Part shown: piece after piece, positions 1-64,000 of the stretch | How the letters are laid out: each line of letters begins with the position of its first letter | How positions within the stretch are numbered: the first letter of the stretch is position 1 | NCBI RefSeq assembly: GCF_001049895.1 | Contig: NZ_CVPE01000003.1 | Span: forward strand, 372,001 to 436,000 | Direction: 5' to 3' | DNA length: 64,000 bases | From: Rubeoparvulum massiliense | GTDB lineage: Bacteria; Bacillota; Bacilli; Rubeoparvulales; Rubeoparvulaceae | Position numbers and translations under genes: made by a program | Notes under the pieces: generated by a model | Databases searched by the model: none | Seen by the model: only the letters and a program-made list of their open reading frames with translations | Told to the model about the DNA's origin: nothing

Positions 1-238
1 AGACGATCTGGTAGGGCTCTGCTTCTCCCACATCTACCTGACATAGGTGGAGTCGATCAGCAGCAGGATGTGCTTCACAGGTAAGCACCTTCCCTACCAC
101 GATTTTGCTAACACCTTGATTACGTTCTTCGATGAGATCCACTTCTATGCCTGAACGTGTTAGACGCTCTGCTAGCTGCGCTGGACTAATATCATCGATC
201 TCTACATAGTTACGAAGCCAATTATATGAGACGAGCAT
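1..238 (-). CDS. pheT: Phenylalanine--tRNA ligase beta subunit, N-terminal part (cut by window edge)
   Basis: The reverse strand encodes MLVSYNWLRNYVEIDD followed by an SGIEVD stretch, the standard start of the bacterial PheT beta chain. It then enters the tRNA-binding (EMAP-like) domain, with the motif CEAHPAADRLHLCQVD. The start at 238 follows AGGAGG (245-250) at a spacing of 6; an ATG abutting that site is too close to use. Only 79 codons lie in the window. It follows pheS by 40 bases on the same strand, so the two subunits of the alpha2-beta2 enzyme are co-transcribed under the pheS T-box. Confidence 0.95.
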   Translation of the reverse strand, partial: MLVSYNWLRNYVEIDDISPAQLAERLTRSGIEVDLIEERNQGVSKIVVGKVLTCEAHPAADRLHLCQVDVGEAEPYQIV

Positions 239-278
239 CTCCATCCTCCTTTATTCTTTAGCTGATCAGTTCTACCAA

Positions 279-1313
279 TTACAGATGTGAGAATTGGCGA
301 AGAAAACGTAAGTCATTGGTATAGAAATTACGAATATCCTCTACACCATGCTTTAACATGGCAACACGTTCTACACCCATCCCAAAGGCAAAACCTGTAT
401 AGCGTTCTGGATCATAGCCTGCACCACGTAGAACATTGGGATGCACCATGCCTGCCCCTAAGATTTCGATCCAGCCCGTCTCCTTACATACACGACAGCC
501 TTCACCCTTACAGATCATACAAGAGATATCCACCTCTGTACTAGGCTCAGTAAAGGGGAAGAAACTGGGACGTAAGCGGATCTTCTGATCAGCTCCGAAC
601 ATTTCTTTCGCAAATTCTAGCAAGATCCCTTTCAAGTCGCTCATACGAATTCCTTCATCCACAACCAATCCTTCAATTTGGGTAAATTGATGGGAATGGG
701 TCGCATCATCATCATCGCGACGATATACCTTACCAGGACAGATAATCTTCACAGGCACTTGACCGGCTTTCGCCAATAAAGTACGTACTTGAACAGGGGA
801 AGTATGGGTACGAAGCAAGGTTTCCTCTGTGATATAGAAAGAATCCTGCATATCACGGGCAGGATGCTCCTTCGGTAGATTGAGCATCTCAAAATTATAG
901 TGATCCATCTCCACCTCAGGACCCTCTGCCACCTCGAAACCAAGGCCAATAAAGATGTCCTCAATGGTTTGAATCGTACGGGTCAAGGGATGAATAGATC
1001 CCACAGGAACGGTGCGCCCCGGTAATGTCACATCGATTTGTTCTGAAGCCAGTTGCTCCTCAAGCTGCTTGGCTTCTAGCGCTGCTTGCTTTTCTTCCAT
1101 GACTGCTTGAATTTTTTCTCGAACCTCATTGACTAATTGTCCCATTAATGGCCGCTCTTCTGGGGATAGCTGACCAAGCCCTCTCATTACTTCAGTAATC
1201 GGACCTTTTTTTCCTAAGAATTTAACACGGATCCCTTTAAGATCATCTAACTTGGTAACCCGTTCGATCATCTCAAGTGCTTCAGACTGTAGTGCATGTA
1301 GCTTTTCTCGCAA
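279..1313 (-). CDS. pheS: Phenylalanine--tRNA ligase alpha subunit
   Basis: Class II aminoacyl-tRNA synthetase catalytic subunit that charges tRNA-Phe. An N-terminal coiled-coil is followed by the catalytic core: [28 protein letters not shown] (motif 1 region), [23 protein letters not shown] (motif 2) and [17 protein letters not shown] (motif 3). The open frame extends upstream to 1424, but that part is T-box leader RNA. The likely start is TTG at 1313, preceded by AAGGAGG (1321-1327) at a spacing of 7. This gives 344 residues, the usual PheS length. pheT follows after 40 bases. Expression should respond to uncharged tRNA-Phe through the leader. Confidence 0.96.
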
Positions 1314-1346
1314 CGGTCTCCCTCCTTCATTGAAATCAAGGCAAAT

Positions 1347-1644
1347 AAAAAACGACCTCTCTCCCCTAAGGGGCGAAAAGCCGCGGTACCACCCTTCTTC
1401 CACCTGCCATGGATCATTCTTCATCCAGCTTCAGCAGGTGCTTACCATGATAACGGTCATGTTCCGGTTCCCTCTACACCCAGCTTCTAAAGGTGGGTTC
1501 AAGGGTCAGCTCCTGAGGGAATTCAGCAGATTAACTAGAAGGCGCTTCCAGTCACGACGCCTACTCCCTAGCTAGTTATGGATCCTGCTTACTCTTCTCA
1601 TTCCTCGCTATTCATCTCATCATTCCCCAAAGGGGTATTATTGA
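1347..1644 (-). promoter_or_regulatory. T-box leader (tRNA-Phe sensing) of pheST
   Basis: The minus strand carries the invariant T-box GGGTGGTACCGCGG (1381-1394). Directly after it comes a terminator stem of about 14 pairs (1353-1383, one mismatch) and a run of six U residues (1347-1352), the normal T-box layout. Upstream, AGTA and GA elements flank an AGCAG/CTGCT helix like the Stem I kink-turn. UUC (Phe) triplets occur in the 3' side of Stem I, but I could not settle which is the specifier. Uncharged tRNA-Phe would stabilise the antiterminator and allow read-through into pheS. Confidence 0.93.
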
Positions 1645-1650
1645 TTATCT

Positions 1651-1679
1651 ATTATAACGATCCTGCACCAAAAAGGCAA
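1651..1679 (-). promoter_or_regulatory. Sigma-A promoter of the pheST leader
   Basis: Minus-strand TTGCCT (1674-1679), a 17-base spacer and a perfect TATAAT (1651-1656). It places transcription start near 1644, just before the T-box Stem I. It lies back to back with the promoter of the divergent DUF2225 gene. Confidence 0.75.
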
Positions 1680-1703
1680 TCCACGTTTCACCCTCCAACT
1701 TTT

Positions 1704-1733
1704 TTGCCACATCCCCTACTCTTGTACTACAAT
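1704..1733 (+). promoter_or_regulatory. Sigma-A promoter of the DUF2225 gene
   Basis: TTGCCA (1704-1709), an 18-base spacer and TACAAT (1728-1733). The transcript would begin near 1740 and carry a small CCGGTT/AACCGG hairpin (1748-1761) before the coding region. Confidence 0.6.
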
Positions 1734-1802
1734 AGTTCTAGAGATTACCGGTTAAAACCGGGAACATATCCCTTAAAATATAGGATGAAAGTAGGGATTT
1801 TT

Positions 1803-2534
1803 GTGCAGGTTGTAGATGTTTTCTATGATAAGAAATACCAATGTCCTATATGTGATTTAGAGTTTCAGTCGAAAAAAGTACGTTCTCGTTATGTACAGCC
1901 TAGTTCCTATGATGAGGATTTCTGTCCCCATTATTCTCATGATTTAGCAGAAACCAACCCTCTTTTTTATCATATTGCGGTCTGTCCAAACTGTGGACTT
2001 GCCTTCTCTGATCAATCCTTGTTCCAAAATCAAGCCCGTCTACACCATCTTCAGCAATTCCTACAGCATCATTGGAAGACCACCGACTATGGCGTAATCC
2101 GCAGTCCTGAGCAAGCCATCGCCGTCTATAAATTAGCTATCTATGCCGCTACGGTAATCGAGGAGGACCCCTTGATCACCGCAGGCTATTGCCTACGTCT
2201 TGCTTGGATCTATCGCTATTTAAATCAGCAACCCAATGAAGAGCGCTTCCTTCGCCTAGCTGTTCAAGCCTACGAGCAAGCTTATGATCTCCTCGATTTT
2301 ACCCAATCGGAGATGAGTGAAGAGAAGGTACTCTACATCCTCGGCGAGCTGGAACGGCGACTTCATCGCTACCAGGATTCAGTACGCTATTTCAATCGCT
2401 GTATCGAGGTAGGTCGACGCAGTGGGGAGAAAAAGATGGTTACACGTGCCCGCGAGCAGTGGCAGCTTGCTCGCCAGCAATGGAATCAGACAGAGGATTA
2501 CTTAGGTGGTACTTTTGAGACCGTTAATAAGTAG
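1803..2534 (+). CDS. DUF2225 family protein with two CxxC zinc-binding pairs
   Basis: The N-terminal part starts with VVDVFYDKKYQCPICDLEFQ and continues with CPNCGLAF about 50 residues later: two CPxC knuckles that probably hold one zinc. The C-terminal half is helical and TPR-like (alternating ARG/TYR-rich helices ending at a lysine-rich tail). This is the typical DUF2225 layout of Firmicutes, whose function is unknown. The frame is open from 1578, but that part overlaps the pheS leader. GTG 1803 has the SD-like AGTAGGGA upstream; ATG 1785 in the same frame is the alternative. It is monocistronic, with its own promoter and terminator. Confidence 0.8.
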   Translation: MQVVDVFYDKKYQCPICDLEFQSKKVRSRYVQPSSYDEDFCPHYSHDLAETNPLFYHIAVCPNCGLAFSDQSLFQNQARLHHLQQFLQHHWKTTDYGVIRSPEQAIAVYKLAIYAATVIEEDPLITAGYCLRLAWIYRYLNQQPNEERFLRLAVQAYEQAYDLLDFTQSEMSEEKVLYILGELERRLHRYQDSVRYFNRCIEVGRRSGEKKMVTRAREQWQLARQQWNQTEDYLGGTFETVNK

Positions 2535-2548
2535 ATATCTTCTATGAA

Positions 2549-2577
2549 AAAGCGGCTCTTACGAGTCGCTTTTTTTG
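2549..2577. terminator. Bidirectional intrinsic terminator
   Basis: AGCGGCTC (2551-2558) pairs with GAGTCGCT (2563-2570) and is followed by seven or eight T on the plus strand; the minus strand also ends in a T run. It lies between the convergent DUF2225 gene and ysgA. Confidence 0.85.
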
Positions 2578-2648
2578 TCTTGAACTGAATCTTTAATCTT
2601 TACTTATGCAACGCTAGTAGGACAGCCTATTAATCCGTTGGACAAGAT

Positions 2649-3443
2649 TTATTTTATTGAATAGTGCCGTCGCCATTCATACATCAGAAGGGCAGTTGCA
2701 ACCGCCACATTTAAGGATTCAGCAGCACCATACATGGGGATGCTCAGGCGCTTGTCTACGAGGGCTTCCACTTCTGGACGGACACCATTCCCTTCATTCC
2801 CTACTACAATAGCTGTTTGCTTCTTCCAGCCAAAATTGGTATGTAACTCCGTTGCGCCAAGCATGGCAGCAATCACTTGGATCTCTGCCTGCTTCAAGTG
2901 AGGAATCATTTGAAGCAGGTCAATCTGTAGAATTGGTAAGTGGAAAATCGAGCCCATGGTGGCTCGCAACACCTTATCATTATACGGGTCTACACAACCC
3001 TTTCCCAACAGGACAGAGGTAGCTCCTACCGCATCCGCAGTGCGGATGATGGTCCCCAAATTGCCAGGATCCTGTACACCATCCACAAGAATATGCAACT
3101 GTCCCTGATCAGCATCAGAAATCAATTCCTCCATGCGTGGTAATTCAGGAGCCTTAATCACTGCGATGATCCCTTGGGAATGAACGGTTTGGGCTAACTG
3201 TTGAAAAAGTGAGCTGGCAAGCACCATCAGCTCCTGCCCTTGAAGGAGGAGATCCAATTCTTGAGGAAGCGATCTGCCCTCCTCGAGCAGAATCCCTTCA
3301 ATTTGTTGCTGATGCAACAATGCCTCCTGTACCATATGGATGCCTTCCACAAGAAAACTTTGGTGCTCCTTACGTCCCTTTGTAGTTAAGCATTTTTTCC
3401 AGCGTTTAAACTTTACATTTTGAGTGGATGTAATCTGTTCCAT
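2649..3443 (-). CDS. ysgA: SpoU/TrmH family RNA 2'-O-methyltransferase (YsgA type)
   Basis: An N-terminal RNA-binding substrate domain (STQNVKFKRWKKCL...FLVEGIHMV) is followed by the knotted SPOUT catalytic domain with its three motifs: VDGVQDPGNLGTIIRTADA, IVVGNEGNGVRPEV, and IPMYGAAESLNVAVATALLMYEW. The family transfers methyl from SAM to a ribose 2'-OH, in this subgroup usually of 23S rRNA. The 264-residue length is normal. Its start codon directly follows the ktrA stop (TAGATG), so it is probably translated from the same message. The neighbouring sspI matches the B. subtilis ysgA-sspI arrangement. The exact RNA target cannot be read from sequence. Confidence 0.88.
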   Translation of the reverse strand: MEQITSTQNVKFKRWKKCLTTKGRKEHQSFLVEGIHMVQEALLHQQQIEGILLEEGRSLPQELDLLLQGQELMVLASSLFQQLAQTVHSQGIIAVIKAPELPRMEELISDADQGQLHILVDGVQDPGNLGTIIRTADAVGATSVLLGKGCVDPYNDKVLRATMGSIFHLPILQIDLLQMIPHLKQAEIQVIAAMLGATELHTNFGWKKQTAIVVGNEGNGVRPEVEALVDKRLSIPMYGAAESLNVAVATALLMYEWRRHYSIK

Positions 3444-4100
3444 CTATTGTGAAAACTCCTCTAGCTTCTTCAAGTCTTGATTATGTCCTAGCACCACCAG
3501 GATATCCCCCTCATGGATGAGATCCTCGGCTTGTGGAGCAATGTTGAAGCGTTTCCCCTGCTTCATCGCCATAACATAGCAGCCAAAGCGGCGACGAAAG
3601 TCTAACTGAACAAGGGTTTTTCCCACCATCTCTTTCGGTGCGCGGATCTCAATGATGCTATAATCCTTGGCCAATTCAATATGATCAAGGATATTGGAGG
3701 AGATTAAGCTATGGGCGAGTCGACGGCCCATATCAAATTCTGGATAGACCACTTTGTCTGCACCAATTTTATCTAAGACTTTTCCATGTTGATCATTCTG
3801 TGCCTTGACGACGAGCATGGGAACGCCTAGTTCTTTTAGAATCAGGGTGGTTAGGATGCTGGCCTGAATATCTTCACCAATGGCCACCACTACTACATCA
3901 AAATTACGAATTCCTAAAGCTTTCATCGCTTCCTCATCGGTGGAGTCAGCTTGTACAGCATGGGTGACATAGTTCATATGCTCCTGTATCTTTTCCTCAT
4001 CTTGATCGATTGCCATAACATCATAATCTAATTGGTATAGGTAGCGAGCAACTGCTGAACCAAATCGTCCCAATCCAATCACAGCAAATGACTTCTCCAT
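3444..4100 (-). CDS. ktrA: Ktr/Trk potassium uptake regulatory subunit (RCK domain)
   Basis: Cytosolic gating ring subunit. The N-terminal RCK_N Rossmann fold shows GLGRFGSAVARYL, with acidic residues at the end of beta-2 (MAIDQDEEKI) and a QADSTDEEAM loop. The RCK_C domain (about 140-218) has EIRAPKEMVGKTLVQLDFRR. In the KtrAB system it binds ATP/ADP, and often c-di-AMP at RCK_C, and controls the KtrB/KtrD membrane channel. No ktrB/D is next to it, so the partner must be elsewhere. 218 residues is normal. KtrA and KtrC cannot be separated by eye. The SD AAGGGG is very close to the ATG, with a further GGAG upstream. Confidence 0.88.
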   Translation of the reverse strand: MEKSFAVIGLGRFGSAVARYLYQLDYDVMAIDQDEEKIQEHMNYVTHAVQADSTDEEAMKALGIRNFDVVVVAIGEDIQASILTTLILKELGVPMLVVKAQNDQHGKVLDKIGADKVVYPEFDMGRRLAHSLISSNILDHIELAKDYSIIEIRAPKEMVGKTLVQLDFRRRFGCYVMAMKQGKRFNIAPQAEDLIHEGDILVVLGHNQDLKKLEEFSQ

Positions 4101-4259
4101 GCCCCTTCACTCTCCTTTTACTATCCCCTATTATACATGATTCCTCCCTATTGCTAATCATCCATTTTCTATTCATATTTCCCTTCATGACGGGCAACTT
4201 AATGATGATACTACTTCACGAAACATTATCAACCTGTGCAAACAGAAAGGGGAATCGCC

Positions 4260-4472
4260 ATGGATATTGATTTGCGGACTGCTGTCAAATTTAAGATGCG
4301 GGACGAGACTGCTGAGGAGATCGAAGCCACCATCAATGATGCTGTCTATACGAGGATTGAGAAAGCATTGCCTGGTTTAGGTGTCATGTTTGAGCTGTAT
4401 TGGAATATCTGTAATCAGGAAGAGCGGGGGCGTATCTGTAAGATCATCGAGCAGGAATTGGATACACAATAA
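4260..4472 (+). CDS. sspI: Small acid-soluble spore protein I
   Basis: A 70-residue protein starting MDIDLRTAVKFKMRD, with the diagnostic core EATINDAVYTRIEKALPGLGVMFELYW; LPGLGVLFE-W is the SspI signature. It is a minor spore protein made in the forespore. ATG 4260 is chosen because AAAGGGG lies 7 bases upstream; the frame is open further but without a good site. A weak sigma-G-like pair (TTCATG 4185-4190; GATACTA 4207-4213) sits at a plausible distance, with a spacer one or two bases short. It is divergent from ktrA and next to ysgA, as in B. subtilis. Confidence 0.9.
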   Translation: MDIDLRTAVKFKMRDETAEEIEATINDAVYTRIEKALPGLGVMFELYWNICNQEERGRICKIIEQELDTQ

Positions 4473-4500
4473 AAATTGTCGGTGAAATGCGATAAATGAA

Positions 4501-4536
4501 ATGGCCTTTCCTTAGGGTTTCACTTAGGAAAGGCCA
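4501..4536. terminator. Hairpin between sspI and the M42 peptidase
   Basis: ATGGCCTTTCCT pairs with AGGAAAGGCCAT in a long stem with a short loop between two convergent genes. A T run follows on the plus strand only after about 14 bases, so termination may be weak or may rely on the hairpin alone. Confidence 0.6.
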
Positions 4537-4560
4537 TAACTTAATTAGCTTTTTTCTTTG

Positions 4561-5637
4561 TTAATATGTCCGTAGCTTCTCAACAGTACTGTGGTCTAAG
4601 CGTTGAATCACTTGCACCAACAGTTCGATGGCTGTATCGTAGTCATCACGATGAATGATGGATACATGGCTATGGATATAGCGTGCAGGAACTGTAATGT
4701 TCAGAGAAGGAATTCCTTTCCCAGCTAAGTGGAAGCGACCAGCATCTGTTCCACCACCAGGAATGGTCTCATATTGGAAGGGCAGATTACACTCATTCGC
4801 AACTTGGAAGACAAAATCACGTAAGCCTTTATGAGGTACCATGGTAGCATCATAGATTCCAATGGATGGGCCTTTACCAAGATAGGTGGTTGCCTCATCC
4901 TCAGTAATCCCTGGCGTTCCCGCATCGATACCTACATCAAGGGCGAAGGCGATGTCAGGAATCACCGTTTGTACCGCTGTTTGTGCGCCTCGTAAGCCAA
5001 CCTCCTCCTGTACCGTTCCGACACTATACAGAATATTGGGATGACCTTCTTTAGCTAGCCGTTTCATCACATCAATGGCTGCAGCAATGCCAAAACGGTT
5101 GTCCCAGGCTTTACCTAATAATAGCTTAGGATTCTTCATCACTGTAAAGGGACTTACAGGAATCACGGTATCCCCAGGACGAATACCGAAGGAAACTGCC
5201 TCTTCTTTACTAGAAGCACCTACATCTACATACATGTCCTTAATATCTAGGGCCTTTTTCCGAGCATCCCCTTTGAGAAGATGGGGAGGCTTCGAACCAA
5301 TGACACCTTCCACCATCCCGTCCCGTGTTTGTACAATGACCCGCTGAGAGAGCATAACCTGGCTCCACCAGCCACCAAGAGGTTGGATCCGCAAGAAACC
5401 TTGGTCGGTGATGCGAGTGACCATGAAGGCCACTTCATCCATATGACCAGCAATCATCACTTTGGGTCCCTGAGGATCACCTGTATGCTGTGCGATTAAA
5501 CTGCCTAAGCCATCGCTGAAGAAGCTTTCAGCGTAAGGTGTTAAGTACTCCTTCATTAAGCTGGAAACGGCTTGCTCATGTCCAGGCGCCCCTGGTGCTT
5601 CTGTAAGCCGCCGAAACATTTCTAATTGCTCATCCAT
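4561..5637 (-). CDS. ysdC: M42 family metallo-aminopeptidase (YsdC type)
   Basis: Cytosolic di-metal aminopeptidase of the M42 (glutamyl/deblocking aminopeptidase, 'cellulase M') family; these form dodecameric shells that clear peptides. The metal and catalytic motifs are present in order: AGHMDEVAFM (His, Asp base), GKAWDNRFG (bridging Asp), GTVQEEVGLRGA (catalytic Glu and ligand), ALDVGIDAGTPG (Asp) and RYIHSHVSIIHRDD (His). ATG 5637 is preferred over 5646: GGAG abuts the first ATG but is 9 bases from the second. This gives 358 residues, normal for the family. The substrate is not predictable. Confidence 0.88.
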   Translation of the reverse strand: MDEQLEMFRRLTEAPGAPGHEQAVSSLMKEYLTPYAESFFSDGLGSLIAQHTGDPQGPKVMIAGHMDEVAFMVTRITDQGFLRIQPLGGWWSQVMLSQRVIVQTRDGMVEGVIGSKPPHLLKGDARKKALDIKDMYVDVGASSKEEAVSFGIRPGDTVIPVSPFTVMKNPKLLLGKAWDNRFGIAAAIDVMKRLAKEGHPNILYSVGTVQEEVGLRGAQTAVQTVIPDIAFALDVGIDAGTPGITEDEATTYLGKGPSIGIYDATMVPHKGLRDFVFQVANECNLPFQYETIPGGGTDAGRFHLAGKGIPSLNITVPARYIHSHVSIIHRDDYDTAIELLVQVIQRLDHSTVEKLRTY

Positions 5638-5750
5638 CGATTCCATCTCCTTTATTTTGCAAGGCGCTTGATATTACTACCACCTAATGCGCGCTATTTT
5701 TTCTATTTCTCTAAGTATAGAAGTCTCAGTCAAAAATCACAAGGAAGCAG

Positions 5751-8700
5751 CTAAGCATGAATTACAGTGAATGTATGCTTCGACAACTCCATGATATTCA
5801 TCGGAAGCCCTAACTCATGTACTTGGTCCACCAGGGAAGGATGACAGGTAAAGAAGAAAACCTGTTGCTGTTTTGCCAATTGACCGATGGTAAAGAGCGT
5901 CTTCTTACTCCGTTCTGGGTCAAAGTTGACAAGGATATCATCGAAGACAAGTGGTATTCGTTTCTCTTTCCCATACATCTCAATTAAGGCAAAACGGATG
6001 GCGAGATATAATTGTTCAACGGTCCCACGACTAAGATAGGCAGGCTCAATCTTTCTTCCATCTGCCCGCTCCACACAGATCGTCTCCCCTTCTAAGGGCA
6101 TAAACACCTTGGGATAACGTCCTGCTGTCATCTGTGAAAAATAGCGACTAGCCCATTGTAGAACCTCAGGTTGTTTCTCCTGCTCATACAATTCCATGGC
6201 CTTTTCTATAGCGAGACGACCTAACCTTAATCTGCACCATCGGTTGATTCGTTCAGCCGCCTGCGCTCGGAGTTCTTCTTTCCTTTGGAGGGCGGTGAGT
6301 AAGCGTGTTGAAGTGGCTAGTTCCTTCAGCTGTTGGGTGATCTGACCCCGCTCTTGTTGATGTTGGTCTAGCTGCATCTGTAGTGATTTGCTCGTTTCTG
6401 CCAATTCTGCTTCCTGCTCCATCCGTTGCTGCACCGAGCCATCCTGCAAATCCTGAATAAGCTGCTCATACTCAGCCTGATCCTGTACAAGCTGGCGAAG
6501 TAGGGTAGTATTGCTCAGTAGCTCATGCTGTAGAGATTGACGTAATCGATAGTATTCGCCCCTTTTACGATACTCCGCCTCATTGCTGGCGCCTACCTCT
6601 TCATACAGATGTTGAAGTTGTTGGTGAACTAATGCTTCCTCTGCTAGTAGCTGTTGCTCCTCCTCTTGCCACTTCAGCAATTGCTCCTCGATCTGTCGTA
6701 ATTGTTGCATTTGCTCTTCTACATCTTTCATCTCTTGAAACCATTGCTTTATCTCTTGCTGAGTAGGTGTTTGAACCAATTCTCGCCCAGTTTGCTCCAT
6801 GAGCTGAATGATATGGCTACGCCATTGCTCAAGCTGTTGCTTTGCCTGCTGAATGCTTTCTTGGAGCTCCTCTTGCTTTCTGATCAGAGGATGCATTCGA
6901 TCAGCAATCCGAATCAATTCCTCCACCATAGCTGGTGTCCAATCCAATGGGATGTGATGTACTTGTAGCCATCCCTTCCAAGCTTCCAACTGCTCTGTTT
7001 GGTGGGTAAGCACTTCTTGTAGCTTCTGATCTACCGATTCTAATTCTCCTTGAAGGGTGGCAGCATCTAACTCCATTCTTGCCCGTTCAAGTTCCACCTG
7101 TTGTTGTTGTGAGTGCTGTTGTTGCAGCTGCTCCCATTCCTCTTCTAATTGGGCTAAGCTCGTCTTGCCATAGCGTTGGAGGAGGGTATTTGCTTCCTTC
7201 TCCATCCGTTGGATCTCGCGACGACAGCTCTCCTCCTCCTTCATTAAGAAGGTGAGTCGTTGTACTTCCTTCTGCTCCCAAACTTCTGCCTCTTCCTTCA
7301 AGCTCTTCTCCTGGTACCAGGACGCACCTCCGATTAACAGGAATCCTGTAAAGGTGATACCAGTCCACAGATACTGCTGGATCATAAAAAAGTAAACAGC
7401 AAGCCCCGTAGCTGCTAAACCACCGATGATCAGAAGTGGAGAAGAGCTCTTTCTCCTCTTCGAACCAATTCGATTACTCTGTAGAAGCTCTCGTTCCCGA
7501 GTTAACTGAATCAGTTCCCCTTCCTTCCGCTCCTTTTGCAGCTGAAGCTGCTGAAGTTGCTGGATTCTGCTTTTTAATTGGGTAGCTTCAGTATTAATGG
7601 GTTGGTTCCGCTCACTAGTTTGTAAGAGTCTTTGCTTGACCACATGGAGGCGCTGGTGCGTATGGGAGCGTGAAGTCTCCCACTGTACGATCTTTTGCTG
7701 ACGTTGTCGTTCTTCCTCTTGCCAATCCTTTACCCATTGGCGCGTAGGCATGTCCAGCTGGAAGGCGGAAATTTGCTCAACCTCCCAGTCCTCCCCAATG
7801 CTTTGTAGCAAGTCATTCAACTGTTTAGTCGTTTGTTGAAGCGTCTGTTCATCGATTGTGTTTCGCTCTAAACGCTCTTGGTATCGGATCCATCCCGACT
7901 GGAGCTCTTCCTGTTGAGCAAGCACTCCCTCCCAGCCATCCCGATTGGTGAAGGTGAGTAGCTGTTGCATCTTTTCTTCAATCTGCTTCTGGATAGTATC
8001 CAAGCGGATTTTTGTCTGGGTATGCCGTTCTAAGTAGCGCTCTAGCCGCTCCAAACCATCACTTGGGAAATACTCTACCAATGGGAGCTGAGCAAGCTGT
8101 TCCTTCACAAGTTGCCCTTGAGCATATAGCTTCTCCCCTTGAGCAAGGATAGCTAACCACTGTTGCTGACGTGTCAGCTTGACCTGCTGTGTCCGCATGA
8201 TCCCTAGCTGCTCCGTAAGCTCTTCTTGCTGACTAAGGAGACCCTCATAGCGCTCAGTCTCCCCTTGGAGCTGAAGAATTTCGGTAGTAATCTGCTGTAG
8301 CTGCCTACGTAGCTCTGTTAGTTCGCCCTTTTTGCTTCCTGCCTTGTAGAGCTGCTCTGCCTCGGTTTGAAGCTGCTGCTTTAGTTGCAATAACTGTGCA
8401 CCATTTCCTGCTGTGGTGTGATAGAGAAAGCTATGAATCTCCTCTGGTTGTAAGGTCTCCATGGTCTGAAGCTCCCATAAGCCAAAAGCATAAAGATTTT
8501 TGAAGATGGTCTCATTAATGGGAGCAAGGAGACGCCTTAAATCTTCCTCGCCACCGACGGTTCCATCGGGTCGATGCAGCAAGAGGTCACCTGCTGAACG
8601 TTGCTTATAAAGACGCTCTAATAAGAAACTTCCTACTCCATCCTCATAGAGGGATAGTCTACCGCCAAGTGTGGATGCCTCCCATGGTTCATAGCGCTGA

Positions 8701-8870
8701 GCGAGCTGCTTTTTGGTAGGGAATCCATAGAACATAGCACGAATAAAAGCCATTAAAGTAGATTTTCCTGCTTCATTAGTTCCAAGAATGAGATTCAACC
8801 CTGGCTTACAGGTGAGCTCGAGATCTTGAAATTGACCGAAGCCATAGAGCTTCATCGTCTCAATTCTCAT
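5751..8870 (-). CDS. yhaN: SbcC/Rad50-like ATPase with a central membrane hairpin (YhaN family)
   Basis: 1039 residues. The N-terminal half of an ABC-type ATPase head has Walker A GTNEAGKSTLMAFIRAMFYG. Then come very long Q/E-rich coiled-coils. The C-terminal half-head has the signature LSRGTVEQLYLAIRFALIEMYG and Walker B IPLVFDDILVNFD. The architecture is that of Rad50/SbcC, but the zinc hook CxxC is absent. In its place, near residues 475-520, are two hydrophobic segments (LLIIGGLAATGLAVYFF and a second after a short turn), so the coiled-coil tip is probably in the membrane. It overlaps yhaO by 4 bases (ATGA). The pair is expected to act as a nuclease complex on DNA ends. Confidence 0.88.
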   Translation of the reverse strand: MRIETMKLYGFGQFQDLELTCKPGLNLILGTNEAGKSTLMAFIRAMFYGFPTKKQLAQRYEPWEASTLGGRLSLYEDGVGSFLLERLYKQRSAGDLLLHRPDGTVGGEEDLRRLLAPINETIFKNLYAFGLWELQTMETLQPEEIHSFLYHTTAGNGAQLLQLKQQLQTEAEQLYKAGSKKGELTELRRQLQQITTEILQLQGETERYEGLLSQQEELTEQLGIMRTQQVKLTRQQQWLAILAQGEKLYAQGQLVKEQLAQLPLVEYFPSDGLERLERYLERHTQTKIRLDTIQKQIEEKMQQLLTFTNRDGWEGVLAQQEELQSGWIRYQERLERNTIDEQTLQQTTKQLNDLLQSIGEDWEVEQISAFQLDMPTRQWVKDWQEEERQRQQKIVQWETSRSHTHQRLHVVKQRLLQTSERNQPINTEATQLKSRIQQLQQLQLQKERKEGELIQLTRERELLQSNRIGSKRRKSSSPLLIIGGLAATGLAVYFFMIQQYLWTGITFTGFLLIGGASWYQEKSLKEEAEVWEQKEVQRLTFLMKEEESCRREIQRMEKEANTLLQRYGKTSLAQLEEEWEQLQQQHSQQQQVELERARMELDAATLQGELESVDQKLQEVLTHQTEQLEAWKGWLQVHHIPLDWTPAMVEELIRIADRMHPLIRKQEELQESIQQAKQQLEQWRSHIIQLMEQTGRELVQTPTQQEIKQWFQEMKDVEEQMQQLRQIEEQLLKWQEEEQQLLAEEALVHQQLQHLYEEVGASNEAEYRKRGEYYRLRQSLQHELLSNTTLLRQLVQDQAEYEQLIQDLQDGSVQQRMEQEAELAETSKSLQMQLDQHQQERGQITQQLKELATSTRLLTALQRKEELRAQAAERINRWCRLRLGRLAIEKAMELYEQEKQPEVLQWASRYFSQMTAGRYPKVFMPLEGETICVERADGRKIEPAYLSRGTVEQLYLAIRFALIEMYGKEKRIPLVFDDILVNFDPERSKKTLFTIGQLAKQQQVFFFTCHPSLVDQVHELGLPMNIMELSKHTFTVIHA

Positions 8871-10129
8871 CGTTTACCACCACCTTCGCCTAACCGTTGC
8901 AATAGCCATGGCTCCAATTGCTCAATCATGGCTTGGAGTTCAGCATCACTAGGCAGTAATCCCTCTTGCTCCCAAAAGCGTCGGTCCTTCAATTCATCCA
9001 GGATCGATCGAATGGTGGTGCGTTGCTCAATCCAATCTGCTCTCCAGTCTTGGACAATCTGCATGATATCTGCTGCCAAGGATTGGGAGGCAATATCAGG
9101 AATCTGAAGGGGGAGTGCCATGGATTGTAAGGAAGCGAGCCAAACCTTCATACCAAGGCCCATCAGTTGATGGTTGATGCGCTCAAGAAGCTCCTGACGA
9201 ACCTCTTCGTCAAGAAGCCCGTCATAAAGAGGCGTACGTCCTTCTAAGCGGATGCGTAGTAAGACTGGTGTGCTATTTGTGCGCTCATTCACCTGCTCCG
9301 CGATGTGAAATAGCTGATCCAGTAATGCTTGCTCCCCGTCCACTCCTTGGAGTTCCACCACTTCCTCCTCCCAGCGAATCACTTGTAAAGGCTGAAAGCG
9401 TGAATGAACCTGAACTCCATCCACCTCAATGAGATAGCAACCGCGCTCTCCCGCCTCTTTCCAATGGCGTCCCTGGGGATTACCTGCATAGATGATGGTA
9501 GGCAATTGATCTTGGAGCTGTTGGGGCTTATGAATATGGCCCAGTGCCCAATAATCCATCTCTCCATTCTGTAGATCTTGTAGACTACAGGGAGCATAGT
9601 TGGCATGCCCTGAGCTATTGCCAACATTGGCATGAAGCAGTCCAATGGCAAAGGCAGATGAACTCCGTTTATAGCTCTGGCTATAGTTCTCCGTCACATG
9701 GTACGTAGGATAACTACGCCCATAGATGCGAGCAATCTCTTCCCCATGACGAATAATTGGATAGGACTCTACCTGCTCTGCAGAGAATGTGTATAGATTA
9801 GAAGGCCAGTGAAGATGGGCTTGCTTCCCATCCATGGGATCGTGATTCCCATGGATGAGATAGATGGAAATCTGTGCTTCATGGAGACGTTCACACCCTT
9901 GCTGAAAGGCGAGCTGCGCCGTTAGATTGCGATCCCGCTCATCATAGATATCTCCTGCCAGGCAGAGAAAATCTACCTGTTCATCAATACAGAATTGAAC
10001 CAATCGCTCCCATGCCAACAAGGTAGCTGTACGGAACAATTCAGCAAGATGAGGTGGAATCGTTCCAATCCCTCGTAATGGTGTCCCTAGATGAAGATCT
10101 GCACTGTGTACAAAGCGAAACTGTGCCAT
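8867..10129 (-). CDS. yhaO: SbcD/Mre11-like metallophosphoesterase (YhaO family)
   Basis: Calcineurin-like phosphoesterase with the family blocks in order: FVHSADLHLGTPL (DxH), CLAGDIYDERDRN (GDxxD), IHGNHDPMD (GNHD), GLLHANVGN and ALGHIHKPQ (GHxH). These bind two Mn2+ ions in Mre11/SbcD nucleases. The C-terminal 150 residues are helical and likely contact the yhaN product. The SD GGAGGGA lies well placed before ATG 10129. It is translationally coupled to yhaN downstream (ATGA overlap) and follows a radical SAM gene by 31 bases. 420 residues is close to B. subtilis YhaO. Confidence 0.88.
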   Translation of the reverse strand: MAQFRFVHSADLHLGTPLRGIGTIPPHLAELFRTATLLAWERLVQFCIDEQVDFLCLAGDIYDERDRNLTAQLAFQQGCERLHEAQISIYLIHGNHDPMDGKQAHLHWPSNLYTFSAEQVESYPIIRHGEEIARIYGRSYPTYHVTENYSQSYKRSSSAFAIGLLHANVGNSSGHANYAPCSLQDLQNGEMDYWALGHIHKPQQLQDQLPTIIYAGNPQGRHWKEAGERGCYLIEVDGVQVHSRFQPLQVIRWEEEVVELQGVDGEQALLDQLFHIAEQVNERTNSTPVLLRIRLEGRTPLYDGLLDEEVRQELLERINHQLMGLGMKVWLASLQSMALPLQIPDIASQSLAADIMQIVQDWRADWIEQRTTIRSILDELKDRRFWEQEGLLPSDAELQAMIEQLEPWLLQRLGEGGGKR

Positions 10130-10160
10130 GGTTCGTCCCTCCTCTCCATGGGAAACTTGA

Positions 10161-11918
10161 TTATTCTGTCACAAGCATGAGCATATTCTGAATAAAAGGC
10201 CGCGCTTGTGGATTCTTCGGATCATAGTACACAAGCAAGAGGGTCGGTGCCATTTCAACCTGTCCAGACTCCAGGTACTTGGCAAGATTGAAGGGCAACC
10301 GTTCCACCATGGTATGCTTATGGAGCTGTTCCTCCGTTAATTGGTATTGAGCAAATTCGGGGGATAGAAGCGCTGGCTTATCCGCTAATAATTGCAGTAA
10401 AGCGCTCTGCTCTCCTTTACTCATGGAGAATTCCCACCATGTCTTCCGCGGCTTCTGCTTGTAATGGATGAAATAATCATACTTCATCAAGCCATGCCAT
10501 ACCTCAGGATGCTGCGTCTTTCGTGTCATGAGGAATTGCTCCAACCGTTGATATAAATCTTCTAGCTGATGACCAATCCTTCCCCAACCATTGGCCTCCC
10601 AGTAATCGCCGAGCTCCTGAAAGAAATCAAAGGGAGATGGGAATTCCACCTGGGTTAAGTAAAGAATGGTAGTATCCATAAAGTGTAGATTCCAATATTT
10701 CTCTAGCATCTCCTCCACCCGCTTAATCCGCACCACGTCGCCAAATGAAAGAATGTCATTCTCAAGCATCTCATAAGGTGCATGCTCCATATAACGATAC
10801 CCGTACTGCTCTGCTTGATTCCGTAGACCGGTTCCACGAAGCATCTTGAGAAAGCCTAGTTGTAGTTCCTCTGGCTCAAAGGCAAAGACATCATTGAAGG
10901 TTTTACGGAGCGATGCATAATCCTCTTCTGGTAAGCCAGCAATTAAGTCGAGATGTTGCACGACCCGTCCACTCTCCTTAATTCGCATCACCGTATTCGT
11001 TAGCTTGGCAAAATTTTGACGGCGCTGCACGAGCTCATTGGTTCTTTCATTGGTGGATTGAACCCCGATCTCAAAGCGGAAAATCCCGGGCGGTGCATTC
11101 TCCGTGAGATAATCAATAATCTCTGGGCGAAGAATATCCGCTGTTATCTCAAATTGGAAGATGCAACCTTGATGATTCTCCACCAAAAATTTAAACATCT
11201 CCATGGCATAATCGCGGTTGATATTAAAGGTACGATCAAGGAACTTAATGGTTCTCGCCCCGTTTTGAATCAAAAAGAGAAGCTCCTCTTTCATCATCTC
11301 TAGAGGAAAATAACGCACGCCTACCTCTGTGGAGGAGAGACAGAATTGACAAGAGAAGGGACAACCACGGCTTGTCTCCACATAGGTAATTCGTTGTGGA
11401 AGCTGTGCCACATCTTCTGGAAAGCGATAGGGAGAAGGGATAGTACTCAGGTCTAGCTTGCTGGTAGGTGGCTTTACCATAGGCTCACCTTGAACACGGT
11501 AGCCGATCCCAGTTAGACTTGCCAAATCACGTTTTCCATCTAGTCCTCGCAACAGTTCCTTAAAGGTCTGCTCCCCTTCTCCAATGATGATATAGTCTGC
11601 TTCGGGGATCCGCTGAAGCCAATGCTCCACATCGAAGGAGACCTCAGGCCCACCTAAGAGAATGGTCACCTGAGGTAAGACTTTTTTCAAGGCTTGAACC
11701 ACCTTGATGGTCTCTTCAATATTCCATATATAACAGCTAAAGCCCACTACATCGGGCTTCTGTTCGTAGAGATCCGTAACAATATAAATTGTTGGATCCT
11801 TGATGGTATATTCCGCCATCCGTACTGAATACTCTGGCTCAGCATAGGCCTTCAGGTAGCGTAAGGCCAGACAGGTATGGATATACTTGGCGTTTAATGT
11901 TGCCACTGTAATATTCAT
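10161..11918 (-). CDS. B12-binding radical SAM protein with C-terminal DUF4080
   Basis: The N-terminal cobalamin-binding-like fold (about 1-140: LGGPEVSFDV, IIGEGEQTF) is followed by a radical SAM core with VETSRGCPFSCQFCLSS, the CxxxCxxC that holds the 4Fe-4S cluster. A C-terminal region has the features of DUF4080 proteins. The DxHxxG cobalamin-coordinating motif is not evident, so cobalamin may bind base-off without a His ligand or not at all. ATG 11918 is chosen because GAAGGA lies 7-8 bases upstream; earlier ATGs overlap that site. Family members are often annotated as methyltransferases, but the substrate is unknown. It is the first gene of the block with yhaO and yhaN. Confidence 0.8.
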   Translation of the reverse strand: MNITVATLNAKYIHTCLALRYLKAYAEPEYSVRMAEYTIKDPTIYIVTDLYEQKPDVVGFSCYIWNIEETIKVVQALKKVLPQVTILLGGPEVSFDVEHWLQRIPEADYIIIGEGEQTFKELLRGLDGKRDLASLTGIGYRVQGEPMVKPPTSKLDLSTIPSPYRFPEDVAQLPQRITYVETSRGCPFSCQFCLSSTEVGVRYFPLEMMKEELLFLIQNGARTIKFLDRTFNINRDYAMEMFKFLVENHQGCIFQFEITADILRPEIIDYLTENAPPGIFRFEIGVQSTNERTNELVQRRQNFAKLTNTVMRIKESGRVVQHLDLIAGLPEEDYASLRKTFNDVFAFEPEELQLGFLKMLRGTGLRNQAEQYGYRYMEHAPYEMLENDILSFGDVVRIKRVEEMLEKYWNLHFMDTTILYLTQVEFPSPFDFFQELGDYWEANGWGRIGHQLEDLYQRLEQFLMTRKTQHPEVWHGLMKYDYFIHYKQKPRKTWWEFSMSKGEQSALLQLLADKPALLSPEFAQYQLTEEQLHKHTMVERLPFNLAKYLESGQVEMAPTLLLVYYDPKNPQARPFIQNMLMLVTE

Positions 11919-12080
11919 GATCATCATCCTTCGGATATTTTTCAGAGCATTTTTCTTTCAGTTTAGCCTTTTTCTACGAGAAGTCAAAATAGCAGGACTT
12001 CACGCCCATTCCTTTGCAGAATTAATTATTATACAATCAGATGAAAAGGGTGGTCAAAGCTCCCCATAAGGGCGTGATCG

Positions 12081-12149
12081 ATGATGAAAAATAATACTCA
12101 ACCCAATAATCACTGCCATTTACACAGGAGATTCAAAGAGGTTCGCTGA
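12081..12149 (+). CDS. Candidate regulatory leader peptide of hutH (22 codons)
   Basis: Short frame starting ATGATGAAAAAT, preceded by AAGGG (12067-12071) at 9 bases. Codons 11, 13 and 15 (12111-12113, 12117-12119, 12123-12125) are CAC, CAT and CAC, three His in five codons. The stop TGA (12147-12149) lies at the top of the 5' arm and loop of the terminator hairpin that follows. The placement (His cluster, then a stop inside a terminator, then a histidine-degrading gene) is what a translation-controlled attenuator would show. No homologue is known to me; this is a prediction from position and composition. Confidence 0.45.
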   Translation: MMKNNTQPNNHCHLHRRFKEVR

Positions 12150-12165
12150 GAAGCGAACCTTTTTT
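12139..12165 (+). terminator. Intrinsic terminator (attenuator) upstream of hutH
   Basis: A perfect 9-bp stem AGGTTCGCT / AGCGAACCT (12139-12147, 12152-12160) with a GAGA tetraloop and a T run to 12165. It lies 34 bases before the hutH start with no gene to terminate except the short leader frame, so it probably controls read-through into hutH. B. subtilis hut also uses an upstream terminator, opened by HutP with histidine, but no hutP lies in this window. Confidence 0.8.
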
Positions 12166-12198
12166 CGTGCCGCTTTGCCATGCTAAAGGAGGAATAAA

Positions 12199-13716
12199 AT
12201 GGAGAAGCAAAGCATTCAGTTAAATGGAAAGGATCTATCCTTGGAACAATTTGAACAGGTTGTCCGGAATGGCGTAGCTGTCCAATTGCATCCCAATGCC
12301 ATCATCGCGATGAATCGTTCTCGACAGCTGGTGATGCAATGGCATCAAGAAGGTCGAAGAATCTATGGCATTACTACAGGCTTTGGCAAGTTTAGCGACC
12401 AGATTATCTCTTCTGCAGAAACAGATCAGCTTCAAATCAATTTAATCCGTAGCCATGCCTGTGGTGTTGGCAATCCCTTCCCAACAGAAGTAGTCCGGGG
12501 GATGATGCTATTACGGGCTCAAGCGTTGGCCCAAGGCTTTTCCGGAATTCGCGTGGAAGTGGTTCAGCTTCTGTTACAAATGCTCAATCTACGGATCCAC
12601 CCCATCATTCCATCACAGGGATCATTAGGAGCCAGTGGCGATTTAGTTCCCTTAGCACATATGGTTCTACCTATGCTGGGTGAAGGGCAAGTAGAATGGC
12701 AGGGAACCCTCTACGCTGCCAAGGATGCTCTTGAACAGAATCAGCTCCAACCCATCCAGCTTCAGGCGAAGGAGGGCTTAGCCTTAATCAATGGGACACA
12801 GACCATGACATCCCTAGGTGCCCTAGCAGTGTTGGATGGTGAACGGGCGATTCATACAGCCAATCTCATCGCTTCGTTGACCATCGAAGCACTACGGGGT
12901 ATTCCTGCTGCTTACCACCCCTTTGTAGGGCACTCACGTCCTCATCCCGGTCAACGCTGGGTGGCAGAACAGCTTCTTCAGTACCTCAAGGAAAGCGAAC
13001 GGATCACTCAACCAGGGGAATTGCGAACGCAGGATGCCTACTCACTACGTTGTATTCCCCAAGTCCATGGCGCTTCTTGGGATGCTCTTCAGCATGTGAA
13101 GCAAGTGATCCAAATTGAATTAAATAGTGTAACGGACAATCCTCTCATCGACCCCTTTGAAGAACAGGCCATCTCAGCAGGCAATTTTCATGGCCAACCT
13201 GTGGGACTAGCCTTAGATTATTTGGCCATTGCCCTCGCAGAGTTGGGGAATATTTCAGAACGGCGTACTGAACGCATGGTCAACCCTCAGCTCAGCCAGC
13301 TACCTGCATTTCTCACTGATCATGGCGGACTCCACTCTGGGTTGATGATTCCTCAATATGTTGCAGCCGCGCTGGTTGCAGAGAATAAGCTATTAGCCAG
13401 TCCCGCAACAGTAGACTCCATTCCATCTTCTGCCAACCAGGAAGACCATGTAAGCATGGGAACCACTGCTGCCCGGAAGCTGTATCGTCTCCTTGATAAT
13501 CTGTGGCATATCCTTGCCATTGAGTATCTTGTAGCATGTCAGGCCATCGATTTCCAAACAGGGCAGCTAGGTAAAGGGAGTAGCCGTGCCTATGAACAGC
13601 TCCGTGCTCAGATTCCCTTTGTTGAAAAGGATCGTGTATTATCTCAAGACATGAAAGAGATTGCCCAGATGATTCGAAGTAGGCATTTTCTTAAGAAAAT
13701 CGGTATAATAGAATAG
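12199..13716 (+). CDS. hutH: Histidine ammonia-lyase
   Basis: First enzyme of histidine breakdown: L-histidine to urocanate and ammonia. The MIO prosthetic group forms from Ala145-Ser146-Gly147 in SQGSLGASGDLVPLAHM. The catalytic Tyr loop RRIYGITTGFG is at 53-63, and the SVTDNPL, FHGQPVG and E-rich helix motifs of the aromatic amino acid lyases are present. 505 residues is the family length. SD AAAGGAGG lies before ATG 12199. The other hut genes (hutU, I, G, M) are not here, so urocanate breakdown must be encoded elsewhere or urocanate is an end product. Tyr ammonia-lyase or aminomutase activity is less likely but cannot be excluded by eye. Confidence 0.92.
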   Translation: MEKQSIQLNGKDLSLEQFEQVVRNGVAVQLHPNAIIAMNRSRQLVMQWHQEGRRIYGITTGFGKFSDQIISSAETDQLQINLIRSHACGVGNPFPTEVVRGMMLLRAQALAQGFSGIRVEVVQLLLQMLNLRIHPIIPSQGSLGASGDLVPLAHMVLPMLGEGQVEWQGTLYAAKDALEQNQLQPIQLQAKEGLALINGTQTMTSLGALAVLDGERAIHTANLIASLTIEALRGIPAAYHPFVGHSRPHPGQRWVAEQLLQYLKESERITQPGELRTQDAYSLRCIPQVHGASWDALQHVKQVIQIELNSVTDNPLIDPFEEQAISAGNFHGQPVGLALDYLAIALAELGNISERRTERMVNPQLSQLPAFLTDHGGLHSGLMIPQYVAAALVAENKLLASPATVDSIPSSANQEDHVSMGTTAARKLYRLLDNLWHILAIEYLVACQAIDFQTGQLGKGSSRAYEQLRAQIPFVEKDRVLSQDMKEIAQMIRSRHFLKKIGIIE

Positions 13717-13729
13717 GTTATTGCAGAAT

Positions 13730-13757
13730 TGTAACTTTTCTTCAGGTATTTCGTATG
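13730..13757 (+). promoter_or_regulatory. Sigma-W-type (ECF) promoter upstream of ysdB
   Basis: TGTAAC (13730-13735), 16 bases, then CGTATG (13752-13757). This matches the sigma-W consensus TGAAAC-N16-CGTATA at 10 of 12 positions with exact spacing. The B. subtilis ysdB gene belongs to the sigma-W regulon, which supports the call. Confidence 0.6.
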
Positions 13758-13804
13758 TAAGAAAGTAATCACATGATTCCCCATGTTAGGTAGGTGACAG
13801 GCCA

Positions 13805-14197
13805 ATGGCACTCATTGTAAGAATTCTAATCTTACTATCTGTTTTTCTATTAGCCGTTCTCTGGCTACGTTATCTTTTTAATCCGAAGCGAAAATTAGAG
13901 CTTGCCCATGAGAAAAAAGAGACCATGATGCTAGACGATCCCCAAAATATCCGAAAGAATTTTTTAATTACCTATCAAGGTACACTTTTTGAGGGGGAAA
14001 AATACTTAGGTACCACAGATGAGCAATTTAGTATTATTCATATTTTCGTTTGGGCACGTCGTCCTGACCAATTACAGGGCTTCGTTCGCGAGGATTTTCA
14101 TGTTATTGAAAAGTTAATTCGTGAGCATTATCCAGATGCAAAAATTGAATGGAAGAGCCCCATAAAAGAATTTTTAAAAGGAGATACTATGTGGTAA
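13805..14197 (+). CDS. ysdB: YsdB-like membrane-anchored protein (sigma-W pathway)
   Basis: 130 residues with one N-terminal membrane helix (LIVRILILLSVFLLAVLWL), then a soluble domain with FNPKRKLELAHEKKE, KNFLITYQGTLFEGEKYLGTT and DAKIEWKSP. By length, motif pattern and position near rplT it corresponds to B. subtilis YsdB, a protein of unknown biochemical role linked to the sigma-W envelope stress response. A matching sigma-W-type promoter lies 50-75 bases upstream. The SD AGGTGA is 8 bases before the ATG. It is monocistronic and ends in a hairpin. Confidence 0.75.
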   Translation: MALIVRILILLSVFLLAVLWLRYLFNPKRKLELAHEKKETMMLDDPQNIRKNFLITYQGTLFEGEKYLGTTDEQFSIIHIFVWARRPDQLQGFVREDFHVIEKLIREHYPDAKIEWKSPIKEFLKGDTMW

Positions 14198-14203
14198 TGT
14201 GTA

Positions 14204-14233
14204 AAGTCTACCCCACAGTGGGTTAGGCTTTTT
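14204..14233. terminator. Terminator between ysdB and the LpdD-like gene
   Basis: AAGTCTACCCCAC pairs with GTGGGTTAGGCTT (one mismatch, one G-U) followed by a T run on the plus strand. The hairpin overlaps the last codons of the convergent LpdD-like gene. Confidence 0.75.
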
Positions 14234-14594
14234 CCTTGTAAAAAAGAAATCGTTCCATCTCTTCACCACAGCGCTCAGCATGATGGACGAGTAGTTGGAT
14301 CTCCTCCCATGTAGCATTATCAACATGAATGCCACAACTACCGACCACAATGGAACCGGAGGCCTTTTGCACTTTCTTTATTAATGAACGTAATAGTTCA
14401 CCTTCTTTATGGTCAGGAAATTGATAAAGGAGTTCAACATGTTCATCCCCATAGGCCACAGCGCCTACATGGGGATGTGTACCTCCCACACACTCAAACT
14501 CCAGATAATCTTGGCGATACCAGAGGTTGATCCGCACCTGATAAGGGTATGTTCCAGCAAAGAATGTGACCATGGGCTGTAATTCTTTTACCAT
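14223..14594 (-). CDS. Hypothetical protein, resembles the LpdD-like prenylated-flavin chaperone domain
   Basis: 123 residues, no signal peptide or membrane helix. Visible features: CVGGTHPHVGAVAYGD near the middle, ELLYQFPDHKEGELLRSL, then SIVVGSCGIHVDNATWEEI. The GG-HPH-GAVA and GIHVDNAT-EEI pattern recalls LpdD (gallate decarboxylase subunit D) and stand-alone relatives thought to assist UbiX/UbiD-type prenyl-flavin enzymes. This is recall from memory, not a search result. ATG 14594 has AAAGGTGAG upstream; the frame opens further without a site. No UbiD or UbiX gene is in the window. Its start is 45 bases from that of the divergent XapX gene. Confidence 0.45.
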   Translation of the reverse strand: MVKELQPMVTFFAGTYPYQVRINLWYRQDYLEFECVGGTHPHVGAVAYGDEHVELLYQFPDHKEGELLRSLIKKVQKASGSIVVGSCGIHVDNATWEEIQLLVHHAERCGEEMERFLFYKEKA

Positions 14595-14639
14595 TATCTC
14601 ACCTTTTCTCGTCGTCGTTATTGTTAAGGAGGTCAAGAA

Positions 14640-14807
14640 ATGAAAGAGATCCTGTTAGCTACTCTGGCAGGTATCATTGTTGGAATCCTATTTAAATTAT
14701 TAAAGCTCCCCTTACCAGCACCCCCTGTACTCTCGGGGATTATGGGTATTGTAGGGATCTATCTCGGTGGTAAGCTCTTTGAATGGATCGTTCGTTGGTT
14801 TTCTTAA
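14640..14807 (+). CDS. XapX domain small membrane protein
   Basis: 55 residues: MKEILLATLAGIIVGILF, then LLKLPLPAPPVLSGIMGIVGIYLGGKL. The PxPAPPxLxGIxGIxGI(Y/F)LG core is the XapX (DUF1427) signature. Two short membrane helices are predicted. The function is unknown. AAGGAGG sits 7 bases before ATG 14640, an excellent site. The start lies only 45 bases from that of the LpdD-like gene on the other strand. Confidence 0.8.
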   Translation: MKEILLATLAGIIVGILFKLLKLPLPAPPVLSGIMGIVGIYLGGKLFEWIVRWFS

Positions 14808-14830
14808 GCTAGCCAGCTGATGACGATGAA

Positions 14831-14868
14831 AAAACAGCAGGGCTCCTATGACAGGCTCCTGCTGTTTT
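14831..14868. terminator. Bidirectional terminator between the XapX gene and rplT
   Basis: AACAGCAGG pairs with CCTGCTGTT with T runs on both strands. It terminates the XapX gene on plus and the infC-rpmI-rplT operon on minus. Confidence 0.88.
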
Positions 14869-14875
14869 TGTTTGT

Positions 14876-15229
14876 TTATAGATTTTCTTTCGCTTTAGCC
14901 ACAAGAGAAGCAAATGCTTTCTCATCATGCACGGCCAAATCGGCGAGCATTTTGCGGTTGATATCTACACCTGCTGCTTTTAATCCATACATAAAGCGGC
15001 TATAGGATAAACCATGCATCCGTGTAGCAGCGTTAATCCGTGTGATCCATAGTTTACGGAAGTCACGCTTGCGCTGACGACGGTCACGATATGCATAGAA
15101 ACCAGATTTCATTACCTGGGCATTGGCTGTCCGGAATAAACGATGTTTGGAGCCAAAGTAACCCTTTGCTAACTTTAAGACTTTTTTACGACGGCGACGT
15201 GATACATACCCGCCTTTTACTCGAGCCAT
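14876..15229 (-). CDS. rplT: 50S ribosomal protein L20
   Basis: 117 residues beginning [28 protein letters not shown], the very basic N-terminal extension of L20, followed by the globular RNA-binding half ([23 protein letters not shown]). It binds 23S rRNA early in 50S assembly. In Bacillus it also represses its own operon by binding the infC leader. It is the last gene of infC-rpmI-rplT, 40 bases after rpmI. The SD GGAGGG is well placed. Confidence 0.97.
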
Positions 15230-15269
15230 ACTCTTTCCCTCCTGTTACGCAACAAAAATTGTCCCGTTC

Positions 15270-15470
15270 TTATTTCATGTAAGCGATCAAAGATCTAATC
15301 CGCTTGTAGTCTCCACTGCTAACGATTGCTGCTTTGCGCAGGTTACGTTTCCGTTTTTGCGATTTTTTGGTCAGGATATGACTGGTATACGCATGACGGC
15401 GAACTACCTTACCCGTACCAGTTTTCTTAAAACGTTTCGCAGCGGCACGTTTTGTTTTCATTTTTGGCAT
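15270..15470 (-). CDS. rpmI: 50S ribosomal protein L35
   Basis: 66 residues: [32 protein letters not shown], the standard L35 sequence, strongly basic. Second gene of the infC operon, 23 bases after infC and 40 before rplT. SD AGGAGG is present. Confidence 0.97.
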
Positions 15471-15493
15471 ACTACATCCTCCTGTCCGAACTC

Positions 15494-16009
15494 TTATTTA
15501 TCATTGCGAGGAGCGAGAATGACCACCATGCTCCGCCCTTCCATACGAGGGGGCTTCTCCATAATAGCCACTTGCTCTGCTTCCTGTGCTAGACGCTCTA
15601 GCACGCGCTTACCCAAGTCGGCATGGGCAATCTGCCGTCCACGAAAACGAACGGAAGCCTTCACCTTATCGCCTTTTTCTAAGAACTTAATGGCACTACG
15701 CAACTTGGTTTGATAGTCATGCTCATCAATCGTAGGACTGAAACGCACTTCTTTCACATTAATCACTTTTTGATTCTTACGAGCTTCTTTCTCTTTCTTG
15801 CTTTGTTCAAACTTGTACTTCCCGAAATCCATGATTCGACAAACAGGTGGTTTGGCATTAGGTGCCACATTCACCAGATCAAGATTATGCTGTTGTGCAA
15901 GCTCTAAGGCTTCACGAATCGGCTTAATCCCAATTTGTTCCCCATCTGGACCAATTACGCGGACTTCACGCGCACGAATGCCTTCATTAACATTCATATC
16001 TTTGCTAAT
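15494..16009 (-). CDS. infC: Translation initiation factor IF-3 (AUU start)
   Basis: 171 residues. IF3_N begins [28 protein letters not shown], followed by a lysine-rich linker ([22 protein letters not shown]) and IF3_C ([31 protein letters not shown]). Alignment with Bacillus IF-3 (MSKDLIINEQIRARE) puts the start at the ATT codon 16007-16009, decoded as fMet. The SD GGAGGTG lies 7 bases upstream. AUU starts are known for infC and allow IF-3 to limit its own translation. ATG 15997 would leave an overly long spacer. The frame is open to 16129 but that part is leader RNA. Confidence 0.93.
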
Positions 16010-16182
16010 ATCCCGCCACCTCCAAAACTTATTGGCCCCATCCAATAAAAAAACGTGTGGACCATCAGCCCACACGTCATCCAACATGAAATCAATCATG
16101 TCTACCACGTGTAACCTAGCAACAACCATGGAGCGTCGCCTAGGTGAGAAGCTGGACCTCTACTTCTGCAGTAACATTACAA
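16010..16182 (-). promoter_or_regulatory. infC operon leader (L20-type autoregulatory leader)
   Basis: The untranslated leader between the promoter (start near 16182) and the infC ATT codon contains a strong terminator hairpin. In B. subtilis the same operon is controlled by L20 binding to the leader and promoting premature termination. I infer the same here from position and the hairpin; the L20-binding folds were not modelled. Confidence 0.75.
16046..16078 (-). terminator. Attenuator terminator in the infC leader
   Basis: Minus-strand ACGTGTGG / CCACACGT stem (16070-16077 with 16053-16060) and a run of seven T, then about 37 bases before the infC start. Placed to control read-through into infC-rpmI-rplT. 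Confidence 0.88.
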
Positions 16183-16187
16183 AGGAT

Positions 16188-16216
16188 ATTCTATAATACT
16201 CCTCACATCTTGTCAA
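16188..16216 (-). promoter_or_regulatory. Sigma-A promoter of infC-rpmI-rplT
   Basis: Perfect TTGACA (16211-16216), a 17-base spacer and TAGAAT (16188-16193) on the minus strand. A strong promoter, as expected for ribosomal protein genes. Confidence 0.85.
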
Positions 16217-16232
16217 GAAAGGATTTTGTACC

Positions 16233-16559
16233 TTATGGTGTAGGTCGTGGTCCTGGATCAGTGAACCCACTAGAATCCATAGTCATCAGGGAGCGTACCT
16301 TTAGGCTACGGGTAATACGAATCTGACAAGCGAGGCGAATTTTCGGATCATCAACGCCGCGAGCCTCGAGAATCTGGGCCTCCTGATCCTTCATCACTCC
16401 AGGATCCCCTGAGATGACTTCTATGCGACAGGTGGCACAGCGAGAATTGCCTCCACAGCGATGAAGAATGGGGATACCATGATCCTCTAACGCCAATGCT
16501 AGCTTGGTCCCTTCTTCCACATCAAATGTGCCATAGCCTTCCACAGTCAACTTAGGCAT
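16233..16559 (-). CDS. 2Fe-2S ferredoxin
   Basis: 108 residues, beta-grasp plant-type ferredoxin. Cluster ligands are Cys35, Cys41, Cys44 (HRCGGNSRCATCRIEV) and Cys78 (RLACQ); the C-x5-C-x2-C spacing is that of adrenodoxin/FdVI-like and other non-photosynthetic ferredoxins. It is a small cytosolic electron carrier with no recognisable partner nearby. ATG 16559 has GGAGGG 7 bases upstream. It ends in a Pro-rich tail (SSGFTDPGPRPTP). It lies between an unknown gene and the infC promoter, on the same strand. Confidence 0.88.
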   Translation of the reverse strand: MPKLTVEGYGTFDVEEGTKLALALEDHGIPILHRCGGNSRCATCRIEVISGDPGVMKDQEAQILEARGVDDPKIRLACQIRITRSLKVRSLMTMDSSGFTDPGPRPTP

Positions 16560-16640
16560 CTTATTCCCTCCTTCACAAAGATTCATGGCGATTACGCTTC
16601 TTTGCCTCCATCATAGATCGGGAGGAAATCCATGTCAATT

Positions 16641-16910
16641 TTACTTCAATATTTCATCTCGCACCTTAGAAACAGTCTCATGATTCATCTGAGCATTTAA
16701 TGCTTCGATGGTACTGCTTCCTTGGTCACCTACGCCACGATGGATCACCACAGGTCGATGAGGTTGTCCATCTTCACCAATGCATTCCAATTCAATTTGA
16801 TTAGGTAAATGGAAGTCTAATTGAGCATCCGTCATGGCACGAACCCGTTGTAAGCCGCTTAATGCCCCAGACATTTCATAGCGATGCATCATCTCCTCTG
16901 CTTCATCCAT
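16641..16910 (-). CDS. Hypothetical protein, 89 residues
   Basis: No family recognised. Acidic N-terminal helix [15 protein letters not shown], a central strand-like [22 protein letters not shown], and a C-terminal helix. No membrane segment or signal peptide. Its ATG lies 3 bases after the ytxC stop (TGACCAATG) and has no good SD of its own, so it is probably translated by coupling to ytxC. The ferredoxin gene follows 81 bases later. Function unknown. Confidence 0.65.
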
Positions 16911-16913
16911 TGG

Positions 16914-17813
16914 TCAAGTTGATCTCTCCATATTCCTTCCTCGATTACGACAAAATCGGCAACCCATACAGATCTGAAATCGTTGCTGAAAAAGATGATG
17001 TAGATGCTGAATGATGGGGTGATGCCAATCCTTCGTATGAACAATAATCTGTGTCGGTGAAAAAGCGAGGAGTAAGCTACTTAACCATTCTTCTCCATCA
17101 AGACCCCGCTCCGCTCGCCAGCTCGCCCACGGAAAGGTGGAAGGAAATTGCACCATTTGATACTCTACATCATAAAAAGTCATCCACGCATCACGATGAT
17201 GTAAAAGATGAAGTAATTGATGCTGTCGGTGAGGTAAGGCTAATAATAGCTGAGCTAAGGATGGTACATGACGATACTCTTGATAGAGTAGCCACTCTTG
17301 TTGGGCGATTTCCATGGCTTCCTCCAATTCTTGCTCATATTCCCGAAGGCGAAAACGGAGAAGACCGTTAAAGTCTAGATGGTTGTACTCTTGCAGAATG
17401 GAGAGGAGGATATCATGTAAGCGCTGAAAGCGCCAGGGTACCGAGTCATTGTTCTCCTTGTTTAAATAGTAATCCGTTAGATGGAACACTTGTTGAAGCT
17501 GGTTCCCCTCCACGCCATACTCATGGAGAAGCTTATCATATAGTAGTCCTTTTTCACGCCACTGACGAAAATAGCTAGTGAGGGCTTCACTAATTAATGC
17601 TTGAAATAGACTGCTATCGGCAGGGTCCAGTTCCTCTGCATTGCCAACAAGATGAAAAACTAACTCATGTTCATCCCCATGTTCTAAAAGTAAGAGCTGT
17701 GGGCTGAATTGTTTCAGTGGTCGATCCATATGCCGATAGCATTGCTTTACAATGCCAATGAGCAGTGACATGTTCTCCAAATGCTTGGAACCACGGATGG
17801 ATAGTAGGATCAT
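16914..17813 (-). CDS. ytxC: YtxC-like sporulation protein
   Basis: 299 residues, predicted cytosolic and mostly helical, with a hydrophobic/His-rich middle (HRQHQLLHLLHHRD) and a C-terminal cysteine cluster CMGCRFC. The YtxC family is restricted to spore-formers; its role is unknown. The call rests on overall pattern and on location upstream of infC, where B. subtilis also has ytxC (next to dnaI and thrS). ATG 17813 has GGGAGGAG upstream; the frame is open to 17873 without a site. thrS, expected between ytxC and infC, is absent. Confidence 0.7.
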   Translation of the reverse strand: MILLSIRGSKHLENMSLLIGIVKQCYRHMDRPLKQFSPQLLLLEHGDEHELVFHLVGNAEELDPADSSLFQALISEALTSYFRQWREKGLLYDKLLHEYGVEGNQLQQVFHLTDYYLNKENNDSVPWRFQRLHDILLSILQEYNHLDFNGLLRFRLREYEQELEEAMEIAQQEWLLYQEYRHVPSLAQLLLALPHRQHQLLHLLHHRDAWMTFYDVEYQMVQFPSTFPWASWRAERGLDGEEWLSSLLLAFSPTQIIVHTKDWHHPIIQHLHHLFQQRFQICMGCRFCRNRGRNMERST

Positions 17814-17885
17814 GTCTACTCCTCCCTTCTCTACAACCATCATATGGGGGAGAAGAGAGGAGTATGTCGCCAAGCTTATTCAGTC

Positions 17886-19391
17886 TTACAATTCCATCTG
17901 TTGATACTGGGTTTGTGCAGTATGAGCTGCCTTGTGATCCAGGAGACTCACTACAATGATACCGAGTAATGCGAAGAAAAAACCAGGCACAAGCTCATAC
18001 AATTCTGCCCATTTTGTTCCTTGGATAAAGGGAAGCTTACTCCAGAAGATCACCGTCAGCCCACCAACTAGCATCCCCACAACGGCTCCATTTCGCGTAA
18101 TACGTTTCCAATAGAGAGAAAGAAGCAATACCGGACCAAAGGCTGCTCCGAACCCTGCCCAGGCATAAGAGACTAAGGCAAGAATGCTTCCGCCACTCTT
18201 CGCTAGGATTACAGCAATAATGGCAACCAGCATTACCACGCCACGGCTAACCCAGATCAGCTCCTTTTGTGAAGCGTTCTTGCGAAGGATCCCCTTATAG
18301 ATATCCTCAGCTAAGGCACTAGACGATACGAGAAGTTGGGAGTCGATGGTGCTCATAATGGCAGAGAGAACCGCTGCAAGGAGAAGACCTGCCACCCAAG
18401 GATTGAATAATGTACTCACCATCTGAAGAAAGATGGTCTCTGGGTCACCAATGGGCTGATCATACAGCGTAATCCCCACCAGTCCCACAAAACTAGCACC
18501 TAAGAGGGTTAATGTAACCCATGATACACCAATGAGACGGGCTTTCGGAATATCGCTGGCTCGGCGAATTCCCATAAAGCGCACAAGGATATGTGGTTGT
18601 CCAAAATAGCCTAAGCCCCAAGCAACATTGGAGATAATGGCGATCAGACTAATGGAGAGCGTACCCGTTACCCAAATCTCCTCTGCTCCCACATGCTTCG
18701 TAATATCTAGGAGGTCTGGATTCACTGTGGCAACCTGTGTCCACAGTTCCCCAAACCCTCCCCCACTCAGAATGGTATAGATAGGGACAAAAAGAAGTGC
18801 ACCAAACATGAGTAAGCCTTGAAATAGATCAGTATAGCTCACTGCAATAAAACCGCCTAAAAATGTATAGGTTACAATGACAAGAGCACCGATTAACAAA
18901 GCAATATCATAGGGAATGCCAAATGCAGTGTCAAATAATTTACCGCCTGAAACCATCCCTGAGGAGACATAAATCAGAAAGAAGAAGAGGATCGTAAGGG
19001 AGGAGACAACTCGTAGGATCTTACTACGATCCTCGAAGCGTTTCTCAAGATAATCAGGAATCGTAATGGACTGTAGCTTCTCGGTAGACTTACGTAGACG
19101 CTTCGCTACGATCTGCCAGTTAAGATAGGTTCCCACCGCAAGACCGATGGCAATCCACATGGCATGGAAGCCTCCAATATAGACTGCACCAGGTAAAGCC
19201 AAGAGGAGCCAGCCGCTCATGTCTGATGCCTGAGCACTCATAGCGGTAACCCAGGTATTCATCTTCCGTCCACCTAAGAAGTACTCTTCCATGGTATTAC
19301 TCTTTCGATATGCCCAAATCCCGATGGCTAGCATCAGAACAAGATAGAGAATAAACATCGTCAATGTACCCGTACTCATGGTAAATTTCAT
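17886..19391 (-). CDS. putP: Sodium/proline symporter (SSS family)
   Basis: 501 residues with about 13 membrane helices. The SSS signature is clear: EEYFLGGRKMNTWVTAMSAQASDMSGWLLLALPGAVYIGG (helices 1-2 with Na+ and proline site residues), then LTIPDYLEKRF-like SITIPDYLEKRFED, and AAVLSAIMSTIDSQLLVSSSALAEDIY (helix 8, Na+-site SxxST). It imports proline with Na+, for nutrition or osmoprotection; PutP and OpuE cannot be separated here. SD GGAG is 7 bases before ATG 19391. A 33-residue membrane peptide precedes it by 32 bases. Confidence 0.92.
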   Translation of the reverse strand: MKFTMSTGTLTMFILYLVLMLAIGIWAYRKSNTMEEYFLGGRKMNTWVTAMSAQASDMSGWLLLALPGAVYIGGFHAMWIAIGLAVGTYLNWQIVAKRLRKSTEKLQSITIPDYLEKRFEDRSKILRVVSSLTILFFFLIYVSSGMVSGGKLFDTAFGIPYDIALLIGALVIVTYTFLGGFIAVSYTDLFQGLLMFGALLFVPIYTILSGGGFGELWTQVATVNPDLLDITKHVGAEEIWVTGTLSISLIAIISNVAWGLGYFGQPHILVRFMGIRRASDIPKARLIGVSWVTLTLLGASFVGLVGITLYDQPIGDPETIFLQMVSTLFNPWVAGLLLAAVLSAIMSTIDSQLLVSSSALAEDIYKGILRKNASQKELIWVSRGVVMLVAIIAVILAKSGGSILALVSYAWAGFGAAFGPVLLLSLYWKRITRNGAVVGMLVGGLTVIFWSKLPFIQGTKWAELYELVPGFFFALLGIIVVSLLDHKAAHTAQTQYQQMEL

Positions 19392-19423
19392 ACATTCACT
19401 CCTCTCTTTAGTATTCGTCGTTT

Positions 19424-19525
19424 TTATTTCTTCTCAGTAAAAACAGTAATGATGGATAAAAGGTTGATAATCGCAAGGGGGAGAATCAACCAAAGCCATG
19501 TACTCATCGGTAGTGTTGCTTCCAT
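19424..19525 (-). CDS. Small single-helix membrane peptide ahead of putP
   Basis: 33 codons on the minus strand: an N-terminal MEATLPMSTWLW, a hydrophobic helix LILPLAIINLLSIITVF and a charged end TEKK. It ends 32 bases before the putP start on the same strand, so it is probably in the same message. AGAAGGG lies about 10 bases upstream of the ATG, and GGAAGG abuts it; the internal ATG is an alternative. Small accessory peptides encoded beside SSS transporters are known, but I do not recognise this one as a member of a named family. Confidence 0.5.
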   Translation of the reverse strand: MEATLPMSTWLWLILPLAIINLLSIITVFTEKK

Positions 19526-19681
19526 CCTTCCACATCCCTTCTTTGTGTTTGTCTCTTTTTGTCATATATATTAGGTTGATGACTATTATAATGATTTTTC
19601 TGATTTTTTCAATAATTCATTGTAACCGTTTTCTTTTACGAGTAACATAGGGTCCAGGGTATTTAGACACTTAACAATAAC

Positions 19682-19736
19682 TTAACTATAAAAATACCGA
19701 ATATATATACGATTTTTATAGAATAAGGATAGTTAA
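19682..19736. repeat. Nested inverted repeats upstream of the EAL-CBS-GGDDF gene
   Basis: Outer arms TTAACTAT (19682-19689) and ATAGTTAA (19729-19736). Inner perfect 10-bp arms CTATAAAAAT (19686-19695) and ATTTTTATAG (19712-19721), which overlap the outer pair. The inner right arm runs into TATAGAAT, a possible -10. A direct repeat ACTTAAC lies just upstream. It may be a dimeric regulator site covering the promoter; no regulator is identified. Confidence 0.5.
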
Positions 19737-19766
19737 GCTTTTCATTGAAAAAGAGGTTGATAAATA

Positions 19767-21497
19767 ATGGATCCTAGAAAAAAAGCCTTGGATGATATTA
19801 TCGATGCGAAACAGATACGAATTGTTTTTCAACCGATTATCTCATTACGAGATGGTAGTATTTTAGGACATGAAGCATTAAGCAGGATTACTAAGCAAAG
19901 TGTAATAAAGAACCCAGAGATGCTTTTTACCTATGCAGGAGAGTACAACCGCCTTTGGGAGCTTGAATTGCTGTGTCGTACCAAAGCATTAGAAGCTGCG
20001 TATCAATTTATGATTCCGCCATATAGCAAAAAATTATTTATTAATGTAAACCCCAATACTATTCATGATGAAAACTTTAAAAAAGGCTTCACCATGGATT
20101 TTCTGAGGCAGTATCAAATCACCCCCCAAAATATTATTTTTGAAATCACCGAAAGAAATATAATTACTGATATGGATGGCTTTCGCTCAACCATCTCCCA
20201 CTATAAAAGTCAAAATTATCGAATTGCCATTGATGACGCTGGAGCTGGGTATTCCGGATTAAACCTCATTAGTGATGTGAATCCCAATTACATCAAGCTA
20301 GATATGAATTTAATTCGTGGGATTGATACAGATAGCTTGAAGTTTGCCATCGTAAAGGGCATGGTGGAGCTTTCAAAGGGTTCCAATATTTTCTTGATTG
20401 CCGAGGGTATCGAAACCTCTGAGGAATTGGAGACGCTGATTGGACTTGGTGTTCAATATGGCCAAGGTTATTTCATCCAAAAACCAGATGCTGAAATCCG
20501 AGACATCGCTTCCAGCATATTACAGGCCATTAAGGAGTGTAATTGTAAGCAAGGTCTCACCTTTCAAGGTATGAGCCCCAATAATTACATTAAAAATTTA
20601 TGCACCTTCACTGCCACCGCTTCACCAACTGAAAGGGTAAAAACCGTATATGACATCTTCAAGCAAAATCCAGAATGCTTCGGACTTTGTGTCATTAAAG
20701 AAGGGATACCTGTTGGAATCGTGACGCAGGGAGACTTAGCCTTAAAGCTAAGCGGCCACTATGGCTTTACATTGAATCAGAATAAATCAATTTCTGAGAT
20801 TATGGATCGAAGTTTTTTAGCTGTTGATCACCATACCCCAATCAGTACAGTCTCCACATTGGCAATGGCACGTCCTAACGATAAACTATATGATTTCATC
20901 GTTGTTACAGAGAATGATCAATATATTGGCACCGTTACGATTAAAGATCTACTACAAAAAACTACGGAAATAGAAGTTAGCGTAGCAAAGCATCAAAATC
21001 CCTTAACAGGCCTACCTGGAAACCTCTTGATCGAGCAACAATTAACACAATGTGTCACACATGGGACAAAATATAGTGTGGCCTATTTGGATATCAACAA
21101 TTTTAAGGCATACAACGATGTTTATGGCTTTGAAAATGGAGACCTCGTCATTAGACTAGTAGCTGATACATTAAGAGAAAATATCACAGGTGGAACATTT
21201 ATCGGGCATATTGGGGGAGATGATTTTGTCATCATTCTACATGACCATGTAAACGAGGGTTATTTCGTAGATATGGTGAAACAGTTTGAATATAGGGCTT
21301 TGAACTTTTATAGTCCTTCTGATATTCAAAAAGGTTATATTATCACTGCCAATAGACAAGGCGAGATGGAAAAGTTTCCACTCATGAAACTGACCTGTGT
21401 AGTGGTAAATAATCAAATCGATGATTTTGAAAATGTTATTGAACTGACTGAAAAGCTAGCACGGCTAAAGAAAATTGCTAAGCAGAAGATGAGGTGA
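19767..21497 (+). CDS. Cyclic-di-GMP protein: EAL, CBS pair, then degenerate GGDEF (GGDDF)
   Basis: 576 residues, cytosolic. EAL domain (about 15-255) with RIVFQPI, GHEALSR, NVNP, EITERN, IDDAGAGYSGL, KLDMNLI, AEGIET and the GVQYGQGYFIQKP end: all metal and catalytic residues are present, so phosphodiesterase activity is likely. Two CBS motifs follow (about 285-410; GIPVGIVTQGDLALKL and YIGTVTIKDLLQ), a likely nucleotide sensor. A GGDEF-type domain follows with GGDDF (483-487) and no RxxD inhibitory site. Asp for Glu in the signature usually weakens or abolishes cyclase activity. It stands alone with a palindrome-rich upstream region. Confidence 0.9.
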   Translation: MDPRKKALDDIIDAKQIRIVFQPIISLRDGSILGHEALSRITKQSVIKNPEMLFTYAGEYNRLWELELLCRTKALEAAYQFMIPPYSKKLFINVNPNTIHDENFKKGFTMDFLRQYQITPQNIIFEITERNIITDMDGFRSTISHYKSQNYRIAIDDAGAGYSGLNLISDVNPNYIKLDMNLIRGIDTDSLKFAIVKGMVELSKGSNIFLIAEGIETSEELETLIGLGVQYGQGYFIQKPDAEIRDIASSILQAIKECNCKQGLTFQGMSPNNYIKNLCTFTATASPTERVKTVYDIFKQNPECFGLCVIKEGIPVGIVTQGDLALKLSGHYGFTLNQNKSISEIMDRSFLAVDHHTPISTVSTLAMARPNDKLYDFIVVTENDQYIGTVTIKDLLQKTTEIEVSVAKHQNPLTGLPGNLLIEQQLTQCVTHGTKYSVAYLDINNFKAYNDVYGFENGDLVIRLVADTLRENITGGTFIGHIGGDDFVIILHDHVNEGYFVDMVKQFEYRALNFYSPSDIQKGYIITANRQGEMEKFPLMKLTCVVVNNQIDDFENVIELTEKLARLKKIAKQKMR

Positions 21498-21609
21498 AGA
21501 GATAGTCCAATTCCAACATATTTCATGCGTTGCTTTTTCAATGAAGGAGATTATGGTGAATATTCCTGACTTGCCATAACAGGGCTGTCTACAAAGTCAC
21601 TAAAAAAAA

Positions 21610-21653
21610 GGGGCGCCAGGAAGTCAGCCAAAACCGACCTTCTGGACCGCCCC
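21610..21653 (-). terminator. Terminator downstream of mqnC
   Basis: Imperfect long hairpin closed by GGGGCG / CGCCCC and followed, in the minus direction, by eight T (21602-21609). It terminates mqnC. It may also serve the convergent c-di-GMP gene. Confidence 0.75.
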
Positions 21654-21688
21654 AGTGATTAGATCATTGATAGGTACAAGTCATATAT

Positions 21689-22801
21689 TTAATTCTGCAT
21701 AATAAAGTCTTGTTCCACCTCTTCCTCACTATGGAAGACGCGGAGATGATTATACTTCGTATCCCGCTGAATTGGTGTTTTACCAGCCTCTGCGATCATG
21801 TGAATGATCTTCTTCGTATTCACCTTGTGGGTGGCCCCAGCAGCAGACACTACATTCTCCTCCATCATCGTAGAGCCAAAGTCATTACAGCCATAGAAGA
21901 GGGACTGTTTCCCGATCTCTGGTCCCATGGTGACCCATGAGGATTGGAAATTCTCAATATTATCTAACATCAAACGAGCGATGGCCAGCGTCTTGAGATA
22001 ATCACGGCCACCGAGCCGTTCTGCATGTAAATTGGTGTTGTCTGGTTGGAAGGTCCAGACGATGAAAGCTAGGAAGCCATGGGTTTCATCCTGTGCTTCA
22101 CGAATACGGAGAAGATGGTTCACCCGCTCCTCATCTGATTCACCAAAGCCGATGACCATGGTGGCTGTTCCATGAAGCCCGATGCGATGGGCTGCCTTCT
22201 GAATCGCAATCCATTCCTGCCAAGAGCCTTTCTTTCGACTAATCTTCATTCGAGTCCGATCATCGAGAATTTCTGCGCCTGCACCAGGAAGGGAATCAAG
22301 CCCTGCTTCCTTCAGCTGGCGAAGGGTCTCTTCAATGCTAAGGCCTGAGACCTCTGACATCTTCTTCACTTCTGCTGTGGAGAAGGAATGCATGGTAATC
22401 TGAGGAAAGCGGGCCTTAATTGCACGCAATAAATCTAAATAATAGGTAAAGGGTAGCTCAGGATGGGTGCCACCCTGCATCAACACCTCAGTACCTCCTA
22501 CATCCACCAGCTCTTGAATCTTCTCCAAGATGGTCTCCGTTGGTAAAACATATGCCTCTTCATGACCTGCTGGTCGATAGAAGGCACAGAAGCGACAATA
22601 GGTATCGCATACATTAGAGTAATTCACATTACGCCCGATGACAAAGGTGGTCTCCTTCTCATTGTGGAATCGCTTCATCACCTCGTTGGCAGCAGCCCCC
22701 ATCTTCTCGACCTCATCAGAGGCATAGAGCGCCATTCCATCAGCAAAGGTAAGCCGTTCACCTGCCAGAGCCCGCGCAAGGATATCATCAATCTCACTCA
22801 T
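21689..22801 (-). CDS. mqnC: Cyclic dehypoxanthinyl futalosine synthase (radical SAM)
   Basis: 370 residues. The 4Fe-4S motif CDTYCRFCAFYR (Cys65, Cys69, Cys72) sits after NVNYSNV, as in MqnC/MqnE/CofH enzymes; LMQGGTHPELPF and SLPGAGAEILDDRTR follow. MqnC makes the spiro ring of cyclic dehypoxanthinylfutalosine in the futalosine route to menaquinone. MqnE is the close alternative; the FYRPAGHEEAYVLPTETILEKI region and length fit MqnC better. No other mqn gene is near. The SD GGTGGGA precedes ATG 22801. It is monocistronic. Confidence 0.82.
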   Translation of the reverse strand: MSEIDDILARALAGERLTFADGMALYASDEVEKMGAAANEVMKRFHNEKETTFVIGRNVNYSNVCDTYCRFCAFYRPAGHEEAYVLPTETILEKIQELVDVGGTEVLMQGGTHPELPFTYYLDLLRAIKARFPQITMHSFSTAEVKKMSEVSGLSIEETLRQLKEAGLDSLPGAGAEILDDRTRMKISRKKGSWQEWIAIQKAAHRIGLHGTATMVIGFGESDEERVNHLLRIREAQDETHGFLAFIVWTFQPDNTNLHAERLGGRDYLKTLAIARLMLDNIENFQSSWVTMGPEIGKQSLFYGCNDFGSTMMEENVVSAAGATHKVNTKKIIHMIAEAGKTPIQRDTKYNHLRVFHSEEEVEQDFIMQN

Positions 22802-22888
22802 GTTGTTCCCACCAACCTTTCCTCAAGAGTAGAGCACGTTTCTAGACTATGACTATCCTAACATAAATCAATCATAGATGAAATAGAA

Positions 22889-22925
22889 GTGTCCCCCATC
22901 AAGGTGATTACCCGATGGGGGACAC
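22889..22925. terminator. Hairpin terminator between the S-layer gene and mqnC
   Basis: GTGTCCCCCATC pairs perfectly with GATGGGGGACAC, 13-base loop. In the minus direction it follows the S-layer-homology gene and precedes a T-rich stretch (TTCTATTTC). Confidence 0.8.
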
Positions 22926-22963
22926 TTTGTATATCATATCAGTGAGCGTACGACTGAGTTGGA

Positions 22964-25174
22964 TTAATCCTCCAACTCAATTTTTTCAATAACACCGTTT
23001 CTAACCTTAATTTCGAATTTATAGTTCCCTTCCATGTAGTTTTCTAGCATGGAGAGATCCATTCTCTTATCATTGGCTTCAAAACGGATATTCTTCGCGA
23101 TGGCAAATTGGAACTCCTTACCATTGAGTTGGCGTTTGAGACGATCATCGTAATCATCATCGTCATCATCCATCTCTTCTTCAATGCGGAAGAAGATGTA
23201 ACCGCCTTGGCCCTTCCCTGGTAACTGATAGCCAAGGAGTACCCCCTCAAACTCACCAGAGATATTCTCTACCTTATCGATAGGAGGAAGCACGGGCTCC
23301 GTACCTATTTGACCACGTTTGGTCACTTCAATGTTGACTGCTTTATCTCCCTCAACCTTTACGCTTACTTCGTCATCTACAAGTAAGGAAGTAACAGCGA
23401 TCAATTTACCATCGTAGCGAACACGTGTATTTTGATCAATCACTAATAATACAGTGGAATTATCAGCTAAGCGAACGCTGAGCTCACCAGTTTGGTTGGT
23501 GCCATTCCATTTGATCGCGCTGATCTTACCATTGATGTCAAAACGTTTGATAGCACCTTCTACCTTAGTAATCACCTTGTTCGTTACCGTTACACGGATG
23601 AAATCACCCTTACGAAGGTCCTTCAAGGCAATACCATCGCCTAATTTCACTTCCACGAGTGGAGAAACAGCATACTCATAGGTGATACCTGCAGCCTTAA
23701 AGTTCATCACTACTTGACTATTCTTTGTTGCTAAGGAGATAAAATCTCCTTCATGAACAACAATTTCATCGGCAAGCTTAATTTTTTCAACCTTAGTAAT
23801 CACTTGATTTTTCACGGTTACTTTTACTTTATCACCCTTGCGTAAATCACGTAGAGTATAACCATCACCCAGTTTTACTTCGACGGTAGGAGAGATGGCA
23901 TATTCATAGGTTTTTGTCCTTTCTACGAAGCTCATCCACACTTGGTTATTCTTACTAGCTAAGGAGATGAACTCAGCATCATAGACCACTTCGCCAGTCT
24001 GTTGTAACAATTCGATTTTGGTAACCACTTTATCTGTAACGGTTACACGAACTTGGTCCCCTGCTTTTAAGTCTTTCAAGGTAACACCAGTACCTAGCTT
24101 CAATTCAACAATTGGAGAGATCACATATGCATAGTTTACTGATTTCACCTTAAAGTTGAGTACAGTTTGGTTATTTTTTGTGGTAACGGAGACAAACTCG
24201 CCATCATAGACTGTAGTTTCAGTACCACTCTTCTGGATTTCGATGAAACGAACTTGATTTTGCCATAGTTGGAGAGTCACAGTATCTCCCACTTTGATGT
24301 CAGCTACTTCTACGATGCCAGTATTGCGGAAAATAAGAACATTATCGGCTAATGTATAGGTTTTCGTAGCTGTTTGTTCTTCAATGGTGATTGTTTTTGC
24401 AGATGCGTTCACTGCCTTCACAACCCCAGTACGAACACCCTCATCTGTGCCAGGGTTGAGGTTATCACCTGTACGGTCTAAGAGTGCAGCCATTTCTGCA
24501 CGGGTAACAGGCTTATTAGGTTGGAAGGTATTGTCTGGATACCCTTGGATTAATCCTTCTTCAATGGCTACTGCTACATAGCCTACAGCACCTGCTGGAA
24601 TGCTAGAAGCATCTTTAAATGTTAATTGTGTGTTCATTTTTGTCAATGCTTCATCTTCTAGATCCATTGCTCTTACTAATAAGGTAGTAATCCAAAGACG
24701 GCTAGCTGATTTTTCTGGCTGAAGCTTGGTTACTGTGGAATCAAACAGACCATTTTCCAAAGCAACTGCGATATAGCCTGTTGCCCATGGATATTTCTTC
24801 GCAATCTCTTTTGCATCTTCAAAGTTTAGTTTCGTGCCAGCTTTGGCCTTTGCTTCGTCTTCAAGGCCTAAGAGACGAACTGCAGCAACTACAGCCTCTA
24901 CGTGCTTAATGGGACTGTTTGGACGGAATGAACCATCTTCATAGCCAGTAAAGATGTTCTGCATCAGCATCTTTTCAATGTATTGAAGAGCCCATTCCAC
25001 ATCGCGTAAATCATTGAAGGTAAACTGAACAACGACACCTTTCTTCGCCAAGCCTGGTGGTGTAAAGTTATCAGGCTTCTTCGCATCAACAGCAAATGGC
25101 GCGGTGACACCAACAACCAGCGAAACCATTAACAATAATAGAAGCATACGTTTGAAAATAAATTTCCTATTCAT
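22964..25174 (-). CDS. S-layer-homology-domain exported protein with three internal repeats
   Basis: 736 residues. A signal peptide (RKFIFKRMLLLLLMVSLVVGVTAPFAVDA) is followed by three SLH domains (about 50-235; GYEDGSFRPNSPIKHVEAV and GYPDNTFQPNKPVTRAEMAALL are clear). These anchor proteins to pyruvylated cell-wall polymer. After a linker come three tandem units of about 75 residues (from about 321, 396 and 472), each with a (V/I)SPxVE(L/V)KLGxG core and ending KV(V/I)TK(I/V)E, and a C-terminal beta-rich region with an Asp run (EMDDDDDDYDD). ATG 25174 follows GAGGAGGG. Probably a surface or wall-associated protein; the repeats' role is unknown. Confidence 0.85.
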   Translation of the reverse strand: MNRKFIFKRMLLLLLMVSLVVGVTAPFAVDAKKPDNFTPPGLAKKGVVVQFTFNDLRDVEWALQYIEKMLMQNIFTGYEDGSFRPNSPIKHVEAVVAAVRLLGLEDEAKAKAGTKLNFEDAKEIAKKYPWATGYIAVALENGLFDSTVTKLQPEKSASRLWITTLLVRAMDLEDEALTKMNTQLTFKDASSIPAGAVGYVAVAIEEGLIQGYPDNTFQPNKPVTRAEMAALLDRTGDNLNPGTDEGVRTGVVKAVNASAKTITIEEQTATKTYTLADNVLIFRNTGIVEVADIKVGDTVTLQLWQNQVRFIEIQKSGTETTVYDGEFVSVTTKNNQTVLNFKVKSVNYAYVISPIVELKLGTGVTLKDLKAGDQVRVTVTDKVVTKIELLQQTGEVVYDAEFISLASKNNQVWMSFVERTKTYEYAISPTVEVKLGDGYTLRDLRKGDKVKVTVKNQVITKVEKIKLADEIVVHEGDFISLATKNSQVVMNFKAAGITYEYAVSPLVEVKLGDGIALKDLRKGDFIRVTVTNKVITKVEGAIKRFDINGKISAIKWNGTNQTGELSVRLADNSTVLLVIDQNTRVRYDGKLIAVTSLLVDDEVSVKVEGDKAVNIEVTKRGQIGTEPVLPPIDKVENISGEFEGVLLGYQLPGKGQGGYIFFRIEEEMDDDDDDYDDRLKRQLNGKEFQFAIAKNIRFEANDKRMDLSMLENYMEGNYKFEIKVRNGVIEKIELED

Positions 25175-25246
25175 CGGTTTTTCCCTCCTCATTTCCTTTT
25201 CCACTATATCATTTCGTAGCCTCACATGATTTTCTGGGGGTCAAAA

Positions 25247-25290
25247 GAAAAATGAAGCAAAAATAGGCAATTATGCCTACCTTGCTTCAT
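25247..25290 (-). terminator. Terminator at the end of bpsB
   Basis: The hairpin TAGGCA / TGCCTA (minus) followed by five T is nested in a longer GATGAAGCAA / TTGCTTCAT pairing. It overlaps the last codons and stop of bpsB. Confidence 0.7.
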
Positions 25291-25828
25291 CTTTTAAACC
25301 AAATTTTTCTCCATAATTGGTGTGAGAGGAGAGTGCCTCCTCCTCGAAACGGATGCGTTGATTTAGAAGAATGGCATTCCCGATACAGCTAAAAAGAGCT
25401 GTCCAATATGCTTGAAAAAGAAGTGCCAATGTAATCAACTCCACAACAACGATGAAATAATTGGGATGGCGTATCCAGCGGTATGGTCCCCTCTTAACCA
25501 CATCGGCACCTGGTAAGATCAAAATCTTCGTATTCCAGAAGACTCCTAAGGATTGAATCACCCATACACGAAAGCCTTGGAGGATACAGAAGGTAACAGT
25601 CAAGAAAAGCCACCAATCAGGGCGGGAAAAATGATTCTGAACCCCCTCCCCAATCAACATCAGAAAATAAGTGACGTGAAAAAGCACTATATATTTATAT
25701 GTATCAGGAGCAATCTCCAAGGCTCCTAGTTTTTTTAAAATCCTTTCATGCTTCTGTGCGAGACGTAGCTCATACCAACGCTGTCCCACGACGAAAAACA
25801 ACATTAGGAAAAAGAAGGATCCATTCAT
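25277..25828 (-). CDS. bpsB: Isoprenylcysteine carboxyl methyltransferase-like protein (BpsB/YpbQ type)
   Basis: 183 residues, four or five membrane helices. The ICMT-family end is present: GPYRWIRHPNYFIVVVELI, then RIRFEEEAL, the SAM-binding H-P-Y and E-E motifs. In B. subtilis BpsB/YpbQ O-methylates alkylpyrones made by BpsA. The start ATG overlaps the bpsA stop (ATGA), so the two are translationally coupled. ATG 25828 is preferred over upstream frames that lie inside bpsA. Confidence 0.85.
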   Translation of the reverse strand: MNGSFFFLMLFFVVGQRWYELRLAQKHERILKKLGALEIAPDTYKYIVLFHVTYFLMLIGEGVQNHFSRPDWWLFLTVTFCILQGFRVWVIQSLGVFWNTKILILPGADVVKRGPYRWIRHPNYFIVVVELITLALLFQAYWTALFSCIGNAILLNQRIRFEEEALSSHTNYGEKFGLKDEAR

Positions 25829-26985
25829 CCCTTCATCACCACCTGGGTGGAGGGAAGATCGCTTCGTTGCTCGATTCGCTTGAACCCCATAGTATTCGCT
25901 GCAGTCCACTCCAACAGGAGAAATTCTGCACTAAATCCTGGACCAAGGGCGAGACCTATTCCAACGCCAGGTTTCGTCGCTTGTAGCATGGTCTCCTGTA
26001 AGACAAAGAGTATCGTCGCAGAAGACATATTACCAAACCGTTGCAGAATTTTACGAGCAATCTGGAAAGATGCTTCCTCTACCCCAAATGCTTGAGCATA
26101 CGCTTCGAGGACCTTTCTGCCACCAGGATGCACGATCCAATAATCTACATGTTCCACGCTAAGACCTTGATAATGAAAGAATTGATGAAGATGAAGAGGT
26201 AGCCATTGCTGAATCAAGGTGGGAATAGAACGGGCAAAGATCACATGGAAGCCATTATCTGAAATTCGCCAGCCCATAATATCTTCTCCATCGCGTAGAA
26301 AGACAGATTGTGTCGCTGTAACAGCAGGATAGTAGGAGCGCATTTTGGCTTTCTGCAGTGGGGACGCTTCTCCTGCCACCAAAGCTACTGCAACACCATC
26401 AGCAAACAGACTGGTCCCAACCACATTGCTCTTATTTAAGTCGCTTCCTTGAAAGGTTAGACTACATAGCTCCACACAGACAACTAAGACATTGGCCATG
26501 GGATAAGCTTGGCAATACTCAAACGCACGAGCTAAGCCGCTGGCACCTCCAGCACAGCCCAAACCCCAGAGAGGGATTCGTTTTGTATGCAATGAAAAAG
26601 GAAGCTGATTCATTATCTTCGCATCGATGGTCGGGGTCGCCACACCTGTACTAGAGACGAAGAAGATGGCATCAATACTACCATACGGAATCGATTGCTG
26701 GAGAAAGCGCTGTGAAGTCAGACACTCCTCAATCGCCTCTACGCTTAAACGGATCGCCCATTGCACATAGCGGTCGTTTTTTTCCTGCCAGGTCCGTCTT
26801 TCAGCAAACCAAGGAAGCGGTGCGCTGAAATAACGGCGCTGAATCTCTCCGGTATCAAAGACGCGAAGCAACCGCTCCATCTCAGGATTACTTTGAACCA
26901 ACAGCTGATGGACAAACTTTTTCGCCTCCTGTTGAGCTACTGGAAAAGGCGGTACCTTCGTAGCAATGGATAGAATGGTAGCCAT
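25825..26985 (-). CDS. bpsA: Type III polyketide synthase (BpsA, chalcone-synthase family)
   Basis: 386 residues, homodimeric thiolase fold. The catalytic triad can be placed: Cys144 in LWGLGCAGGASGLARAF, His in WIVHPGGRKVLEAY, and Asn in RFGNMSSATILFVL. The GFGPG-like loop reads LALGPGFSAEFLLLEW. Bacillus BpsA extends fatty acyl-CoA with malonyl-CoA to alkylpyrones and alkylresorcinol-type lipids. bpsB follows with a 4-base overlap. Start ATG 26985 is preceded by GAGGGA. The product chain length is not readable. Confidence 0.9.
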   Translation of the reverse strand: MATILSIATKVPPFPVAQQEAKKFVHQLLVQSNPEMERLLRVFDTGEIQRRYFSAPLPWFAERRTWQEKNDRYVQWAIRLSVEAIEECLTSQRFLQQSIPYGSIDAIFFVSSTGVATPTIDAKIMNQLPFSLHTKRIPLWGLGCAGGASGLARAFEYCQAYPMANVLVVCVELCSLTFQGSDLNKSNVVGTSLFADGVAVALVAGEASPLQKAKMRSYYPAVTATQSVFLRDGEDIMGWRISDNGFHVIFARSIPTLIQQWLPLHLHQFFHYQGLSVEHVDYWIVHPGGRKVLEAYAQAFGVEEASFQIARKILQRFGNMSSATILFVLQETMLQATKPGVGIGLALGPGFSAEFLLLEWTAANTMGFKRIEQRSDLPSTQVVMKG

Positions 26986-27058
26986 ACGACAAATCCCTCA
27001 TTTCCAAGATTCTCTATGGATAGTTTGCTTCCAATACCGCACTTCATACATTTTTTTC

Positions 27059-27087
27059 TTGTTGCTCTGTCCAATCGTTGTTATACT
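27059..27087 (+). promoter_or_regulatory. Sigma-A promoter of the MOSC gene
   Basis: TTGTTG (27059-27064), 17 bases and TATACT (27082-27087), with the coding start 34 bases after the -10. Confidence 0.6.
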
Positions 27088-27120
27088 GAATTAAGTTGTG
27101 GTAGAGGAGGTAATATTTAG

Positions 27121-27876
27121 ATGACACTAGGGAGTGTAAAGGAAATTTATCGTTATCCTGTGAAATCACTACGCGGAGAAGCGATGAAGTGGGCTACGAT
27201 CCAAGCTTATGGAATTGAAGGAGATCGGATGTATGCCATCAATGATCTTCAACGACTAGGTAAGTTTCTCACAGCACGTGAAGCCTCCGAGCTTCTTGGC
27301 TATGAGGGTCAATATAAATATGCTGAAACGAATGGAGTATCCAATGGAGAAGGGATCATCCAGGTTAAAACACCCAGTGGTGCCGTCCTCAATTGGGATG
27401 ACCCTATTTTATGGAAGGAATTATCTCAAGTATGTGGGCGCCCCCTTGCCGGAGTAAAACGGGAGCCACGAAAAGAACCAGATCCCATTCGTCTTGAACC
27501 TATCGGCTCCTTCGAGGAGGAGCATCTCTTAATCACCAGTGACGCTTCATTAGCAGCATTCCAGCATATATGGGGTAAGTCCACGGATCTTCGGCGTTTT
27601 CGGACTAACCTGCATCTCTGCTTAGCAGATCCTGAACCGTTTCAAGAGGAGACTTGGGTTGGTCAGCGTCTTGCCATCGGCGAGGTCATCGTAGACATTA
27701 TGAAACCCTGTACACGCTGTGTAATGACCACCATCGATCCTGATACACTGCAACGCGATCCCAGCCTGCACCGCACACTAGTAGAAAAAAGAAAGAATCA
27801 CTTTGGAGTATACGGTCGCATCGTTCAAGCCGGACGAATTCAACAAGGAGATGCTGTCAACCTTCTTAAGGCTTAA
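27121..27876 (+). CDS. MOSC domain protein
   Basis: 251 residues. The MOSC N-terminal beta-barrel (VKEIYRYPVKSLRGEAMKWA, GIEGDRMYAI) is followed by the MOSC core with LRRFRTNLHL and PCTRCVMTTIDPDTLQRDPSLHRTL, carrying the conserved Cys of the molybdenum cofactor sulfurase C-terminal family. Such proteins bind Mo-cofactor or transfer sulfur, and may be part of mARC-like N-hydroxyl reductases. No Moco genes are nearby. The SD GAGGAGG lies 9 bases before ATG 27121. It is monocistronic, between its promoter and a terminator. Confidence 0.88.
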   Translation: MTLGSVKEIYRYPVKSLRGEAMKWATIQAYGIEGDRMYAINDLQRLGKFLTAREASELLGYEGQYKYAETNGVSNGEGIIQVKTPSGAVLNWDDPILWKELSQVCGRPLAGVKREPRKEPDPIRLEPIGSFEEEHLLITSDASLAAFQHIWGKSTDLRRFRTNLHLCLADPEPFQEETWVGQRLAIGEVIVDIMKPCTRCVMTTIDPDTLQRDPSLHRTLVEKRKNHFGVYGRIVQAGRIQQGDAVNLLKA

Positions 27877-27879
27877 CAA

Positions 27880-27919
27880 AAAAACCATCTGCCTACATCC
27901 ATAGGCAAATGGTTTTTCG
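27880..27919. terminator. Bidirectional terminator between the MOSC gene and htpX
   Basis: AACCATCTGCCTA pairs with TAGGCAAATGGTT (one mismatch) with T on the plus side and A (T on minus) on the other. Confidence 0.88.
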
Positions 27920-27924
27920 TTTAC

Positions 27925-28806
27925 TTACATCATTTCCAGACGAGCGATCCGCTCACTGATGGGTGGATGTGTAGAAAATAGAGAAGTTCGCTCTCGTTTT
28001 TTTCCAAGTGGATTGGCAATATAGAGTGCTGCTGTAGCTTTGGTAGCACGTTTCACCTTCTGTGGATTCTCACTGATTTTTATGAGAGCATTCTTCAATC
28101 CTGTGGAATTGCGGGTAATCTCCACTGCACTGGCATCGGCAAGATATTCACGATTACGCGAGACAGCCAGTTGGACGAATTGAGCTGCCAATGGTGCTAA
28201 TATGATCACAAGGATGGAGATCACCATAAGAATGGGATTGTTCTTCTGCTGACTGTTACGATTATCCCGAAGATAGAGAAAGCGTGTTCCATACTCCACC
28301 AAAATAGTAATAACACCCACAAGGGCGATGCAGATGGTCATTAAACGGATATCGTAATTTCGAATATGCGATAGCTCATGGGCGGTAACACCCTCTAGTT
28401 CTTCACGATTTAAACGCGTTAATAATCCAGTTGTAAATGCCACTGTTGCCTTTTCCGGCTTAATTCCTGTGGCAAATGCATTGGGGCTATCATCTTCAAT
28501 GACATAGACCTTGGGCATGGGAAGGCGGGCAGCCAATGTTAACTCTTCGACGATGTGATAGAGTTGCGGATTGTCCGCCTCCGTTATCTCACGTGCCCCA
28601 CTCATTGCCAATACTTGTTGGGAAGCAGTAAAGTAGGTTAAAGGTAGATATACAGCCATCAGTACTGCAGTGATCAGTAGTCCTGACCACGGATCTGCTG
28701 CATACGCATAACTAACAGCCACTCCCACCGCCACTACCAATAGTGCGAAAAAAAGCATGAAGAATACAGTTTTGCGTTTATTCTGCTCAATCTGTTGGAA
28801 TAGCAC
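27925..28806 (-). CDS. htpX: HtpX-type M48 membrane metalloprotease
   Basis: 293 residues, four membrane helices: two N-terminal (VFFMLFFALLVVAVGVAVSYAYA and a second) and two in the middle around the active site. Zinc motif HExxH is in GVTAHELSHIRNYDIRLM, with the third ligand Glu in REYLADASAVEITR. It is a membrane quality-control protease. The start is GTG 28806 after GGGAGGGGAG; no in-frame ATG precedes it. lemA lies 38 bases upstream on the same strand; lemA-htpX is a common pairing. Confidence 0.93.
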   Translation of the reverse strand: MLFQQIEQNKRKTVFFMLFFALLVVAVGVAVSYAYAADPWSGLLITAVLMAVYLPLTYFTASQQVLAMSGAREITEADNPQLYHIVEELTLAARLPMPKVYVIEDDSPNAFATGIKPEKATVAFTTGLLTRLNREELEGVTAHELSHIRNYDIRLMTICIALVGVITILVEYGTRFLYLRDNRNSQQKNNPILMVISILVIILAPLAAQFVQLAVSRNREYLADASAVEITRNSTGLKNALIKISENPQKVKRATKATAALYIANPLGKKRERTSLFSTHPPISERIARLEMM

Positions 28807-28844
28807 GTTCTCCCCTCCCTTCCCAAAGGATAAAGTAAACTTGA

Positions 28845-29396
28845 CTAAAACTTAACGGTAGGTACTTCCCGCTCCTCCGTAGGAATGGTAAGTAGCTCTT
28901 CGGCATGAAAGCCAAACATGTTGGCGATCAAATTACTAGGGAAGGATTCCCGTTTAATGTTATATTCTGCTACAGTCTTGTTGTAAAGCTGGCGAGAGTA
29001 GGAGACTTTATTCTCCGTTGTCGTTAATTCTTCTTGTAGCTGTAAGAAATTTTGATTCGCTTTTAAATCTGGATAGGCTTCGGATAATGCAAAAATCGAT
29101 TTTAAAGCAGTCTGAATTTGATTATCCGCATCGATCCGTTCCTGTAAGGAGCCATTAAGCAATTGATTACGAGCTTGGATGACTTGATCTAATGTCTCCT
29201 GTTCATGCTTCGCATAGCCCTTGACCGTTTCCACTAAATTAGGTATTAAATCATGACGACGCTTTAGTTGAACGTCGATTTGGCTAAAAGCTTCCTTCAC
29301 CCAGTTACGTAGCTTAACGAGACTGTTATAAGCCATGATTACATAAAGAATAATGAGCGCGATTACACCAATAGCGATCCATGCTCCTGTTGACAT
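28845..29396 (-). CDS. lemA: LemA family membrane protein
   Basis: 183 residues. One N-terminal membrane helix (AWIAIGVIALIILYVIMAYNSLVKLRN), then a helical bundle with the LemA core VKEAFSQIDVQLKRRHDLIPNLVETVKGYAKHE and YNIKRESFPSNLIANMFGF. The function is unknown, but it often sits with htpX. ATG 29396 follows AAAGGAG at a spacing near 8; the frame is open to 29414. It is transcribed with htpX. Confidence 0.9.
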   Translation of the reverse strand: MSTGAWIAIGVIALIILYVIMAYNSLVKLRNWVKEAFSQIDVQLKRRHDLIPNLVETVKGYAKHEQETLDQVIQARNQLLNGSLQERIDADNQIQTALKSIFALSEAYPDLKANQNFLQLQEELTTTENKVSYSRQLYNKTVAEYNIKRESFPSNLIANMFGFHAEELLTIPTEEREVPTVKF

Positions 29397-29495
29397 GGAA
29401 CCAACTCCTTTCATCTCTTATTACTATTCTATACGATAGAGGTGATAAATAAGTAGCAACTTTTATAATTCGCCATATTAATCTTGAGAATTTCT

Positions 29496-29537
29496 TAAGA
29501 TTTGATCCATAAGATTTGAAGGACTCTTTCCTACAAT
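29496..29537 (+). promoter_or_regulatory. Candidate regulator site and promoter of the exported-protein/two-component operon
   Basis: Two exact copies of TAAGATTTGA (29496-29505 and 29510-29519), 14 bases apart start to start, lie just before TACAAT (29532-29537), a possible -10. No good -35 hexamer is present at 17 bases. An activator bound to the repeats would overlap the -35, so the OmpR-type regulator encoded downstream is a natural candidate. Unproven. Confidence 0.4.
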
Positions 29538-29591
29538 GAGATTGAACAAGGGGAGCAAGCCTTGTATCATAAAATTTAAGGAGAGATTATC

Positions 29592-30119
29592 ATGAAAAAG
29601 AATTGGAAGGCAAAATTAATTCCGCTTGTATGTGCCATTGGTATTGCTGGTGTATTACCCGTAGCCCAAGTGAGCGCTGCTACCCCTGAGCCTACAACCA
29701 CAACTCCTGCTATCGGTGCTCAGCTCCAAATTGGAAAAGCATTAGGTGGTATCCGTACCTTTATGGCTGACCTCCTCAAACTGGATGTAGCCGACCTTCA
29801 ACAGCTTCGGATTGCTGGTCAATCCTGGTTAGAGATTGCTGCTCCTTATGGCTATGATGAAGATCAATTAATGGATGCCATCGTAAAAGAACGTGAAGCT
29901 ATCCTACAGCAAAAGGTAGAGGATGGCAGCATTACACAAGAACAAGCAGACCTTTGCAGTACAACGATGAACGACCGAGTTAATGCACAGCTTGAGCGCA
30001 CAGAGGTAGGACCTGCAGGTAATGGACAAGGCAAGGCGCTTGGCAATGGACAAAGAAATGGCATGGGGCAACAAAATGGGATGGGACAAGGAAATGGTAT
30101 GAAGAGAGGCTGGAATTAA
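29592..30119 (+). CDS. Exported protein with Met/Gly/Asn-rich tail
   Basis: 175 residues. A Sec signal peptide (KKNWKAKLIPLVCAIGIAGVLPVAQVSA, cleavage near VSA-AT) is followed by a helical domain with two segments (LLKLDVADLQQLRIAGQSWLEIA and a long Lys/Gln/Glu-rich helix with QEQADLCSTTMNDRV). It ends in a tail of repeated GNG/GMG with Gln, Lys and four Met. The helix-loop pattern resembles DUF2680-like domains; I am not sure of the family. The SD AAGGAGAG lies before ATG 29592. A response regulator follows after 32 bases, suggesting co-regulation. A metal-related role is a guess. Confidence 0.7.
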   Translation: MKKNWKAKLIPLVCAIGIAGVLPVAQVSAATPEPTTTTPAIGAQLQIGKALGGIRTFMADLLKLDVADLQQLRIAGQSWLEIAAPYGYDEDQLMDAIVKEREAILQQKVEDGSITQEQADLCSTTMNDRVNAQLERTEVGPAGNGQGKALGNGQRNGMGQQNGMGQGNGMKRGWN

Positions 30120-30151
30120 GTAAATAATTCGAGAATAGAGGGGGAATCAGG

Positions 30152-30847
30152 ATGCCAAAGGTGCTAGTCGTAGATGATGAAGCACGAATCGTCGAGATGA
30201 TTCAAGAATACCTAATCAGTGAAGGGATGGATGTAATCAGTACAACCAACAGCCTTCAAGTGATGGAGCTCCAAAAGCAAGAGGCTCCTGACATCCTGGT
30301 TCTCGATTTAATGATGCCCGAAAAAAGTGGGATGGAAATCCTCCGGGAAATACGACAAACCAGTAATCTTCCCATCATTCTATTAACAGCAAAAGCCGAG
30401 GAGCTCGATAAGCTCCTCGGCTTAGAGTTGGGTGCAGATGATTATATTACGAAGCCTTTTAGCTTGCGGGAGCTTGCAGCACGAATCCGAGTCATTTTAC
30501 GTCGCAGTGGAAATGTAGCCCCCTTACCCAATGAGGAGTATCTTCAGGTAGGAGAGCTACGCATCAATCTGGATAAAATGGAAGTCTGGTGTAAAGAGAA
30601 TCCAATAGAGCTGACCAAGACTGAATTCACCATTCTCGAAACCTTAGCACATCACCCAGGACGTGTCTACACACGCTTACAATTATTAGAAGCGTTAGGT
30701 GAAGACTACTGGGGCTATGAGCGTACATTGGATACACATATTAGTAACCTGCGTAAAAAAATCGAAGATGATCCCAGCCACCCTGCTTTTATTAAGACCG
30801 TCTATGGGATCGGCTACAAAATGGGGGTGGAGAATCATGACGCTTGA
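30152..30847 (+). CDS. OmpR/PhoB-family response regulator
   Basis: 231 residues. The receiver domain has acidic pair DDE near residue 8, the phospho-accepting Asp in DILVLDLMMPEKSG, Thr in LLTAKAEEL and Lys in DDYITKPFS. The C-terminal winged helix (ELTKTEFTILETLAHHPGRVYTR, YERTLDTHISNLRKKIEDD, VYGIGYKM) is PhoB-type. It overlaps the kinase gene by 11 bases. SD GAGGGGG-like is present. It probably regulates its own operon; see the repeats at 29496-29519. Confidence 0.93.
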   Translation: MPKVLVVDDEARIVEMIQEYLISEGMDVISTTNSLQVMELQKQEAPDILVLDLMMPEKSGMEILREIRQTSNLPIILLTAKAEELDKLLGLELGADDYITKPFSLRELAARIRVILRRSGNVAPLPNEEYLQVGELRINLDKMEVWCKENPIELTKTEFTILETLAHHPGRVYTRLQLLEALGEDYWGYERTLDTHISNLRKKIEDDPSHPAFIKTVYGIGYKMGVENHDA

Positions 30848-32231
30848 GCGTCGCTTAAGCTTTAGCTTGATTGGAATTACGCTGTTGGCATTGCTCTTGT
30901 TAGGTTTCTCCACCAATTATATGATCCAAAACAAATTTAATAGCTATGTTGCCACTTACCAAGAGCAACGCTTAAACCACTGGGAACAATTATTAAGCAA
31001 CTATTATATAGAAAATAATAGCTGGCAAGGAATTCAAGCGCTAGTTGCCCCCCATGGAATGGGGATGAAGGGGCGAGGTGTAGGAAACCGTCGAACGGAT
31101 TTTGTCACCACGGAGAACAGTGAACGAATCATCCTCACTGCTACAGATGGTTCCATCCTTGTCGACTCTCGATATAACGAAGCACTACCATTCACCTATT
31201 CAGCTGAGACACCTCATCGCGAAATCATTATCGACGGAAAGGATATCGGTACGGTCTGGTTAGATCCCCAGCCCCTCCCTGGTATCCAATCCATGGAAGA
31301 GCAGTTTTCACGTTCTGTGATGCTGGTTTTTTTTGGTGCTGGTCTTTTCATTCTTGTCATTGCCATCGTACTGGCTCGACTCCTCGCACAAAAATTAATC
31401 CATCCCCTTCACCAGCTGATGGGAGCAATCCAGCAGATCGCTGATGGCAATAAAGATTCAAGAGTATCCATCCAAAGTAACGATGAATTAGGTGCATTAG
31501 CGGAGCAATTCAATCACATGATCGAGGAAATCCAACAGACAGAACTACAACAAAAAAATATGATTGCCAATGTAGCCCATGATCTGCGAACGCCCATTGC
31601 CATCCTTCGTGGCAATCTCGAATCGATGCTCGCTGGGATCATCCCTACCAATGAAGAGAAGCTTGCCACCCTTTACGATGAGGTTCATCGTATGTCTTAC
31701 CTCGTACAGGAGTTACATGATCTCAGTCTCGCAGAAGCTCGTCAATTACAATTAAATAGAGAATGGATCGATATTGTTCCATTTCTCCAATCCATCCAGC
31801 AAGTCTTTCTTCCTGAAGCTGAACAAAAAAATATTCAACTCCTTATTCAGCAGCCAACAGATCCTTCTTCACGGCTCTTTGTTGATCCACGTAGACTAGA
31901 GCAGGTACTCTATAATCTTATGGCTAATGCTCTGCGCCATACACCAGCTGGCGGAACCATTCAGCTACGCTGGGAAAAAGTAAATGAAAACGTAAAGATT
32001 GAGATCCTTGATTCTGGTTCCGGAATCGACCCTGATGATCTTCCCCATCTCTTTGAACGTTTCTATCGCGGGGATAAGGCGAGAAACCGTGCTAGTGGTG
32101 GCTCTGGACTAGGGCTCGCCATTGTCAAAGAACTGGTTCAACTCCATAGTGGACATGTAGAAGCAGCGAATCGCCCTGAAGGGGGAAGCCACTTCACCAT
32201 CATCCTTCCCATCGAGACATCAACAGAATAG
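30837..32231 (+). CDS. Sensor histidine kinase
   Basis: 464 residues, BaeS-like layout: membrane helix 1 (LIGITLLALLLLGFSTNYM), an extracytoplasmic loop of about 130 residues, helix 2 (VMLVFFGAGLFILVIAIVLARLL), HAMP (QKLIHPLHQLMGAIQQIADG), HisKA with NVAHDLRTPIAI, and HATPase with N-box NLMANALRHTP, G1 LDSGSGIDPDD, F-box LFERFYRGD and G2 GGSGLGLAIVKEL. The sensor loop contains APHGMGMKGRG, a Met/Gly/His patch that echoes the tail of the upstream exported protein. ATG 30837 overlaps the regulator's 3' end (ATGA-type coupling). Confidence 0.92.
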   Translation: MTLERRLSFSLIGITLLALLLLGFSTNYMIQNKFNSYVATYQEQRLNHWEQLLSNYYIENNSWQGIQALVAPHGMGMKGRGVGNRRTDFVTTENSERIILTATDGSILVDSRYNEALPFTYSAETPHREIIIDGKDIGTVWLDPQPLPGIQSMEEQFSRSVMLVFFGAGLFILVIAIVLARLLAQKLIHPLHQLMGAIQQIADGNKDSRVSIQSNDELGALAEQFNHMIEEIQQTELQQKNMIANVAHDLRTPIAILRGNLESMLAGIIPTNEEKLATLYDEVHRMSYLVQELHDLSLAEARQLQLNREWIDIVPFLQSIQQVFLPEAEQKNIQLLIQQPTDPSSRLFVDPRRLEQVLYNLMANALRHTPAGGTIQLRWEKVNENVKIEILDSGSGIDPDDLPHLFERFYRGDKARNRASGGSGLGLAIVKELVQLHSGHVEAANRPEGGSHFTIILPIETSTE

Positions 32232-32284
32232 ACTGATCCCCTCTGAGAGGTGGAGATTACTCCTGTACGATCACACGAGCATGG

Positions 32285-33067
32285 TTATTCTTGAGTAATT
32301 TCCCCCTTTTTCACTGGTGTTGGCGATTTGGAAAGGAACCAGCCCCCGATTGCAATACCTAATAAGACTACCCAGAACAGTACTTTCCATACAAGTGATT
32401 CAGGAAATGTATCAGGTAGTACTGCTACCTGGGGATGAGCCATGGTGGTCAAAGCCAATTTTACACCAACCCACCCTACGATGAGGAATGCCGCTGTCTC
32501 CAAGCCAGGGTGTTGGTTGAGGAGCGTTACGAACCAACTGGCCGCAAACCGAATCAAAACCAAGCCTGCAAAACCACCAGCAAAGATAACGAGAAACTGG
32601 CCTCCATCCAATCCACCGATCTGAGGAAGAGGAGTAAGTGGTAGAGTAACTGCTAGAGCTACTGCTGCCAAAATAGAATCTACAGCAAAGGCAATGTCTG
32701 CCACTTCCACCTTCAGCACCGTCATCCAAAAACTTGATCCTTCTTTTGTTTCCTTCTCGTGCTCATTCTTATCCTGGTGAAGCACATATTTTTTCACCAG
32801 ATGATTAGTAGCAATAAATAAGAGATAAATCGCGCCAATGGCTTGCACCTGCCATACATTTACCAAAAATGAAATAATAAAAAGCGATGCGAGCCGAAAG
32901 ACAAAAGCCCCTGCCAAGCCATAAAAGAGGGCTTTTTTCCGTTGCTCATCTGGTAAATGCTTCACCATGACTGCCATAACAAGGGCATTATCTGCAGCCA
33001 GTATTCCTTCAAGTCCTACTAGAACAATGAAGACCCATAAATATTCAACGATAATAGACCAATCCAT
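32285..33067 (-). CDS. TerC-family membrane protein (YkoY/YceF type)
   Basis: 260 residues, seven or so membrane helices. TerC features: IVLVGLEGILAADNALVMAVMV near the start (EG-LAADNALV) and LKVEVADIAFAVDSILAAVALAV in the middle, both with the conserved acidic residues in the membrane. Family members of this type are linked to Mn2+ efflux or to metalation of exoenzymes, and the Mn2+ riboswitch upstream supports that. ATG 33067 follows AGGAGGAAA at a spacing near 8; the frame is open further into the leader. Confidence 0.9.
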   Translation of the reverse strand: MDWSIIVEYLWVFIVLVGLEGILAADNALVMAVMVKHLPDEQRKKALFYGLAGAFVFRLASLFIISFLVNVWQVQAIGAIYLLFIATNHLVKKYVLHQDKNEHEKETKEGSSFWMTVLKVEVADIAFAVDSILAAVALAVTLPLTPLPQIGGLDGGQFLVIFAGGFAGLVLIRFAASWFVTLLNQHPGLETAAFLIVGWVGVKLALTTMAHPQVAVLPDTFPESLVWKVLFWVVLLGIAIGGWFLSKSPTPVKKGEITQE

Positions 33068-33112
33068 GCAATATTTCCTCCTATTGTTCTCACGAAAGAA
33101 GATGGCTGTACT

Positions 33113-33170
33113 AAAAAAGACCCTTACCAGATCCACAGGAACGAAAGTCCTATGGATCTAGCAAAGGTCT
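33113..33170 (-). terminator. Riboswitch expression-platform terminator of terC
   Basis: On the minus strand, GACCTTTGCTAGATCCATAGG pairs with CCTGTGGATCTGGTAAGGGTC through Watson-Crick and G-U pairs with a 6-7 base loop, followed by six T (33113-33118). Its 5' arm reuses the 3' end of the Mn2+ aptamer (GAGACCTTTGC), so the two structures exclude each other. Confidence 0.85.
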
Positions 33171-33253
33171 CGCTAACAACGATCAGTTGCCAATAAAGCC
33201 GGAGCCATCCGCTCGTAATGACGACTTTATTGAACAGCTACTCCCCTTTGGAG
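33155..33253 (-). promoter_or_regulatory. yybP-ykoY (Mn2+) riboswitch
   Basis: The conserved blocks are present in order on the minus strand: CCAAAGGGGAGTAGCT, GTCGTCATTACGAGCGGA, GGCTCCGGC, GGCAACTGATC, GTTAGCGAGACCTTTGC. This is the family known to sense Mn2+, with the CGUCAUUACG and GGGGAGUAGC loops forming the metal site. Mn2+ binding would trap the 3' end in P1 and prevent the terminator, switching on the terC-family gene. Confidence 0.95.
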
Positions 33254-33273
33254 ATTCTTGATTTACTAGCAAT

Positions 33274-33303
33274 ACTATACTGGATAGGAAAACAGTTTGT
33301 CAA
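33274..33303 (-). promoter_or_regulatory. Sigma-A promoter of the terC riboswitch transcript
   Basis: TTGACA (33298-33303), 18 bases and TATAGT (33274-33279) on the minus strand, about 20 bases before the aptamer. Confidence 0.75.
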
Positions 33304-33324
33304 TCAATTATTTACTCAATAAAA

Positions 33325-33401
33325 TGGTCGGGAAGACAGGATTTGAACCTGCGACCCCCACGTCCCGAACGTGGTGCTCTACCAAACTGAGCCACTTCCC
33401 G
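33325..33401 (-). tRNA. tRNA-Pro (CGG anticodon)
   Basis: 77 bases, CGGGAAG acceptor stem with CTTCCCG partner and encoded ACCA end. D arm GGCTCAGTTTGGTAGAGC, anticodon arm CCACG-TTCGGGA-CGTGG (anticodon CGG, G37 as in tRNA-Pro), T arm GCAGGTTCGAATCCTGT. Reads CCG codons. Confidence 0.96.
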
Positions 33402-33435
33402 ATACTCTATCGTTTTATGAGATGGAACAGTAATT

Positions 33436-33464
33436 ATTATATTCCTCTTTAAATTGGTGGTCAA
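33436..33464 (-). promoter_or_regulatory. Sigma-A promoter of tRNA-Pro
   Basis: TTGACC (33459-33464), 17 bases and TATAAT (33436-33441), 34 bases before the tRNA on the minus strand. Confidence 0.75.
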
Positions 33465-33537
33465 GGGTATCCCAACTATGCCAAACCAGCAAATTACCTC
33501 CTCTTCATAAGCAACTTGTATTTATTCATATTATCTA

Positions 33538-33567
33538 TTGACTTAAATGTTGACTTTGTGCTATTAT
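33538..33567 (+). promoter_or_regulatory. Sigma-A promoter of the carD-like gene
   Basis: TTGACT (33538-33543), 18 bases and TATTAT (33562-33567), with the coding start about 80 bases on. A second TTGACT lies inside the spacer. Confidence 0.55.
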
Positions 33568-33648
33568 TTTAATTTTATTTGAAAATAATTAAATCATGTG
33601 TTAGACTAATAGATAGAGTAGACAAGGTTGAGGAAGGAGGAGTTCACC

Positions 33649-34137
33649 TTGTTTCATGTAGGCGATCGAGTCGTGTATCCTATGCATGGCGCTGGAATTA
33701 TTGATGCCATCGAGGAGAAGGAGATACTAGGTAAGCGAAACAAGTATTATATCCTACGACTCCCTTTTGAAAAGATGCAAGTGATGGTTCCTGTAGGTAA
33801 TGCTGGACATCTCCATATTCGTCCTGTGGTTGATCAAGAGACGATCGAAGAGGTCTTTGAACTATTCTTACAAGATAATCAAGAATCGCAGCTGCCTTGG
33901 AAAGAGCGGGCACATCAGCATAATGAGCACTTGAAATCAGGGGACATTTTCGATGTTGCCAAGGTGATTTGTGAACTGAAAGCACGTCAACGTTCAAAGC
34001 CCTTAAATACCAGCGAAAAAAACCTCTTAGAAAATGCGAAGCGCATTTTTATTAGTGAATTCCTTTTGGTCAAAAATATCTCACAGGAACAAGCACTTTC
34101 TATTCTGCAGCAAGCATTTACAATCGAACCCAGCTAA
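33649..34137 (+). CDS. CarD-family RNA polymerase-binding regulator
   Basis: 162 residues. The N-terminal Tudor-like RNAP interaction domain LFHVGDRVVYPMHGAGIIDAIEE is the CarD/TRCF-RID signature (GD-VVYP-HG-G). The C-terminal half is helical (KPLNTSEKNLLENAKRIFISEFLL) as in CarD, where it contacts the upstream edge of the -10. TTG 33649 is the likely start: AAGGAGGAG lies 6 bases upstream and the family begins at this residue; an earlier in-frame TTG has no site. It affects promoter opening. It corresponds to B. subtilis YdeB. Confidence 0.88.
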   Translation: MFHVGDRVVYPMHGAGIIDAIEEKEILGKRNKYYILRLPFEKMQVMVPVGNAGHLHIRPVVDQETIEEVFELFLQDNQESQLPWKERAHQHNEHLKSGDIFDVAKVICELKARQRSKPLNTSEKNLLENAKRIFISEFLLVKNISQEQALSILQQAFTIEPS

Positions 34138-34185
34138 AAAGAAGGAATGCATTTCGATATCATCATCGAGATGCATTCCTTCTTT
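34138..34185. terminator. Bidirectional terminator between the carD-like gene and the HesB-like gene
   Basis: AAAGAAGGAATGCAT...ATGCATTCCTTCTTT, a long stem (about 18 pairs with a mismatch) and short loop, flanked by A and T runs. Confidence 0.88.
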
Positions 34186-34216
34186 AATTTATGCTCCGTT
34201 GATACTCCACTAACGA

Positions 34217-34510
34217 TTATTCTCCGCAACAGCCTTTTGTACAAGTACTAGCCCAGTACAATTTAGTTCCTTCAGCAGTCACTTCTGCTTCCAAGACAAG
34301 ATCATTGGCTTGTTCTTTATAGCTTGGATTCATGGCAAGCTTTACGCCATTAATCTCTTCGATTACATCATCTTCAGCTGGTACATCAAGGGTTAAGCCA
34401 AATTGCGGTCCACAGCAGCTTTCACCAACAGCTACTAAGGAGATGGTTTCTACACCTTCATCATTCATAATCGCTAATAAGGCATCACGTGCAGCATCAG
34501 AAATTATCAT
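34217..34510 (-). CDS. HesB/IscA-like small protein
   Basis: 97 residues. ISDAARDALLAIMND start and VGESCCGPQFGLTLD and STCTKGCCGE motifs: the A-type carrier fold pattern with Cys at the usual central site and a C-terminal Cys cluster (C-x3-CC here rather than CxC). Members of this HesB-like group are thought to bind Fe-S or iron. The function in this organism is unknown. SD AAGGAG is present before ATG 34510. It is monocistronic. Confidence 0.75.
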   Translation of the reverse strand: MIISDAARDALLAIMNDEGVETISLVAVGESCCGPQFGLTLDVPAEDDVIEEINGVKLAMNPSYKEQANDLVLEAEVTAEGTKLYWASTCTKGCCGE

Positions 34511-34722
34511 TGTATCAAACTCCTTTTCATGACTGTGTTGCTATTGTACCTCTCTTCTAAGGCAAATCACAGGGAGAATATCGACAGCTTGTGTAATGTT
34601 TTTTTTGGGTTTGTTTCCTTTTATTGCTATCTGTTTTCCTTGTCCTTCTCCATCTCCTAAGGATGTATGTAGTACTTACAAGCATGAGCATACAGAAAAA
34701 AAATATAAAAGGAGATGGTATT

Positions 34723-35403
34723 ATGCCAAAAATCTTTATTGACCCCGGTCACGGTGGAAGTGATCCCGGTGCAGTTGGAAACGGATTGCAAGAGAAAAAT
34801 CTGACTCTATCCATCGCAACAAGACTACGAGACATCCTTCTCAACGAATATATGAACGTTGAGGTAAAAATGTCCCGAACCAGTGATGTTTTCGTTGGCC
34901 TATCACAGCGAGCTACCATGGCCAATCAGTGGGGCGCTGATTACTTCGTCTCCATCCATATCAACGCTGGTGGAGGTACAGGCTTCGAATCCTATGTTCA
35001 TTCCTCTCTCCCTACTGGTGCTGTGGCGAAGCAGAAGATTATCCACCCTGAGATCGTAAATGCAATGAATGTCAAGGATCGTGGGATGAAGAATGCCAAC
35101 TATGCAGTTCTTCGAGAAACAGTAATGGACGCGCTTCTTACAGAAAATCTCTTCATCGATAATTCCACCGATGCCCAGAAGTTAGCTAGTGCTTCTTTCT
35201 TACAAACCATCGCACGTGGACATGCTAATGGGATTGCCAAAGCATTCGGTCTAAAGCGTAAAGATAGTAGTAGCCCAAATTACATGTACCGTGTGATCGT
35301 TGATGGAACACAGACTGGCGCTTACTCCCTGAAAGAGAATATCTTAAATGAAGTAGGGCGTCACATCGGAACTGCTGCCAATATTCTTGTTCAAAAAGTA
35401 TAA
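34723..35403 (+). CDS. cwlC: N-acetylmuramoyl-L-alanine amidase, CwlC-like (no signal peptide)
   Basis: 226 residues. Amidase_3 domain: IFIDPGHGGSDPGAVGNGLQEKNLTLSIA, with zinc ligands His in PGHGG, Glu in LQEKN and His in SIHINAG, and catalytic Glu in LLTENLFID. A short C-terminal segment YMYRVIVDGTQTGAYSLKENI...VGRHIG is a SPOR-like repeat, one copy where CwlC has two. There is no signal peptide; CwlC of B. subtilis likewise lacks one and lyses the mother cell at the end of sporulation. ATG 34723 follows AAAGGAGA. A phage endolysin origin is the alternative, but no phage genes are near. Confidence 0.85.
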   Translation: MPKIFIDPGHGGSDPGAVGNGLQEKNLTLSIATRLRDILLNEYMNVEVKMSRTSDVFVGLSQRATMANQWGADYFVSIHINAGGGTGFESYVHSSLPTGAVAKQKIIHPEIVNAMNVKDRGMKNANYAVLRETVMDALLTENLFIDNSTDAQKLASASFLQTIARGHANGIAKAFGLKRKDSSSPNYMYRVIVDGTQTGAYSLKENILNEVGRHIGTAANILVQKV

Positions 35404-35404
35404 A

Positions 35405-35444
35405 GAAAGCAGCCTGTCTCCTTTCTGGAGAACAGGCTGCTTTC
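35405..35444 (+). terminator. Terminator of the CwlC-like gene
   Basis: GAAAGCAGCCTGT pairs with ACAGGCTGCTTTC with an inner TCC/GGA pairing; the 3' side is followed by TATG, so the T run is short. Confidence 0.7.
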
Positions 35445-35494
35445 TATGTACAAGTCTATGTACGGAGGCTTTACCTCTTATTTACTCATTCCGT

Positions 35495-35737
35495 TTACGA
35501 AACCTTGATGCCATACAGCTCGTCTTTTGCTAATTCCTCTTGTTTCTGTGCACGCCGTTGTTGAAGCCCAAAGAGGACCATGATGGCGCAAATAATACCA
35601 ACGGATAGTAACAATTGTCCTACACCAGGTGCAGTAGTCCGTTCAATTTGATTAAAAAGACGGTCTGCAAAAACTGGTTGGCTGTGCATTGGAATGAAGA
35701 CGAGTAGTAAAGGAATGGTACGAAGCCATTTTTTCAT
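35495..35737 (-). CDS. Hypothetical small secreted/membrane protein, 80 residues
   Basis: A signal-like start (KKWLRTIPLLLVFIPMHSQPVFA), then FNQIERTTAPG and a second hydrophobic segment (VGQLLLSVGIICAIMVLFG), ending in a basic-acidic cytoplasmic tail QQRRAQKQEELAKDELYG. No family recognised. ATG 35737 follows GGGAGGG. It stands alone. Confidence 0.6.
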   Translation of the reverse strand: MKKWLRTIPLLLVFIPMHSQPVFADRLFNQIERTTAPGVGQLLLSVGIICAIMVLFGLQQRRAQKQEELAKDELYGIKVS

Positions 35738-35856
35738 CTTGACTCCCTCCCTTTCTACGTTTGTCAACAACATTCAATTATATACCTTTCTATTTGGTTT
35801 TGCAATAGATGGTTTTGAAAGATTGGATTGATCACATCGCGCATCGAAATTGGGCA

Positions 35857-35865
35857 TGCTATAAT
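35857..35865 (+). promoter_or_regulatory. Extended -10 promoter of the zinc-ribbon protein gene
   Basis: TGC followed by a perfect TATAAT (35860-35865); no recognisable -35 at 17 bases. About 40 bases before the coding start. Confidence 0.5.
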
Positions 35866-35906
35866 TAGAGAGTAATGTGACTGTCTGCAGGAAGGAGTGC
35901 AGTTTG

Positions 35907-36143
35907 GTGAATCAATGGGAGCCTTGTCCTCATTGCCATTCAGAACGTGTTGTTCCCCGTGGTAAGGAAAAACTCTTCGCCATTGGCGCATTTGTGACGA
36001 TTGCTTTTATACTTCTTGGTGTTTATCATCCTCTATTAGGAATCGGTGCCATCATCGGAATTATCATTATGATCCTGGCTCCACTCCGTAAGCCCACCTT
36101 CACCTGTCAGGATTGCCATTTCCAGTGGCGCGCTGAAAAGTAA
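35907..36143 (+). CDS. Small zinc-ribbon membrane protein
   Basis: 78 residues from GTG 35907 (TTG 35904 also possible; AAGGAG lies 6-9 bases upstream). CPHC near the N-terminus and CQDC near the C-terminus, the halves of a zinc ribbon, flank two hydrophobic helices (LFAIGAFVTIAFILLGVY and LLGIGAIIGIIIMILAP). So the metal-binding ends meet on one side of the membrane. Such proteins are common in Bacillales; function unknown. Confidence 0.65.
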   Translation: MNQWEPCPHCHSERVVPRGKEKLFAIGAFVTIAFILLGVYHPLLGIGAIIGIIIMILAPLRKPTFTCQDCHFQWRAEK

Positions 36144-36182
36144 TGAGCCATCCTTGTTTTTAAACAAGATGGTGGAAAATAA

Positions 36183-36210
36183 GGTCCATGAAGCAAATCT
36201 TCATGGACCT
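36183..36210. terminator. Terminator between the zinc-ribbon and DUF4260 genes
   Basis: AGGTCCATGAAG pairs with CTTCATGGACCT followed by T on plus. A second, weaker hairpin CCATC-TTGTTT / AACAA-GATGG lies just before it (36149-36172). Confidence 0.8.
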
Positions 36211-36258
36211 TTCTGCGTCCTTCAATGAAGCTCCATCATCACTCTCCACCCTTTTACT

Positions 36259-36615
36259 TCATTTCAAACGGTGAATCATCTTCTTATTAAGACTGACAGG
36301 ATACTTCAACCCAAAGCCCAAAAGACGATCAAAACCAAGATGAGTAATCCAGATGATGCTAAGTGCCTCGATTAGTCTACTTCCCCATAAGCCGCTACAA
36401 GCTAAAAGCGTAATGGGTGTGAGGAAGGAATGGGCAAAATTATACATCCGAACACCCATCCTGTTACTAACCAAGTAACCAAGGGCAAAGAGATCTGGTA
36501 GTAAAAAGAAAACGAAAAAGAATATCCACTTCTTTTCAAGGTCCACTTGAAAAACATATAAAAGTGCGCCAAGAAGAAAGATGAACAGTCCTCCCCAACG
36601 TTGTTTATTCTGCAT
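36259..36615 (-). CDS. DUF4260 membrane protein
   Basis: 118 residues, four membrane helices. GLFIFLLGALLYVFQVD, FFLLPDLFALGYLVSNRMGVRMYNFAHSFLTPI and WITHLGFDRLLGFGLKYP match the DUF4260 pattern (LPD-x-x-x-x-GYL, YN-AHS, HxGxDR-LGFGLKY). The conserved polar residues in the membrane suggest a transport or enzymatic role, but nothing is established. SD AGGAGAG precedes the ATG. It stands alone. Confidence 0.8.
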   Translation of the reverse strand: MQNKQRWGGLFIFLLGALLYVFQVDLEKKWIFFFVFFLLPDLFALGYLVSNRMGVRMYNFAHSFLTPITLLACSGLWGSRLIEALSIIWITHLGFDRLLGFGLKYPVSLNKKMIHRLK

Positions 36616-36709
36616 GGTTATACTCTCCTTAGCCTCAGTCAGTAAATTCTCGTAATAGGGTTGTTATCATTCACTATTGTCTTATTATACCATAGGAGAT
36701 GCTATTTTC

Positions 36710-36738
36710 TTGACACGGTATATTTTTGTTTCTACAGT
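36710..36738 (+). promoter_or_regulatory. Sigma-A promoter of the DODA-type dioxygenase gene
   Basis: Perfect TTGACA (36710-36715), 17 bases and TACAGT (36733-36738). Confidence 0.7.
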
Positions 36739-36804
36739 AAGATCATCGGTTAAGTATTCGTTCATTACTATCTAGTAAGTCCAATATATGAGTGAGGTGA
36801 AAAC

Positions 36805-37572
36805 ATGTTACCATCCTTATTTTTAGCCCACGGTTCACCGATGATTGCCCTTGAGAATAATCCTTATACACAATTTCTTAGAGCGTATGGCCAGCAGCAT
36901 CACCCTCGTGCTATTCTCATCTTCACAGCGCACTGGATCAGCGATACACTCACAATCTCTGCTGTTGATGAGCAATATAAGACCATCTATGATTTCTATG
37001 GCTTTCCCCCAGAACTCTATGAAATTCAGTATCCTGCTAAGGGATCTTTACAAATCGCAAAGATGGTCCAGCAACGCTTCATGAAGGAGAATATTCAGGT
37101 TCTACTAGATCATCAGAGAGGATTAGATCACGGCTCTTGGACACTCCTTCATCATCTCTATCCTGAAGCCAATATTCCAGTGATTCAAATCTCAGTCAAT
37201 CCTTCGCTCTCACCAAAGGAACAGTTCCGTATTGGGCAGGCTCTTCAGGGACTTCACGAAGAAGGATTCCTAATTATAGGAAGTGGTGTTACTGTACATA
37301 ATCTCTCCATGCTCAAGTGGGGAGAGACCACACCTGAACCATGGGCCGTTCAGTTTGATGATTGGTTAATCGAGCAGATTAATAAGAAGGATCTAGAAGC
37401 ACTGGACCGTTACGAGCAGTTAGCACCCTCAGCACAGCTGGCTGTTCCCACCACCGAGCACTTCATCCCCCTCTTCATCGCCATGGGGAGCGCAAATATC
37501 AAGGCGAAGCCCACCATCCTTCATCGAAGCTATGACATGGGAACACTGAGCTATCTCTCATTTCAGTTTTAA
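36805..37572 (+). CDS. DODA-type extradiol dioxygenase (YgiD-like)
   Basis: 255 residues. Class III extradiol (LigB-type) fold with metal-ligand motifs: PSLFLAHGSPMIALENN, FTAHWISDTLTI, DHGSWTLLHHLYPEANIPVIQIS, GSGVTVHNL, and TTEHFIPLFIAMGS. E. coli YgiD is a zinc-dependent 4,5-DOPA extradiol dioxygenase; the substrate here is not known. GAGGTG lies 6 bases before ATG 36805. It is monocistronic. Confidence 0.88.
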   Translation: MLPSLFLAHGSPMIALENNPYTQFLRAYGQQHHPRAILIFTAHWISDTLTISAVDEQYKTIYDFYGFPPELYEIQYPAKGSLQIAKMVQQRFMKENIQVLLDHQRGLDHGSWTLLHHLYPEANIPVIQISVNPSLSPKEQFRIGQALQGLHEEGFLIIGSGVTVHNLSMLKWGETTPEPWAVQFDDWLIEQINKKDLEALDRYEQLAPSAQLAVPTTEHFIPLFIAMGSANIKAKPTILHRSYDMGTLSYLSFQF

Positions 37573-37601
37573 TTTTTTGTTGCTACACACCAGCGAGCAG
37601 C

Positions 37602-37636
37602 AAATCCCCATCTGATTTAACGATGGGGATTTGTTT
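37602..37636. terminator. Terminator between the dioxygenase and DJ-1-like genes
   Basis: AAATCCCCATC pairs perfectly with GATGGGGATTT followed by GTTTT; A-rich on the other side, so it works for both convergent genes. Confidence 0.85.
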
Positions 37637-37644
37637 TATGTTAT

Positions 37645-38127
37645 TCAATCATAATCCTGTTGTAGTATGCTAACTGGTTTAACCGAGTTCATTACTTTGT
37701 CCACCATCGCTTGCCCTACTTTTTCTCGGATAATCCAAGAGACCAATTCTTGTGCTGCGAAACAACTGGCAGCAGTTGCGATGTTCTGATTAACAACGAA
37801 GCTCTCCCTTACAGGAATGGCACCAATCAGTTGTCTCTGTGGATCTAATTTGATGCGATTTAAATATTCCTGATCTTGAATGAGTTGGTTGACTCCAGAG
37901 CCACTTGTCAAGATGACTACATCAGAGTCTATTATATTATCTAATCTTCCTGTTGTTGGGACGTGAAGTCCTGACATGGAGACATGAGACTCTTTCGTTC
38001 CGATGATATCTACCTGCCAATCTTTCAATCCACCAACTGATTCCCAAGCCACGCGATTTAATAGATCCCATGGTAGAAATAGATCAAGATCCGTAAAATC
38101 ATCAAAAATTACGAGGGATATTTGCAT
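37645..38127 (-). CDS. DJ-1/PfpI-family protein lacking the catalytic-Cys segment
   Basis: 160 residues, against about 190-200 for relatives. The N-terminal MQISLVIFDDFTDLDLFLPWDLLNRV and middle VVILTSGSGVNQLIQDQEYL...RQLIGAI fit the glutamine amidotransferase-like family. The next part should be the nucleophile elbow (C-S-G) with about 35 residues of strand and helix. Instead the frame continues directly to PVRESFVVNQNIATAASCFAAQELVSWIIREKVG, the C-terminal block. So an in-frame internal deletion at about 37,800-37,820 has removed the active site. The gene is otherwise intact with an SD (AGGAGG). Enzymatic function is unlikely; it may be decaying. Confidence 0.75.
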   Translation of the reverse strand: MQISLVIFDDFTDLDLFLPWDLLNRVAWESVGGLKDWQVDIIGTKESHVSMSGLHVPTTGRLDNIIDSDVVILTSGSGVNQLIQDQEYLNRIKLDPQRQLIGAIPVRESFVVNQNIATAASCFAAQELVSWIIREKVGQAMVDKVMNSVKPVSILQQDYD

Positions 38128-38324
38128 TCCTCGTCCTCCTTTCAGCCTTCTCCGAAAATAATTTATGTTCGGAAGATACTTGTGGTATAAGTGTTGTATT
38201 CTACCATTATGTAGTCTTTTTTATAATATCATACAGCCCGTGGTGAACAATAACGGAGCACCTCTCGATCTTCAATATTAGTATTTTAATATTTATAAAA
38301 AAAATTATCCTCTAAAATCTATAA

Positions 38325-38338
38325 TGATAACGTTTTCA
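38325..38338 (+). promoter_or_regulatory. cre-like operator (candidate CcpA site)
   Basis: TGATAACGTTTTCA, a near-palindrome that fits the catabolite response element pattern TGWNANCGNTNWCA. It lies about 15 bases upstream of the -35, the arrangement seen at genes activated by CcpA. Other LacI-family regulators have similar sites. The remaining 38128-38324 holds only AT-rich sequence in which I see no gene. Confidence 0.5.
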
Positions 38339-38352
38339 TTGAAAATAGGTGG

Positions 38353-38381
38353 TTGACATTCCTAATCAACGTTGTTAAACT
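38353..38381 (+). promoter_or_regulatory. Sigma-A promoter of the amidohydrolase/permease genes
   Basis: Perfect TTGACA (38353-38358), 17 bases and TAAACT (38376-38381), about 50 bases before the amidohydrolase start. Confidence 0.7.
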
Positions 38382-38432
38382 AGTAATCAATTTAATAATA
38401 TTCTGATAATTCGGTTTATAAGGAGTGATAGT

Positions 38433-39656
38433 ATGGGTACAAAGTATTTACTCAAAGGTGGACGTCTAATCGATGGTAAGGGCAATACACTGGAAAATAG
38501 TGCACTCTACATTGAAGATGACAAAATTAGCAAAGTTGGAAAAGCAGATGAACTAACGGTAGCAAATGATGTAACGGTCATTGACATTACAGGAAAAACC
38601 GTGATGCCCGGCTTCATCGATGCCCATATGCATCTCATTGGTGTAAAAAATCTTAATCTTGCTCAAGCCGCACTGGAACCAACCGAACTCCTCATGGGAC
38701 GTGCCTTGAAGGATTTGGACAAGCTAATCAATGCTGGTTTTACAACGATTCGAGACGTCGGTAGTCCTGTGGCTGTTCATATCAAGCGCTTAATTAAAGA
38801 GGGGTACTATACCGGCCCACGTATCCATACAGCCCATCTCATGCTATCACAAACAGCTGGACATGGTGACATTCACAATCTACCACCCGAGTTCAACCTC
38901 TTTGAAGTATGCGATGGTCCTGATGAGTGTCGAAAGGCAGCACGCAAGCAATTTCGCGCTGGTGCAGACTTTATAAAAATTTCTTCTTCCGGTGGCGTTC
39001 TTTCTGAAAAGGATGACCCCCGTTCTCCACAATTCACGGTGGAAGAGATCAAAGCCATTGTCTATGAAGCAGAAGCTGTAGGTTCCTATGTTGCATCCCA
39101 CGCCCAAAGTACACAGGGCATTAAAAACGCCTTGATTGCTGGGGTTCGTACCATTGAGCATGGAATTCTCATCGATGACGAAGGAATTGAGATGATGCTT
39201 GAAAGAGGTGCCATCCTTGTCCCTACATTATCCATTGTGAAACGCATTGTCGAGCAAGGCCATCTTTATGGCGTACCAGAATTCGGTTTGGCTAAATCCC
39301 GTTACTTCTATAAGCTTCATAAACAGAATGTTCGGAAGGCCTATCAAGCAGGTGTGAAAATCGCTGGTGCCACAGACTTCCTTGGCTGTAAGCCTGTTGA
39401 ACACGGAGGAAATGCCGAGGAATATGAAATATTTGTTAATGAGCTCGGCTTAAGCCCCATGGAAGCCATTACTTGCGGAACGCAAAACGCTGCTGACGCC
39501 CTCGCCATCGGTGATAAAACGGGTTCATTGGAGGAAGGAAAACTAGCTGATGTGATCGTTGTGAATGGAAATCCCCTCGATGATATTACCGTCCTTCTTA
39601 ACACAGACAATATTGAAAAAGTCTTTGTTGAAGGCCAGCTCTTAAAGGATCGGTAG
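38433..39656 (+). CDS. Metal-dependent amidohydrolase (imidazolonepropionase/prolidase-like group)
   Basis: 407 residues, TIM-barrel amidohydrolase. Metal motifs: PGFIDAHMHLIG (HxH), DFIKISSSGG (bridging Lys), VASHAQST (His), RTIEHGI (His) and AGATDF (Asp). The small beta-sandwich halves flank the barrel (N-terminus and the TGSLEEGKLADVIVVNGNPLDD end). It resembles Xaa-Pro dipeptidases/Sgx9260-type enzymes that cleave N-acyl or dipeptide substrates; the substrate is unknown. SD AAGGAG precedes ATG 38433. A membrane permease follows 105 bases downstream, probably for the same compound or its product. Confidence 0.85.
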   Translation: MGTKYLLKGGRLIDGKGNTLENSALYIEDDKISKVGKADELTVANDVTVIDITGKTVMPGFIDAHMHLIGVKNLNLAQAALEPTELLMGRALKDLDKLINAGFTTIRDVGSPVAVHIKRLIKEGYYTGPRIHTAHLMLSQTAGHGDIHNLPPEFNLFEVCDGPDECRKAARKQFRAGADFIKISSSGGVLSEKDDPRSPQFTVEEIKAIVYEAEAVGSYVASHAQSTQGIKNALIAGVRTIEHGILIDDEGIEMMLERGAILVPTLSIVKRIVEQGHLYGVPEFGLAKSRYFYKLHKQNVRKAYQAGVKIAGATDFLGCKPVEHGGNAEEYEIFVNELGLSPMEAITCGTQNAADALAIGDKTGSLEEGKLADVIVVNGNPLDDITVLLNTDNIEKVFVEGQLLKDR

Positions 39657-39761
39657 TTTCATAAAATGCTCTAAGGGTCTCCTACTGGAGGCTCATCTCT
39701 TTCGTTAAAGTCTTTAACGCTTTAACGAGATCTATTATTGTAAAGAGAGAAGGTAAGAATC

Positions 39762-40940
39762 ATGCTTGATCAGCCCATTATTGCAGTTGCTTTACTCTTT
39801 GGATTACTGGTAGTTGGAGAAGTGATCTCCATCTTGAGTCGCGCACGGATCCCCATGCTCTTTGTGGTGTTTATCGGATATTTAATCCTGCTTTGGACTG
39901 GCATCTTTCCTGAAGATATTGTGGATAAATCTACACTCAAAACCTTTGCAGCTTTAATGATCGCACCACTCATCGTTCATATGGGTACACTTATTCCTTT
40001 TAAAATTATGAAACAGCAATATAAAGCAGTGCTCATTGCACTGACAGGGATCATCATCGCAGCGGTTACAGTACTCCTCGTGGTAACTCCAATCTTGGGC
40101 TATCCTTCTGCTGTCTCTGCTATCGGTCCCTTAACAGGTGGAATCATCGCTTTCCTTATTACATCTGATAAGCTTCAAGCTATTGGCCTATCCGCACTGG
40201 TTGTCATCCCAGCATTAGTCCTTGCTTTACAAAGTATTGTGGGCCTTCCCTTAGCTTCTAATTTGCTCCGCAAGTACTCCTATAAGGTGCGGGATCAGTA
40301 TGAGGCCGAGCAAGCACTACAGCAGGAAGCCGCTGCCACAATGGAAGCAGTAGAGGATGAGTCTACGAAAAAACTCTGGATTAAAGAAAAATATGCAACG
40401 CCTGTAGTAATTCTCTTCCAACTTTTTCTTGGTGGTGCATTGGCGGTGGCGCTTGGAAATTGGACGGGAATCAACTATAGTCTATGGGCTCTCGTTATCG
40501 GGTTCATTGGAATGTTTGTAGGCTTCTATCCCGAAAAGTCCATGGTCAAAGCCAATTCTTTTGGCATCGCGATCTCAGCCTTGATTATCTTTATCCTTCC
40601 ATCCTTGAACAGTGTCACATTTGACGTCTTTATTAAGAATATTCCTGTTGTTTTACTTATTCTAGGAATTGGTGCTGGAGGAATCATCCTTGGAGGCTTT
40701 ATTGGTTCCAAGCTGTTTAAGTGGGAACCAACCCTGGGGATTCCTGTTGCCCTGACGGCGATGTTTGGCTTCCCTGGAGATTATATTATCTGTGATGAGA
40801 TCAGCCGTTCCACAGGTCGTACAGAAGATGAGCAAAACTATATCTTTGAAAAGATCCTCTCCCCACTGCTTATCGGTGGCTTTACAACCGTTACTGTGGC
40901 GTCCATCGTCATTGCTAGTATCTTGATGGAAACATTATAA
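39762..40940 (+). CDS. Integral membrane permease, family uncertain
   Basis: 392 residues with about ten membrane helices in two halves, separated by a charged cytoplasmic stretch (EAEQALQQEAAATMEAVEDE). No family recognised for certain; the layout (AFLITSDKLQAIGLSALVV; GIPVALTAMFGFPGDYIIC with polar residues in helices) recalls glutamate- or keto acid-type secondary carriers. Paired with the amidohydrolase upstream, so transport of its substrate or product is likely. A GAAGGT-type SD lies before ATG 39762. Confidence 0.6.
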   Translation: MLDQPIIAVALLFGLLVVGEVISILSRARIPMLFVVFIGYLILLWTGIFPEDIVDKSTLKTFAALMIAPLIVHMGTLIPFKIMKQQYKAVLIALTGIIIAAVTVLLVVTPILGYPSAVSAIGPLTGGIIAFLITSDKLQAIGLSALVVIPALVLALQSIVGLPLASNLLRKYSYKVRDQYEAEQALQQEAAATMEAVEDESTKKLWIKEKYATPVVILFQLFLGGALAVALGNWTGINYSLWALVIGFIGMFVGFYPEKSMVKANSFGIAISALIIFILPSLNSVTFDVFIKNIPVVLLILGIGAGGIILGGFIGSKLFKWEPTLGIPVALTAMFGFPGDYIICDEISRSTGRTEDEQNYIFEKILSPLLIGGFTTVTVASIVIASILMETL

Positions 40941-40976
40941 GCGAACATTAGCACGATTCTAGAGTTGTAAGTAAAC

Positions 40977-41030
40977 AAGAGGTTGGTGCCTTAGGTCTCA
41001 TTGGATGAGCCTATGCATCAACCTCTTTTC
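40977..41030 (+). terminator. Terminator of the amidohydrolase/permease unit
   Basis: AAGAGGTTGGTGC...GCATCAACCTCTT stem (with internal mismatch and inner AGG-CTCAT/ATGAG-CCT pairing) and TTT. No gene lies in 40941-41162 otherwise. Confidence 0.75.
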
Positions 41031-41162
41031 ATAACAGTATCACCTTATCGTATTGTGATGCTCGAGATTGATCCATCTTGGCAGGAAATGAGTGAGTACT
41101 TAATTAAATATTACATATTAGCTTGACCATTAGAATTCTCTAATATAGGGAGTGAGTATAAA

Positions 41163-41714
41163 ATGCTATGGAGTATAAATGAACTTATTAGCTTGGAGCT
41201 GCTCATCTGGCTACTGCCAATTGCTTTTTTCATTCATGATGGAGAAGAAATTGCAACGGTGGAGAGATGGCTACGACAGAATCAAGATCACCCCCGAATT
41301 GCTGCAAAAAATCGTATGCTCAATTGGGAGAAAAATATTACATTCCAGTTTACCGTTGCTGTGTTGCTACTTGGTTTACTGCTCTTTTTGATCTCATACT
41401 TTACATCAGGCACTTTTCGCAGTACCGGTAAGCTGAACCTGCTATTCATCGGTGCGGTGACCGTCCTCTTAATCGATGGGATTAAACATCTAGGGTTTAC
41501 CATTTTGCTTAAACAATACACGTCTGGTGTGATCACAGCTGTACTTGTGGAAATTCCCTATGGGGCTTATGCCCTCTCTCGTTTTTATGCTGCTGGGCTC
41601 ACAGATATTGGAGCTAATCTGTTAGCCTTAGCCCTCGGGCTGCCGCTCACCATCTTCTTCGTATGGTTAGGGCTTACCTTAGGAAGAATTGTTGCACCCT
41701 TTCGTAGTATGTAG
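41163..41714 (+). CDS. HXXEE-domain membrane protein
   Basis: 183 residues, five or so membrane helices. Named for the motif H-x-x-E-E, visible as FFIHDGEEIATVERWL near the start. DGIKHLGFTILLKQYTSGVITA and a helix-rich end follow. Function unknown. GGAGTGAG-type SD lies before ATG 41163. It stands alone and ends before tRNA-Ala. Confidence 0.75.
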   Translation: MLWSINELISLELLIWLLPIAFFIHDGEEIATVERWLRQNQDHPRIAAKNRMLNWEKNITFQFTVAVLLLGLLLFLISYFTSGTFRSTGKLNLLFIGAVTVLLIDGIKHLGFTILLKQYTSGVITAVLVEIPYGAYALSRFYAAGLTDIGANLLALALGLPLTIFFVWLGLTLGRIVAPFRSM

Positions 41715-41776
41715 ACTTACTCTCTCATTCTTCATTCGGAAGTAAAGTATTTATTTGCTAAATTACGCAAAAATAA

Positions 41777-41800
41777 AAAACGGCATCTCTGCCGTTTTAT
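41777..41800. terminator. Bidirectional terminator beside tRNA-Ala
   Basis: AAAACGGCA / TGCCGTTTT with TCTC loop, between the HXXEE gene (plus) and tRNA-Ala (minus). Confidence 0.8.
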
Positions 41801-41810
41801 TGTTTTCTTA

Positions 41811-41886
41811 TGGTGGAGCATAGCGGGATCGAACCGCTGACCTCTACACTGCCAGTGTAGCGCTCTCCCAGCTGAGCTAATGCCCC
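41811..41886 (-). tRNA. tRNA-Ala (GGC anticodon)
   Basis: 76 bases, GGGGCAT acceptor stem and encoded ACCA end. D arm GCTCAGCTGGGAGAGC, anticodon arm CTACA-CTGGCAG-TGTAG (anticodon GGC), T arm CAGCGGTTCGATCCCGCTA. Reads GCC/GCU. Confidence 0.96.
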
Positions 41887-41983
41887 AATTTGAGTTGCAA
41901 ATTTTTTGCTGACAAAATGTATCTTAGCATAGAAGTCATCGATTTGCAACTCTTTTTGGTATAGGGTAGGATGAGGAGCCCTA

Positions 41984-42922
41984 TCAGGACTGGCGTCGAT
42001 TGGTCCCTCCCACATAGTAGGCATCGGTATAATGACGGATCCGTTCCATGATCCGTTTGCCTTTTAGGGTTTCTACCTGACCTTTTGTAGAATAAGAGAG
42101 GTACTCTTCTAGTTCATCATAGCTGAAATTAGAGGTGTAAAGGGTTGGTAGATTACGGACCACCCGTGCTTGCAAAATCGAGCCAATGATCTCATCACGT
42201 ACCCAAGGACTGATCGACTCTGCACCAATATCATCAAGAATTAATACAGGCACTTCCTTCAATACCTTCAGCTTTTCATCGAGACTATTATCCTGAATGG
42301 AGTCCTTCAATTCTCGGAGAAGTTCTGGGAGATAAACCATCAAGGTAGCGATGTTCCGCTCAGCTAAGCTCTTCATGGCTGCAGCCATCATCACACTCTT
42401 TCCCACACCAAAGGGACCATAGAGATAGATTCCCTTGGTACCTCGTTGACCTGGCTTCACTTGTAAGCAGAATTGCATCAAGGCACGAAGGGCATCACTC
42501 CGCACTGCATCCCGTTCTAGATCCTTAAAATTCATGGCTAGAACCTCATCGGGTACGTACATGCTACGGATTAACTGATTCATCTGCTTCGCTGCTTGTG
42601 AGGCACGTAAATAGGAACACGGAATGAAACGTGTCTCAATCACCCCTGCATGAACATAAGCTTCTGGAAAATGACCAGGTAGGAGATTTCTACAAGCGGT
42701 TAAGCTTCGACAATTCTCACAAGCCTTCTGCTCACGGACCAGCTGATCAAGCTGGGTAATCGAACGAAGCAGATGCTGAGTTGTAAGACTTGGATTCTCC
42801 TTCAGTAATTGCATAATCGGTGGGGCTGCCATCACATCCTCGAGGATCTGATCAACGGAAACACCTGCATGCTTCTCTACCCGTTGACGAATGGGATGTA
42901 GCATCTTGTTTAATTCCTCCAT
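41984..42922 (-). CDS. dnaI: Primosomal protein DnaI (helicase loader)
   Basis: 312 residues. The N-terminal helicase-interaction domain contains a zinc-binding cluster (CENCRSLTAC). The C-terminal AAA+ domain has Walker A GIYLYGPFGVGKSVMMAA, Walker B VLILDDIGAESISPWV and sensor motifs (YTSNFSYDEL). It loads the replicative helicase together with DnaB and DnaD. ATG 42922 follows GGGAGG at about 10 bases, with the frame open to 42973. It follows dnaB on the same strand (74 bases), as in B. subtilis. 311-312 residues is the usual length. Confidence 0.95.
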   Translation of the reverse strand: MEELNKMLHPIRQRVEKHAGVSVDQILEDVMAAPPIMQLLKENPSLTTQHLLRSITQLDQLVREQKACENCRSLTACRNLLPGHFPEAYVHAGVIETRFIPCSYLRASQAAKQMNQLIRSMYVPDEVLAMNFKDLERDAVRSDALRALMQFCLQVKPGQRGTKGIYLYGPFGVGKSVMMAAAMKSLAERNIATLMVYLPELLRELKDSIQDNSLDEKLKVLKEVPVLILDDIGAESISPWVRDEIIGSILQARVVRNLPTLYTSNFSYDELEEYLSYSTKGQVETLKGKRIMERIRHYTDAYYVGGTNRRQS

Positions 42923-42996
42923 CGCTTGTGAACCTCCCTTCTCCTTCTTTCTGATTGATCTGAGCACTCCCATTCATTATACATGTTCTAGATTCT

Positions 42997-44598
42997 TTAC
43001 TGGATCTCTCCAAGGGCACGGAGCAGTTCAAGGATCTCCTTCTCTTCAGCAGGATCCATCGGCTTATTCGCAGCCTCTTGATCATGAGACTGGGTCTGTT
43101 TCTTCTGTTGCTCCTCTTCCATGTGTCGTAGCCAAGCAGGCTTCACTTCCGAATGGCCTCTCCCACCTGATTGAGACGTATTCTTTCCATATGAAGCGCT
43201 CTTACTCGATGTACTCTTACTCGCTGATCCTGAGGAGATCTTCTGCTTCTTCTGGCGTTGTTCCTGCTGGAGCTGGTGTAACTCCTTAGCTTTTTTCATG
43301 GCTTCCGCTGCGGTCCGAATATTGAGCCGCTTCCAATGAGCAGCGATCTTATAGACGAGGGGAGCGGGAAGCTGACGGTCATGAGTATACATGACGTACT
43401 CCAGTAACACATTGGTTACGCCAATGGGCAATTCATATTCATAGAGGAGCTGTTGAATCATTTTTAGATCACTACTGGAAACCTTCGCCCCTTGTTGATG
43501 GGATTCGAGGAGAGTTATGGGAGAGACCTGCTCCAGATTGCTCTGATATTGATCCTCTGTAGAGATGGGCGTCCGTGCTTCTTCCTTCTGTGCCACCTGC
43601 TTCCGACGCGCCTCTTGTTTCGCTGCGAGTACCCGTTGACTGATCACCACTGGCGTCTCCTGTTGATGATAGCTCTGATACCAGTTACGAACACTTTGCC
43701 GCAATGCTTTCAGGTCGAGGTTCTCCCCGTCATAAAGGGTGGGCTCCTGTAAGAAGTGTACCAGCTGCATCTCATCCAACTGATAGAAGAAAGCCAGTTC
43801 ATGAAAGGTTCGCAGCTCTGCCTGTGTAAAGCCAGTGCGTGGCTGACAGAACGAAGGTAGCATGGCATAGACTGCATCCATGTCTAAGGTGCTGGAAATC
43901 ACCTGCACTCCCTCTTTACCAGCTTTTGGAGTTCCCTTAGACTCAAGGGGAATCTCCTTCTCAAGCTCTTGAAAAAACTGACTGGTCTCTGATTCAGAGA
44001 GAAGCATCACTTCACTGGGACGGATGGTGGTAAAGACCTCATCAAAACGCTTCGTCATCTCTGTAAGCTGATTGGTATCTTCCAATCGTTCCACCTGGAA
44101 CTGTTGACGTAAAAAGCGAAATAGCGTCTGGCCGACACGATTTAAGAGCATCACACTAAGTACATCACTCTTAAAGAATCCCGCTGAGCTGAGAGGAAGC
44201 TGGAGATGATAATAGAAGATATGGTCCTCCTGTAACTCATCCTGTTTAATAATCACGTCCTGTCGTGCTCTTGCCCCGTGTTCCTCCGTTCGTCCTGTAG
44301 CCACAGGCTTGTAATAGGTGCGGAGTAGTCCTACCCCTTCTAAGCGCTCCTTGGCTTCTATAAATTGCGACCAGGTAAACTGAAAGAGTGGAGGAAACCA
44401 GCGATGTAACCCAGCGGAAGAAGCTGACTTACCTTCAGCGATCAATTGATTAAAGCTATGGTAGACTGCAATCGCTTCTCCTCCCACAATAGGTTGGTAA
44501 AGAAGGGAGAGTACGCGTTCTTCTTCTGGTAGCAACACCCGTTCACGTCGAGCAATAAAACGATCGGTTGGTAAAGCAAGCAACGAATGTGCCATCAC
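42997..44598 (-). CDS. dnaB: Replication initiation and membrane attachment protein DnaB (helicase co-loader)
   Basis: 533 residues. Helical DDBH-type domains near the start (EERVLSLLYQPIVGGEAIAVYHSFNQLI) and in the second half (KMIQQLLYEYELPIGVTNVLLEYVMY; AAHWKRLNIRTAAEAMKKAKEL), ending in a Ser/Lys/Gln-rich tail. This is the Firmicutes DnaB, not the helicase of E. coli DnaB type. It helps attach and load the helicase at oriC. Start GTG 44598 or ATG 44595; AAGGGG fits either. It sits 11 bases after nrdR, as in B. subtilis. Confidence 0.93.
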   Translation of the reverse strand: MMAHSLLALPTDRFIARRERVLLPEEERVLSLLYQPIVGGEAIAVYHSFNQLIAEGKSASSAGLHRWFPPLFQFTWSQFIEAKERLEGVGLLRTYYKPVATGRTEEHGARARQDVIIKQDELQEDHIFYYHLQLPLSSAGFFKSDVLSVMLLNRVGQTLFRFLRQQFQVERLEDTNQLTEMTKRFDEVFTTIRPSEVMLLSESETSQFFQELEKEIPLESKGTPKAGKEGVQVISSTLDMDAVYAMLPSFCQPRTGFTQAELRTFHELAFFYQLDEMQLVHFLQEPTLYDGENLDLKALRQSVRNWYQSYHQQETPVVISQRVLAAKQEARRKQVAQKEEARTPISTEDQYQSNLEQVSPITLLESHQQGAKVSSSDLKMIQQLLYEYELPIGVTNVLLEYVMYTHDRQLPAPLVYKIAAHWKRLNIRTAAEAMKKAKELHQLQQEQRQKKQKISSGSASKSTSSKSASYGKNTSQSGGRGHSEVKPAWLRHMEEEQQKKQTQSHDQEAANKPMDPAEEKEILELLRALGEIQ

Positions 44599-44609
44599 CC
44601 ATACACCCC

Positions 44610-45086
44610 TTATTTCAATCCATCATTCTCATTACCTCTACCTAGTAACTCCGTCAATTCTCGAAGGAACACATTGATATCCTTAAATTGCCGATAGACT
44701 GAGGCAAAGCGCACATAAGCTACCTCATCCACATGATAAAGCCGTTTCATCACCATTTCACCAATTTCGTCGCTCTTAATCTCGGTATTGGCAGTGTTAC
44801 GAATCTCCTGCTCCACTTCATCTACTAACTTTTCCAGTAATTCAAGAGGGACAGGCCGCTTTTCACAAGCGCGGATCACGCCTCGTAACACTTTATCCCG
44901 AGAGAACTCTTCCCGTGTTCCATCCTTTTTCACCACGATCAAGGGCATCTCTTCCACAGTTTCAAAGGTGGTAAAGCGTTTGGCACATTCTTCACATTCG
45001 CGACGACGTCGGATTGACTTACCTTCATTAATCGGTCTTGAATCTAAAACCTTCGTACCAAAATGATTACAAAAAGGGCAGCGCAT
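44610..45086 (-). CDS. nrdR: Transcriptional repressor NrdR
   Basis: 158 residues. N-terminal zinc ribbon [34 protein letters not shown] and an ATP-cone ([20 protein letters not shown]...IEEFSRDKV-like). It represses ribonucleotide reductase genes when dATP is high. No nrd genes are here. AAAGGAGGTGACC lies before ATG 45086, an almost full SD. First gene of the nrdR-dnaB-dnaI block. Confidence 0.95.
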
Positions 45087-45159
45087 ACGGTCACCTCCTT
45101 TGACTTGGTTCATATCGTATCAGTTATCCTTCATTATACATGAAGATGGACAGAAATGA

Positions 45160-45192
45160 GAAAAAAACCTGCTAGAAGATGATTCTAGCAGG
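45160..45192 (-). terminator. Terminator of gapB
   Basis: CCTGCTAGA / TCTAGCAGG stem and seven T on the minus strand (45161-45167). Confidence 0.9.
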
Positions 45193-45235
45193 TGGATATG
45201 TGAGAATTTTGATAGCATTTGCTGAAGAATGAAAT

Positions 45236-46243
45236 CTAGAGCCCTTGAGCTGCGATATATTTGATCAAATCAACTACACGACAGGAATAACCCCACTCAT
45301 TATCATACCAAGCGAGCACCTTGATCTGATTCGTTCCCATCACCATGGTAGATAATCCATCCACAATCGTAGAGTATTCTGTATGGTTAAAATCGCTAGA
45401 AACCAATGGCTCCATACAGACAGATAAGTAGGGCTTCATATAGGTCGTACTAGCTGCTTGAAGAGCTTCATTTACCTGTTCTGCAGTTACATCCTTTTCC
45501 ACATTAACCACTAAGTCCACAACAGACACATTGGGTGTTGGGACTCGTAAGGAGATTCCATTTAACTTCCCATTGAGGTGAGGTAATACCTTACCTACTG
45601 CTTTTGCAGCACCAGTGGTTGTAGGGATAATCGATTGTGTGCACGCACGTGCTCGCCGTAAGTCCTTATGAGGATTATCAAGATTCTTCTGATCATTGGT
45701 ATAGGAGTGAACCGTGGTCATCATTCCTTGAACGATACCAAATTCTTGATCCAAGACCTTTACTAATGGAGCAAGGCAGTTGGTAGTACATGAAGCGTTA
45801 GAGACAATGTGATGATTCTTCGCTTCATAGATCTCCTCGTTAACACCCATTACAATGGTTACATCTTCCTCTTTACCTGGCGCTGTGATTACTACTTTTT
45901 TCGCACCCGCCTTGAGATGCTTACCAGCGCCATCACGATCACGGAATTTACCTGTTGCTTCTACTACTAGATCTACGCCTAATTGGCTCCAGGGAAGCTG
46001 CTCCGGATCACGATTAGATAGAAGCTTCACTGCGTGACCTTCAACGAGTAAAATATCCTCTTGTACCTCAATCTGTATATCTAAATTCCCATGAATTGTA
46101 TCATATTTTATCATATGGGCCAAAGTAGCTGCTGGGTAGCTGGCATTGATGGCAACCACTTCAACATCAGGTTCTTGTAACGCTTTGCGGAATACCATCC
46201 GTCCAATTCTTCCAAAACCATTAATGCCAATCCTTATCGACAT
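45236..46243 (-). CDS. gapB: Glyceraldehyde-3-phosphate dehydrogenase, GapB (gluconeogenic, NADP type)
   Basis: 335 residues. Rossmann fold GINGFGRIGRMVFRKAL, catalytic Cys in SNASCTTNCLAP, His in HSYTNDQ, and WYDNEWGYS at the end. The residue after beta-2 is VVAINASYPAAT rather than the Asp of NAD-specific GapA (VNDLT), which favours NADP, as does synteny with coaE-nrdR-dnaB. In B. subtilis gapB works in gluconeogenesis and is repressed by CcpN; a CcpN-type box overlaps the -10 here. speD, its usual neighbour, is missing. SD GGAGAAG-like is present. Confidence 0.9.
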   Translation of the reverse strand: MSIRIGINGFGRIGRMVFRKALQEPDVEVVAINASYPAATLAHMIKYDTIHGNLDIQIEVQEDILLVEGHAVKLLSNRDPEQLPWSQLGVDLVVEATGKFRDRDGAGKHLKAGAKKVVITAPGKEEDVTIVMGVNEEIYEAKNHHIVSNASCTTNCLAPLVKVLDQEFGIVQGMMTTVHSYTNDQKNLDNPHKDLRRARACTQSIIPTTTGAAKAVGKVLPHLNGKLNGISLRVPTPNVSVVDLVVNVEKDVTAEQVNEALQAASTTYMKPYLSVCMEPLVSSDFNHTEYSTIVDGLSTMVMGTNQIKVLAWYDNEWGYSCRVVDLIKYIAAQGL

Positions 46244-46327
46244 ATTTACTTCTCCCTTCCCTATCCTCTATATTGTTACATCATGAGTTCTAATTAAGAT
46301 ACCATATTTTCGATGAAACCCATGAAT

Positions 46328-46338
46328 AGTATAACATA
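46328..46338 (-). promoter_or_regulatory. CcpN-type box over the gapB extended -10
   Basis: TATGTTATACT on the minus strand fits the CcpN consensus TRTGHYATAYW at every position. It contains TGT-TATACT, an extended -10 (TGnTATACT), while no good -35 is present. The box lies where CcpN would block RNA polymerase, as in B. subtilis gapB. The consensus is quoted from memory. Confidence 0.5.
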
Positions 46339-46367
46339 TTATAGTGAAAAGAGAAGATGTAAGTTAC

Positions 46368-46940
46368 CTATCTTGCATCTTGATATATTTGGTGATAGCG
46401 ATCCTGAATATAACTAACCTTCTTGATATAACGTTGGGTCTCAGGAAAGGGAATTTGATTGACATGCTCTAGTGTGCCATCCCAAACCCTCTCATCTAAC
46501 CACTGTTTAACCTGTGTGGGTCCGGCATTATAGGATGCAATCTGGAGAACTGCTGACTGAGGGTAGATCGATGCTAGCTCCTCTAAGTATTGAATTGCCA
46601 CTTGTAGATTGTAAGCTGGTTCTTGAAGCTCCGCTCGTAATCGTTCAAGATCCATGCCCTCTGCTTCTTCTTTCAACACCCATTTTGCTGTGGTAGGCAT
46701 TACCTGCATAATTCCTACAGCTCCCCTTGCAGATACCACTTCCGCTTGAAAGCCACTCTCCACCATCATCATGGCATAGATAAGCCAGGGATCCACGTTA
46801 GATTCCTCTGCTTCACGGAAGACCGTCTCCATATAGGGAATGGGAAAGAGTTGTTGTAACAACCATTTTGAATTGGCTAGATATAAGGTACCAAGAAGTA
46901 ATCCAATGATTAATAATGACTTCAGCCAGTTTCTCTTCAT
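46368..46940 (-). CDS. Membrane-anchored lytic transglycosylase (SLT domain)
   Basis: 190 residues. N-terminal helix (KSLLIIGLLLGTLYLANS), then a Slt70-type domain: ESNVDPWLIYAMMMVESGFQAEVVSARGAVGIMQVMPTTAKWV, with catalytic Glu in VESGF, and AIQYLEELASIYPQSAVLQIASYNAGPTQV. It cleaves the MurNAc-GlcNAc bond with 1,6-anhydro formation. SD GAGGATGG-like. It lies 16 bases after coaE in the same direction. Confidence 0.9.
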   Translation of the reverse strand: MKRNWLKSLLIIGLLLGTLYLANSKWLLQQLFPIPYMETVFREAEESNVDPWLIYAMMMVESGFQAEVVSARGAVGIMQVMPTTAKWVLKEEAEGMDLERLRAELQEPAYNLQVAIQYLEELASIYPQSAVLQIASYNAGPTQVKQWLDERVWDGTLEHVNQIPFPETQRYIKKVSYIQDRYHQIYQDAR

Positions 46941-46956
46941 GTAGTTGCAGCCATCC

Positions 46957-47544
46957 TCACTCTATTTTCGCTAAGATCTCATCGATCTGCTTATATGTCG
47001 CTTCAATCGTTCCGTCATTATCAATGATAAAATGGGCATAATGTCGTTTTTCATCCAAGGGCATCTGGGCGGCAATTCGACGTTTGGCCTCTTCTTCACT
47101 TACATGATCCCGTTCCATTAAACGGGCCAATTGCGTCTCCTTTGACACCACTACGAGAATCACAGCATCCACTTCCTGGTACAATCCATTTTCAATTAAG
47201 AGTGGCACATCTAAGACGATCCAAGGTGAGTTCGCTGTGCGAGCTCGCTCTACCTCTGCCCACATTCTAGCCCGAATTAGGGGATGGAGGATCTGCTCCA
47301 ATGCTTTCCGCTTAACAGCATCGCTAAAAACTAAATGACCGAGTCGTTGTCGATTTAAACGTCCATCAGGCAGAAAGACCGCGCTACCGAAATGGGCAAC
47401 TACTTGCTGCAGCCCTTCCTCTCCAGGCTCTACCACCTCATGGGCAATTCGATCCGCATCAACAATCCAAGCTCCCCGCTCCTGTAAATAGCGAGAGACG
47501 GTGCTCTTACCTGTTGCAATGCCGCCAGTTAAGCCGATTAACAT
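46957..47544 (-). CDS. coaE: Dephospho-CoA kinase
   Basis: 195 residues. Walker A MLIGLTGGIATGKSTVSRYL, then VDADRIAHEVVEPG, LDVPLLIENGLYQEVD and lid RDHVSEEEAKRRIAAQMP. It is the last step of CoA synthesis. ATG 47544 follows GGAGGTG; the frame is open to 47565. It follows ytaF by 22 bases. Confidence 0.93.
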   Translation of the reverse strand: MLIGLTGGIATGKSTVSRYLQERGAWIVDADRIAHEVVEPGEEGLQQVVAHFGSAVFLPDGRLNRQRLGHLVFSDAVKRKALEQILHPLIRARMWAEVERARTANSPWIVLDVPLLIENGLYQEVDAVILVVVSKETQLARLMERDHVSEEEAKRRIAAQMPLDEKRHYAHFIIDNDGTIEATYKQIDEILAKIE

Positions 47545-47566
47545 GGAAACACCTCCAGCATCCACT

Positions 47567-48229
47567 TTATGATAATAAGCGGAAAATTCCTAAGACAATT
47601 AATAGTAAGCCTGGTAACAGGCTTAATCGTGTTAACCATCGTAAATAGGAGAACAGATTACCTAACCAGATTCCCAGCCATAAGCAACAGCCACTCACTA
47701 CAGCAATGGCCAATGCTGTTGTAAACATAGGATAATTCAATAATGCAGCACCAAGTCCTGCTCCAAAAGCATCCAATGAAAGGGCAAGACCTAGTAATAA
47801 TGTTTCGCTAAATGAAATGGTACCAGAGTCATCTACATCCGCTAAGGTGGGCTCCCGCAAGATTTGGATTACAATCCCTAAACGCTTCAATTCGATTCGT
47901 GTAAGCGTAGTTGGACTACCATCTGTCGTTAGACTGGGAGTCAGCGGTTCCTTCTTTGTTCCATGTTGCTGATCCAATTGAAAGAGTGCCCATACGCCTA
48001 AAAGGATCAAGATAGAAGCTCCGATCCATTGGGCTAGCTGATCGGATAGCCAATCACTAATCCAATGCCCCAGTAGCATGGAGATGAACAACATGGTGCA
48101 CGAAAGCATCATGATCAGGATAATGGACCACCAAGAGAGCTTAATTTTTCGTAATCCATAGGTGAAGCCTACGCCTAAACCATCCATGCTTACGGCAATG
48201 GCTAAGAAAATCAAGGATACTGCTTGCAT
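47567..48229 (-). CDS. ytaF: YtaF sporulation membrane protein (MntP-like fold)
   Basis: 220 residues, six membrane helices. LIFLAIAVSMDGLGVGFTYGLRKIKL at the start and FSETLLLGLALSLDAFGAGLGAALLNYP in the second half are paired AxSxDxxGxG repeats, the MntP/YtaF pattern. Sporulation membrane protein by position (mutM-ytaF-coaE). ATG 48229; the best SD, GGGAGGG, is 12 bases away, rather long. Whether it moves Mn2+ is unknown. Confidence 0.85.
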   Translation of the reverse strand: MQAVSLIFLAIAVSMDGLGVGFTYGLRKIKLSWWSIILIMMLSCTMLFISMLLGHWISDWLSDQLAQWIGASILILLGVWALFQLDQQHGTKKEPLTPSLTTDGSPTTLTRIELKRLGIVIQILREPTLADVDDSGTISFSETLLLGLALSLDAFGAGLGAALLNYPMFTTALAIAVVSGCCLWLGIWLGNLFSYLRWLTRLSLLPGLLLIVLGIFRLLS

Positions 48230-48308
48230 CGATGCCGTTCCCTCCCCATCTAAGCTCATCGCGATGATATCGCCGATCTATTCTATGGGATGGGAGATGG
48301 GATGGTGC

Positions 48309-49139
48309 CTATTCAGGCTGACAAGCAGGGCAAAAATGCGTGCCGCGTCCGGCAACAATCCGTTTCTCAATGGGGTGACCACAGTACTTACAAGGCTCTC
48401 CTGTCCTTCCATAGACCAGAAGTTCCTCTTGCATCAAGCCTTTCTTCCCCATATTGGCATAAGAACGAATGGTGGAACCCTCCATGACAATTGCCTTTTT
48501 TATAATAACCTGAATCGCTTCATGGAGCAGTTGCAATTCCCCATCGTTAAGGGAGGGCACAGGGCGCGTAGGATGAAGATGGGCCATGGCAAGGCTCTCA
48601 TCCACATAGATATTGCCTAAACCAGCTACCACCTGTTGATCAAGAAGTGCTGCTTTAATATTGGTTCCCTTTCCTGCTAGCTGCTCCTTCAGCTTCAACC
48701 AAGTGAATACAGGATCCAAGGGCTCTGGCCCTAATTTGGCCAGTGCTGGGAAGGAAGGTAGGTCGGACTGCAGAATCATATCCATGGTGCCAAACTTCCG
48801 CACATCCTCATAGCGTAGCTCCTTCTCTTCTCCATGAAAATGAAAGATGACATGCTCATGCTTGCCATAGGGTTGGTCATGGTTGACGAACCAATACTTC
48901 CCCTCCATACGAAGGTGGGAGACTAATGCGTACCCTTCACTGAGAATAAAGATTAAATATTTTCCCCGCCGCTCAATATCCATAATCTCCTTGTCTTCTA
49001 ATTCATGGGCAAATTGCATGATATCATCGGGAGTACGGATGATCCGAGGGCAACGTACCTCCACGGTCTCAATTATTTTTTCCTTGACCAGTGGTAAGAG
49101 GGTACGACGTACATTTTCTACTTCAGGTAATTCTGGCAT
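48309..49139 (-). CDS. mutM: Formamidopyrimidine-DNA glycosylase
   Basis: 276 residues. Catalytic N-terminus PELPEVENVRRTLLP (Pro1 nucleophile after Met removal, Glu2), H2TH region (GNIYVDESL-x-ARLHPTRP-like: NIYVDESLAMAHLHPTRP), and C-terminal zinc finger CKYCGHPIEKRIVAGRGTHFCPACQ. Removes 8-oxoguanine and Fapy lesions. It lies 22 bases after polA, as in B. subtilis. SD GGAGGGG. Confidence 0.96.
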   Translation of the reverse strand: MPELPEVENVRRTLLPLVKEKIIETVEVRCPRIIRTPDDIMQFAHELEDKEIMDIERRGKYLIFILSEGYALVSHLRMEGKYWFVNHDQPYGKHEHVIFHFHGEEKELRYEDVRKFGTMDMILQSDLPSFPALAKLGPEPLDPVFTWLKLKEQLAGKGTNIKAALLDQQVVAGLGNIYVDESLAMAHLHPTRPVPSLNDGELQLLHEAIQVIIKKAIVMEGSTIRSYANMGKKGLMQEELLVYGRTGEPCKYCGHPIEKRIVAGRGTHFCPACQPE

Positions 49140-49161
49140 CTTACATCATCCCCTCCATCTG

Positions 49162-51816
49162 CTACTTTGCTTCGTACCAAGAGTCGCCAACATTCACATC
49201 TACCTTGAGGGGTACAGCCAATTCCATGGCATGCTCCATCACTTCACGTACCAATTGTTTCATCTGTTCTAACTCTTGTGGTGCCACTTCAAAGATCAGT
49301 TCGTCATGAACCTGGAGCAGCATGCAGCTTTCCAACTGATGCGCTTTAATTTCCTTGGCCATTCGAAGCATGGCTAGCTTAATAATATCAGCTGCGCTAC
49401 CTTGAATCGGTGTATTCATGGCTGTCCGTTCTGCAAAGCTGCGCAGATTAAAGTTACGACTATGGATCTCTGGTAGATAACGGCGACGCTGTAGCAGGGT
49501 GGTCACATAGCCATCCTGCTTCGCTTGCTCCACAATGGACTCCATATACTGCTTTACCCCTGGGAAGACAGCAAAATATCGATCAATAAACTGAGCTGCT
49601 TGCTTTCGAGGAATATTCAAGTTCTGGGAAAGGCCATAATCACTTATTCCATACACGATCCCAAAGTTAACTGCTTTAGCTTGACGCCGCATATTACTAT
49701 CTACTTCCTCCTTGGGCACGCTGAAGACATCCATTGCTGTACGAGTATGGATATCCATATCATGCAAGAAGGCATCGATGAGATTAGCATCCTGTGAAAT
49801 ATGAGCTAGCACCCGTAACTCGATCTGCGAATAGTCCGCAGATAAGATCTTCCAACCTGGTTGGGAGGGAATAAAGGCCTGACGAATCTTACGTCCCTCT
49901 TCCAAACGGATCGGGATATTCTGTAGATTGGGATCAGTGCTACTCAAGCGACCTGTGGCTGTAATCGCCTGTTGGAAAATGGTATGCACCTTTTTGCTGA
50001 TCGGATGAATCTCCTTCTGCAAGCCTTCAATATAGGTGGATTGGAGCTTAATCAGCTGACGATAGGTGAGAATCAAAGAAATGATCTCATGATAAGGCTC
50101 CAGTTTTTCCAGTACATCTGCACTGGTAGAGTATCCTGTCTTCGTCTTCTTAAGAACAGGTAAACCCATTTTATCGAAAAGGATCTCTCCTAATTGCTTC
50201 GGTGAATTGATATTGAAGGAGGTTCCTGCCAATGCATAGATTTGATTGGTCAGCTCATCGAGACGCACTTGTAGGGCTTGCCCCATCTGGGCAAGCTGCT
50301 GTACATCGACGAGAACCCCTGCTTGTTCCATTTCGGCAAGAACAAGGCTACATGGCTGTTCTACCCCCTCATAGAGTGGAAGAAGCGACAGTTCCTCCAT
50401 CTGCTGATGGAGAATAGCCTGGGACGCATAGACTCCCTCTGCCTTTAATGCTACATGCTGCATAAGCTGCTCCAGTGATGGAAGCTGCCACTTGGCTCCT
50501 TTCCCGTAGATCTCCTCATCGGAAGAAAGAGCGGTTGGAACCTGATGATTGTGTAAGACATCCAGCAATTGGCGCTGACTCTCAGACGGATTACACAGAT
50601 AAGAGGCTAAGAGCAGATCATAGCTTATTCCAGCTACAGATAGCTTGCGCCAGCCTAAACTAACAATCAGCTTCTTCCCATCAAAAACCCACTTCTCTCG
50701 TTTACCATCAGCCAACCATTGCTGAATGGGCTGCCAATCTAGCATCTCTGTAGGAACGAAAAGATTTCTTTTACCATCACTGATACCTAAACCAAGAATG
50801 GCAGCCCGATGATAGTTCTCACCATCCATTTCTAGATAGAGTGCTAAGGGAGATTGCTGAAGAAAGTCCTGGTAATCTCCACAGTTCTCTGCATTAAGCA
50901 GAATGGTCTCCCCAACGCTCCGTGCTTCTTGTGCCTCTCCCTCGCTTGGTTTCTCTTGGGGGAGACGCTGGAGGAATGAGTTAAACTCCATCTCTTCAAA
51001 GAATTGGCGAAGACTTTCTGGATTATAACCAGCATATTTAACATCGTCAATGGTAAGGGTAAGGGGAATATCACGTTGAATGGTGGCGAGCCATTTACTC
51101 TGTTTGGCCTCTTCCTGATGCTGAGCAATCTTTTCCTGCAGCTTTTTGCCCGAAACCGATTGCCAGTTGGCCAATACCTCCTCCACAGAGCCAAATTGTT
51201 TTAAGAGCTTAAGTGCAGTCTTTTCTCCTACGCCAGGAATACCAGGGATATTATCTGAAGTATCCCCCATCAAGCCTTTTAGGTCGATCATCTGAAGTGG
51301 GCGTAAGCCTTCATACACTTGGGAGAAATGTTCCTCATCATAGAGTTCGGTCTCACTGATACCTTTTCGTGTCAAGGCCACTCTCGTTCGGGGAGAGACG
51401 AGTTGCAGTAAGTCCTTATCCCCTGAAAGAACCAAGACTTCCAGATCCCCTTCCTCAGCAATCCGACTCATGGTTCCAATAATATCATCCGCTTCATAGC
51501 CTGGAAGCTCGTAATGGGCGATTCCCATCGCATGGCAAAGCTGATGGAGCAGGGGAAACTGTTCACTTAGCTCCGTAGGGGTCTTAGCTCGTGTTCCTTT
51601 ATACTCCGCATACGCTTCTGTCCGAAAGGTTACCTTACCTGCATCAAAAGCCATCAATACATAGTCAGGCTTCTCCTCATCTAATAGGCGCCAGAGCATA
51701 TTTGTCACACCATAAACGGCATTGGTAAAGATGCCTTTACTATTATTTAACAAGGGCATTGCATAGAACGCCCGGTTCGCAATACTGTTTGCATCGATGA
51801 TGAGCATCTTGCTCAT
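49162..51816 (-). CDS. polA: DNA polymerase I
   Basis: 884 residues. 5' nuclease domain (IDANSIANRAFYAMP, LKGLMGDTSDNIPGIPGVGEKTALKLL); an exonuclease-like middle domain in which the DEDD residues are missing, as usual in Bacillus (LYLEMDGENYHRAAIL); and the polymerase: motif A LSADYSQIELRVLAH, motif B RRQAKAVNFGIVYGISDYGL, motif C LLQVHDELIFEV. ATG 51816 follows GAGG at 8 bases; GTG 51825 overlaps it. First gene of the polA-mutM-ytaF-coaE unit. Confidence 0.96.
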   Translation of the reverse strand: MSKMLIIDANSIANRAFYAMPLLNNSKGIFTNAVYGVTNMLWRLLDEEKPDYVLMAFDAGKVTFRTEAYAEYKGTRAKTPTELSEQFPLLHQLCHAMGIAHYELPGYEADDIIGTMSRIAEEGDLEVLVLSGDKDLLQLVSPRTRVALTRKGISETELYDEEHFSQVYEGLRPLQMIDLKGLMGDTSDNIPGIPGVGEKTALKLLKQFGSVEEVLANWQSVSGKKLQEKIAQHQEEAKQSKWLATIQRDIPLTLTIDDVKYAGYNPESLRQFFEEMEFNSFLQRLPQEKPSEGEAQEARSVGETILLNAENCGDYQDFLQQSPLALYLEMDGENYHRAAILGLGISDGKRNLFVPTEMLDWQPIQQWLADGKREKWVFDGKKLIVSLGWRKLSVAGISYDLLLASYLCNPSESQRQLLDVLHNHQVPTALSSDEEIYGKGAKWQLPSLEQLMQHVALKAEGVYASQAILHQQMEELSLLPLYEGVEQPCSLVLAEMEQAGVLVDVQQLAQMGQALQVRLDELTNQIYALAGTSFNINSPKQLGEILFDKMGLPVLKKTKTGYSTSADVLEKLEPYHEIISLILTYRQLIKLQSTYIEGLQKEIHPISKKVHTIFQQAITATGRLSSTDPNLQNIPIRLEEGRKIRQAFIPSQPGWKILSADYSQIELRVLAHISQDANLIDAFLHDMDIHTRTAMDVFSVPKEEVDSNMRRQAKAVNFGIVYGISDYGLSQNLNIPRKQAAQFIDRYFAVFPGVKQYMESIVEQAKQDGYVTTLLQRRRYLPEIHSRNFNLRSFAERTAMNTPIQGSAADIIKLAMLRMAKEIKAHQLESCMLLQVHDELIFEVAPQELEQMKQLVREVMEHAMELAVPLKVDVNVGDSWYEAK

Positions 51817-51873
51817 TCTAGCCACCTCACTTTGGTTTCACTGCCATCATCTTACCATATCAGGGAGAACGAC

Positions 51874-51909
51874 AAAAGAAGCGTCTTCCATTTAGGAGAC
51901 GCTTCTTTC
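51874..51909. terminator. Terminator between hflC and polA
   Basis: AAGAAGCGTCTTCC pairs with GGAGACGCTTCTT with T runs on both sides; on the minus strand it follows the hflC stop. Confidence 0.88.
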
Positions 51910-51911
51910 GC

Positions 51912-52841
51912 TTAATATTGACCCATTAAGATGCGAGCATAGGGTGAATTGATTGGTAGAATAATCACGGGTTCATTATTCAATGTCACCTTGTAAGATT
52001 GTAAGGTACGATACAATTCATAGAAAGCTGGATCCTTGGCATAGGCCTGATTGTAGATCCGAGCCGCTTCTTGTTCTCCTTCCCCCTGGATCTTCTTGCC
52101 CTCGGCTTCTGCCTGTGCAAGAATCTCCTTCACCACTTTATCAGTGTTCGCACGGATCCGATTGGCTTCCGCATCCCCGAGGGAGAGATATTCCTGTGCC
52201 TTACTTTGCCGCTCTGAGATCATTCGATTATGAACAGATTGCTCATTGGTCTCAGGGAGGTCCGTACGCTTCACTCGAACATCAATTACCTTAATCCCAA
52301 AATTATCGCGATGTAAGACAGTATCTACTTTTTCCGTTACAGAATCGTTAAAGCTACCACGCTGTGAGGATTCATCGGTGACGATCTCATCAAAATTGAG
52401 TTGACCTAGTTCAGCCCGAACGATGGAACCAACAGCATCCCCAATTTTTTGCTCTGCACCAGGTACATTCCGTACGTTCTGGATGAGGAGACGAACATCA
52501 TCAATTTTCCAGATTACATAATTATCGATCAATAGACGTTTTTTATCCTTGGTGTTAATCTCTGTTGGTGGTGTGTCATAGATTAAGTGATACTTCGGTA
52601 ATGTTTCAACGGTTTGAATGAAAGGAATCTTAAAATAGATCCCGGGATTCTCTTTCACATCCACCACTTCACCAAACTGGCGAACCACTTTATATTCGCC
52701 TTCTTGAGCAATATAAGCATTGCCGATAATAAGACCAAAGATAATAATAAAAATTAGAATTCCAACGCCAAAACGCGTATATTTCTTCCAATCCAAGTCA
52801 CTTGGACGGCGCTCATCCATATTGATCACATTATTATCCAT
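51912..52841 (-). CDS. hflC: HflC, FtsH-modulating SPFH protein
   Basis: 309 residues. One N-terminal helix (GVGILIFIIIFGLIIGNAYIA) then the SPFH/band-7 domain (YKVVRQFGEVVDVKENPGIYFKIPFIQ...VIDVRVKRTDLPETNEQSVHNRMISERQ) and a coiled coil. HflKC forms a cage around FtsH in the membrane; FtsH itself is elsewhere. It starts with a 1-base overlap with the hflK stop (TAATG). Confidence 0.93.
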   Translation of the reverse strand: MDNNVINMDERRPSDLDWKKYTRFGVGILIFIIIFGLIIGNAYIAQEGEYKVVRQFGEVVDVKENPGIYFKIPFIQTVETLPKYHLIYDTPPTEINTKDKKRLLIDNYVIWKIDDVRLLIQNVRNVPGAEQKIGDAVGSIVRAELGQLNFDEIVTDESSQRGSFNDSVTEKVDTVLHRDNFGIKVIDVRVKRTDLPETNEQSVHNRMISERQSKAQEYLSLGDAEANRIRANTDKVVKEILAQAEAEGKKIQGEGEQEAARIYNQAYAKDPAFYELYRTLQSYKVTLNNEPVIILPINSPYARILMGQY

Positions 52842-53812
52842 TACTTCGTACCCCCTTCCTCTGCAGTGCCTTGCTTCGCACCTGCAGCCTGTGAACCACC
52901 AGGTAAGCGATCAAGGGGTAGGTATTTCACAACGCCATCGGTATCATCCATAATGTAGATTTGAGCGCCTGGAAGGATAGCCTCCAATGTCTCTAGTACA
53001 AGACGTTGCTTGGTAATCGATGGGTTCTTTACATATTCAGAGTAGATTGCATTAAATTTCGCTACATCCCCTTTAGCCCCTTCAATCCGTGCTGTCTTAT
53101 CCCCTTGGGCTTTAGAGATGATCGCATCTTTTTCCCCTGTGGCATAGTTGTACTTTTCGTTATAGTACTTATTCGCCTGGTTAATCTTCGTATTCATCAT
53201 TTCACGAGCATCTGTTACTTCTGTAAAAGCCTTCCGTACCTCTTCAGTTGGTAGGTCCACTGTTTTAAGCTTGACGTCAATGATCTGAATCCCTGCATTA
53301 TAATCATCCATCAGGCTGATCAATTGCTCCTTAACCCGACGCTCAATCTCTGGCTTCCCTACTGTTAAGGCATCATCGATCTTGGTGCTCCCGATCACAC
53401 CACGTAAAGCAGCAGATGTGGAACTTGCCAAGATTTTTTCAGGATCCTGTGTTGCATAAAGAAAATCACGTACATCAGAAATCCGCCATTGTACAACGAG
53501 ATCAGCCAATAGGATGTTCTCATCACCGGTAATCATCTTCGCATCAGAATTCATAGTGCGACCGCCATCATTGGTACCAAAATCAAAGCTAAATGTCTCC
53601 TTGGACACCTTGGTCACCGTCTGAATCGGCCATGGTAACTTAAAGTGCAAACCTGGTTCTGCATGGGTTTGCGTTACTTTCCCAAACGTATGAAGTGCCA
53701 CCTGTTCTGTCTCATCCACAGTATACCAGGATGTGAATGCTGCTAGGACAAGAATGGCCAACACTAAACCACCAAAGAAGGTGGCGTACAATTGTCGCAC
53801 ACTCATTTGCAT
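52841..53812 (-). CDS. hflK: HflK, FtsH-modulating SPFH protein
   Basis: 323 residues. N-terminal helix (YATFFGGLVLAILVLAAFTSWYTV) and band-7 domain (EQVALHTFGKVTQTHAEPGLHFKLPWPIQTV; IQIIDVKLKTVDLPTEEVRKAFTEV). Tail Gly/Lys/Ala-rich. Partner of HflC; the pair is translationally coupled (hflK first). SD AAAGGAGG about 10 bases before ATG 53812. Confidence 0.92.
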   Translation of the reverse strand: MQMSVRQLYATFFGGLVLAILVLAAFTSWYTVDETEQVALHTFGKVTQTHAEPGLHFKLPWPIQTVTKVSKETFSFDFGTNDGGRTMNSDAKMITGDENILLADLVVQWRISDVRDFLYATQDPEKILASSTSAALRGVIGSTKIDDALTVGKPEIERRVKEQLISLMDDYNAGIQIIDVKLKTVDLPTEEVRKAFTEVTDAREMMNTKINQANKYYNEKYNYATGEKDAIISKAQGDKTARIEGAKGDVAKFNAIYSEYVKNPSITKQRLVLETLEAILPGAQIYIMDDTDGVVKYLPLDRLPGGSQAAGAKQGTAEEGGTK

Positions 53813-53979
53813 GCTGTCTTCATCCTCCTTTTTTATCTGCTTTCTACTACGAAAGAATTGAGGGTGAGTTTCAAAAAATAACTCTATTCAATCTCTATGT
53901 ATTATAATATCAAATTGGACTACATTGAAAGAGATTAAGTCAATGAAGTAGTTTTCGTGGAGAATGGAGGCACCATTTT

Positions 53980-54909
53980 ATGTCAGGAATCACAGGTAAT
54001 CGAGGCTCCCAGCCTACAAAATATGTATATGGTTTTTTTATCGCCATCGCTGTTTTTGCCATTGGGAGTGCAGCCATCTTTGTCAAGCTCGTGGATGCGC
54101 CTCCTGCTGTGTCAGCATTCTATCGTCTTTTTTTCAGCTTTCTATTAATGACTCCATTGGTGCTCCATCCCTCTATCCGCCAATCTTTACATAAAATGAC
54201 GAAGCGAGACTGGTGGCTTGCCTTCCTCTCAGGCTTCTTTCTCGCCTTACACTTCGTACTATGGTTCCAATCACTAGCCTACACCTCGGTAGCAAGCTCT
54301 GTTGTCCTTGTGACGATGCAGCCATTATTCGCAGTACTCGGTTCCTATTACCTCTTTAAGTCGAAAACACCACTCATTGGATGGCTCTTTCTACTTCTTG
54401 CTCTATCAGGAGGGGTGATGATCGGATGGGGCGACTTTCAGGTAGCAGGTAAGGCGCTCTGGGGTGATATTCTTGCATTGCTAGGTGCTCTTACCATCAC
54501 GATCTACTGGCTGATTGGGCAACAGATTCGCCAGCATCTCCCTCTCTTTGCCTATACCTATGTGGTCTACGGAGCTAGTTCACTGATCTTAGGTCTCTAT
54601 GTGTTCGTGATGAGATACTCATTCATCACCTATTCCACCAGGGATTTTCTCTATTTCCTTGCCATGGCCATTATTCCTACGCTACTAGGCCACACCATCC
54701 TCAATGGTGCTATTAAATATGTAAGTGCCACCACCATCTCCATGGCCATCTTAGGAGAACCCATCGGTGCCTCCATCTTAGCATACTTCATTCTCGGCGA
54801 AGCCTTAACCAGCAACCAATGGATCGGTGGATCGATCATCTTGCTTGGACTTGTTGGCTATCTCCTTCAGGAAAGCAAGAGTATTCGATCACAAAAATCT
54901 AAAGAGTAA
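53980..54909 (+). CDS. EamA/DMT-family transporter
   Basis: 309 residues, ten membrane helices in two EamA repeats (VYGFFIAIAVFAIGSAAIFVKL... and LAMAIIPTLLGHTILNGAIKYVSATTISMAILGEPIGASILAYFILGEALTSNQWIGGSIILLGLV). Drug/metabolite exporter of unknown substrate. GGAGG 9 bases before ATG. Divergent from hflK. Confidence 0.85.
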   Translation: MSGITGNRGSQPTKYVYGFFIAIAVFAIGSAAIFVKLVDAPPAVSAFYRLFFSFLLMTPLVLHPSIRQSLHKMTKRDWWLAFLSGFFLALHFVLWFQSLAYTSVASSVVLVTMQPLFAVLGSYYLFKSKTPLIGWLFLLLALSGGVMIGWGDFQVAGKALWGDILALLGALTITIYWLIGQQIRQHLPLFAYTYVVYGASSLILGLYVFVMRYSFITYSTRDFLYFLAMAIIPTLLGHTILNGAIKYVSATTISMAILGEPIGASILAYFILGEALTSNQWIGGSIILLGLVGYLLQESKSIRSQKSKE

Positions 54910-54919
54910 AACACGCACT

Positions 54920-54955
54920 AAAAACACCTTCTGATTAGAGCAGAAGGTGTTTTTA
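54920..54955. terminator. Terminator between the DMT gene and phoU
   Basis: AAAACACCTTCTG pairs with CAGAAGGTGTTTT, T runs on both strands; ends both the plus-strand DMT gene and the pst operon. Confidence 0.9.
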
Positions 54956-54961
54956 CAAACG

Positions 54962-55624
54962 CTACTCATTTAAGTCTTTCAGACTACCATTTACCATATA
55001 GAATATCCATTCACATAGATTGGTTACATGATCGCCAACCCGTTCGAGGTAGCCTGAAATAAGCAAAAGTTGCGTTCCCGATGCCATTAATGAGCCATGT
55101 TCTGTAACGAGGGTCACAATCTCATTGATGTTGGCTTTATGACGACCATCGATTTCGTCATCAAGGAGAGCCACCTCTTCAGCGTAAGGAACGTCCTTCT
55201 TCATGTAAGCATCTAGCGCTTTGTGGAGCATCTGGATAACCAACTGCCCCATCTCTGAAAGATTTTCATCGATCCCGCGCTTTTCAGTCTGCTGTAAGCG
55301 GATCGTTGCCTTGGCAATACTTGAGGCATGATCAGCGATCCGCTCCAAGTCCGTTACCATTTTTAACATCGTTCCGATCTGACGTAGATCTGGTCCCATC
55401 GGGGCATGTAAAGCAATGAGCTCGAAGCTACCATACTCGATCTCCAACTCCATAGCATCGATAACATTATCTCCTTGGATTACAGCTTCTGCCAGTTGAA
55501 TATCTCGCTGTTGAAAGGCTTGGAGAGATTTGTTGAGAGCTTCCTCCACTTTTCCACTCATCATCATCATTTTTTTATATAGGTCATCCCACTCATGGGT
55601 ATACTTGGTCCGGGAGGCATTCAT
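54962..55624 (-). CDS. phoU: PhoU phosphate-regulation protein
   Basis: 220 residues, all-helical two PhoU repeats with metal-binding patterns (MKMVTDLERIADHASSIAKA; YLERVGDHVTNLCEW: E-R-x-x-D-H). Negative regulator that links PstSCAB to PhoR. Last gene of pstSCAB-phoU, 27 bases after pstB. SD GGAGG. Confidence 0.95.
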   Translation of the reverse strand: MNASRTKYTHEWDDLYKKMMMMSGKVEEALNKSLQAFQQRDIQLAEAVIQGDNVIDAMELEIEYGSFELIALHAPMGPDLRQIGTMLKMVTDLERIADHASSIAKATIRLQQTEKRGIDENLSEMGQLVIQMLHKALDAYMKKDVPYAEEVALLDDEIDGRHKANINEIVTLVTEHGSLMASGTQLLLISGYLERVGDHVTNLCEWIFYMVNGSLKDLNE

Positions 55625-55651
55625 CCCATTTTTTCCTCCTTCATTCTTCTC

Positions 55652-56404
55652 TTATCCAAATCGTCCTGTAATATAATCTTCTGTCCGTTGGTCACGGGGA
55701 TTTTGAAAAATCGAAGCTGTTTCACCGTATTCCACCAGTTCCCCTTGTAGGAAGAAGGCTGTCTTATCTGAAGAACGGGCAGCCTGCTGCATATTATGAG
55801 TTACGATGACAATGGTATACGTCTCCTTCAACTCCTGTAGCAAATCTTCTATCTTTGCTGTAGAGATGGGATCAAGGGCTGAAGTAGGTTCATCCATGAG
55901 CAGAATATCAGGATTGACTGCTAAAGCACGGGCGATACAGAGACGTTGCTGCTGTCCACCGGAGAGTCCAAGGGCTGGTTTTTTTAAAATATCCTTCACT
56001 TCACTCCATAATGCCGCTTGCTTTAAACTAGTCTCCACTACTTCATCTAGTTCTGCCTTATTACGCAAACCATGGATTCGTGGACCATATGCAACATTTT
56101 CATAAATACTCTTGGGGAATGGATTGGGTTGTTGAAACACCATCCCTACATGTTTTCGTAGAAGTTCCACATTGACATTGGAATCATAAATATTCTGGCT
56201 ATCAATCACGACATCACCGGTAATCTTCACATCACGAATCATATCATTCATTCGATTTAATGTGCGTAGAAATGTTGACTTACCACATCCTGATGGTCCA
56301 ATTAATGCAGTGACAGCATGTTCGTCAATGGCAATCTCAATATGATGAAGGGCTTGTTTCTCCCCATAAAATAGATTTAAGTCATGAACATCGATATAGG
56401 CCAT
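55652..56404 (-). CDS. pstB: Phosphate ABC transporter ATP-binding protein
   Basis: 250 residues. Walker [22 protein letters not shown]-loop [22 protein letters not shown], signature [18 protein letters not shown], Walker [18 protein letters not shown]-loop [13 protein letters not shown]. Powers phosphate import. ATG 56404 follows GGGGGAG. It follows pstA by 37 bases. Confidence 0.96.
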
Positions 56405-56441
56405 TCTTAATCTCCCCCGTTGCAAAATAATTGAAGTCTAG

Positions 56442-57314
56442 TTAGCCCCGTTTCTGAAGGCGATTACGTAAATAGACCGCAATGGAGTTCATTCCTAATA
56501 AGATGACAAGTAGCACCACAATCCCTGCAGCAGCCACATTGGCGAACTCTGCCTTCGGTTGCGTTACCCAACTATAGATTTGAATGGGTAATGCTGTGAA
56601 ACGATCAAGCGGTCCTTCTGGCAAGAAATAAACGAATGTTGCAGCTCCAATCATCAGCAGTGGAGCCGTCTCACCAATTGCCCGAGACAATGCGAGGATA
56701 ATCCCTGTTAACACCCCTGGAAATGCACTAGGAAGTACAATTCGACGCATGGTTTGCCATTTCGTTGCACCCATTGCATAGGATGCTTGACGCAAGCTTT
56801 GAGGGACGCTACGAATCGCCTCCTGCGAAGCTACGACTACAATGGGGAGGATCAATAGAGCCATGGTTAAAGCACCAGCTAAAATACTGCGACCAAGTCC
56901 AAGTGTAAAAACAAAGAGGGAAAAGCCCATCATTCCAAAGACAATGGAGGGTACACCAGCTAGATTGGAGATATTGGTTTGGATCAGGCGAGTTAACCAG
57001 CTCTGCTTAGCGTACTCCTCCAAATAGATTGCTGTAGCAACACCTAGGATAAAGGCAATGGGGGCAGTGAAGAGCATAATCCACAGTGACCCTACAAGGG
57101 CAGCGATGATCCCCGCCTCCTTCGGTCGAGAGGAGTCAAGGCTGGTGATAAATTGCCAGTCTACCCAACCCCACGCTTTGGTCAGGATGTTGATAATTAA
57201 AATCGTTAACATAATAATGCCAAAGGCAGTGGCTGACAAAAAGATTCCTTTCATCAACCGATCTCTTCGCTTACGCTGCATCATACGTTTTATGGCTAGA
57301 TCATTCTGTTCCAT
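56442..57314 (-). CDS. pstA: Phosphate ABC transporter permease PstA
   Basis: 290 residues, six membrane helices with an EAA loop (YAMGATKWQTMRRIVLPSAFPGVLTGIILALSRAIGETAPLL). Start ATG 57314 shares one base with the pstC stop (TGATG) and follows AAGGAGGAG. Confidence 0.95.
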   Translation of the reverse strand: MEQNDLAIKRMMQRKRRDRLMKGIFLSATAFGIIMLTILIINILTKAWGWVDWQFITSLDSSRPKEAGIIAALVGSLWIMLFTAPIAFILGVATAIYLEEYAKQSWLTRLIQTNISNLAGVPSIVFGMMGFSLFVFTLGLGRSILAGALTMALLILPIVVVASQEAIRSVPQSLRQASYAMGATKWQTMRRIVLPSAFPGVLTGIILALSRAIGETAPLLMIGAATFVYFLPEGPLDRFTALPIQIYSWVTQPKAEFANVAAAGIVVLLVILLGMNSIAVYLRNRLQKRG

Positions 57315-58243
57315 CAATACTCCTCCTTAAAACGGCGAGAGACCCAAGAAGCGATCAGATTCATGACAAAGGTGAAGATGAAAAGTGTGAAACCAATAGC
57401 GAACATCGTTAAATACTTCACCCCTCCATGTTCCACGTCTCCTGTACTTACTTGTACAATATAACCGGTCATGGTCTGAATACTCTCCAATGGATTCCAG
57501 GTCAAATTAGGCGAGGAGCCTGCAGCGATGGACACGATCATCGTCTCCCCGATTGCCCGGGAAATACCTAATATAAAGGATGCAATAATTCCTGAAAGTG
57601 CAGCAGGTACCACAACTTTCATCGCCACTTCGTAGCGAGTAGATCCTAAAGCGTAGGCAGCTTGTCGTAATGAACGAGGTACCGCTGTCATGGCGTCCTC
57701 ACTAATGGAGGCAACCATGGGGAGGATCATGATACCAACTACAATACCGGCACTGGCTGCATTATAAATCGAAGTTTCAGGAAAGAGTTGACGGATAATG
57801 GGCGTAACAAATTGTAAAGCAAAAAATCCATACACAATGGTAGGAACGCCTGCCAGTACTTCTAAGATAGGTTTAATTCTTCTCCGTATTTTTACCGATG
57901 CATATTCGCTGAGATAGATGGCTGAGAATAAACCAAGTGGTAAGGCAACTAAACTGGCAAAGAAGGTGATCCACAGTGTACCTACGATCAGGGGAAGCAC
58001 ACCAAATTTTTGGCTTTCTCCTGCAAATAGTGGCGTCCATTCTGTACCAGTAAAGAAATCGAGGATTGACACCTCTCTGAAAAAGCGTACTGCTTCCACT
58101 AACAGTGTCAAGACGATCCCTACTGTTGTCACGATCGAGACCATGGTGCACAGAAATAGAATAACAGGGATAATTCGGTCACCAATTCCTCGCTTCGTCC
58201 GAACTAAACCTTTCTCTTTTGTTGTTGAAATCAAATTGGTCAC
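57314..58243 (-). CDS. pstC: Phosphate ABC transporter permease PstC
   Basis: 309 residues, six membrane helices. EAA loop [41 protein letters not shown]. Start GTG 58243 follows AAAGGGG; no in-frame ATG is better placed. An intercistronic hairpin separates it from pstS. Confidence 0.95.
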
Positions 58244-58289
58244 ACTGCAAACCCCTTTCCCCTTCGTAGGGCAAGCTGTGATGGGAAAA

Positions 58290-58319
58290 GTGACGCACCT
58301 GTAAAATCAGGAGCGCCAC
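58290..58319 (-). terminator. Intercistronic hairpin between pstS and pstC
   Basis: GTGGCGCTCCTG pairs with CAGGTGCGTCAC (one mismatch, one G-U) followed by TTTT on the minus strand. It could attenuate or stabilise the message so that PstS is made in excess over the membrane parts. Confidence 0.6.
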
Positions 58320-58342
58320 CCATCCATTCTGTTGCCAGCGAC

Positions 58343-59353
58343 TTACTTCACATTATCTACTTCTTGTACAAGCTTTTGATAATCTTCATCGTTGAGAGGC
58401 ACATAGCCTTGGCTTGCCACATACTCTTTCCCATTCTCAAAGTAGAATGTAAGGAATGCTTTTAATTCAGGCTTCTCTTTAATCGCACCCACATTCACAT
58501 AGAGATAGAGAGGACGGGAGATGGCATAGCTTCCATTATTGATAGATTCTACAGTTGGGGCTACTCCATCAAGGGTTACTTCCTGTAATGTATCCTTGTT
58601 CTCAACATAGTAGGCGTAACCAAAGTATCCAATGGCATATTTATCACCAGCTACACCCATGACCAATACGTTATCATCTTCTGATTGAACCACATCGGTT
58701 CGCATCGATCCTTCTTCACCAACAATCGCTTCTGTGAAGAAACCAAATGTACCTGAATCAGTACCTGGACTGTAGAAATTGATTTTTTCATCGGGCCATG
58801 CAGGGTCAATATCGCTCCACTTCATAACCTTGCCTTCAGCTGCTGGTTCCCACATTTTTTTCAACTGCTCAGTGGTAATCTCTTTCGCCCAATCATTGGC
58901 GGAGTTAATGACAACGGTGATCCCGTCCAAACCAATCTTATATTCAGCCACTTCGATCCCATTGGCTGTTGCTTCTGCTGCTTCACTCTCTTTAATCGCA
59001 CGAGATGCATTGTTTATCTCTACATCACCTTTAACAAATTGCTTAAATCCACCACCAGTTCCTGTCACTTGAATTGGAACACGTACATCCTTGTTCGCTT
59101 TTTGGAAGTCTTCTGCTACCACCTTGGTAATTGGATAAACCGTAGAAGAGCCTGCGATATTTATGGTGCCTGATAATGCTGCTTCTGTTTTTGTCTCTGT
59201 TCCAGCATTTCCTTGATTTGCTTCTGTTTTTTGGCCTGCTGGTTGTTCTGTATTGGCATTGGAATTTTCACTCTTGTTTCCACAGCCTGTGATTGCTACA
59301 GATGCTACCAATAAAATTGTAAGCATAACAACAAAGAGAGATTTTTTACCCAT
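58343..59353 (-). CDS. pstS: Phosphate-binding lipoprotein PstS
   Basis: 336 residues. Lipoprotein signal with lipobox VAITGC (Cys at about residue 27), a Ser/Asn/Glu-rich linker, then the periplasmic-type binding domain with phosphate-binding motifs GSSTVYPITK, TGTGGGFKQFVKGDVEINNASRAIK and GTDSGTFGFFTE. First gene of pstSCAB-phoU. A Pho box and -10 lie upstream. Confidence 0.96.
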   Translation of the reverse strand: MGKKSLFVVMLTILLVASVAITGCGNKSENSNANTEQPAGQKTEANQGNAGTETKTEAALSGTINIAGSSTVYPITKVVAEDFQKANKDVRVPIQVTGTGGGFKQFVKGDVEINNASRAIKESEAAEATANGIEVAEYKIGLDGITVVINSANDWAKEITTEQLKKMWEPAAEGKVMKWSDIDPAWPDEKINFYSPGTDSGTFGFFTEAIVGEEGSMRTDVVQSEDDNVLVMGVAGDKYAIGYFGYAYYVENKDTLQEVTLDGVAPTVESINNGSYAISRPLYLYVNVGAIKEKPELKAFLTFYFENGKEYVASQGYVPLNDEDYQKLVQEVDNVK

Positions 59354-59396
59354 TATGTTGCCTCCTTAAAGTACTGCTTCACTTTTGACACTTTTT

Positions 59397-59450
59397 ATTC
59401 TACAGGGGAGAGATAAAGGGAGCGTTGAGGAAGTATTAAGAGTTTGTAAA
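59397..59450 (-). promoter_or_regulatory. Pho box and -10 of the pst operon
   Basis: Minus-strand repeats TTTACA (59445-59450), TTAATA (59434-59439), TCAACG (59423-59428) and TTTATC (59412-59417), each 11 bases apart, the TT(A/T/C)ACA-N5 pattern bound by PhoP. The last repeat is 9 bases before TAGAAT (59397-59402), placing PhoP over the -35. The pst operon should be induced by phosphate starvation. Confidence 0.85.
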
Positions 59451-59500
59451 GATGATTACAGGAAGATATAATGGAAGAAGACTGATTGACAGGAGACTTG

Positions 59501-59911
59501 ATGATGCTAGATTCCAAGCTTTTCTCACGCTTACTTGCCCCCCTTTTCCTACTTGCGGGGGTCTTACTCTATGCCTGGAAAACCACAACCACAGAACTTC
59601 TAGTCCTCCATATTTCTAATACATCATTTATGGTTGGCTTGCTAGCTATCGTCATCGTTGCCATTTATACCATAAACCATGGGGGCTTTTTTTCACTATT
59701 TAAAAAGAGTTGGCAAGCTACAAAAATTGCCTTTAGCCGTAATCCCTATATGCGGAAGCTGGCAGAGGATGAAAAGAGCTATCGAAAAAGTCTTGACGGC
59801 GACCACATACTACGAAAGCAATTTCGGATGCGCGAATGGTTCTTTTTCTTTCCCTTAGTTGCTGGAGTGATGAATCTTATCTTGTCTGTCATTACCTTAA
59901 CCTTGCTCTAA
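59501..59911 (+). CDS. Small membrane protein, DUF3899-like
   Basis: 136 residues, three membrane helices (LLAPLFLLAGVLLYAWK; SFMVGLLAIVIVAIYTI; WFFFFPLVAGVMNLILSVITLTLL). The NHGGFFSLFKKSWQATKIAF segment after helix 2 recalls DUF3899. Function unknown. AGGAG precedes ATG 59501; the next in-frame ATG 59504 is equally possible. Divergent from pstS. Confidence 0.6.
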   Translation: MMLDSKLFSRLLAPLFLLAGVLLYAWKTTTTELLVLHISNTSFMVGLLAIVIVAIYTINHGGFFSLFKKSWQATKIAFSRNPYMRKLAEDEKSYRKSLDGDHILRKQFRMREWFFFFPLVAGVMNLILSVITLTLL

Positions 59912-59938
59912 AATGAACTTTATTCATGAATAGCGAAC

Positions 59939-59973
59939 AAAATGGATGGCTCTATGAGAACCATCCATTTTTT
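59939..59973. terminator. Terminator between the DUF3899-like gene and phoR
   Basis: AATGGATGG pairs with CCATCCATT with T runs in both directions. Confidence 0.88.
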
Positions 59974-59979
59974 ACTCCA

Positions 59980-61743
59980 TTATTCGATTTTTGGCAGGAT
60001 TACAGTAAATGTAGACCCTTGCCCTAACCGGCTCTCTACCTGAATCTCTCCATGATGTGACTCTACAATATGCTTCACGATGGAGAGCCCCAAACCTGTT
60101 CCCCCTGAATCACGAGAGCGCGCCTTGTCTACACGATAGAAGCGTTCGAATATCCGTGGTAGATCATCGCGGGGAATACCCACACCATTATCTTGGACTG
60201 CAAGCTGAATACTCTGTTCTAATTCTACAAGATCGATCTTCACTGCACCATTCATTGGAGTATAAGCAATGGCATTCCCAATTAGATTGGTAAGAACCTG
60301 AATCATTTGATCATGATTACAAAGATAGAGCACAGGATGATTGGGGCAGTGGGAGCTCATGGTAATGGATTTTGTTTTCGCTTGGGTGCTTTGAGTCTTC
60401 ATAACATGATCAACGAGTTGGACAAAATCAACAAGCTGCTTCTGAGTCTGTTCCTTACCTTGCTCAATCTTAGATAAATCGAGCAGGTCTATAATCAAGC
60501 GGTGAAGCCGTTCACTCTCATCATAGATGATCTGTAAGAATTGACGTAGCGTCTCAGCATCACCAAGTTCCCCCTCAAGGAGGGTTTCCGCAAATCCCTT
60601 GATGGATGTGATCGGTGTCTTCAATTCATGGGAAACATTGGCCACAAATTGGCTACGGATCTTTTCTAATCGGCGAATATTCGTAATATCATGGAGTAAT
60701 GTTAATACACCACGAACATTGCCCTCATCATCTAAGAAGGGTACCGAGATGGAATCTAGGATAATATCATCGGGATAATAACCATGAATTTCTCCTCGCA
60801 CTTCTTGTCCGGTTCGGAGACATGCTTCAATTTTCTCACTGAGACCAACATAACGAACAGCCTCCATATGAAACTTCCCCTCTAGCTCACCACGCAGAAA
60901 ACCAAGTAATCTTTCTGTTGCAGGATTGCTCAGGATTATTCGGCCTTCTTGATTTACCAGTAGAATTCCGCTGGTCATGGTTTGGATGATGCCTTCCAAG
61001 GTTTGTTGGGTTTCATGATTCTTTTTCATTTGCCACTCTAGATTTTCAGCCATGTTATTGATGGCATCTGTTAACATTCCAATCTCATCATTTCGTCGTA
61101 AACGGACTCTTGCTCCATAATCGCCATGGGCAATCTGCTTCGCCACTTGGGTCATCGCTTCGATAGGGATTGCCACCCCCTTCGCAATCCGACGACTTGC
61201 TAGCCAGAACAGGATCAGGGCAACCAGCAAGGCAACAGTTATGGTGTACCAAATTTGGTGGACCATCTGGTCTACTTCTTCCATGGTGACGGCATAGCGG
61301 ACGATCCCCCAGTAATCTCCCTGAATATCATAAATGGGCTTCACCACATAGAGCATCTCTGTCCCCGTATCATCCTGATAACGTAGATCAGTTCCATATT
61401 CACGTTCCAAGAGTGTCTCAATCTGAAGATGCTCGATATTTTCACGAATATATTGAGTCGATAAATAGGATGCTGCCACAATGTCTCCGTTACTAGCGAT
61501 GATCGTAAGCTGTCTCTGCTTAACTGGGGCAATCTCCTGTACCTTGGCTTGAAGAAGTTCAAGATCATCGACATAGTGTGAAGTAAGGATGGCCATGGCT
61601 TCTGCCTTCCCCTCCATCTGTTCAATGAGATTCTCTTTATATAAACGTTCCACATAGGAGACTAAAAAAACACCTAATACGAGCAGAAGAATGGAAAAAA
61701 TTCCGACGAATAAGCCTAGAATGCGTGCACGAAATCGATGCAT
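59980..61743 (-). CDS. phoR: Phosphate sensor kinase PhoR
   Basis: 587 residues. Helix 1, an extracytoplasmic domain, helix 2 (YTITVALLVALILFWLASRR), HAMP (VAIPIEAMTQVAKQIAHGDYG), PAS (ETLEGIIQTMTSGILLVNQEGRII-like), HisKA (FVANVSHELKTPITSIKGFAETLL) and HATPase (NLIGNAIAYTP, DNGVGIPRDDLPRIFERFYRVD, GGTGLGLSIVKHIVE). Autophosphorylates and controls PhoP. SD GGAGAG; 3 bases after the phoP stop. Confidence 0.94.
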   Translation of the reverse strand: MHRFRARILGLFVGIFSILLLVLGVFLVSYVERLYKENLIEQMEGKAEAMAILTSHYVDDLELLQAKVQEIAPVKQRQLTIIASNGDIVAASYLSTQYIRENIEHLQIETLLEREYGTDLRYQDDTGTEMLYVVKPIYDIQGDYWGIVRYAVTMEEVDQMVHQIWYTITVALLVALILFWLASRRIAKGVAIPIEAMTQVAKQIAHGDYGARVRLRRNDEIGMLTDAINNMAENLEWQMKKNHETQQTLEGIIQTMTSGILLVNQEGRIILSNPATERLLGFLRGELEGKFHMEAVRYVGLSEKIEACLRTGQEVRGEIHGYYPDDIILDSISVPFLDDEGNVRGVLTLLHDITNIRRLEKIRSQFVANVSHELKTPITSIKGFAETLLEGELGDAETLRQFLQIIYDESERLHRLIIDLLDLSKIEQGKEQTQKQLVDFVQLVDHVMKTQSTQAKTKSITMSSHCPNHPVLYLCNHDQMIQVLTNLIGNAIAYTPMNGAVKIDLVELEQSIQLAVQDNGVGIPRDDLPRIFERFYRVDKARSRDSGGTGLGLSIVKHIVESHHGEIQVESRLGQGSTFTVILPKIE

Positions 61744-61746
61744 CGT

Positions 61747-62448
61747 CTACTCTCCGATCATTTTATAGCCGATTCCACGTACCGTCTGGATATAGGAAGG
61801 TGCCTTTGGATCATCTTCGATTTTTTCCCGTAAATGACTGACGTGGACATCCACAATCCGGGAATCACCCGTAAAATCATAATTCCAAATCACTTCCAAG
61901 AGATGATCACGTGTTAATACACGACCACGATTACGAATAAAATAGGCAAGAAGTTCAAACTCTTTCGGTGTAAGGCGTAGAAGCTCATCATTCCGCAATG
62001 CTTCATAGCGGTCTACATATACGGTCAAAACTCCAAGTTTTAATACCTCTTCTTCCTTACTTACCTCCTGAGGCTGCGAATACTGATTGGAACGGCGTAG
62101 GAGAGCACGTACATGAGCCACCACCTCCCGCGGACTGAAAGGCTTAGTCATGTAATCATCGGCTCCCAGTTCTAGACCTAAGACCTTATCAAACTCCTCA
62201 TCTTTAGCAGTTAGCATAATAATGGGAACCATACATTCTGCCTTGCGAAGCTCCTTACAAACCTCAATGCCGTCCATCTTAGGAAGCATTACATCTAAAA
62301 TGATACAATCAGGTTGCTCATGGAGCGCCATGTGTAAGGCTTGATTTCCATCCATGGCCTGAATCACTTCGTACCCTGCCTTCTCAAGATTAAACCGAAG
62401 TAATGTTAGAATCGAGTGTTCATCATCTACGACTAAGATTTTACTCAT
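61747..62448 (-). CDS. phoP: Phosphate response regulator PhoP
   Basis: 233 residues. Receiver with DDEHSI near residue 8, Asp in DCIILDVMLPKMDG, Thr in IMLTAKDEEF and Lys in DDYMTKPFSP; winged helix DNA-binding domain with RLTPKEFELLAYFIRNRGRVLTRDHLLEVIWNYDF. It binds Pho boxes; two sets are recognisable here. SD GGAGGT. Confidence 0.94.
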   Translation of the reverse strand: MSKILVVDDEHSILTLLRFNLEKAGYEVIQAMDGNQALHMALHEQPDCIILDVMLPKMDGIEVCKELRKAECMVPIIMLTAKDEEFDKVLGLELGADDYMTKPFSPREVVAHVRALLRRSNQYSQPQEVSKEEEVLKLGVLTVYVDRYEALRNDELLRLTPKEFELLAYFIRNRGRVLTRDHLLEVIWNYDFTGDSRIVDVHVSHLREKIEDDPKAPSYIQTVRGIGYKMIGE

Positions 62449-62538
62449 GGCTACCTCCTCTTACCATATCTATACATTCCTATATTCTACTTTACATGAT
62501 TCCTCTTACTATCGCTATCCTTTCAGCAATCTTCATCA

Positions 62539-62577
62539 TGTAAAGTTTCGGTTAAGTATCCATGAATTATAAGTAAA
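62539..62577 (-). promoter_or_regulatory. Pho box upstream of phoPR
   Basis: Minus-strand TTTACT (62572-62577), TTCATG (62561-62566), TTAACC (62550-62555) and TTTACA (62539-62544), exactly 11 bases apart, suggest autoregulation by PhoP. The -10 is not clear. The outermost repeat overlaps the T run of the oppF terminator. Confidence 0.7.
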
Positions 62578-62609
62578 AACGCATAGCCCTTGATGACGGC
62601 TATGCGTTA
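62572..62609 (-). terminator. Terminator of oppF
   Basis: AACGCATAGCC pairs perfectly with GGCTATGCGTT, followed by TTTT on the minus strand within the distal Pho-box repeat. Confidence 0.85.
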
Positions 62610-62643
62610 TATGACGTTTTAATGGTTCAATGAATAGTTAAGA

Positions 62644-63603
62644 TTAATCATAGAGATGACAAGCTACCCAATGATCCTTTTCTAGTTCCTTCATAACTGG
62701 TCGTTCTTCAGCGCAGCGACCCATCGCTTTTGGACAACGGGTGCGGAAGCGACAACCGCTAGGTGGATTAATTGGGCTTGGTACATCACCCTGTAAAATA
62801 ATCCGTTCCCGCTTACGCTCAATCTCTGGATCAGGAATAGGAATGGCAGATAGCAAGGCTTCTGTATAAGGATGAAGTGGATGATCATATAGCTTCTTAC
62901 TTGGAGCAATCTCCACAAGATTCCCAAGATACATAACACCCACACGATCGGAGATATGCTTCACCATGGAGAGATCATGGGCAATAAAGAGATAAGTCAA
63001 GCCATGTTTCTCCTGCAATTCTTTTAGCAAGTTAACAACCTGAGCTTGAATGGAAACATCAAGGGCTGAGATAGGCTCATCCGCAATAATAAATTTTGGC
63101 TCTACTGCAAGGGCACGGGCGATACCGATCCGTTGACGTTGTCCACCACTAAACTCATGAGGAAAACGATTCACGTGTTCCTTATTCAGACCTACTGTTT
63201 CAAGCAATTGACGAACACGATCCTGACGATCCTTGCCTCGGTAGAGGCCATGAATATCAATACCTTCTGCAATGATATCCATAACCGTCATCCGTGGATT
63301 GAGAGAAGCGTATGGGTCTTGGAAAATCATCTGCATCTCCCGATTGAACTGCTTCATCTCACTTTTTTTCAGCTTGTGCACGTCTTTTCCTTGATAAAGA
63401 ACTTCACCAGCAGTTGCGTCGTACAGACGAATGATGGTTCGGCCTGTGGTTGATTTACCACAGCCAGATTCACCAACCAAGCCTAAAACTTCTCCTTGTT
63501 TGATTGAAAAGGAGACATCATCCACAGCCTTGAGCGCGAGAGGTCCACTACCAAAATACTTCTTCAGATTCTTTACTTCAAGAATTGGTTGTGATTCGCT
63601 CAT
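62644..63603 (-). CDS. oppF: Oligopeptide/dipeptide ABC transporter ATP-binding protein (OppF/DppF type)
   Basis: 319 residues. Walker [23 protein letters not shown]-loop [17 protein letters not shown], signature [18 protein letters not shown], Walker [17 protein letters not shown], and the C-terminal oligopeptide-type Cys cluster [19 protein letters not shown], which may bind an Fe-S cluster. It energises peptide uptake. Start overlaps the oppD stop (ATGA). Confidence 0.92.
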
Positions 63604-64000
63604 TGTGCTTTCACCTCCCCAGCATCTACTGGACGTTCAACCTTAGGAGCACGTGGATCCTCGAGCCAACATGCTACACGATGCTCAGTTGAGAGCGTTG
63701 TATACTCTGGCATTGCTTGTTGACAAACCTTCATCGCATAATCGCAACGGGCTGCAAATGGACAACCTACTGGAGGATTTAGCAAGTCCGGTGGTGTTCC
63801 CTGAATTGGGACTAATTTTTGACCATGTACGAGATCAAGGCGAGGGACAGACTGCAATAATCCCCAAGTATATGGATGCTTAGGATTAAAGAATATTTCA
63901 TCCACTGTCCCTGTCTCTACTACTTTGCCAGCATACATAACAATTACACGCTGAGCCATTTCTGCAACAACACCCAAATCATGGGTGATAAGAATAATCG
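63600..64000 (-). CDS. oppD: Oligopeptide/dipeptide ABC transporter ATP-binding protein (OppD/DppD type), C-terminal part
   Basis: The frame runs off the window end: [52 protein letters not shown], the H-loop and end of the ATPase. Then comes the C-terminal domain with [21 protein letters not shown] (Cys cluster as in OppD/OppF). 133 codons are visible. It overlaps oppF by 4 bases. The rest lies beyond 64,000. Confidence 0.92.

Follow-up and report, generated by a model that had tools for sequence, protein, structure and literature searches.

The window, a 64,000-nucleotide stretch of the Rubeoparvulum massiliense genome, carries hutH, which encodes histidine ammonia-lyase, the enzyme that begins histidine breakdown (12199–13716, plus strand; TIGR01225 and PF00221); its product scores 663 bits against TIGR01225, for which the cut-off is 539. 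The gene stands alone in the window, and hutU lies on another contig (L238, C6:256500–264500). The hutH Shine–Dalgarno sequence, AAAGGAGG (12185–12192, plus strand), is invariant in 17 relatives. Upstream of it lies a leader open reading frame of 22 codons, MMKNNTQPNNHCHLHRRFKEVR (12081–12149, plus strand), which starts at the ATG at 12081–12083, has a second ATG at 12084 and is preceded by its own Shine–Dalgarno sequence, AAGGG (12068–12072, plus strand), 8 nt 5′ of the ATG and with a duplex energy of −4.9 kcal/mol. Codons 11, 13 and 15 of this frame encode histidine within the stretch CAC TGC CAT TTA CAC (12111–12125, plus strand; CAC at 12111, CAT at 12117 and CAC at 12123), so that three codons in five specify the amino acid of the pathway, and the last of them begins 16 nt 5′ of a terminator stem.

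That stem belongs to an intrinsic terminator (12139–12165, plus strand), recognized from its sequence and fold, in which the arms AGGTTCGCT (12139–12147) and AGCGAACCT (12152–12160) form 9 bp around a GAGA loop (12148–12151) and are followed by a T run to 12165. The TGA stop codon of the leader frame (12147–12149) falls within the stem and loop, and the region 12040–12200 folds at −44.3 kcal/mol (z −2.9). All of these elements (the 22-codon frame, its AAGGG, the three histidine codons and the TGA in a 9-bp GAGA-loop terminator) had been described in an initial annotation and are confirmed in the sequence; its distance of 34 bases between terminator and hutH was near the measured values of 38 nt from the end of the hairpin and 33 nt from the end of the T run to the hutH ATG (12199). 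Because the gene upstream of the leader (10161–11927) is on the minus strand, the plus-strand terminator belongs to the hutH leader, and a terminator serving that neighbour is ruled out. Reading of the sequence by eye gives TACAAT (12032–12037, plus strand) as a possible −10 element of the leader promoter, although it is weak, has no good −35 and is absent from the output of a promoter consensus scan. When the 110 nt 5′ of the stem are shuffled 20,000 times with their dinucleotide composition preserved, a frame that is led by a Shine–Dalgarno sequence, open into the stem and furnished with at least three histidine codons arises in 0.95% of trials, odds that make the leader of the window, taken alone, suggestive rather than conclusive.

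The absence of hutP from the window, already pointed out in the initial annotation, extends to the whole genome (97% complete), in which HutP (PF09021) had no match while the Bacillus subtilis positive control did; a HutP-dependent hut antiterminator was rejected on this basis. A T-box or riboswitch was likewise rejected, as the leader has no Rfam match and the only matches in the whole window are two tRNAs. The same leader does not recur at the two other loci that we considered in this genome: no comparable terminator leader was seen upstream of the unlinked hutU, and the region upstream of the histidine biosynthesis operon hisZ-hisG-hisD-... (L239, C6:353500–361500) has no leader peptide, terminator or T-box. 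Because hisD is retained, the host can probably make histidine.

Leader frames across Bacilli

We compared hutH leaders across the class Bacilli and beyond, in a set whose genomes all lie outside the order of the host, and chose the start of each frame solely by Shine–Dalgarno energy and openness. A frame with a Shine–Dalgarno sequence and an ATG that is open into the terminator was found in 31 of 55 leader clusters, against 6.2 expected from dinucleotide shuffles (z 10.9), and such frames with at least one histidine codon account for 19.3 of the 55 clusters, against 2.7 in shuffles. The HutP-less genomes in which the frame recurs fall under nine family labels. In nearly all Brevibacillaceae (label f22), a terminator at the expected place is accompanied by a Shine–Dalgarno sequence (GYGRGGA), an ATG and a frame open into the stem; the Shine–Dalgarno sequence and the ATG are near-invariant and their flanks have diverged. 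These observations strongly support the conservation, in Bacilli that lack HutP, of a leader frame that runs into the hutH terminator, the layout seen in the window.

The encoded peptides include MVHIHRHCHDNQIYIWPRG (Brevibacillus dissolubilis, whose leader, L032/L141, is the same as that of genome G098), MRKRRRHPRQLHRHDRATGLGTDS and MPRQMQAYTFSSNHIHAFERGVRI in Brevibacillaceae; MRVHHCYWDEQFHRSALLNKRLCGS in Paenibacillus; MQPHRRRKVQPHIGVPGREIR and MRPHSRRILQPHIGERAAG in family f48; MKVSKTPTIQSHIPLLKKGLCGSE in f17; MNRCSRTTEHRPTIKGLHGR in f13; and MGGCPHPWRISEKGSITGIG in f2. Four of them (MVHIHRHCHDNQIYIWPRG, MRKRRRHPRQLHRHDRATGLGTDS, MRVHHCYWDEQFHRSALLNKRLCGS and MQPHRRRKVQPHIGVPGREIR) are independent histidine-rich leaders. 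The host stretch 3′ of the terminator (TTTCGT...TGCTAAAGGAGGA) resembles its Brevibacillus counterpart, which suggests that the host and Brevibacillus leaders share common descent. Of 59 core-family leaders, 47 have their stop codon within the hairpin; in several Brevibacillaceae, and in L121, L128, L131, L138 and L149, the frame continues across the hairpin without stopping in it. The peptide is otherwise poorly conserved, apart from a recurring [Q/N]-x-H-[I/R] stretch (QSHI, QPHI, QLHR, QFHR and QVHR).

Among hutH loci with a leader terminator, 53 of 63 HutP-negative genomes have the frame and none of the 10 HutP-positive ones does (Fisher 3e-7; 7e-5 by taxon label), with the caveat that hutP itself occupies part of the tested stretch in HutP-positive genomes. 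HutP and the leader frame are thus mutually exclusive in this sample. A single HutP match occurs among the 39 Brevibacillaceae genomes, in G401, an assembly with 7% contamination.

Histidine codons and RNA structure

In the comparison of orthologues that the initial annotation had proposed, the frame and the terminator are conserved; the enrichment of histidine codons is modest, at about 1.7-fold. The leaders have 40 CAY codons in frame, compared with 22.6 and 23.8 in the two alternative frames (p 0.007, or 0.017 without the host genome), and with coarser clustering (68%) the test is not significant (p 0.14). In-frame histidine codons peak 12–17 nt before the stem, at 11.2 against 3.3 and 6.7 for the other frames; for a wider interval of 7–20 nt, frame permutation gives p 0.011. 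Because a ribosome reaches about 12 nt beyond the codon held in its A site, codons at 12–17 nt would be the last at which a stalled ribosome spares the stem. At the TGA of the host leader, by the same geometry, it would cover both arms of the terminator.

Loss of the histidine codons from relatives that keep the terminator had been named in the initial annotation as evidence against histidine control, and this is in part what we see: 13 of 59 core-family leaders retain the frame and terminator and have no histidine codon before the stem. Six Brevibacillaceae leaders (L119, L125, L129, L131, L139 and L121) keep the Shine–Dalgarno sequence, the ATG and the terminator in this state, and such leaders are natural tests of histidine as the signal. 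In family f30, the leaders of L111, L114 and L112 are longer and carry QVHRP or NVHRLP some 75 nt 5′ of the stem, a different spacing in which the stall geometry fails. Also in f30, a two-histidine leader frame in L123 apparently continues in frame into hutH, which would extend the protein at its N terminus, with no stop in a terminator.

At the nucleotide level, the motif CAAYCRCAUA survives in leaders whose frame no longer decodes it as histidine (L121 and L179), and this persistence outside the histidine reading frame points to a role for the RNA itself. Minimum free-energy folds predict an upstream hairpin (12067–12122, plus strand) in which 12067–12078, containing the leader Shine–Dalgarno sequence, pairs with 12109–12122, containing the first two histidine codons, and similar pairings are predicted in Brevibacillus and f17. 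Such a fold might explain the retention of CAAYCRCAUA, and we hypothesize that it could hide the leader ribosome-binding site. More energy is needed to open that site than in shuffled sequences (for 31 leaders, combined z 3.6; 2.15 for the host leader, 3.1 and 2.9 for the Brevibacillus leaders L134 and L143, and 2.2 for L172), although many leaders have no extra sequestration and the covariation of the hairpin is weak, with one compensated pair in ten sequences. Conserved structure in an alignment of 18 sequences consists only of the terminator, whose stem covaries at the equivalent place in relatives, and a small hairpin at the hutH Shine–Dalgarno sequence. A conserved antiterminator was rejected, as no mutually exclusive pairing appears in the host fold or in the consensus of the 18 leaders; this fits direct blocking of the stem by the ribosome.

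Candidate mechanisms of hutH control

The leader frame and its position are strongly supported by the comparison of genomes. From them we infer, at roughly even odds (about 0.5), that hutH has a transcription attenuator governed by translation, which stands in for the HutP antiterminator. The frame would be translated from its own ribosome-binding site and enter the intrinsic terminator just before hutH. Judging from geometry and the analogy with pyrBI, a ribosome at the end of the frame would occupy the stem and prevent it from folding, allowing polymerase to read into hutH, and a ribosome held at the histidine codons, typically 12–17 nt before the stem, would leave the stem free and permit termination. 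When charged histidyl-tRNA is short, histidine would then not be degraded. Dependence on histidine is the least certain of these steps. In the host and some relatives, pairing between the leader ribosome-binding site and the histidine region may additionally limit leader translation or pause polymerase. The initial annotation had proposed this inversion of attenuation, and it is partly supported: the conserved frame into the terminator, the position of the histidine codons and the lack of a conserved antiterminator agree with it; the sensing of histidine is less secure.

Kinetics bear on any such scheme. In Escherichia coli, translation lowers the efficiency of a terminator placed in the first 100 bp of a frame by only about 10%, except where polymerase pauses (PMC4824070). 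Because early-frame terminators are so little suppressed by translation, the hutH leader would require polymerase to pause, perhaps at the upstream hairpin, or the ribosome to arrest. The second option keeps alive an alternative of the TnaC type, in which free histidine, sensed by the nascent peptide, arrests the ribosome at or near the stop inside the terminator and switches hutH on. An arrested ribosome would remove the kinetic difficulty, regulation in this direction is apt for a catabolic gene, and both the stop codon inside the hairpin in most core-family leaders and the recurring [Q/N]-x-H-[I/R] stretch are in its favour. TnaC-type arrest requires fixed residues and spacing, however, and a conserved peptide of that kind was rejected: the spacing between histidine and stop is variable, the stem encodes the C-terminal residues in differing frames, the frame traverses the hairpin in the five leaders named above, and only the short stretch is conserved. 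We consider this alternative unlikely.

The same low standing applies to control at the initiation of leader translation rather than at the histidine codons, with the frame still opening the terminator and the frequency of leader translation set by an RNA hairpin, in which the Shine–Dalgarno sequence pairs with the CAAYCRCAU region, or by an RNA-binding protein. The costly opening of the ribosome-binding site, the retention of the nucleotide motif in two reading frames and the existence of histidine-free leaders would all follow, but the scheme leaves the in-frame excess and position of histidine codons unexplained, and it is weakened by the sparse covariation of the hairpin and by the many leaders without extra sequestration. 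A chance open reading frame, with the terminator under an unrecognized protein or acting as a plain constitutive attenuator, is very improbable: odds of about 1% for the leader of the window alone are low yet not negligible genome-wide, but recurrence in nine HutP-less family labels and absence from HutP-positive genomes speak against it.

Returning to the attenuator read by the ribosome, we tentatively extend it, at somewhat less than even odds, to a widespread class of leaders in HutP-less Bacilli that would invert amino-acid attenuation. In this class the ribosome itself would be the antiterminator, and starvation for histidyl-tRNA, read at histidine codons about one ribosome half-length before the stem, would turn catabolism off; the leader would have replaced HutP, or been replaced by it, in different families.

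Comparison with known systems

One close counterpart is the hut antitermination system of B. subtilis, with which the host locus shares the gene, a leader terminator in the same place and an expected rise of expression with histidine; it differs in that the host genome has no HutP match. Classical his and trp attenuators, such as the E. coli his leader, also have a short peptide, led by a Shine–Dalgarno sequence and containing histidine codons, before an intrinsic terminator. They control biosynthesis, whereas the hutH frame stops within the stem, has no antiterminator that we could find and is inferred to act with the opposite sign. In classical attenuators, more than 20 bp separate the leader stop from the terminator, which keeps the ribosome from interfering with the hairpin (PMC4824070), and candidate histidine-leader attenuators in the Bacillus cereus group, Peptostreptococcaceae and Erysipelotrichales combine runs of histidine codons with a competing antiterminator (PMC9413887).

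As in TnaC and SpeFL, the hutH leader peptide precedes a gene of amino-acid degradation that the amino acid would be expected to switch on. TnaC depends on conserved residues for arrest and works by way of Rho, unlike the hutH leader, which has a poorly conserved peptide and an intrinsic terminator.

In the literature searched, which covered HutP, HisR and biosynthetic histidine-leader attenuators and lay largely outside subscription journals, we found no description of a translated hutH leader, and within that literature the hutH leader is a variation on ribosome-mediated attenuation not described before. If the proposed mechanism is true, amino-acid attenuation would operate in reverse on a catabolic gene: the ribosome would act on an intrinsic terminator directly, with neither an RNA nor a protein as antiterminator, and would do so in Gram-positive bacteria, in which transcription is commonly believed to run ahead of translation. 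The mechanism would also suggest how the many Bacilli that lack HutP control hutH, and the leader would be a natural test of interference between ribosome and terminator at defined distances.

A precedent for such interference is E. coli pyrBI, which senses UTP through polymerase pausing and in which, as in the hutH leader, the frame extends into the terminator; the likeness here is one of geometry only. The pyrBI terminator lies inside the leader frame and is suppressed by a closely following ribosome, according to the account in PMC4824070, which cites Roland 1988. The pyrBI leader gene is 135 bp long; that of hutH is 69 bp, stands before an amino-acid catabolic gene and places its histidine codons just before the stem.

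Follow-up and report, generated by a model that had tools for sequence, protein, structure and literature searches.

The DJ-1/PfpI gene and its surroundings

The window (the whole 64,000-nt stretch of DNA that was analyzed) carries on its minus strand, at 37645–38127, a reading frame that runs uninterrupted from an ATG to a stop codon and encodes 160 residues. Strand, start codon and length were as given in the initial annotation, and the assignment to the DJ-1/PfpI family was borne out by a match to Pfam PF01965 (DJ-1_PfpI) of 28.8 bits, against a cut-off of 26.6. This match covered residues 2–93 only; in two full-length relatives, DJ-1_PfpI matched across ≈150 residues, with 66.0 and 69.3 bits. 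The sole NCBIfam match of the 160-aa protein was to IF-2, at chance level and far under the cut-off. The locus contains the following features:

36805–37572, LigB-family dioxygenase gene, convergent with and downstream of the DJ-1 reading frame (Pfam)
37601–37633, plus strand, hairpin with a 12-bp stem, a 9-nt loop and the U-rich tail TTTTATGTT, the tail being present on the plus strand only
37645–38127, minus strand, DJ-1/PfpI-family reading frame of 160 aa with an in-frame loss of 34 residues (list of open reading frames, Pfam and alignment)
37813–37818, minus strand, deletion junction, at which the Ile104 codon that ends LIGAI (37816–37818) is followed by the Pro105 codon that begins PVRESFVV (37813–37815) (sequence and alignment)
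38135–38142, minus strand, ribosome-binding-like sequence AAAGGAGG, 7 nt upstream of the ATG (from the sequence)
38433–39656, amidohydrolase gene, divergent from and upstream of the DJ-1 reading frame (Pfam)

The Shine–Dalgarno sequence (AAAGGAGG), start and frame are intact, as previously described. The intact terminator that had also been ascribed to the gene did not hold up: the hairpin at 37601–37633 is followed by a U-rich tail in the plus sense alone, and thus fits a terminator of the LigB-family gene, not of the DJ-1 gene. A terminator scan limited to loops of 8 nt reported no candidate on the plus or the minus strand. On the minus strand, an inverted repeat (ACGAGG/CCTCGT, 38111–38134) flanks the start codon of the DJ-1 frame and folds as a hairpin. 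The surrounding 121-nt region had a z-score of −2.2, with 3 of 200 shuffles equally stable; the hairpin may affect translation or may be due to chance.

The LigB-family protein came near the 4,5-DOPA-extradiol-dioxygenase family NF007914, but stayed under its cut-off (218 vs. 233 bits). Behind the amidohydrolase gene lies a reading frame (39762–40940) for a hydrophobic, membrane-protein-like product of 392 aa, which had no Pfam or NCBIfam match at E ≤ 0.001. Judged by reading, the reading frames around one of the full-length relatives (L010) look unlike these neighbors, so that no conserved partner is indicated.

The catalytic segment is missing from the protein and present in the relatives aligned

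Thirty-four relatives, all ≤43% identical over the window protein, were aligned with it. They comprised five of seven loci from a scan of genome contigs and, from a class search with full-length L010 (186 aa) in which 32 of 398 genomes matched, 29 of the 31 matches outside the window's own genome. L009–L015 are the same genes as L027–L033, and these seven loci were counted once. Left out were L004 (whose C-terminal part, close to the end of a contig, is out of frame), L008 (masked), the window itself, G012 and G017 (no locus obtained), L017 (distant, with a CTG motif), a pseudogene in genome G130 (with CSG) and two partial matches from a phylum search. Twelve of the relatives are close (36–43% identity over the length of the window protein). 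The other 22 (18–24%) belong to a more distant group, and the evidence on the near subfamily therefore rests on the 12.

Between the end of LIGAI and the Cys of ATAASC there are 17 residues in the window protein, 51 in 32 of the 34 relatives and 52 in the remaining two. The loss thus amounts to 34 residues or 102 nt, close to the "about 35" residues first noted, and the position of the junction is good to a few bases either way. The first missing column holds a Cys in all 34 relatives, as CSG, CAG or CTG. This is the nucleophile elbow with the catalytic Cys, the defining feature of active DJ-1/PfpI members. In the window protein the elbow is absent and LIGAI runs straight into PVRESFVV, exactly as the initial annotation had read it. 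The alignment with relatives that it had proposed gave a uniform answer, with the segment and the Cys kept by all 34, and the case it had named against itself, a short form lacking the Cys as the standard in relatives, was found in none of them.

Matches outside the alignment agreed. L004 and L008 also carry the segment, and in the 20 listed of 32 plasmid matches, the DNA span exceeded the query by 30–35 codons (by arithmetic), as expected with the segment present. When full-length L010 was used as the query, the window match ended at position 98, the sole one of the 32 to stop before 165.

We considered whether the segment had been relocated. When the 35-residue segment of L010 was run against the genome, nothing came up beyond one weak hit (23 residues, E 0.34), which sits in a distant, intact DJ-1 paralogue on contig 4. 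This 352-aa protein, the genome's one other DJ-1_PfpI match, has its Cys in STVCGGS. A search for repeats listed no direct repeat with a copy at the junction. Since a deletion between direct repeats would remove one copy together with the segment, this search is uninformative on such an origin.

The gene is patchily distributed: 10 of 200 related genomes matched at E ≤ 0.001, the window's own included. The same-family and same-order searches each covered one genome, the window's own, and the phylum search (398 genomes) gave two distant partial matches apart from that genome. One of the 10 is G130, of the same class, which carries a gene of the same DJ-1 subfamily that is evidently a pseudogene (L016 and L019; contig 5, ≈424–938). 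Three in-frame stops lie between its N-terminal part and a point just past the elbow, and its C-terminal match is in another frame; the CSG stretch is still present. At least one lineage besides this one has therefore lost the subfamily gene, presumably independently.

Sequence constraint and predicted fold

Among the retained positions of the alignment, 34 are invariant in the 12 close relatives, and the window protein alters four of these (residues 72, 103, 121 and 136), including the Ser two before the lost Cys and the Gly of ATAxGC. In a leave-one-out comparison, nine of the 12 relatives altered none, L005 and L007 altered one each and L032 three, counts that are lowered by kinship among the relatives. 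Mean identity in the C-terminal part was 34% between the window protein and the relatives and 46% among the relatives; in the N-terminal part the values were 48% and 51%. The terminal branch of the window protein (0.67) was the longest in the close clade, where the others were ≤0.36, a length partly expected for a lineage that has the window as its sole member, with no close relative in the tree.

Codon use, which the initial annotation had proposed as a check, was also unusual. The DJ-1 frame scored −0.012, against a mean of 0.077 (SD 0.038); 3 of 64 pieces of long reading frames reached a score this low, and nine neighboring genes all scored higher (0.061 to 0.118). The wrong frames of long reading frames lay below it (means of −0.167 when shifted and −0.101 when reversed), and one wrong frame of the DJ-1 gene itself scored −0.008, slightly above the true frame. 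The codon check points to relaxed constraint or foreign origin, weakly by itself. Taken together, the codon use, the changed residues, the fast C-terminal part and the long branch, each weak singly, suggest a mild relaxation of constraint, though part of the pattern could instead reflect a foreign origin or the isolation of the lineage.

In a neutral simulation run until four invariant residues had changed, 33% of the runs that allowed substitutions only still had an open frame, as did 9% of those with an assumed indel rate. Survival of the open frame under pure decay is thus possible, if not favored, should all four changes postdate the deletion.

The best AlphaFold2 model of the window protein had a mean pLDDT of 80.9 and a pTM of 0.79 (the five models ranged from 62.3 to 80.9); at the junction, a strand (100–104) leads through a loop into another strand (111–113). 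A full-length control, L002 from a Chloracidobacterium MAG, gave a mean pLDDT of 88.5, and in this model the missing residues (98–131) form the elbow helix, a short strand and a helix. The best PDB match of the window model was 3bhn (TM 0.81 by query and 0.62 by target length, rmsd 3.5), but this predicted resemblance to a flavodoxin-like alpha/beta fold rests on five longer relatives and likely follows them; the control model matched 3bhn with a TM of 0.92 and an rmsd of 2.1. Such a model is not proof that the shortened chain folds.

The 3bhn entry (ThiJ/PfpI domain protein Shew_2856 of Shewanella loihica) was also alone among PDB sequences in matching at E ≤ 0.001 (6.9e-24), with ≈30% identity in the fold alignment. 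By sequence, only the two parts that flank the junction align well with it, the second stretch being weak. Next-best by fold, at ≈21% identity, was isocyanide hydratase of Pseudomonas fluorescens (PDB 3non, 6ni6 and mutants). The titles of its mutant entries name Cys101 and Asp17; the window protein has lost the Cys and has kept the Asp of FTDLD, the putative counterpart of Asp17. Among proteins of solved structure, this formerly ordinary member of the DJ-1/PfpI family is nearest to 3bhn by sequence, with isocyanide hydratase next in fold.

Probable loss of function and its alternatives

The observations are probably best explained by an in-frame deletion that, so far as the searches show, is confined to this lineage, in a patchy, dispensable DJ-1/PfpI gene, leaving a dead enzyme that is probably in early decay. 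A single 102-nt in-frame deletion would have removed the catalytic Cys, the elbow helix, the short strand and the next helix, and the product should then be unable to carry out Cys-dependent chemistry; the gene, a member of a patchily distributed, dispensable subfamily, is most likely in early decay. The absence of the segment and of the Cys, and the presence of both in the relatives examined, are shown directly, whereas we infer a single event, loss of activity, decay and a correct assembly at the locus. The clean loss of the 34 residues that bear the active site is most likely that of an unneeded gene starting to decay. As a pseudogene, it lacks an essential segment, yet its frame is still open. 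If the gene is decaying, it is an ordinary case of a DJ-1/PfpI label above the Pfam cut-off that does not denote an active enzyme.

Counting against decay are the open frame, the good ribosome-binding-like site, the 30 of 34 invariant positions kept and the fairly confident AlphaFold2 model. The same points, with the match of that model to 3bhn, would favor a non-catalytic binding or scaffold protein, in which the deletion was tolerated and a compact fold kept for another purpose. Function without the Cys has a precedent in AtDJ1C of Arabidopsis: according to the available part of its description (PMC3160306), it is a member of the DJ-1 superfamily that lacks the conserved Cys and has an essential role. 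However, that text describes a chloroplast protein of two tandem domains and mentions a missing Cys, not the loss of a segment, and a narrow literature search, which included the accessible part of PMC1782040, found no described case of a superfamily member that had naturally lost the elbow segment. The absence of the short form from the relatives examined, the signs of relaxed constraint and the different neighbors of L010 also speak against a retained protein, which we consider unlikely. More specifically, it is improbable that selection has preserved here, as a binding protein without enzymatic activity, a compact DJ-1 fold minus the elbow and a strand–helix unit; if the protein were folded and kept, the DJ-1 fold could shed its catalytic unit and still serve. 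Between the two readings originally offered, decay or a non-catalytic role such as binding, the best fit is a loss of function together with early decay, and a kept binding role is possible, with no positive support found.

The short form might also be fixed and standard in the window's own lineage (its order), whatever its role there. The family and order searches, which covered the window's own genome only, leave room for this, but in the relatives that were examined beyond this lineage the gene is of the long form, and we give the idea little weight. It overlaps with the preceding one, since a short form fixed in the lineage could also be a kept protein, and the probabilities of the alternatives do not sum to one.

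That the real gene carries the segment, and the gap is an assembly or sequencing artefact, is quite improbable: there is a single assembly, in 6 contigs, and since a collapse between repeats would keep just one of the copies, the repeat search does not speak against it, but the lost length divides exactly by three and leaves a good frame, and the changes at otherwise invariant positions suggest a gene already under weaker constraint.

Two further observations were made on other DJ-1 proteins. The 352-aa protein of the same genome (L024, 1450–2508) appears, by reading, to have a C-terminal extra part of ≈100 residues after a Ser/Thr-rich linker. On a Priestia megaterium plasmid (L026, 3920–5180), two adjacent DJ-1/PfpI genes lie near Tn3 transposase and integrase genes.
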